From positions 1 through 20,146 of the IMG/VR virus record IMGVR_UViG_3300030020_000120: 20,146 bases of DNA. One strand, given 5' to 3'. The position numbers were made by a program, and so were the translations under genes. Under the pieces are notes generated by a model that was given only the letters and a program-made list of their open reading frames with translations, ran no database searches and was not told the DNA's origin. Within the stretch, counting starts at the first letter, position 1, and the number at the start of each line of letters is the position of its first letter. Below are positions 1 to 20,146 of this stretch, in pieces. The DNA comes from a virus.

Positions 1-620
1 AGATTGCCGAATGTGGTCGGCATCGTGATTGGATATGCGCTGCCGCCAGTGTTGATGGTAACGGAATTGCCTGTGCTAAGATAAGCCTGAATAAGTGGTG
101 TGAAGGCTGAGATGAACGAAAGCGAAATGCCACCCACATTGGTGTCCGGGTTCGCGCCCGCGTTTTGCGGGTTCCATCCACTCTGCGTGGATGCAGCGGC
201 ATTCCAGTAATTGACCCATGCCAGCTTCATGCCTGCGTCGATGCAGAACAGATAGCTGTCGCCTACATTGGGTATTCCGAACGAATGCAGCATTGTGTAG
301 CTGCCAGCATTTATCGAATACAGATCACCGGGATTGCTTGCTGCGTCGATAAATACCAATAGGCAATTTGGCGGGTTGCCGCTCGTTGTGTTGAGTGACG
401 TGCTGGTATCCGCCAGCCCAAGCGCCTCGCCTAGCGCACCTCCTACAGTGTTGACCTTTATCTGAAAATAAAATCGCCCTGTGGTGAGAGATTGGCCGAT
501 CCAGGCATTAAGCCGCGCAGACGCGCCCGCTGCTCCGCTTACAGCGGTCAACCGATCGCTGGAGAGCGTCCAGCTATTCGCTGGATATTGGACCGTCGAA
601 AAGAGGGCGTAGTCGGTCAT
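1..620 (-). CDS. SPRY-like phage tail/appendage protein, N-terminal part (runs off left edge)
   Basis: Reading the minus strand from ATG at 620 gives 206 uninterrupted codons to the edge of the window with no stop, so the gene is incomplete. It starts one base after the TAG of the gp10-like gene. The fragment opens MTDYALFSTVQYPANSW, and residues about 40-200 are beta-rich and Gly/Asn/Thr-rich. The order W-x-G-x-S-L-T-T-G-R-F-Y-F-Q-I-K-V, then G-L-A-D, L-L-V-F-I-D, Y-L-F-C-I-D-A-G-M-K-L-A-W-V and G-W-N-P resembles the SPRY fold found in phage tail and appendage proteins (family knowledge). The position just after the gp10-like hub fits a tail needle, fibre or spike component that contacts the host. 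The SPRY call rests on pattern only. That the frame is coding is well supported by spacing and by the absence of stops. Confidence 0.75.
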   Translation of the reverse strand, partial: MTDYALFSTVQYPANSWTLSSDRLTAVSGAAGASARLNAWIGQSLTTGRFYFQIKVNTVGGALGEALGLADTSTSLNTTSGNPPNCLLVFIDAASNPGDLYSINAGSYTMLHSFGIPNVGDSYLFCIDAGMKLAWVNYWNAAASTQSGWNPQNAGANPDTNVGGISLSFISAFTPLIQAYLSTGNSVTINTGGSAYPITMPTTFGN

Positions 621-621
621 G

Positions 622-2046
622 CTACACCCACGCCGAACCCCAGCTTTCCCGCTCGTGCCATAATGGCTGCTCGGTCCCGCTAGATATATCGTAGCACCAA
701 GTCGCGTTCCCCGACGGGAAGGTCAAAAAGATGAACTTATGCCCCTCCATTGTAACGACAAACGCCGTCACATCGTCCAACTGGGGATATTGCGCCCACG
801 CATGCTCACAGCCGAATTGAGAGATGCGCTGCGGACTGTAGCCGTTTAGTCGATAGAAAATACCATCGTCGCCCAGCCAAAAAACGGTGTTGTCCTCTTG
901 TGTCACCGCATAAGGTCCAGCCAATCCACGCTGGATATATGCTCCATCATAGCGCTCAAACGGAAAATTTGCCGCACCCGCGTCGTACCAGACCTCAATG
1001 CGAAACTGCTTAAAGATCAACAGTTGCTCATGGTAGTTGACGATTGCCAGGACGTTGTCCGGGCTGGCTTGAGCGCTAGCAAAGTCGAGTCCGTTGTATT
1101 GTGTGCCGTCACCAAGGCTGGACAGGAAAAACTCCTGCGTGCCCGTGGCGCTAAAAATAAAGTAGTCGTCAAAATAGACAACTGTCGTCGCCGGCATGAA
1201 CGCGGGCGCCGTGATCTGAGCGATCGTCAGAGAGGTAATCGTAGCAATTGCGCCCGCGGACGCCTGGCTTGGGAGAGCCGCGGCGAGCGTCAATGTCAAG
1301 TTTGGAAAAACGCCCGACACCGCCGATATCGTGGTCTTAAAAACAACTCCATTATCCAGCGTGATGGATATGGCCTGGCTAACGGCGACCTTTCCCGTGG
1401 CGTAAATGACGATGGTCTTATTGGTCGCCGATGTGTCTGTGACACCAGCGCCTGCTGTTGCCTGCGATGGAAGCGCCCCCGCGAGTGTAATGTTGTTCCC
1501 GCTAGGTGCGCCGCTGATTGTGGTGGCAAAAGAGCCGCCAGCGTCCAGCAGGATCGAGATGCTGTCGCCATTCGACATGCCTGATGCAGACTTTACCACG
1601 ATCGACGTAGCACCCGTGACCGCCGTGGAAAATAGACTGGTCTGCGTATAGGAATACGCCGTGGCGCTCAGAACTTGGTTGAGCCCACTGGGCTGATAAA
1701 CCCAGCCAACCGACCCGTCCACCATCACAAGCTGCGTGTTGTTGTCTGCTATGGAGACGGATGGACCCAGCGAGGTCTGCCCTATGGCTGTAGCCAGGCC
1801 GTCAGCATTGATGCTGAATAGCTCACCGCCCGACAGCGCATAAAGCGTGCCCGCCATGCCATGCAGGCCAGAGATCGGACCGTTCCCAAGCCGCGACCAA
1901 ACCGACAGGCCGGGACACATGAATATCGGGACTTGATCTTTCGCATCCTGCGGGGACCGTTCCACAAACATATTGATGTTGCGCGCGGCCAGCAGCGGAA
2001 CCGACCGCGCCGTATAGCTTTCAGCGGCAAACTGAATTGCAGGCAC
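622..2046 (-). CDS. P22 gp10-like packaged DNA stabilisation (tail hub) protein with two inserted modules
   Basis: This 474-aa protein starts at GTG (2046), 3 nt after the gp4-like gene's stop, with an AGGTG ribosome binding site. Residues 1-125 (ESYTARSVPLLAARNINMF, then CPGL and a run of propeller-like strands) and 285-474 (YFDDYFIF, LDFASAQASPDNV, EVWYDAGAANFPFERYDGA, FWLGDDG, PQRIS, GHKFIFLTFPSGNATW, WHERESW) match the P22 gp10 family. That protein plugs the portal/gp4 channel after packaging and holds the tail needle. About 135 residues (roughly 137-272) interrupt the usual layout. They consist of two tandem copies of a beta-rich module also present in the two neighbouring upstream proteins. 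The order gp4-like, gp10-like, appendage protein is the expected P22-type tail assembly order. Confidence 0.88.
   Translation of the reverse strand: MPAIQFAAESYTARSVPLLAARNINMFVERSPQDAKDQVPIFMCPGLSVWSRLGNGPISGLHGMAGTLYALSGGELFSINADGLATAIGQTSLGPSVSIADNNTQLVMVDGSVGWVYQPSGLNQVLSATAYSYTQTSLFSTAVTGATSIVVKSASGMSNGDSISILLDAGGSFATTISGAPSGNNITLAGALPSQATAGAGVTDTSATNKTIVIYATGKVAVSQAISITLDNGVVFKTTISAVSGVFPNLTLTLAAALPSQASAGAIATITSLTIAQITAPAFMPATTVVYFDDYFIFSATGTQEFFLSSLGDGTQYNGLDFASAQASPDNVLAIVNYHEQLLIFKQFRIEVWYDAGAANFPFERYDGAYIQRGLAGPYAVTQEDNTVFWLGDDGIFYRLNGYSPQRISQFGCEHAWAQYPQLDDVTAFVVTMEGHKFIFLTFPSGNATWCYDISSGTEQPLWHERESWGSAWV
1237..1434 (-). repeat. Protein module copy 4 (second copy inside gp10-like protein)
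   Basis: Residues about 205-270 of the gp10-like protein. Key pattern: ISITLDNGVVFKTTISAV, then TLTLAAALPSQASAGA. It lines up with copy 3 just before it through L-D-x-G-x-x-F-x-T-T-I-S and A-L-P-S-Q-A-[ST]-A-G-A. It has lost the usual V-G-D/N-G-D turn, so it is the most divergent copy. Confidence 0.75.
1441..1629 (-). repeat. Protein module copy 3 (first copy inside gp10-like protein)
   Basis: Residues about 140-202 of the gp10-like protein: G-A-T-S-I-V-V, S-A-S-G-M-S-N-G-D, L-L-D-A-G-G-S-F-A-T-T-I-S, then I-T-L-A-G-A-L-P-S-Q-A-T-A-G-A. It is clearly related to copies 1 and 2 in the adjacent upstream genes. Confidence 0.82.
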
Positions 2047-2049
2047 GCG

Positions 2050-3033
2050 TCACCTATATCCAGGCTGGGATGCGTAGCCGAAAAAGACCGACTCAGGCTC
2101 CCGATCCCAGGCCGAAACACGCAAAAACCATTCGTCAGCTTTAGCCTTCAACCGGTCGAAGCGATCGCCGGGAACATCGAACTCAGGCGCGATTTCAACG
2201 GCCAAGTTCCACCGCAGAGGTGCCAACCATTCAACCGGAAAGTCCACGTCATTGGTTAGCGAAGTCACATCCTGAATTGCATGCTGCGCCACAAACCGAA
2301 CACCCGCGGTATCATCCGATGGCGTAGGCCAAACGTTCATCAGCCCAATTGGGGTCGAGTACGCGCCACGGCCCTGCTGCGGATCATAAAAGAACTGCGT
2401 GACGGTTCCCGTGTTGTATTTATTTGGAAGATAGTCGTAATCAAAGCGAGACAACGCAATGAGCGGCGTCTCAATCTGCGTCGAATATAGGTAGCGGCGC
2501 CCTTCCGGCACGCGCAGGGGGCGAACGAGCTTGGTCGTATAGTCGAAGCAAATAGCGCCGCTCGTCGCCTGCGACGGAACTCCGTAAGCCAGCGTGACCG
2601 AGCCTGTTGAAACAGCGGTTAGCGTGGTCCAATAGATCACACCAAGGTCTAGCTGCACCCCGAAGTTATCGCCCACCAGCATGCCAGTTGACGATGCAAC
2701 CGACAGAACCGTGGCGCCCATCGTTGCCGTTGCGGTCAGTGTAGTCTGCGTCAAATCTTGAAACAGGCACGCGTTGTCGATGCTGCCTGTTCCAAGTTTA
2801 TACTGATTTTGCAAAGGCTGAAGAAACAGAATGCATTCAGCCTCGCACCAGACATGAATTTGTGCGACCGACCAACCCTTAATCAACGCATTGAGCGCGT
2901 CCATGCAGTCCCGCAGCATCGACGCATCAGGCGTTTCGTTTTCCTGTATTGCGCCGCATAGCCGCAGGGAGCCGGTTACGATCGTGACAACTTGTTGGTT
3001 GTAGCTATAGGTTCCGCTCGTGGTGCCGGACAT
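2050..3033 (-). CDS. P22 gp4-like head-closure / tail accessory factor
   Basis: A 327-aa protein whose ATG shares one base with the TAA of the preceding gene (TAATG), implying translational coupling. The N-terminus VVTIVTGSLRLCGAIQENE, then DCMDALNALIKGWSVAQIHV, is the helical signature of the P22 gp4 family. That protein binds under the portal and forms the platform for the tail hub. The match continues after residue 165 (RPLRVPEGRRYLY, ALSRFDYDYLPNK, FFYDPQ, MNVWPTP, FPVEWLAPLRWNLAVEIAPEF). One beta-rich module (about residues 97-165) sits between the two halves. The gene lies directly upstream of the gp10-like gene, as expected. P22 gp4 itself is about 166 aa. Long versions with this C-terminal extension occur in other podoviruses, so the family call is secure and the extra domain's role is unknown. 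Confidence 0.85.
   Translation of the reverse strand: MSGTTSGTYSYNQQVVTIVTGSLRLCGAIQENETPDASMLRDCMDALNALIKGWSVAQIHVWCEAECILFLQPLQNQYKLGTGSIDNACLFQDLTQTTLTATATMGATVLSVASSTGMLVGDNFGVQLDLGVIYWTTLTAVSTGSVTLAYGVPSQATSGAICFDYTTKLVRPLRVPEGRRYLYSTQIETPLIALSRFDYDYLPNKYNTGTVTQFFYDPQQGRGAYSTPIGLMNVWPTPSDDTAGVRFVAQHAIQDVTSLTNDVDFPVEWLAPLRWNLAVEIAPEFDVPGDRFDRLKAKADEWFLRVSAWDREPESVFFGYASQPGYR
2539..2745 (-). repeat. Protein module copy 2 (inside gp4-like protein)
   Basis: Residues about 97-165 of the gp4-like protein: M-G-A-T-V-L-S-V-A-S-S-T-G-M-L-V-G-D, Q-L-D-L-G-V-I-Y-W-T-T-L-T, then V-T-L-A-Y-G-V-P-S-Q-A-T-S-G-A. It shares the L-D-x-G and P-S-Q-A-[ST]-x-G-A landmarks with the two copies in the gp10-like protein. 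Confidence 0.82.
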
Positions 3034-3506
3034 TACGTGCCACCCACGCTAGAAAGGCTAATGACGGCGTTCTCAATCGGATCACCGTAAAGCGTGCCGA
3101 CCGAGCCGGGCAGGCCGCGGCCGGTCCACGAAAGCGTGCTGCCAGATATCCCCGTCAGAGTAAACTGAAACGGCACACCACTATCCAGCATGACCTGCAC
3201 CAAATTGCCGACCGTAAAACCGACCGTTGAGGCAACGGTGATAAGCGTCGCTCCAGCCGCAGCCGGCGCGGAAACTTGCGTGCCCACAATGGAAAAGACA
3301 TTCGCCTGGCGCGGCCGGGGGATCGGCACGGACTGGTCATCCCGCACCCCGACAACCAAATCCTGCGGCTGGCGCGGGGAGAACGAATGGCCATGCGTGA
3401 CCATGCCGTCCCACTGCTTGCGCGTATTCGACGCCCGGACCTTCGTGCCGCGTATGTCGTCTATTTGGTAGTAATCGCCGCCGCGATAGAACTTGTCCGC
3501 AACCAA
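3033..3506 (-). CDS. Conserved phage neck/tail protein with C-terminal beta module
   Basis: A 157-aa protein. The chosen start is TTG at 3506, five bases after a strong AGGAGG that overlaps the stop of the preceding gene; no ATG fits as well. Residues 1-66 (YRGGDYY, KVRASNTRKQWDG, SPRQPQDLVVGVRDDQSV, PRPR) belong to a recurrent phage protein type with the pattern VRAS-x-TRK-x-W-x-G and R-x-P-Q-D, seen near head-tail joining genes. I know of no proven function. Residues about 78-146 are the first copy of the beta-rich module that recurs in the next two proteins. The stop overlaps the gp4-like start (TAATG), so it probably belongs to the same neck/tail unit. Confidence 0.82.
   Translation of the reverse strand: MVADKFYRGGDYYQIDDIRGTKVRASNTRKQWDGMVTHGHSFSPRQPQDLVVGVRDDQSVPIPRPRQANVFSIVGTQVSAPAAAGATLITVASTVGFTVGNLVQVMLDSGVPFQFTLTGISGSTLSWTGRGLPGSVGTLYGDPIENAVISLSSVGGT
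3069..3275 (-). repeat. Protein module copy 1 (C-terminus of 157-aa protein)
   Basis: Residues about 78-146: G-A-T-L-I-T-V-A-S-T-V-G-F-T-V-G-N, V-M-L-D-S-G-V-P-F-Q-F-T-L-T, S-T-L-S-W-T-G-R-G-L-P-G-S. It matches the other copies through its first two thirds. The terminal P-S-Q-A-x-x-G-A is replaced by L-P-G-S-V-G-T. Confidence 0.72.
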
Positions 3507-3515
3507 AGGCGCCTC

Positions 3516-3944
3516 CTATGACTGAGGAATGCCTTTATCGCACCACAGCGTGATCGTGTAAGAACTATTCGCAGCAGCGCCCACCGTCGTAAAGGCGATG
3601 CTGCCAGTTGCCCCCGACAGCGCAGCCGTTCCAGGGTTAGGCCAACCTTGCGTTTTGAAAAAATCCCACGCGCCCCAGTTTTTTAGAATTGCAATATCTT
3701 GGTTTAACGAAGCAACCCATTGCAAGCGAACAGCCATTGCGCCGATATCGTATTCAACGCGGCGGATTTTCAGGTGCAGTTGTGGATAGATCGTGTTGCC
3801 GCCGATCAGAACTCCAATAGAGCCGGTGGTGGCATTGATTTTGACAACGTTGGTCTCGCCGGTTCCGTCGCTAAAGTTGGTAAACTTCGCAACGTACCAG
3901 CGGGGACCGTTTTCGAGTATTTGCGTGGTAACTGTATCAGCCAT
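3516..3944 (-). CDS. Phage structural protein, unknown function (142 aa)
   Basis: ATG at 3944 follows an AGGGG ribosome binding site, 16 nt after the 313-aa gene's stop. The product is soluble and beta-rich, with no signal peptide or membrane segment. The first part has TQILENGPRWYVAKFTNFSDGTGE and VVKIN. A centre rich in aromatic and basic residues follows (LHLKIRRVEYDIGAMAVRLQW, NWGAWDFFKTQGWPN), then a Gly/Ala/Thr-rich strand-like end. The downstream AGGAGG for the next gene overlaps this gene's TAG, so the two are likely coupled. Its place between capsid-side genes and the head-closure gene points to a virion or neck component. I do not recognise a named family. Confidence 0.75.
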   Translation of the reverse strand: MADTVTTQILENGPRWYVAKFTNFSDGTGETNVVKINATTGSIGVLIGGNTIYPQLHLKIRRVEYDIGAMAVRLQWVASLNQDIAILKNWGAWDFFKTQGWPNPGTAALSGATGSIAFTTVGAAANSSYTITLWCDKGIPQS

Positions 3945-3960
3945 GACTCAGCCCCTAGCG

Positions 3961-4902
3961 TCAGAATTGGCTGACACCAAATAGTCCAACCGACTGCGGA
4001 ACTTGCATGATGCGACTTAGCGTGGGCTCAATGTATAGGTCGAGACGCTTCGTGCCGTCCGAAGCGGACGGTGCCGTGAATGTGCCGCGGACATCGCCGG
4101 TTGTCGCCGTCGCTGTGGTGGTGACGGCAGCGGTGAACTGCGCGACCAACTGGACAACGTTGTTCCAATAGATCGTGGTATCCGCGAAATAGTCGGCGGC
4201 GACAGGGAAGCCATAAATATCCGTCGTGCCCACGCTGTAGGTGCCGGTAGCATCGGTAAATTGCGGCGTGACCGAGGTGATGAACTTGAATGCCTTCGTG
4301 CCGTTGACCGTCGTACTGCCTGTGGCTGACGCCGCAATGTTCTGCGTCATCGGATAGCCGTACACGTCATATCCCTTAATAACGATCGTGCCGCCGGTGC
4401 CGGCCGTGCCCGTGGTGACGGAAACAGCGCGGCCGCCCATGTTCAGCGGGTTGTAGAACGCCGTATAGAAATGGCCTCCGGATGCGCCGCCAGCAGAGCG
4501 GATGGGCGCCGGTATAGCGTCGATGCAGCAAGCGCCGGAAGGGACCGTGACAAGGCTTGGCAGCACAAGCTGCCCGCTGGCGCCCACAACATTGATGCCC
4601 GCGCCGGACGACGTGACCTTCGTCATTGCCGTGCCGTTGGTGGTGTGCGCCAGGGCGACGATATTCGCCGTGGCGACGGCCGCAGGGACGTAACCCAGCG
4701 TTTTGCAATCGCCGGTATCAAGCCAACCGATGATGCCTGCCGCCGTCGCGCTGTTCGCGACATTATACGCCAGGCGAGGGTCCATAAACCCCGCGCCGCC
4801 CCAGTCTAGGGAAGGCGCGATATCAGCAGGAGCGCCACCAGCTCCAAGGGGGGTTTTCGCAAGAACACGATGTGCGGGAGCGTAAAACGCAGTGCGAGCC
4901 AA
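3961..4902 (-). CDS. Phage structural (head- or tail-associated) protein, unknown function (313 aa)
   Basis: The chosen start is TTG at 4902, five bases after GGAGG; the reading starts MARTAFYAPAHRVLAKTPLG. The context is almost the same 16 bases as at the other TTG start (3506). The protein is Ala/Gly/Thr/Val-rich and low in charge, with many short beta-like segments (GTAGTGGTIVIKGYDVYGYP, TGTYSVGTTDIYGFPVAADYF), as in capsid decoration, head fibre or tail proteins. No signal peptide or catalytic motif is visible. It is the first gene after the accessory block and has a possible promoter of its own at 4970-4998. A virion role is inferred from composition and location only. Confidence 0.78.
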   Translation of the reverse strand: MARTAFYAPAHRVLAKTPLGAGGAPADIAPSLDWGGAGFMDPRLAYNVANSATAAGIIGWLDTGDCKTLGYVPAAVATANIVALAHTTNGTAMTKVTSSGAGINVVGASGQLVLPSLVTVPSGACCIDAIPAPIRSAGGASGGHFYTAFYNPLNMGGRAVSVTTGTAGTGGTIVIKGYDVYGYPMTQNIAASATGSTTVNGTKAFKFITSVTPQFTDATGTYSVGTTDIYGFPVAADYFADTTIYWNNVVQLVAQFTAAVTTTATATTGDVRGTFTAPSASDGTKRLDLYIEPTLSRIMQVPQSVGLFGVSQF

Positions 4903-4969
4903 AGGAGCCTCCAGGGGCGCATGAAGCGCCGGGCATGGGAGTCTCGCGGTTGACTAGCGGACGGACTGT

Positions 4970-4998
4970 AGACTACGCGCGTTAGACTCGCGTATCAA
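4970..4998 (-). promoter_or_regulatory. Candidate sigma70-type promoter for the neck/tail operon
   Basis: On the minus strand, TTGATA (4998-4993), 17 bases, then TAGTCT (4975-4970), about 65 bases before the TTG start at 4902. The -35 box directly abuts the 17-bp inverted-repeat copy at 4999-5015. A promoter is expected here because a terminator follows the capsid gene and the accessory block separates capsid from neck genes. The -10 match is imperfect and this is not tested. Confidence 0.42.
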
Positions 4999-5015
4999 GT
5001 TTGTGAATGTTTGCG
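4999..5015 (+). repeat. 17-bp inverted repeat, left copy (flank of accessory cassette)
   Basis: GTTTGTGAATGTTTGCG. The exact reverse complement occurs at 10609-10625, on the other side of the glycosyltransferase gene. Both copies lie close to a TTAGACTC octamer. This could mark the ends of the accessory cassette or be a shared regulatory site, since each copy lies at a candidate promoter. Confidence 0.7.
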
Positions 5016-5057
5016 GGAGGCGCGCCCCGTTTTCCTGTTGGGCGCAGCCGGGGCGAC

Positions 5058-5162
5058 CTACTTCTTGCAGTCCTTCTTGCCCTTCATCTTCTTGTCCTCG
5101 GCCTTGGCGCCCTTGCGGGCGGCCTTGGCTTCCTCTTTCTTCTTGTCCGATTTCATTGCCAT
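5058..5162 (-). CDS. Small lysine-rich protein (34 aa)
   Basis: A short minus-strand frame reading MAMKSDKKKEEAKAARKG, followed by A-K-A-E-D-K-K-M-K-G-K-K-D-C-K-K and TAG. The start at 5162 is preferred because GGAG lies nine bases upstream; an in-frame ATG at 5177 would add five residues (MEHTQ) but has no ribosome binding site. About two fifths of the residues are lysine, with Glu, Asp and Ala, giving a highly charged, probably helical or disordered peptide with one Cys near the end. It lies 47 bp after the glycosyltransferase frame's stop and before the neck genes. It may be a nucleic-acid-binding peptide, but no family is recognised. Low-complexity spurious translation is possible. Confidence 0.5.
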   Translation of the reverse strand: MAMKSDKKKEEAKAARKGAKAEDKKMKGKKDCKK

Positions 5163-5209
5163 CTGGGTATGCTCCATGAACACGCGCCCAGGTGGCGCGC
5201 GGGCAAACG

Positions 5210-5643
5210 TTACGCGCGGACGCCTGCAAAATCAAGAATCGTAGCCGAGCGCTGCGGCCCCGCTATATCCCACGCGATTATGAGAAAACCCAGCAGCCCA
5301 GCCGCCGAGGCTGCCCAAGCAACCCCATACATCTGCGCAAGCACATATGCCGCAGGCGGCACCGAAAGGAGCGCCACGGTTAAGGCGCCGCCCCACAACC
5401 CCTCTAAAAATGCCGGCGTCAAAAATACGGCATAGTAAATCCAGCCGAGAGGCGATGCCAAAACGCCAACCGCCAATCCAAGCGCCCCCGCTCGATCGGC
5501 CGGAAGTCTCCGCGCGGCTACCGCGCCGGCAATCACCGCGGCAGCCGATGCCACGCTGCCGACCCCAGGCAAACCAGCGCGAGCAAGCACACCATGCAAC
5601 GACACATCCAGCGGCAGCCGCCAATGCTGATCCATCGCCACCG
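5210..5643 (-). pseudogene. GT87-type membrane glycosyltransferase, C-terminal fragment (split by transposon)
   Basis: This is the downstream half of the gene whose upstream half is at 9888-10572. The frame reads AVAMDQHWRLPLDVSLHGVL, then an Ala-rich hydrophobic stretch, then LASPLGWIYYAVFLTPAFLE, several more hydrophobic segments and TAA. The S-P-x-x-W-x-Y-Y and L-D-V-S-L-x-G patterns are typical of the C-terminal half of GT87 (DUF2029) polyprenol-phosphate-sugar glycosyltransferases. Joining base 9888 of the upstream half to base 5643 restores 1119 nt, 372 codons plus stop, with H-Q-W-L-A-A-V-A across the join. No ribosome binding site is evident at the GTG (5641) or ATG (5635) near the junction, so this half is probably not made. 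Confidence 0.88.
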
Positions 5644-5651
5644 CGGCAAGC
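5644..5651. repeat. 8-bp target site duplication, left copy
   Basis: CGGCAAGC lies immediately outside the left terminal inverted repeat. An identical copy lies immediately outside the right one at 9888-9895. An 8-bp duplication is compatible with IS1-family transposition (commonly 8-9 bp). Confidence 0.93.
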
Positions 5652-5676
5652 GGTAGTGTCTCACTTTGAAAATCTC
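5652..5676 (+). repeat. Left terminal inverted repeat
   Basis: GGTAGTGTCTCA, then C, then TTTGAAAATCTC. It is identical to the reverse complement of 9863-9887 except at base 13 (C here, G there). Just inside, GTGAGACGC (5681-5689) forms an imperfect inverted partner of the outer GTGTCTCAC. Confidence 0.93.
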
Positions 5677-5696
5677 AAGAGTGAGACGCTCTCTGC

Positions 5697-7253
5697 TTAC
5701 GCGCCCCTCATTCCTGCTCGGGCTAAAAGTAGCTGGGCAGAAGGGTAGACGATCTCTCTAGGTTCAGCTTCGTCAATTTTACCGCCCGCAATCGGAAACC
5801 TAAAACTCATTTGAGGCTCCTGAGGCTGCGTGCGTAGCTTGCCCGGGCGCACATCGTCTTCCGCCTGGTAAATGGGGGGAAGCCTCGGCCTAACACCGCG
5901 AAACAAGTCTTCTATTGTGATAATTTGAACGCGCGGGAAGCTACCATGCGCTGTCTTCGTGTTGCCCGCTCGTGCAGCAGCGGCCTCTACCTCTGGCGTA
6001 GGTTTGGCCAAGCACACGAAAAGCCCCATGTTTGCGCTTTCAGCATCAACGGTTCCGAGTAAGTCTCGAACCATTGTCGGAGCGATCCTTCCGGACTTTA
6101 CCGACACGATCACTTGTCCAGTTCCAAGAGGGCCATTTCGAAAGAAAATACGGCCGTCTACACCTCGGTCCTTTCCTTTCTTGTAGTCACAGTAGTTTTG
6201 CACTCCAACAAGCCAATTAGCCCACCACTGAAACTGGTATTCGTCTCGCTTTGCCAGATCTCGTGCAGAGTCCATGTCTTCGGGGCGACCAACCACAGGC
6301 GCCCTAAATCCGTCACACTGCTTTTTAAGGCGTTCCTCAATTACGGATACGGCGTAATTAGTGATATCAATACCTATCCAAGAACGCTCCATGTGCTGGG
6401 CAGCCTCCACTGTCGTGCCGCACCCGCAAAATGGATCGAGCACAACATCCCCGGGTTTAGTGGATGCTTCGATAATGCGCCGAAGCAACGCTATCGGCTT
6501 TTGCGTTGGATAACCCAAGCGCTCCTGGGAGGCCGGTTGCAGGCAGGGAATACGCCACACGTTGTCAAGCGTGCGGTCCTCTTTCATACGGTAAATAAGG
6601 TTACCCTGCTCATCGCGCGCATTTATCATTTTGCCGCCAACTTTCTTGCGCGCCAATTGCTTAAACGGGGTATCTCTTTTCTCTTTCAATTGATTAAACA
6701 CAAACTCGCTATCCACGTCTTTGGCAAAAAAGAATATTGTGTCCGTAGCGCGAGGAAATAGTTTTTTTCTGCTGTCGTGAATTTTATTATAATAATACCA
6801 GTATATCTCGTTGCGGAATTGCTCCTCTCCAAACACGGAGTTGAGCATAAGTCTAATATACGCGCTGGCCGTGGGGTCGCAATGCAGGTAAATGCTTCCC
6901 GTACGCTTTAGAACACGCTTTAACTCTATTAGCCGAGGCATCATCATGCATAAATATGCCATCGTATCGGTTTTGCCGAGAAACGTGAGCATTGCGCTTA
7001 ATAGAGCGGCTGGCCGGCCGCCGCGCGACATGACGGCGTCGAAAGCAGTCTCGGAGTCGTTATTCCACGCCCACGTATCCATGAAAGCGCCCGCTTGTGC
7101 CACTGATGGCGCACCGTCGGGGCGGTCAAAAATTTTGTTGTACTGCGCCCTTGAGTTAAAGGGAGGGTCAAGATACACAAGGTCAACTGATTGGTCCGCG
7201 ACATGCTTACGCAGGTGCCAAAGGTTATCTCCATAGTAGAGAGAAGCGGACAT
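5697..7253 (-). CDS. Beta-class DNA methyltransferase fused to an Mrr-like nuclease domain
   Basis: A 518-aa protein. ATG at 7253 is preferred over an upstream in-frame ATG (7319) because GGAG lies eight bases before it and the MTase fold starts here (MSASLYYGDNLW). Motif IV DPPF is at residues 29-32, and the SAM-binding motif D-P-F-C-G-C-G at 273-279 comes after it, the order of beta-class N4-cytosine/N6-adenine methyltransferases. Residues about 335-455 look like an Mrr-type PD-(D/E)XK domain (KGKDRGVDGRIFF, GQVIVSVKSG, MVRDLLGTV). D366 and K386 are candidate catalytic residues, but the usual Q/E two residues before the Lys is Ser here. The fused nuclease could cut DNA or only bind it. No separate restriction partner or control gene is nearby. 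The stretch around 6590-6870 looks AT-richer than the phage genes, consistent with transfer as cargo. Confidence 0.85.
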   Translation of the reverse strand: MSASLYYGDNLWHLRKHVADQSVDLVYLDPPFNSRAQYNKIFDRPDGAPSVAQAGAFMDTWAWNNDSETAFDAVMSRGGRPAALLSAMLTFLGKTDTMAYLCMMMPRLIELKRVLKRTGSIYLHCDPTASAYIRLMLNSVFGEEQFRNEIYWYYYNKIHDSRKKLFPRATDTIFFFAKDVDSEFVFNQLKEKRDTPFKQLARKKVGGKMINARDEQGNLIYRMKEDRTLDNVWRIPCLQPASQERLGYPTQKPIALLRRIIEASTKPGDVVLDPFCGCGTTVEAAQHMERSWIGIDITNYAVSVIEERLKKQCDGFRAPVVGRPEDMDSARDLAKRDEYQFQWWANWLVGVQNYCDYKKGKDRGVDGRIFFRNGPLGTGQVIVSVKSGRIAPTMVRDLLGTVDAESANMGLFVCLAKPTPEVEAAAARAGNTKTAHGSFPRVQIITIEDLFRGVRPRLPPIYQAEDDVRPGKLRTQPQEPQMSFRFPIAGGKIDEAEPREIVYPSAQLLLARAGMRGA

Positions 7254-7263
7254 TGACCTAGCT

Positions 7264-7284
7264 CCAAGTTCAAAACGAACTTGG
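7264..7284. promoter_or_regulatory. Operator-like perfect dyad upstream of the methyltransferase
   Basis: CCAAGTTC, five bases, GAACTTGG: 8-bp perfect arms centred about 21 bases before the methyltransferase ATG, just downstream of a candidate promoter. The position suits repression by a dimeric protein, or an mRNA hairpin close to the ribosome binding site (GGAG at 7262-7265, sharing two bases with the dyad). Confidence 0.6.
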
Positions 7285-7288
7285 CAGA

Positions 7289-7316
7289 CGTATCTGCGCG
7301 GTGTACGCATAGTCAA
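7289..7316 (-). promoter_or_regulatory. Candidate promoter of the methyltransferase gene
   Basis: On the minus strand, TTGACT (7316-7311), 16 bases, GATACG (7294-7289). A small dyad GCAGA-CGTA-TCTGC (7284-7297) covers the -10 region. The -35 is good and the -10 weak. It lies after the transposase terminator, so the methyltransferase may have its own transcript. Confidence 0.45.
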
Positions 7317-7350
7317 CAAAAAACAATACGAACATAGCTGCCATGTTCGT
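7313..7350 (-). terminator. Probable intrinsic terminator after the transposase
   Basis: On the minus strand, ACGAACAT, seven bases, ATGTTCGT (8-bp perfect stem, 7350-7328), followed by TATTGTTTTTTG. It starts 18 bases after the transposase stop. The stem has few G/C pairs, so termination may be partial. Confidence 0.62.
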
Positions 7351-7367
7351 TGCGCATAACTTGCTTC

Positions 7368-8237
7368 TTATTTGACCGTATACATCCGTGGGCGCTTGGG
7401 GGCGTCCGCCTTGGCGTCGATCAGCGCCACCACATCCTCCATGCTCCACAGCGTCTTGCTGATGCCAGCGGCCATCGCCGGGCTGCAACGGAGCGTCTTG
7501 TGCTGGCGAATGAAGTTGTACCAGAGGGTATAGAGGCTAACCATGTGGACGTGCGGCTCAACCTTCTTGGAGAAGGCGTTGGTCAGGCATGTGAACCGAC
7601 GCATCTGCATCCGCATGGTCAGGTTCTGGCGCTCAACGTAGCTGGTGGAGATATGGCGCGGATCGGGGTTGCCCATGCCGCGCTCTTTCCGGCAGCCTGT
7701 GCATTCAGCGGGGCTATAGCGGCCAGCGCCTGCAACCGTGTCGCCGTAGATTTTGACCAAGATGCCATAGTCAATATCGCCGCCGAACGCGCCCTCAATG
7801 GCGTCCAGGTAGGTCTTGAGGTTGTCGGTCGTTAGCTGGACCTTGTTTGCCAAGCGGCTCGCGGCGTCCTGCATGAAAGCGTGGGCGCACTCCGCATCGC
7901 GGCTGCCGACCAGGAAGGAAACGATCAGCTTCGTATCGGCATCCAGGGCGGTCCACGTCCATAAATCGCCAGCGCCTTCGGGAGCAGCCTTTGCGGCTTC
8001 CACGTTCTTCTTTTTCGCATAGCAGAACGACCAGATTTCATCGCATTGCACGCGCTTGGACTTCACGCCGCGCACGTTCTGGTCGTGGAAGTCAATGCAG
8101 GCTTCCCCAGCCTCGGCCAGGAGCTTCGCCACCGTGTTGATGCTCACGTCCGCCACGCGGCTGATGGAGCGCATGGAGGAGCCCTCCACCAGCATGTTGA
8201 GGATTTGGACACGCTTGGCGGTGGGGAGCTTGTTCAT
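7368..8237 (-). CDS. IS1-family (DDE) transposase
   Basis: A 289-aa protein starting MNKLPTAKRVQILNMLVEGS. ATG at 8237 follows AAGGGG; an ATG at 8276 would add 13 residues. Residues about 8-42 are an N-terminal helix-turn-helix (SMRSISRVADVSINTVAKLL). The catalytic D-D-E triad is visible as CDEIW (D66), TTDN (D138) and SYVERQN (E202), the last being a hallmark of the IS1-like group, followed by the C-terminal WYNFIRQHKTLR. Unlike classical IS1, which needs a -1 frameshift to join InsA and InsB, this is one continuous frame, as in the ISMhu11-like subgroup. It should cut and join the 25-bp ends found at 5652 and 9887. It is divergent from the P63C gene, with a repeat-rich 102-bp spacer between them. 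Confidence 0.9.
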   Translation of the reverse strand: MNKLPTAKRVQILNMLVEGSSMRSISRVADVSINTVAKLLAEAGEACIDFHDQNVRGVKSKRVQCDEIWSFCYAKKKNVEAAKAAPEGAGDLWTWTALDADTKLIVSFLVGSRDAECAHAFMQDAASRLANKVQLTTDNLKTYLDAIEGAFGGDIDYGILVKIYGDTVAGAGRYSPAECTGCRKERGMGNPDPRHISTSYVERQNLTMRMQMRRFTCLTNAFSKKVEPHVHMVSLYTLWYNFIRQHKTLRCSPAMAAGISKTLWSMEDVVALIDAKADAPKRPRMYTVK

Positions 8238-8258
8238 GCCCCTTTGTAATGAACTTTT

Positions 8259-8363
8259 ATGCTTAGTGTCAAGCATGATTAGTAAGCATCCGAGATTGCG
8301 ATTATGCTTGCATAAGGCGTAATCTTGATGTAAGCAAGCATGGACAAGTTGTGGAATGCTTAC
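8259..8363. promoter_or_regulatory. Divergent control region with repeated TAAGCA/TGCTTA sites
   Basis: The spacer between the transposase and P63C genes, plus the first codons of the latter, has TGCTTA at 8260 and 8358 and TAAGCA at 8283 and 8331. It also has near copies: AAGCAT at 8271 and 8336, and the dyad TTATGC-TT-GCATAA at 8303-8316. Four exact hexamers in about 105 bases is far above chance. A plus-strand promoter TTGCGA (8296), 18 bases, TAATCT (8320) would start transcription only a few bases before the P63C ATG. Confidence 0.6.
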
Positions 8364-9347
8364 ATGGATGACCTATTTAAGGGGCGCGCAAAAGGCGGCC
8401 TCGCCACGGCTCAACAGATGACGAAAGAACAGCTTAAAGAACGTGCTCGCAAAGGCGCGGCTGCGCGGTGGGGCGTTAAGGCAATCCACCGTGGCAACTT
8501 TCAAAGAGAATTTGGATTGGACGTTGATTGCTACGTATTGGATGACGAGCAAAAAACAGCCGTTATCAGTCAGCGCGGAATGGGGGAGGCGCTTGGGCTG
8601 GAAAGGGGCAGCGGCACTGCTTTGCAGCGCTTCCTAGCGACCAAAGCAATGATGGATGCCGTCGGGGCTGAAATCCGTCAAAAACTCGAAAATCCTATTA
8701 AATTTCAATGGGGCACCGGCGGGGCTGGAAGTCCGCCACCGAGCGTTGTTTATGGGTTTGATGCGGCCCTTTTGATTGATCTTTGCAATGCAATTATTGC
8801 CGCCAATTCAGCGGGTAAGATGCGCCGCCCTCGCGTCGCTGATCAGGCTCGAATTATCTTAACGGCATCGGCCAAGAACGGCATCAAGGGCCTTGTCTAT
8901 GCACTGGCTGGCTACAGCCCCTCCGCAGACGAAGTAATCAGCGCGTTCAAGTTGTATGTTCTTGAGGAGGCAAAGAAGTACGAGCCAGAGTTCCCCAATG
9001 AACTCTATGTGCAATGGTATCGACTATACGACTTGGACGCTCCCGAGCTGGGCAGGCCGTGGTTCTTTAAGCACCTGACATTGAACCACGTTTACTACCC
9101 GCTAGCAAAAAGCCACGGAAAGATACTAGAGCTTTTGCGCGCAAACAAAGCGCAGGGCGGGGATCGTCGGAAAAGACTATTCCAGTTCTTGAATGACATT
9201 GGTACGCGCGCTTTGCGAATTCATCTCGGCAGATTGCTTGAGATGGCCGAATCAGCAAAAGAGCGCGCAGCATACGAAAAGCGGTTCAATGAACGTTTTG
9301 GCGACCAGCCAGAATTAGACTTTGAGGCTACCGACCCCACCGCTTAG
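8340..9347 (+). CDS. P63C-domain protein (transposon cargo)
   Basis: A 335-aa protein with an uncertain start: ATG at 8340 has no clear ribosome binding site, and the predicted transcript would have almost no leader. Residues 17-45 carry a G-G-x-A-T-A-x-x-M-T-x-E-Q plus A-A-A-R-W-G motif also found in the small convergent protein at 9328-9549. Residues about 65-200 follow the pattern seen upstream of P63C domains (YVLDDEQKTAVISQRGMGEA, PSVVYGFDAALLIDLCNAII, KNGIKGLVYALAGYSPS). Residues about 208-305 match P63C (AKKYEPEFPNELYVQWYRLY, HVYYPLAKSHGKILELLRAN, FQFLNDIGTRALRIHLGRLL). The domain is widespread in bacteria and phages with no established function. It is the only plus-strand gene in the window. 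Confidence 0.8.
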   Translation: MDKLWNAYMDDLFKGRAKGGLATAQQMTKEQLKERARKGAAARWGVKAIHRGNFQREFGLDVDCYVLDDEQKTAVISQRGMGEALGLERGSGTALQRFLATKAMMDAVGAEIRQKLENPIKFQWGTGGAGSPPPSVVYGFDAALLIDLCNAIIAANSAGKMRRPRVADQARIILTASAKNGIKGLVYALAGYSPSADEVISAFKLYVLEEAKKYEPEFPNELYVQWYRLYDLDAPELGRPWFFKHLTLNHVYYPLAKSHGKILELLRANKAQGGDRRKRLFQFLNDIGTRALRIHLGRLLEMAESAKERAAYEKRFNERFGDQPELDFEATDPTA

Positions 9348-9549
9348 CCGCCGCCTTCTTAGCCTGCTCGGCGCGCTGCTCGGGCGTCATGTTGCGCGCC
9401 CGCGCCTGCCCGCCCAGCTTGCCCAGGGCCGCGCCTGGGCTGATGGGAGCAAGCTCCTCGGTTTCCTCTCCGGTCGCCAGCCGCATGATCTGGACCGCCC
9501 GCCCGATCACGTCGGCGGCGCGGGATTCGCCTCTAGGTCCCTTGGGCAT
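9328..9549 (-). CDS. Small basic protein with AAAKRWG motif
   Basis: A 73-aa protein. ATG at 9549 is chosen because GGAGG lies six bases upstream and the sequence starts MPKGPRGESRAADVIGRAVQ. It resembles small proteins of alphaproteobacteria often labelled RNA-binding or histone-like, which share MPKGP-x-G, A-D-V-I-G-x-A-V and a C-terminal A-R-A-x-x-M-T-P-E-Q-R-x-E-x-A-x-K-A-A-A-x-R-W-G. The label's functional basis is weak. It overlaps the gene upstream (9533-9787) by 17 bp and runs convergently into the P63C gene's last 20 bp. The shared motif with P63C suggests related binding targets. Confidence 0.75.
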   Translation of the reverse strand: MPKGPRGESRAADVIGRAVQIMRLATGEETEELAPISPGAALGKLGGQARARNMTPEQRAEQAKKAAAKRWGR

Positions 9550-9787
9550 TGGTGGCCTCCGACTTCCACGTTCCCGCAACGGGGCGGGCAGTCCAACCAT
9601 TCCAGTCCGCATCCCACTCTAACGTGGCCTCCGCCTCGACTTCGCCACCCATATAAATCACCACCAGCATTCCATCGCGAGGTCCGCCCGGGATGTGAGC
9701 TAGGTCCTCAACAGATTTGGTCAACCAGAGGCCGTATCTCTCGACACCCCCCGGCCCCTCGTTTGTGTCGAAATACACCCTATGCAT
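9533..9787 (-). CDS. Small hypothetical protein, transposon cargo (84 aa)
   Basis: The frame reads MHRVYFDTNEGPGGVERYGLWLTKSVEDLAHIPGG. ATG at 9787 is preferred, though an in-frame ATG at 9817 would add ten residues of unlikely composition. The ribosome binding site is weak (GGTGG). The protein is acidic, with a run of probable beta strands (DGMLVVIYMGGEVEAEATLEWDADWNGWTARPVAGTW). Nothing identifies its function. It is probably co-transcribed with the overlapping 73-aa gene. A 16-bp dyad at 9801-9816 lies just upstream. Confidence 0.65.
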   Translation of the reverse strand: MHRVYFDTNEGPGGVERYGLWLTKSVEDLAHIPGGPRDGMLVVIYMGGEVEAEATLEWDADWNGWTARPVAGTWKSEATNAQGT

Positions 9788-9800
9788 GGCACCACCGCTT

Positions 9801-9816
9801 TGCTTACCGCTAAGCA
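9801..9816. promoter_or_regulatory. TGCTTA-TAAGCA dyad upstream of the small cargo genes
   Basis: TGCTTA, four bases, TAAGCA: perfect 6-bp arms 14 bases before the ATG at 9787. The hexamer is the one repeated in the transposase/P63C spacer, so one transposon-encoded regulator may act at both places. Confidence 0.6.
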
Positions 9817-9862
9817 TAGCATAAGCTGGGCCGGGACGGGACGCTAGGGTGTCTCAGATTTA

Positions 9863-9887
9863 GAGATTTTCAAACTGAGACACTACC
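9863..9887 (-). repeat. Right terminal inverted repeat
   Basis: Reverse complement reads GGTAGTGTCTCA, then G, then TTTGAAAATCTC (24 of 25 match the left end). Just inside, TGAGACAC (reverse complement of 9848-9855) is a perfect inverted partner of the outer GTGTCTCA, so the end contains an internal dyad. Confidence 0.93.
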
Positions 9888-9895
9888 CGGCAAGC
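9888..9895. repeat. 8-bp target site duplication, right copy
   Basis: CGGCAAGC directly outside the right terminal inverted repeat, identical to 5644-5651. Confidence 0.93.
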
Positions 9896-10572
9896 CACTG
9901 GTGATAAACCGGTGCACCCCAGATCGCCGCCGGCAATAGCGACGCCACCGCCGCGCACGCGCCAGCTACAAGCGCCGGACGCCACACGCCGGCCACCAGC
10001 AGATATGCCGGCCACAGGCATAGATTTGGCTTGCAGGCCACCAGCGCGCCAATGGCAACTCCTGCCGCAATATCGCGGCCGGTCCGCATGAGCGCCCAAG
10101 CACCAGCACACAAAGCGAACAGCATGGCATAGTCCTGGCCCAGCCAAATACCCGCACTGACATGCGGCACAAGCAGCGCCCACGTCACGCGCCAGGATTG
10201 AACCGGAACCGGCGCATAGAGAACCACAGCAGCGACACCAGCCGCCATCAGTGCGGCCTGCCCCATGATCCACCACGGCGCCACAGCGAGCGCGGGCAGA
10301 TACGACAACGCAGCAAAAAACGGCAGCATCGCAGGCGGCGATAGGTTCACGTCCGCCTGACCCGGCACGATCGCCGCCGGCGTCAGGGCGTATGACGCGT
10401 ATGGATTGACACCGTGAACCGCAGCCCACCCAGAAGACCAGAGCGCGCCCCATACGCGAAGCTGCGTGCCACCCTGGAGCGTCAAGCCGGAAAGCGCCGT
10501 TGCCGCGGTGACGGCCAGAAGACCCGCCGCAGCCAACGCAAAGACTACCCAGGGTTGCTTGATGCGTATCAT
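9888..10572 (-). pseudogene. GT87-type membrane glycosyltransferase, N-terminal fragment (split by transposon)
   Basis: ATG at 10572 has GGAG eight bases upstream. The frame reads 228 codons up to the insertion point and would end G-stop inside the transposon end. Multiple hydrophobic segments are visible (PWVVFALAAAGLLAVTAATA, AAVVLYAPV and others). GT87/DUF2029 features include a luminal-type loop GVNPYASYALTP, NLSPPAMLPFFAALSYLP, GQDYAMLFALCAGAWAL and GALVACKPNL. Such GT-C enzymes transfer a sugar from a polyprenyl-phosphate donor outside the membrane. In a phage this could change the host surface. The truncated half lacks the C-terminal segments and is probably inactive. It is separated from the capsid gene by a terminator, so it looks like an independently expressed accessory gene. 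Confidence 0.88.
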
Positions 10573-10602
10573 GATCGCCGCTCCGCTTGCCTGGCGCGGA
10601 GT

Positions 10603-10629
10603 CTAATACGCAAACATTCACAAACGCAA
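10603..10629 (-). promoter_or_regulatory. Candidate promoter of the glycosyltransferase gene
   Basis: On the minus strand, TTGCGT (10629-10624), 15 bases, TATTAG (10608-10603), about 30 bases before the ATG. The spacer is short and the boxes imperfect. The main reason to expect a promoter is the strong terminator just upstream. Confidence 0.33.
10609..10625 (-). repeat. 17-bp inverted repeat, right copy
   Basis: Reads GTTTGTGAATGTTTGCG on the minus strand, the exact reverse-complement partner of 4999-5015. It lies between the candidate -35 and -10 boxes of the glycosyltransferase gene. Confidence 0.7.
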
Positions 10630-10676
10630 CGGATTAGGCGTGCAGTTCGGCGTTTTAGTACATCCGGCTGCCACAC

Positions 10677-10709
10677 AAAAAAAGGCGCCAAGTTTCCCCA
10701 GCGCCCTTT
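10677..10709 (-). terminator. Intrinsic terminator after the major capsid gene
   Basis: On the minus strand, AAAGGGCGC pairs with GCGCCTTTT through nine positions (one G-T), around a 12-base loop, followed by seven T in a row. It starts 22 bases after the capsid stop. It ends the head operon and insulates the accessory gene downstream. Confidence 0.85.
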
Positions 10710-10730
10710 CCCTAACTGTTACCCCAAGCG

Positions 10731-11639
10731 CTACACGCCCGGCGTTCCAAACAGCCCGCGCCAATCGGCCACGTTCGCGCTGTAGCGCTCATAGCATGCC
10801 GCTTTCGCGTTCTTCGTGTCGAAGTCGTTGTCCTGGTCAAAGGATATCTTGTCGCGCTCAAAGTATTGCGCGCCGCGCGGCACGTTCGTGCGGATAAACC
10901 AAGCCGTTGCCGAGCTAAAGTAGTGGTTAACCTTGATCCCCTTCGGGAACACGCCAACCGCACGCAGCACGTTGATCGCATTGTTGGCGGTATCGTTCTG
11001 AAGCACCGACTTGTAGATGCGGTTCGCTTCGAAGAACAACTGTGGCGGCACATGCAAAGACTGCGGCAGCACGCTGATTTTCAGGCCACGGTTGTTGACG
11101 GTCTGCATGATCTGCACACAGAGGTCTTCGACCGCGAGTTCCGAAAGATCGGCTGCCGTGGTGAGAAGATTGGACTGCGAGCCGGCAAGCGTCGGGTGTG
11201 CGGCAGAAAACACCGCCTGGCCGTCGCCAATCGGATAGGACGAACTGAAACCATTGTTGTAAATGGACGCCAGCACGTTTTCCTTGGTTTGCCGCATCGA
11301 GAAAGCGAGCTGCTGAGCGCGGCGCTTGGAAACCGCTTCATACAGGTCGTCACGCAGTTCTTCGAACGTCACGATATAGCCCAACGCATACGCAATGTGC
11401 GTGAAGCGCGTTACCGGCCCCTGCACTTCGGTATCGTACACGATCTGCTGACCCTGCGGCTTGACCGGCGCGAGACCAAAGCCGGTAATTTCGACTTCTT
11501 CCTCATACGCCTTGTCCGATGTCTCAATATCGAACAGGTCAACGAACTCCTCCTCGTGCTCGTCATACGAGCGGCCCCAGAAGGCTTTAATGCCGGGCCA
11601 AAGCGCTTTTGGGTGGGAGCCTGTGGTAATTACGGCCAT
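10731..11639 (-). CDS. Major capsid protein
   Basis: A 302-aa protein. ATG at 11639 has GGAG eight bases upstream. It starts MAVITTGSHPKALWPGIKAF and contains YDEHEEEFVDLFDIETSDKAYEEE, GPVTRFTHIAYALGYIVTFE, RRAQQLAFSMRQTKENVLASIYNNGF, FSAAHPTLAG and NAAFKA-like helices near the end. This is the general pattern of phage major head proteins of HK97-like fold, including the Mu gpT-like group. Size, its place after scaffold and decoration genes, and the strong terminator right behind it all agree. No N-terminal delta domain or protease is fused, so assembly should use the separate scaffold protein upstream. Confidence 0.87.
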   Translation of the reverse strand: MAVITTGSHPKALWPGIKAFWGRSYDEHEEEFVDLFDIETSDKAYEEEVEITGFGLAPVKPQGQQIVYDTEVQGPVTRFTHIAYALGYIVTFEELRDDLYEAVSKRRAQQLAFSMRQTKENVLASIYNNGFSSSYPIGDGQAVFSAAHPTLAGSQSNLLTTAADLSELAVEDLCVQIMQTVNNRGLKISVLPQSLHVPPQLFFEANRIYKSVLQNDTANNAINVLRAVGVFPKGIKVNHYFSSATAWFIRTNVPRGAQYFERDKISFDQDNDFDTKNAKAACYERYSANVADWRGLFGTPGV

Positions 11640-11666
11640 GATTTATACTCCTTCGATGACCGCGGC

Positions 11667-12269
11667 TTACGTGCCGGTCGTGTTGTTGAGCTGGGCCTGA
11701 AGAACCTTCACCAACCACTGAGTGTACGTCGTGCCGGGCGTGTTGCCCTGAACCTGCAACGGCTGAATCAACCGAAGCTGGCTGGCGGACGTGCCAAGTG
11801 TGTTGGAGTCGATCTGCCAGGAAGACAGCGCGGTGATCGTGGAGCCGCCGGAACCGGCGTTCAGCGCGACGTTGCGCGAAGACGCGGTGACGGCCAGGGC
11901 GGACGGGTTCGAGTTTTCCTGGATTCCGTAGAGCAGGAATGGATCGTCGGCCACGTAAATGTAGCCGCCAGTGCTGGCCGGCAGATAGGCGGGGCTCGAT
12001 TGGAGCAGCGTCGTTACCAACTGGCCGGCGTTGTTGGCGATGCCAACCATGGGGCCAAGAAGGTAGTTACCGGCGCCGGCTGTCGCGAGGGTGACGGCCG
12101 GAATGCCAGCCGCATCGGCCGTTGCCGTGACGGTTGTGACCGGATCGCCGACGTAAATAGCGGTGCCGTAGGACGGGGAAACGTAGTAGACTTTAACGGC
12201 GCCATTGTATGCCGCGCCGCTCTGATAAGCCAACGGACGAAGCCCGTAGGGTGCATTCGGGTTTGCCAT
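11667..12269 (-). CDS. Capsid decoration-like / head protein (200 aa)
   Basis: It starts MANPNAPYGLRPLAYQSGAAYNG, a start common to small head proteins next to major capsid genes. It is rich in Ala, Gly, Thr and short beta strands, and low in charge (VKVYYVSPSYGTAIYVGDPV, LLGPMVGIANNAGQLVTTLL, GGYIYVADDPFLLYGIQEN). No signal peptide. ATG at 12269 is preceded by AGGTGG contained in a 12-bp palindrome. It ends 27 bp before the capsid start. A capsid-stabilising role is inferred from composition and location. Confidence 0.8.
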   Translation of the reverse strand: MANPNAPYGLRPLAYQSGAAYNGAVKVYYVSPSYGTAIYVGDPVTTVTATADAAGIPAVTLATAGAGNYLLGPMVGIANNAGQLVTTLLQSSPAYLPASTGGYIYVADDPFLLYGIQENSNPSALAVTASSRNVALNAGSGGSTITALSSWQIDSNTLGTSASQLRLIQPLQVQGNTPGTTYTQWLVKVLQAQLNNTTGT

Positions 12270-12281
12270 GGTGGCGCCACC
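12270..12281. promoter_or_regulatory. Palindrome covering the ribosome binding site of the decoration-like gene
   Basis: GGTGGCGCCACC, a perfect 12-bp palindrome directly before the ATG at 12269. It includes the ribosome binding site (AGGTGG on the minus strand). If it folds in the mRNA it would hide that site. Confidence 0.45.
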
Positions 12282-12358
12282 TCATCAAACAGGACACGAC
12301 GCGCCCACCATGGACGCGACGAACGAGATGACTGGGGTGTGAGCGTGCCTGGCTCAGC

Positions 12359-12377
12359 GCGGAGCCAATGGCCCCGC
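12359..12377 (-). other. GC-rich hairpin between scaffold-side and capsid-side genes
   Basis: On the minus strand, GCGGGGCC, three bases, GGCTCCGC: eight pairs including one G-T. It lies in the 134-bp gap between the 156-aa gene and the decoration-like gene, the largest gap in the head operon. No T tract follows, so it may be an mRNA stability or processing element rather than a terminator. The rest of the gap shows no gene. Confidence 0.4.
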
Positions 12378-12403
12378 CGTCGAATGACTATGCGCTCGTG
12401 GCG

Positions 12404-12874
12404 CTATCTGCGGTCGATTTTGATGCCTTGCTGCGGGACGTAGTGCCCAGTTTCGGGCGAGACGTGCAGCTTGCCGGCTCTAATCTCTTGCATTTTCGCC
12501 GCCTCGGCTGACTCAAAGGCTGCGAAGTCTTCCTTATACCACTCCTCTTTGATCTTTAGCAAGTATGCAATGAGGGGGCCGCCAGTCGGGGCGGTGCCGA
12601 CGACCTGCTCAACCTTTTGACCCCCTTTAGTGACGTGCTCCCAGCCTTGAGCCTTGAGTTGCTCGATGCGGCCGGGGTGGTCGTTGACCCAGCGCTGCTC
12701 GTAACCGTCTATCTTTGCGGTCTGCATCCGCAGGACGGGGGCTCCGAACGAGCGGACGCGCTGAGTTCCATCAGCCAGAACGCCCGCCGCGGTGCGTTGC
12801 ACTTCCGTCATTTGACGCGTGTCGGCCGGCGCGACCTGGCGCTGCTGCGTCTGCTGAGTGCGAATATCGTTCAT
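12404..12874 (-). CDS. Hypothetical phage head-region protein (156 aa)
   Basis: The ATG shares one base with the TAA of the scaffold gene (TAATG). The N-terminus is Gln/Thr-rich and probably disordered (MNDIRTQQTQQRQVAPADTR). It then has GAPVLRMQTAKIDGYEQRWV, HPGRIEQLKAQGWEHV, GGPLIAYLLKIKEEWYKEDF and the C-terminus YVPQQGIKIDRR. The pattern of moderate basic charge and mixed helix and strand suits a small virion or head-assembly protein. Coupling to the scaffold gene suggests a head function. I do not recognise the family. Confidence 0.75.
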   Translation of the reverse strand: MNDIRTQQTQQRQVAPADTRQMTEVQRTAAGVLADGTQRVRSFGAPVLRMQTAKIDGYEQRWVNDHPGRIEQLKAQGWEHVTKGGQKVEQVVGTAPTGGPLIAYLLKIKEEWYKEDFAAFESAEAAKMQEIRAGKLHVSPETGHYVPQQGIKIDRR

Positions 12875-13746
12875 TAGTCGATTACTCCTGAGTTACGCAG
12901 CCATTCTTCTTTCGTAAGCGGCTTGGCGTTTGGCTTGCTGTCGATCTGCTTGCGATACCGCTCAAATGCCGCTTTTTCGTCGGGCGGCAGTGCGGCGAAT
13001 AGCGCGTCGATACTCTTGGGGTTAGGGCGCGCGGCCGTTGGTGTGCTGGCCGCCACGGACGCCGGCTGAGCCCGGCGGGGATTTGGCGGCGGCGCATCAT
13101 CGGTTGTCGCCGCGTCGGGGTCTGGGGCGCGATCCCCGGGGAAATTATCGGGAAACGCCGCCCGTATGCGCTTCGTCACCTCAGCCAGATTTTCCGCCAC
13201 GGACCAATGCGGTTGCGACTTGAGCAGCTTGCCGTGGATGCGCCTAGCTGCCTCGGCCATGTCGCCATCGGTTTCAAACCACTGGTTGTCCTTGACCCAA
13301 TCCAGCACTTCAGGCGCAATGGCGGGGGCAGCCGGCGCGGGCTTCGTGACGGGTTTGGGTTTCGTCTCGTCAATTTCGGCCAACTCACGCTCGGCAGCAG
13401 CAAACGCCGCCTTGTCGCCGGCTTCCACGGCTTGCTCGCGCTCAGCCAAAACGCGCTCGCGGGCCTTTTTGTATGCTCGCTCATCGGCCGTTCGCAGCCG
13501 CTCCGTCAAATCCAGCACCACGTTCGTAGCGTCGTCCTGACCCTTGCGGATGGCCGCCAAGTCTTGCTCCTGCTTGCGAAGCCGCTCGCGCAGGATGGGA
13601 AGATCATTTTCCCCCTTAGAAACGAACGTTGCTGCGTCGCGCCACGCGCCGGTCGGGCCGCGGTATTCTTCCTTCGGCTTCCACCCCATCGACCGCGCGC
13701 GCGCTTCAACGTCGGTGTCCGTGTCTTGCTCTAGTGCTTGTGACAT
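12874..13746 (-). CDS. Scaffold-like head assembly protein
   Basis: A 290-aa protein. ATG at 13746 follows AGGAGG by four bases. Residues 14-45 (ARARSMGWKPKEEYRGPTGA) match the N-terminus often seen in phage scaffold proteins. Residues about 48-128 are a highly charged heptad-like coiled coil (LRERLRKQEQDLAAIRK, LTERLRTADERAYKKARERV). Residues 128-150 are a Pro/Ala/Lys linker and 205-245 a Pro/Ala/Asp disordered stretch. Residues about 245-287 end in a basic helix (FERYRKQIDSKPNAKPLTKE). It lies between the co-chaperonin and capsid genes. The usual role is to guide capsid protein assembly into a procapsid and then leave. Confidence 0.82.
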   Translation of the reverse strand: MSQALEQDTDTDVEARARSMGWKPKEEYRGPTGAWRDAATFVSKGENDLPILRERLRKQEQDLAAIRKGQDDATNVVLDLTERLRTADERAYKKARERVLAEREQAVEAGDKAAFAAAERELAEIDETKPKPVTKPAPAAPAIAPEVLDWVKDNQWFETDGDMAEAARRIHGKLLKSQPHWSVAENLAEVTKRIRAAFPDNFPGDRAPDPDAATTDDAPPPNPRRAQPASVAASTPTAARPNPKSIDALFAALPPDEKAAFERYRKQIDSKPNAKPLTKEEWLRNSGVID

Positions 13747-13754
13747 TTTGCCTC

Positions 13755-14210
13755 CTACGCCGCAGCGCTGCTCATTGTGATGCCAGGCACGGCCTGGATT
13801 TCGTCGTCACCGTTATCGGCCATACCCATGGTGCCGCCGATCTCGCGGTAATCCATGACGCGATAGGCCATGCCGTCGCGCCCCATGTATTCCTCGCCGG
13901 CAAACTTACGGAAACAAATGCGATGACCAGGCGCGGGCTTTGGCGCATCATCGGGCCAGCGGTTGAACCCGGTTGAATCGTAGGAGAACGCCGCCGGGCC
14001 AGTCGCCACGATAACGCCAGTAGTGGCGGACATGGAGCCACTTTCCACCACTTCGTTTGTCATGATGATGCCGCCGCGCGTTTTGTCGATCGCCCGATCC
14101 GGTAGCACCAGCACGCGATCACAGATCGGCTCGATACCACTCTGGTTTTCGCCGGCCCACGATGCCATTTCATACTGCGCGTGCCTCGTTTTTAGAACGC
14201 GGGTGCTCAT
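13755..14210 (-). CDS. Phage GroES-like co-chaperonin (cpn10)
   Basis: A 151-aa protein. ATG at 14210 forms an ATGA overlap with the preceding gene's stop, so the longer frame from 14282 is unlikely. Residues about 27-135 follow the cpn10 pattern: EPICDRVLVLPDRAIDKTRG, G-G-I-I-M in the place of the mobile-loop G-G-I-V-L (46-50), TGVIVATGP, GHRICFRKFAGEEY and MDYREIGG. Bacterial GroES is about 97 aa. The extra residues are an N-terminal extension, an insertion around FSYDSTGFNRWPDDAPKPAP and an Ala/Ser-rich tail. In phage T4 the analogue gp31 works with host GroEL to fold the capsid protein. Sitting just before scaffold and capsid genes, this one probably does the same. Confidence 0.85.
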   Translation of the reverse strand: MSTRVLKTRHAQYEMASWAGENQSGIEPICDRVLVLPDRAIDKTRGGIIMTNEVVESGSMSATTGVIVATGPAAFSYDSTGFNRWPDDAPKPAPGHRICFRKFAGEEYMGRDGMAYRVMDYREIGGTMGMADNGDDEIQAVPGITMSSAAA

Positions 14211-14512
14211 GCTTGGCTGTCCCTGACTATAAAGGATGACGTGACTTTCACGGTCGTAATCTTCCGGCCGCACAGCATACATTTACGCCGCACGCTCACG
14301 TTGAGCGCGGGCATCGCGTGCCACTCCAGGATGCCGCCCTTGAAAAAAGCCCGCTCCCTGGCTGATTGCAGCCAGCAGGCGATCGCCGCTTCCTCGGAAA
14401 CCTCTTGGCAGACCACATTGACGTGCCAAGCGTTTGCAGACGCATCAGCGCGCATAACCTTGGCAAACTCCGATTCGAAAACACGCGTAGCGGCATCCAA
14501 AATGCGGCTCAT
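14207..14512 (-). CDS. Hypothetical phage protein with a Cys pair (101 aa)
   Basis: ATGA overlap with the gene before it, and another with the co-chaperonin after it. The protein starts MSRILDAATRVFESEFAKVM and has WHVNVVCQEVSEEAAIACWL, then CMLCGRK near residues 78-84 and a short strand-rich tail. One CxxC pair alone is not a full zinc ribbon, though C39 and C47 could contribute. No family recognised; it appears to belong to the small-gene string between portal and capsid. Confidence 0.75.
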   Translation of the reverse strand: MSRILDAATRVFESEFAKVMRADASANAWHVNVVCQEVSEEAAIACWLQSARERAFFKGGILEWHAMPALNVSVRRKCMLCGRKITTVKVTSSFIVRDSQA

Positions 14513-14955
14513 TTGCGCTTGACCTTGGGCTTTTCGGGCGCCCCCTCATCGCCTTTCGACACCAGCATGCGCGAGAAAACGACGCAGAGCGTGGTGTGCA
14601 ATTGACCGCGCCACTCGGGGTCGTTCATCGCTCCCATCTGATTGACCGCAATGTAGTCCTGCGCGCTGCACCTTGGCCGCGAGCGCCAATAGAGCGTTTT
14701 ACCACCACGCTCATCGGCATAGCGCCATGCAGCCGAGAGCCACGCCTCTACCGCCAGCGACTCGTCCTTGAAAAACGCTGGGAAATGCGCGCCTTGTTCT
14801 TTGATGCCGCCGCTCACGAGGCTGACATAGGGCTCGCCCGTTGGGGCTTTCGATGCATCCACGCTCGCCGGCACGTTGGGGTTGTTCGGAAACCCAAAGG
14901 CGTCAACGACATGGAAGTCTTTTTCGAAGGCAGCAACGGCTTCTTCTAGGGTCAT
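14509..14955 (-). CDS. Hypothetical phage protein (148 aa)
   Basis: Starts MTLEEAVAAFEKDFHVVDAF and is linked by ATGA overlaps on both sides. The central part has GEPYVSLVSGGIKEQGAHFP, FFKDESLAVEAWLSAAWRYA and KTLYWRSRPRCSAQDY. The C-terminus is basic (GAPEKPKVKRK). It looks soluble with mixed helix and strand. Function not recognised. Confidence 0.76.
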   Translation of the reverse strand: MTLEEAVAAFEKDFHVVDAFGFPNNPNVPASVDASKAPTGEPYVSLVSGGIKEQGAHFPAFFKDESLAVEAWLSAAWRYADERGGKTLYWRSRPRCSAQDYIAVNQMGAMNDPEWRGQLHTTLCVVFSRMLVSKGDEGAPEKPKVKRK

Positions 14956-15233
14956 AGTGCCCCCAGCGGTATTGTGTCGCCATATTTCAGGCCAGCGCGC
15001 TTACACTTTAGGAACGCGTCAAGCATGGCAATAACAGGCCCCCTTCTGACAAAGCCTTGTTGCTTCCACCGCGCAACGGTGCGTCGGGTAACGCCGGCAT
15101 TGGTGCAAAACGCATCAACCCAGTCGGCGCCCCAAAGTTGCCCGCATGCGGTGACAAACTCGTCCCAGGTAAGCGCTCGCTGCCACCAAGGGCTTACGGA
15201 GCCCCCGACGGCCAGAGTTCCCTCCCTGCTCAT
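14952..15233 (-). CDS. Small protein with a possible helix-turn-helix (93 aa)
   Basis: ATGA overlaps at both ends. Residues about 20-75 read LTWDEFVTACGQLWGADWVD, then A-F-C-T-N-A-G-V-T-R-R-T-V-A-R-W-K-Q-Q-G. The stretch A-G-V-T-R-R-T-V-A-R-W is a good candidate for the recognition half of a helix-turn-helix, followed by VRRGPVIAMLDAFLKCKRAG. It could be a DNA-binding regulator or a structural DNA-handling protein. Its place inside the late operon is unusual for a repressor. The HTH call is from pattern only. Confidence 0.7.
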   Translation of the reverse strand: MSREGTLAVGGSVSPWWQRALTWDEFVTACGQLWGADWVDAFCTNAGVTRRTVARWKQQGFVRRGPVIAMLDAFLKCKRAGLKYGDTIPLGAL

Positions 15234-15433
15234 GAAGCCACCGGCTTATTAATGGGCAAAATGGACTCGTCTGGAGTACGCCGATAGAACGCGCTGCACG
15301 CCTCGCGGATTTGCTCGGGCGCAACTGGAAGCGTCCCACCCAGCAACACTTCGCCGGTCGAGATAACAACAACCTCAAAATGCGTCGCGTCTTCCGGAGC
15401 CGCATCGCGGGGTAGCGCATTCAGAACTAGCAT
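15230..15433 (-). CDS. Hypothetical phage protein (67 aa)
   Basis: The start at 15433 shares a base with the preceding stop (TAATG); the longer in-frame reading upstream is an Arg-rich shadow of other genes. Sequence begins MLVLNALPRDAAPEDATHFE and continues VVVISTGEVLLGGTLPVAPE, suggesting a small alpha/beta fold. Overlaps the next gene by ATGA. No family recognised. Confidence 0.7.
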   Translation of the reverse strand: MLVLNALPRDAAPEDATHFEVVVISTGEVLLGGTLPVAPEQIREACSAFYRRTPDESILPINKPVAS

Positions 15434-15615
15434 TAAGACACCTTCCTCACGCCGTCCTCGTAATCTTCGCGCCGATCCGCGCTGTTGTGCACCAGCACTT
15501 CCCCCTGAAAGAGTGGACCGCACCAGCAATCGACGCTGTTGACGTGCGGGCGCAGATCGTCCAGCGGAACAACCGCCTCCGCGTCGCAATACCAGCCGCC
15601 GCGCATGGTGGTCAC
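15433..15615 (-). CDS. Small Cys-containing phage protein (60 aa)
   Basis: Starts MTTMRGGWYCDAEAVVPLDD with an ATGA overlap to the gene before. It has C10 and a CWC pair (30-32), then VLVHNSADRREDYED. Short phage proteins with a C-W-C-x-P and H-N/R-x-x-D-x-R-E pattern recur in virion gene clusters. The Cys and His residues could hold a metal, but function is not known. Confidence 0.7.
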   Translation of the reverse strand: MTTMRGGWYCDAEAVVPLDDLRPHVNSVDCWCGPLFQGEVLVHNSADRREDYEDGVRKVS

Positions 15616-15923
15616 GGCCCCAACACCTCCTTATAAAACGCACGCACGCTATCCAGCGTCAGCCCAGACACATCGCGCGCCTCAGCCACGCGCCCGCGCG
15701 TCTCCCAATTGGCTACATCGCTAATCACGCCGGTATTGCGCCACTGATTAAGCACCGCCCCCTCCAGCGCCGCCGCCCGGTCCAACAGGAAGCGCAGGAC
15801 CACCTTGGACACTGGATGGTGGCGCCATAGGTTGAACTCCTGGTCCGTTAGCTGGCGCAGCGTTCCCAATTCCGACAATATCGGCTGGGTTGATTGCGGG
15901 GCTTCCGTCGTCTGTTCCGGCAT
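15612..15923 (-). CDS. Small phage protein overlapping the portal gene (103 aa)
   Basis: ATG at 15923 has AGGTGG nine bases upstream, inside the portal gene. The frame then runs 176 bp in a different phase from the portal before continuing alone. The core ELGTLRQLTDQEFNLWRHHP and VSKVVLRFLLDRAAALEGAV is a pattern seen in other phage small proteins with E-x-x-x-W-R-x-x-P. The longer track upstream of 15923 is Arg/Ser-rich and unlikely to be coding. The C-terminus is DSVRAFYKEVLGP. Function unknown, but coupling to portal translation suggests a packaging or head role. Confidence 0.75.
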   Translation of the reverse strand: MPEQTTEAPQSTQPILSELGTLRQLTDQEFNLWRHHPVSKVVLRFLLDRAAALEGAVLNQWRNTGVISDVANWETRGRVAEARDVSGLTLDSVRAFYKEVLGP

Positions 15924-17958
15924 TGAAAGCGTCCACCTTTGCCTTGAGGGTGTCGATTTGCAGCGAATACCAAGCCTGATTGACCTCGTGATCGGCTTTC
16001 GATGCCTGGGCAAGCTGGTTGATGGCCTGCGCAAATATCAGCACCTCGCTGGCCTTATCCTTGCCGCGGCGAATAGCCAGATCGGCCTCCTCATGGACCG
16101 CGCGAACCTTCGCCTCCATGCTGCGAAGATCAAGTTCGGACTGCTTGATATGCAGTTCCGCAACCTTGGCCCCAAGCGCCGGATCAGGCGGCTGTTGCGA
16201 TAGCAGCAACTTGTCCACGTTCGGGAATAGTGCCGCGTCCAGGATTTCTTCGCGGATAGAGCGCTGGTCAATCCACGGGTCGCCGCGGAACTGCATTAGG
16301 AACTGAGCGCGCCCCAACTTTTGCATATCCGTAATCATCTGCGGATCGCTAATCGGCTCGACGCCCGCGCCAGCCTGATAATCGGCCTGGCTAATGTCGT
16401 GCCACTCGCTTCCGCGCTGATAGCCGGCCTGTTGCGGTAGGTAGATGCGGTTCAGCCGAAATAGCTTGCGAAATTCTTGCTTCAACGAGCGGTGAATGCG
16501 CTTGTAGATCGCGCTAAAAACCTTCAACCCCTGCTCGATCATGGCCAGTGTTGCCACGCCGGACGTGTTATCGCCCGGCAAATCGCCGACCATCACATCC
16601 TTGACTGCCGCAATCTTCTCGCCACCATCCACCAAGAACTGCAAAAGTTCAAAAAGCACTTGGTTTGGGCCAGGGAACGGGATCGGAAACACGTTATCCC
16701 GAATGTTCGTGCCCTGCGTGTTGACCGGCTTGTATTCGCCCAACTGAAATCGAACCGCGCCGGTATTGATACTTAGCCCGGCGCCGATAAAGCCGCCGCC
16801 AGTGTTGGCCAGCGTGCCGGCATCCACCAACTGATTGAGCGCGGTGTTGATGGCGCAGTTGATCGGATACAGCAGGTTTCCGAAACCAATGTCGTAGACC
16901 TCTGACTCGGGGTTCGGAATAAAGCCGTATTTGGTGTAATAGCTGATCGGTTCAATTTTGCTGACACGATGATCGACGGGCGAGAACAGCACGCCGTCCT
17001 CGTCATACGCAGCCTTGATGCGTGCCAACCGACCGCTGTCCCGCGCTACCGTAACGATATAAGGCTCGGGATAGCCGTCGCCGTCCAGGTCGTAGCGGCG
17101 ATGCTGCTCAATAAATGTGATCGGCGCGTCGTCATCGGTGCCCGCGCCCTGATCGGTGCCGTAGTCTTCGTCCAGGTAGATGCCGGCGCGCACCTGCTCC
17201 TCAACCTGCCAGGGGTAGAGCTCCAGGAGTTCAGAAAGCCGCGGCGCGGTTTCGAAGGACTTGGCGTTGTAATTTACGCATAGCTGCTTGGCGGTTACGG
17301 TCTCGCTCACATTGCGCTGCATGGCGGGGTCGAAATAGCTTTTGCGGAACATGAGCCCGACGATCGGCAGGATGATGAGCATCCTGTCCGTCTGCGGCTC
17401 CCATTCCTCCTGCTCCTCCAGAAGTTGCCAACTCATGTGCTGGCCGATCTTGTCCGCGCGCTGCTTTTTCAAACCAGGCGGAATGCGCCACACAGGCTGC
17501 GGTCCGTTCGGGCCTTGCTGCGTCTGAGGCTGGCCGTTGCCATCCAGTTCGGGCACACCATCGTCAGGCCCTTCGATGGAGCCCTTGACCACATCACGGT
17601 CTCGAATGATCGCCGGATAGGCGCGCGCCGCAAATTGGATCGAGGCCGTGGTCATCAGCGGCCAAATGATGTTGGAACTATCAGGCCACGGGAATGTTTT
17701 CGGTTCCGTGATTTGTAGCGCGAATTTCATCCACTTATCGTAGAGTTCCATCCATTCGGCGCGGCTTTCTTCGTCAATCCGGTATTCGCGGATGACCAGT
17801 TGCGCGATCCGGCCGCGCTCGTCGTCGCTCAGCTCGTCCGCAATGTTTGTTGCGGTGATCCAGCGTCGCAATTGCTCGTTTGCTTCCTGGTTGGGTCGGG
17901 GCGCGTTCGGACCCGGGAGAGCGGCGCCTTCTGGGGGAAGGTCTAGGACGTTGTTCAT
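15748..17958 (-). CDS. Portal protein
   Basis: A 736-aa protein close in size to the P22 portal (725 aa). ATG at 17958 makes an ATGA overlap with the Ntn-hydrolase gene, so it is preferred to an ATG six codons upstream. Landmarks: WMELYDKWMKFALQITEPKT, FPWPDSSNIIWPLMTTASIQ, YPAIIRDRDVVKG, an acidic loop DLDGDGYPEPYIVTVARDSG, NTALNQLVDAGTLANTGGGF, GDLPGDNTSGVATLAMIEQG and a long charged helix region. These match podovirus portal proteins. It forms the 12-subunit DNA channel where terminase docks. The last ~58 residues are Gly/Pro/Ala low complexity (ALPVGPGGGAGGGGA) and overlap the next gene. Confidence 0.9.
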   Translation of the reverse strand: MNNVLDLPPEGAALPGPNAPRPNQEANEQLRRWITATNIADELSDDERGRIAQLVIREYRIDEESRAEWMELYDKWMKFALQITEPKTFPWPDSSNIIWPLMTTASIQFAARAYPAIIRDRDVVKGSIEGPDDGVPELDGNGQPQTQQGPNGPQPVWRIPPGLKKQRADKIGQHMSWQLLEEQEEWEPQTDRMLIILPIVGLMFRKSYFDPAMQRNVSETVTAKQLCVNYNAKSFETAPRLSELLELYPWQVEEQVRAGIYLDEDYGTDQGAGTDDDAPITFIEQHRRYDLDGDGYPEPYIVTVARDSGRLARIKAAYDEDGVLFSPVDHRVSKIEPISYYTKYGFIPNPESEVYDIGFGNLLYPINCAINTALNQLVDAGTLANTGGGFIGAGLSINTGAVRFQLGEYKPVNTQGTNIRDNVFPIPFPGPNQVLFELLQFLVDGGEKIAAVKDVMVGDLPGDNTSGVATLAMIEQGLKVFSAIYKRIHRSLKQEFRKLFRLNRIYLPQQAGYQRGSEWHDISQADYQAGAGVEPISDPQMITDMQKLGRAQFLMQFRGDPWIDQRSIREEILDAALFPNVDKLLLSQQPPDPALGAKVAELHIKQSELDLRSMEAKVRAVHEEADLAIRRGKDKASEVLIFAQAINQLAQASKADHEVNQAWYSLQIDTLKAKVDAFNAGTDDGSPAINPADIVGIGNAAPANGPGVQPMAPPSSVQGGPALPVGPGGGAGGGGA

Positions 17959-18416
17959 GACCGATCTAAAGCCCATTCGGGAGTAGTAAGATGCTCAACA
18001 TCAACCGCCCCCTGACTGCTGCCCATATCCGTGTACCTCAGTGTCAGGCGCACAGCTTCTTCAGCCGACGCGCTGGCGTAGAGCGCGCCCAGCGTGAAGG
18101 CGGACTGTACGCCGCACACGTAAAACGGCGCCTCATATGTCGTTGGCTGCAACAGCTCATCCCATAGCGTAACGGCACCATCAGGGTGAACTTGGAGAGC
18201 GCGAAATCCATTCTCGTTCACAACCGCCGGACGATCGCCCGACTTTTGCAGCCAGTTTGCAAACATCGTGCTGGTTGATTGCGACCCTGCACAGGCAAGT
18301 AGTGCGCCATTCGCCATCCGTGTGATCTTTCGCATCTCGCCAGCGACAACACCCCCGCCAAGCCAGATGGAGCGGTCCGCAGCCATAACGCCGTCGCGGT
18401 ACACGATAACTGTCAT
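17955..18416 (-). CDS. HslV/proteasome-like Ntn-hydrolase
   Basis: A 153-aa protein with ATGA overlaps on both sides. It starts MTVIVYRDGVMAADRSIWLG. After Met removal Thr would be residue 1, and D13 and K29 (in MRKI) fall at the same 16-residue spacing as HslV D17 and K33. GALLACAGSQSTSTMFANWL corresponds to the HslV strand with A-G-F-A-G-G. Ntn-type proteins of this kind occur in phages. It could be a peptidase acting in head maturation or on host proteins, or a structural derivative. No HslU-like ATPase is present here. The fold call is fairly good; the substrate is unknown. Confidence 0.75.
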   Translation of the reverse strand: MTVIVYRDGVMAADRSIWLGGGVVAGEMRKITRMANGALLACAGSQSTSTMFANWLQKSGDRPAVVNENGFRALQVHPDGAVTLWDELLQPTTYEAPFYVCGVQSAFTLGALYASASAEEAVRLTLRYTDMGSSQGAVDVEHLTTPEWALDRS

Positions 18417-18742
18417 TCAGAACCACCCGCGGCCTGCAAGCCGTTTAGGCTCAACACACCAACCGCGCCCCCATCAAAAGCCTCAATCGGCGCGGCATTC
18501 CCCGCAAACTCGCCGCACCACATATCCGGCTTCACGATAGGAAATGCGGCCATGGACACCGGCTGCTGCTTGCCTGTTATTCCATTCATAGAAACAATGA
18601 TCGAAACCTGCGGCGGATGGCGCCTGCACACGAGATCGGTCTGTTCATGCGTGGACCACCTGCAATCCAGGCACTCTCCTGGCGCCTTTTTTGACTTTGG
18701 TAAAAAGTTGCGCTTGCCGAGAGAAGGTAGGGACTGGTTCAT
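18413..18742 (-). CDS. Four-cysteine small phage protein (109 aa)
   Basis: The ATG directly follows the terminase stop (TAGATG). The core is C-L-D-C-R-W (residues 24-29), C-R-R-H-P-P (39-44) and W-C-G-E-F (about 75-79). This four-Cys arrangement recurs in short phage and prophage proteins and may bind zinc or an Fe-S cluster. The N-terminus is basic (SLPSLGKRNFLPKSKKAPG). Function not established. Confidence 0.78.
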   Translation of the reverse strand: MNQSLPSLGKRNFLPKSKKAPGECLDCRWSTHEQTDLVCRRHPPQVSIIVSMNGITGKQQPVSMAAFPIVKPDMWCGEFAGNAAPIEAFDGGAVGVLSLNGLQAAGGSE

Positions 18743-20146
18743 CTAATATCCCGTGACGCTAGACCGCGTGCGGTCAGACAAAAGCGAAGGCCGATAATCC
18801 GTGTCGTCCACGGCGCGCGATCGAAGTTCGGACCCGAACAGCCACGCCGCGCCATAGGTGCAGGCATCCGCCACGTGGCTGTGGGCATTCTTGTTGGGAT
18901 GCACATCAAACCGCTCGCCAGAAACTTGCATGCGGCGGAAATGATACCCACCCAACAGCGCCTTGCGCAGCCGAACGCACCGCGGATGCAGCGTAAATTG
19001 CGGCCGGCCATCACGCAGGGTCCGTAGCGGTTTGCGCATCGACTCCAGCCGAAGCTGCTCAGTCTGCGGCGCGGCCATCATGTTGATGCCCTTGGCATGC
19101 GCGATCTGAAAGCACGTCTTGGTGTCAGTTTGCGCGCGCTGCTGGCCGGCGGGATCACCCACGTCCTCAAATGCCAGCCCGCGATAGTGGCGCGCCGAGT
19201 GCTCCAACACTGTGTCGGAGAACTCATCAAAACCCATGTCCGTGGCCACGATCTCGTCCACCACGTTCCATCGGCCATTTGGCGTCAACTGCGAGAACAC
19301 GCACGCCGGCGTAAGTCCGAAATCGTACGAACGTAGCATCACGGCGCCGTCTATCGTCTTGGGGTGCAGCCGCGGGTCTTCTGGACAATGCATCGTATCG
19401 GAATACTCAGGAAACACCGGCTTACCATCGACGGTGAAGCCGTATTCGCCATGTAGATAGACCTTTACCCAGTCGTCGGTCTTACCCACCCGCTGCTTTT
19501 CGTAATACAGCGGTGGCAAATTGGCGATGTTCTCCGCGTTCGGACCCAGCCCAGAGGGCTGCTTGAAGCATTTGTAATACGTGCCGGTGGTGTAGTGCGG
19601 AATCTTCAGCCCAAGCCGGTCAATCGCGGCGTTCAGCGCCTCAATATCCTCGGTATGGTCTTTTTCCTCAAAAAACTTGTACCACTCGCTGTCCGTATCC
19701 GGCGGATTGGTGTCGCCGAATATGCCGAACCACTTGCATCCCCCGTCGCGCACCGCCGGATAGCGGCCAACGCGGCCCATCATGGCTTCCCAAACCGCCC
19801 AGGGAATGTCGCGGCCCTCGTTAAACCACGCGCCAGTGTATTCGGTTGAAAGAAGGTTGCCGATCTGGTCCGGTCGATCCAGCGCGCGAAACAACACCTC
19901 AATCTCGGCGCCAGGCTCGCCCGGTGCGGCGGTCAGAGCCCTGATCGTGTAGCTGTGCGCAGATGGCTTCCAATCGCCATAGGTGTACGGCGGGAACCAC
20001 TGGAGAAACGTTTTGATAGTGGAGTCTTCGAGCTGGCGATAGCTGTTTCGAACGACCGCAAACCGCGACCGCCTTACACCATCCGGCCCAGGCGTCTGCT
20101 CAATACCGCGCCGCGCAATCTCCATGACGCAGCCCGACGACTTACC
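18743..20146 (-). CDS. terL: Terminase large subunit (5' end outside window)
   Basis: The frame is open to the right edge: codons before the first ATG (20125) read G-K-S-S-G-C-V, the Walker A loop, so the true start lies beyond the window. About 467 residues are visible. YTGAWFNEGRDIPWAVWEAM carries a Walker-B-like acidic pair, followed by WFGIFGDTNPPD. The nuclease half has Asp residues in LRSYDFGLTPACVF, AFEDVGDPAGQ and HSHVADACTYGA. This motor packages DNA into the procapsid through the portal and cuts the concatemer. The gene ends directly against the next start (TAGATG). The small subunit gene is expected just beyond the right edge. Confidence 0.93.
   Translation of the reverse strand, partial: GKSSGCVMEIARRGIEQTPGPDGVRRSRFAVVRNSYRQLEDSTIKTFLQWFPPYTYGDWKPSAHSYTIRALTAAPGEPGAEIEVLFRALDRPDQIGNLLSTEYTGAWFNEGRDIPWAVWEAMMGRVGRYPAVRDGGCKWFGIFGDTNPPDTDSEWYKFFEEKDHTEDIEALNAAIDRLGLKIPHYTTGTYYKCFKQPSGLGPNAENIANLPPLYYEKQRVGKTDDWVKVYLHGEYGFTVDGKPVFPEYSDTMHCPEDPRLHPKTIDGAVMLRSYDFGLTPACVFSQLTPNGRWNVVDEIVATDMGFDEFSDTVLEHSARHYRGLAFEDVGDPAGQQRAQTDTKTCFQIAHAKGINMMAAPQTEQLRLESMRKPLRTLRDGRPQFTLHPRCVRLRKALLGGYHFRRMQVSGERFDVHPNKNAHSHVADACTYGAAWLFGSELRSRAVDDTDYRPSLLSDRTRSSVTGY

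Follow-up and report, generated by a model that had tools for sequence, protein, structure and literature searches.

Why should one small module recur along the axis of a single viral tail? The question is raised by a 20,146-nucleotide stretch of DNA (IMG/VR record IMGVR_UViG_3300030020_000120, positions 1 to 20,146; hereafter the window), in which a module of about 70 residues is found four times in three adjacent tail genes, all on the minus strand. The first gene (3033..3506) encodes p157, a core of about 75 residues (DDxxG...RQPQDxVxGVxDxQxVxxxRPRQ) followed by a C-terminal module. p157 has no match in Pfam, PHROG or NCBIfam, and its first ~75 residues match 80-94-aa proteins whose genes lie upstream of that for the adaptor in three annotated phages. 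The second gene (2050..3033) encodes a gp4-like tail adaptor (phrog_12985, E 1.5e-19) in which the module lies between YxLGxGSxD and a YTTxLxRPLR segment. In tblastn searches this protein matches 'tail adaptor' genes of MW202796 (E 1e-12) and MW202785 (E 2e-8), and its gene precedes the gp10-like gene, an order fitting a podoviral tail adaptor of the gp4 / T7 gp11 type. The third gene (622..2046) encodes a gp10-like nozzle with two tandem modules (phrog_578, head closure Hc3, E 6.5e-75), the propeller region of which is homologous to P22 gp10 / Hc3 and which matches the solved needle-head/stabilization proteins 7eeq and 9vyg.

Copy 1 occupies positions 3060-3281 (p157 residues 76-149) and has a C-terminal YGDPIEN variant; copy 2 occupies 2515-2751 (gp4-like residues 95-173). 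Within the gp10-like protein, copy 3 (gp10a; 1420-1647, residues 134-209) is the extra copy, while copy 4 (gp10b; 1216-1419, residues 210-277) is the orthologue of the one module that relatives have in gp10. These are the places that a sequence-only reading had assigned to the repeat, and the assignment stands: for all six pairs, the local alignment score was never equalled by any of 2,000 composition-preserving shuffles. The strongest pair is gp4/gp10a, which scores 138 where the shuffles average 34 (P~2e-10), followed by gp10a/gp10b (P~5e-8) and p157/gp4 (P~4e-7); p157/gp10b is the weakest (P~7e-4). Searched against the window alone, the gp4-like protein recovers the other three copies with E values of 1e-10 to 4e-5.

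The motifs proposed in the same reading are borne out. L-D-x-G is found in all four copies, G-A-T in three (gp10b begins later), and P-S-Q-A-[ST]-x-G-A, described as mostly shared, also in three, being absent from the p157 copy. One correction concerns the tandem in gp10: copy 3 is full, whereas copy 4 lacks the first-strand segment 'TQT...GAT' and is slightly shorter. In a loose gapped alignment of their DNA the copies are only 0.49-0.65 identical to one another; they are therefore not recent duplications, and this origin was dropped.

Module-free relatives exist for all three proteins, from which it follows that the module was inserted in gp4 and gp10 and appended to p157. At the site that holds about 150 residues in the window, relatives of gp10 (DSL-LC05, P26218 and Vibrio phages) continue after just a few; adaptor relatives run from ...YxLGxxG directly to RPxx; and the p157 relatives of ~80-94 aa stop where the module starts. 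The clean gaps at the gp4 and gp10 junctions bear out the earlier proposal that the module interrupts known families, and the idea that it is a core part of the propeller was discarded, as relatives lack the segment. One adaptor, that of MW202674 (L010 4995-5978), carries an unrelated beta-rich insertion (GTTLTITGITSG...GTYTVN) at the same site, which makes this loop a candidate hot spot for insertions. Module-free p157 relatives (L046 5992-6234 and L013 4236-4481) have CxxC pairs (CICDVCG...) resembling a zinc ribbon; the p157 of the window lacks these cysteines.

It could still be argued that the likeness between copies reflects composition, as the module segments are rich in small residues (Ala, Thr, Gly and Ser) and some control proteins in the window reach mid-range scores of up to 53, or that the module is an ordinary part of the gp4 and gp10 cores. 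Shuffles of the same composition never attain the observed scores, however, while profile matches in relatives are as strong as E 1e-36, the gap in module-free relatives is clean and an autonomous fold is confidently predicted. Such an explanation is already refuted by these observations, and we regard it as highly improbable.

The fold was predicted with AlphaFold2 for the adaptor copy, using an alignment of 33 modules from the window and its IMG/VR relatives. The model is a six-stranded beta-barrel (mean pLDDT 93.2, pTM 0.77). The p157 copy is predicted with a pLDDT of ~90 and an identical strand order, such that the two copies modelled do not have unrelated folds; the p157 core gives a low-confidence model. 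In a Foldseek search of the PDB, the best match to the adaptor model is the tail-tube protein of Acinetobacter phage Mystique (9n71, E 6.6e-5, TM 0.79), followed by the tailspikes AP22 Gp54, LKA1 gp49, P560 and phi297 gp61, and then by V-ATPase subunits. Among the matches are 9n71, 4ru4, 4ru5, 7vul and 4y9v, those to LKA1 gp49 / phi297 gp61 (4ru4/4ru5) having a probability of 1.00 and a TM of ~0.7. The p157 model retrieves largely the same structures. The P22 coat protein is absent from the top 50 matches, although two papers relate its I-domain structurally to the barrels of LKA1 and Klebsiella phage K1 lyase (PMC5701251, PMC8822698). The best PDB match of the module sequence profile is also the Mystique tail tube, at residues 107-176 (E 5e-4), covering most of the module. 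This tube has an external domain, D1 (PMC12013898), which is taken to be the part matched.

No Pfam or PHROG family matches the module above threshold. The K1-lyase_Rider family (PF24149) is matched weakly, by 5 of the 33 modules at E<1 (best 0.0024; 0.027 among the first seven modules). Weak matches to FKBP, actin and FliN were put down to chance. An Ig-like domain was also considered and dropped, since the best fold matches are barrels and no Ig-type Pfam family is matched above threshold by any of the 33 modules, the only hit being a weak one to phrog_807 (E 0.08). Thus the module, for which the sequence-only reading knew no name, has none at the level of sequence, but its predicted fold is that of known phage barrel insertion domains. 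On the models, it folds independently as a six-stranded beta-barrel of the phage 'insertion domain' kind, and is inserted in or added to virion proteins that also exist without it.

Relatives were gathered from IMG/VR with p157 and the adaptor as queries, and from genomes with p157. They comprise viral contigs and genomes of Gluconacetobacter, Bradyrhizobium and Sphingomonas, taken as prophages; the search of genome contigs with the adaptor returned no relatives. In tblastn searches of INPHARED, the gp4 copy alone found no match and the gp10 pair found only Vibrio tail-fibre ends. Counted over all loci, with near-identical loci counted repeatedly, 213 of 217 module-bearing ORFs are p157, gp4 or gp10 genes. 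The remaining four are two copies of a 645-aa protein and two Vibrio phage tail-fibre proteins (L014 1820-4228 and L015 1955-4228), one in a 137-kb genome and one in 47-kb genomes, which end in a sequence relative of the module. Whole contigs of up to 64 kb hold no further copies save one weak match (E 1.7e-4), at positions 111-347 of IMGVR_UViG_3300037840_000301, in a 240-aa ORF downstream of gp10.

A census was made of the 51 contigs having all three genes, most of them uncultivated fragments, with module numbers given in the order p157, gp4, gp10. The counts are 000 in eight contigs, 010 in four, 110 in 18, 120 in six, 130 in one, 111 in 11, 121 in one and 112 in two, where absence means no profile match and very divergent copies may escape, as in L119, whose adaptor has a divergent module and which was therefore entered manually as 110. 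The census is strictly nested: no gp10 module is found without the other two, and no p157 module without that of the adaptor. Copy number varies from one to two in gp10 among module bearers, the second copy being found only in the window and IMGVR_UViG_3300048015_000068 among the relatives examined. Gluconacetobacter prophages (L047, L048, L055 and L058) have adaptors with two to three barrels in tandem.

A core tree built from the adaptor and nozzle with the module columns removed agrees with the nested census in supporting a late gain of the gp10 module. The adaptor module spans a clade of 42 contigs (support 100/97), with L119 inside, plus one contig outside it, L133. The gp10 modules are confined to one clade of 13 contigs (100/100) and L109, where the module occupies the same loop and whose placement in the clade the test does not reject (p 0.49). 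A second gp10 copy sets apart the window and one relative (99/93). That the adaptor acquired its module before p157 is less sure, as it depends mainly on the long-branched L133, and the other three 010 contigs, which fall inside the clade, may reflect loss or divergence. In module trees the copies largely cluster by host protein, and each has therefore been inherited at its own site since its gain. In the best tree the extra gp10 copy groups with gp4-type modules (support 70/0) and not with its neighbour, while an origin as a tandem duplicate of that neighbour is not rejected (AU test, p 0.14). The course of events would then be that the barrel entered the portal-proximal gp4-like adaptor and the C-terminus of p157 in an ancestral member of this podovirus group, later the propeller loop of the gp10-like nozzle, and that last a second gp10 barrel was added beside the first. 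Together with the tandem gp4 copies of the Gluconacetobacter prophages, the census and core tree uphold the earlier proposal of spread by insertion and duplication, here along a lineage.

The nozzle of this clade departs from canonical gp10, which has a C-terminal platform on the same chain; the name is taken from T7 gp12 by position only. In the clade of the window gp10 ends after the propeller, and the platform (~155 residues) forms the end of a separate ORF. This is generally the next one, and in most cases fibre-like or FN3-containing sequence precedes the platform in it; L109 excepted, every member whose sequence covers the region has this arrangement. The two parts lie at 622-2046 and 3-620 of the window, both on the minus strand, and at 9771-11195 and 11098-13641 of L064. 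Only the start of the second part falls within the window, which cuts the ORF; in a 99.8% identical contig the corresponding ORF is an 848-aa frame, script-derived ORF lengths being measured from stop to stop, the last ~155 residues of which are the missing platform. In the same four Gluconacetobacter prophages the platform is interrupted by about 700 residues, mostly within a single gp10 frame of 1210-1283 aa. Thus gp10 is interrupted at one place in the clade of the window and at another in the related Gluconacetobacter group. Barrel and split occur together in gp10 save in L109, which has the barrel and no split, and in L017, where the contig ends too early to show it. Elsewhere in the window, between the capsid and tail gene blocks, a putative IS1-like transposase ORF (7368-8276, minus) adjoins a large DNA methyltransferase-like ORF with a DPPF motif (5697-7319, minus).

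What the barrels do has to be judged from their conservation and from analogy. The most likely reading, to which we give an even chance, is that the module acts as an outward-facing brace and docking barrel gained stepwise by the adaptor, p157 and the nozzle. Each barrel would sit outside its own ring without entering the DNA channel, would strengthen contacts between subunits or neighbouring rings and would offer an attachment surface for fibre-like parts; this position and role are suggested by analogy with the T7 fiber dock and the crAss001 nozzle. In the larger contig set the gp4 module has a mean identity of 0.42 against 0.43 for the gp4 core; such near-equal conservation is expected of a part making specific contacts. 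The corresponding values are 0.39 and 0.56 for p157, reversing a ten-contig test in which its module had kept pace with its core, and 0.44 and 0.61 for gp10. This faster divergence also fits a loosely constrained or a host-facing part.

Both alternatives draw on it. Compact barrels might simply be tolerated in exposed loops, their number ratcheting up without any specific job, and the unrelated insertion in MW202674 indicates that the adaptor loop tolerates cargo; copy numbers, moreover, vary in Gluconacetobacter adaptors and in gp10. Near-neutral insertion seems to us a weaker candidate, perhaps a one-in-four prospect, as all contigs of the 42-contig clade have retained the gp4 module since its gain, at identities as low as ~40%, and confinement to three neighbouring axis proteins is unexpected of random insertion. 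A glycan- or receptor-binding module, its repeated barrels giving multivalent weak binding to the host surface, is rather unlikely. The K1 lyase rider and LKA1 barrels do take part in carbohydrate sites, a module ends the Vibrio tail fibres and the clade of the window joins fibre-like sequence to gp10. The most widespread copy, however, lies in the adaptor ring beside the portal, far from the cell, and evolves no faster than its own core, while what the copies have in common is structural (L-D-x-G, G-D) and not an aromatic binding face. On the conservation values, a structural role fits the adaptor copy best, with surface binding or baggage as candidates for the p157 and gp10 copies. A bolder and unlikely version of the bracing model is that the p157, adaptor and nozzle barrels pack into a continuous external sleeve around the portal and tail, built ring by ring, which would anchor the fibre domains grafted onto the split gp10.

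We know of no description of this barrel accumulating along one tail axis. Through the relatives, one domain can be followed step by step into successive proteins of the same molecular machine. Living intermediates represent nearly all of these steps, among them cultured Gluconacetobacter species with the module in a prophage; Gluconacetobacter diazotrophicus PA1 5 has two prophages of this group. Two questions thereby become testable: whether phage tail domains are recruited because they pair with their counterparts in adjacent rings, and whether inserted barrels do a job or are tolerated baggage.

The closest known systems are the insertion domains of LKA1 gp49 / phi297 gp61 and the K1 lyase rider (PF24149), which are likewise six-stranded barrels of ~75-90 residues interrupting another fold. 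The LKA1 domain, for which a relationship to V-ATPase and the P22 coat I-domain is described, deepens the substrate groove (PMC5701251); the rider contributes to a carbohydrate pocket and touches the neighbouring subunit, and mutating it reduces thermal stability (PMC8822698). These barrels occur once, in beta-helix enzymes, whereas those of the window occur in an adaptor, p157 and a propeller. The Mystique tail-tube domain (PDB 9n71), the best match of both structure and profile, is a single copy in the tube protein of a long-tailed phage. The coat I-domains of P22 and crAss001 are also barrels inserted in a virion protein, that of crAss001 being related to that of P22 and adding to shell stability (PMC10172136), but they lie in the coat and not in the tail. 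Tailed-phage Ig-like domains (e.g. phrog_807) are similarly promiscuous beta modules on virion proteins, but the closest folds to the window module are barrels. Such an Ig-like domain sits between propeller blades 2 and 3 of the crAss001 muzzle, its nozzle (PMC10172136), a comparable site for a beta domain of another fold, in the nozzle only. In T7 a beta 'fiber dock' domain is present in both the adaptor and the nozzle, and inter-blade loops of the nozzle propeller make the strongest subunit-subunit contacts (PMC6702177); the fiber dock is likened to the window barrels by domain order and provides a parallel for barrels that would brace the tail and dock its fibres.
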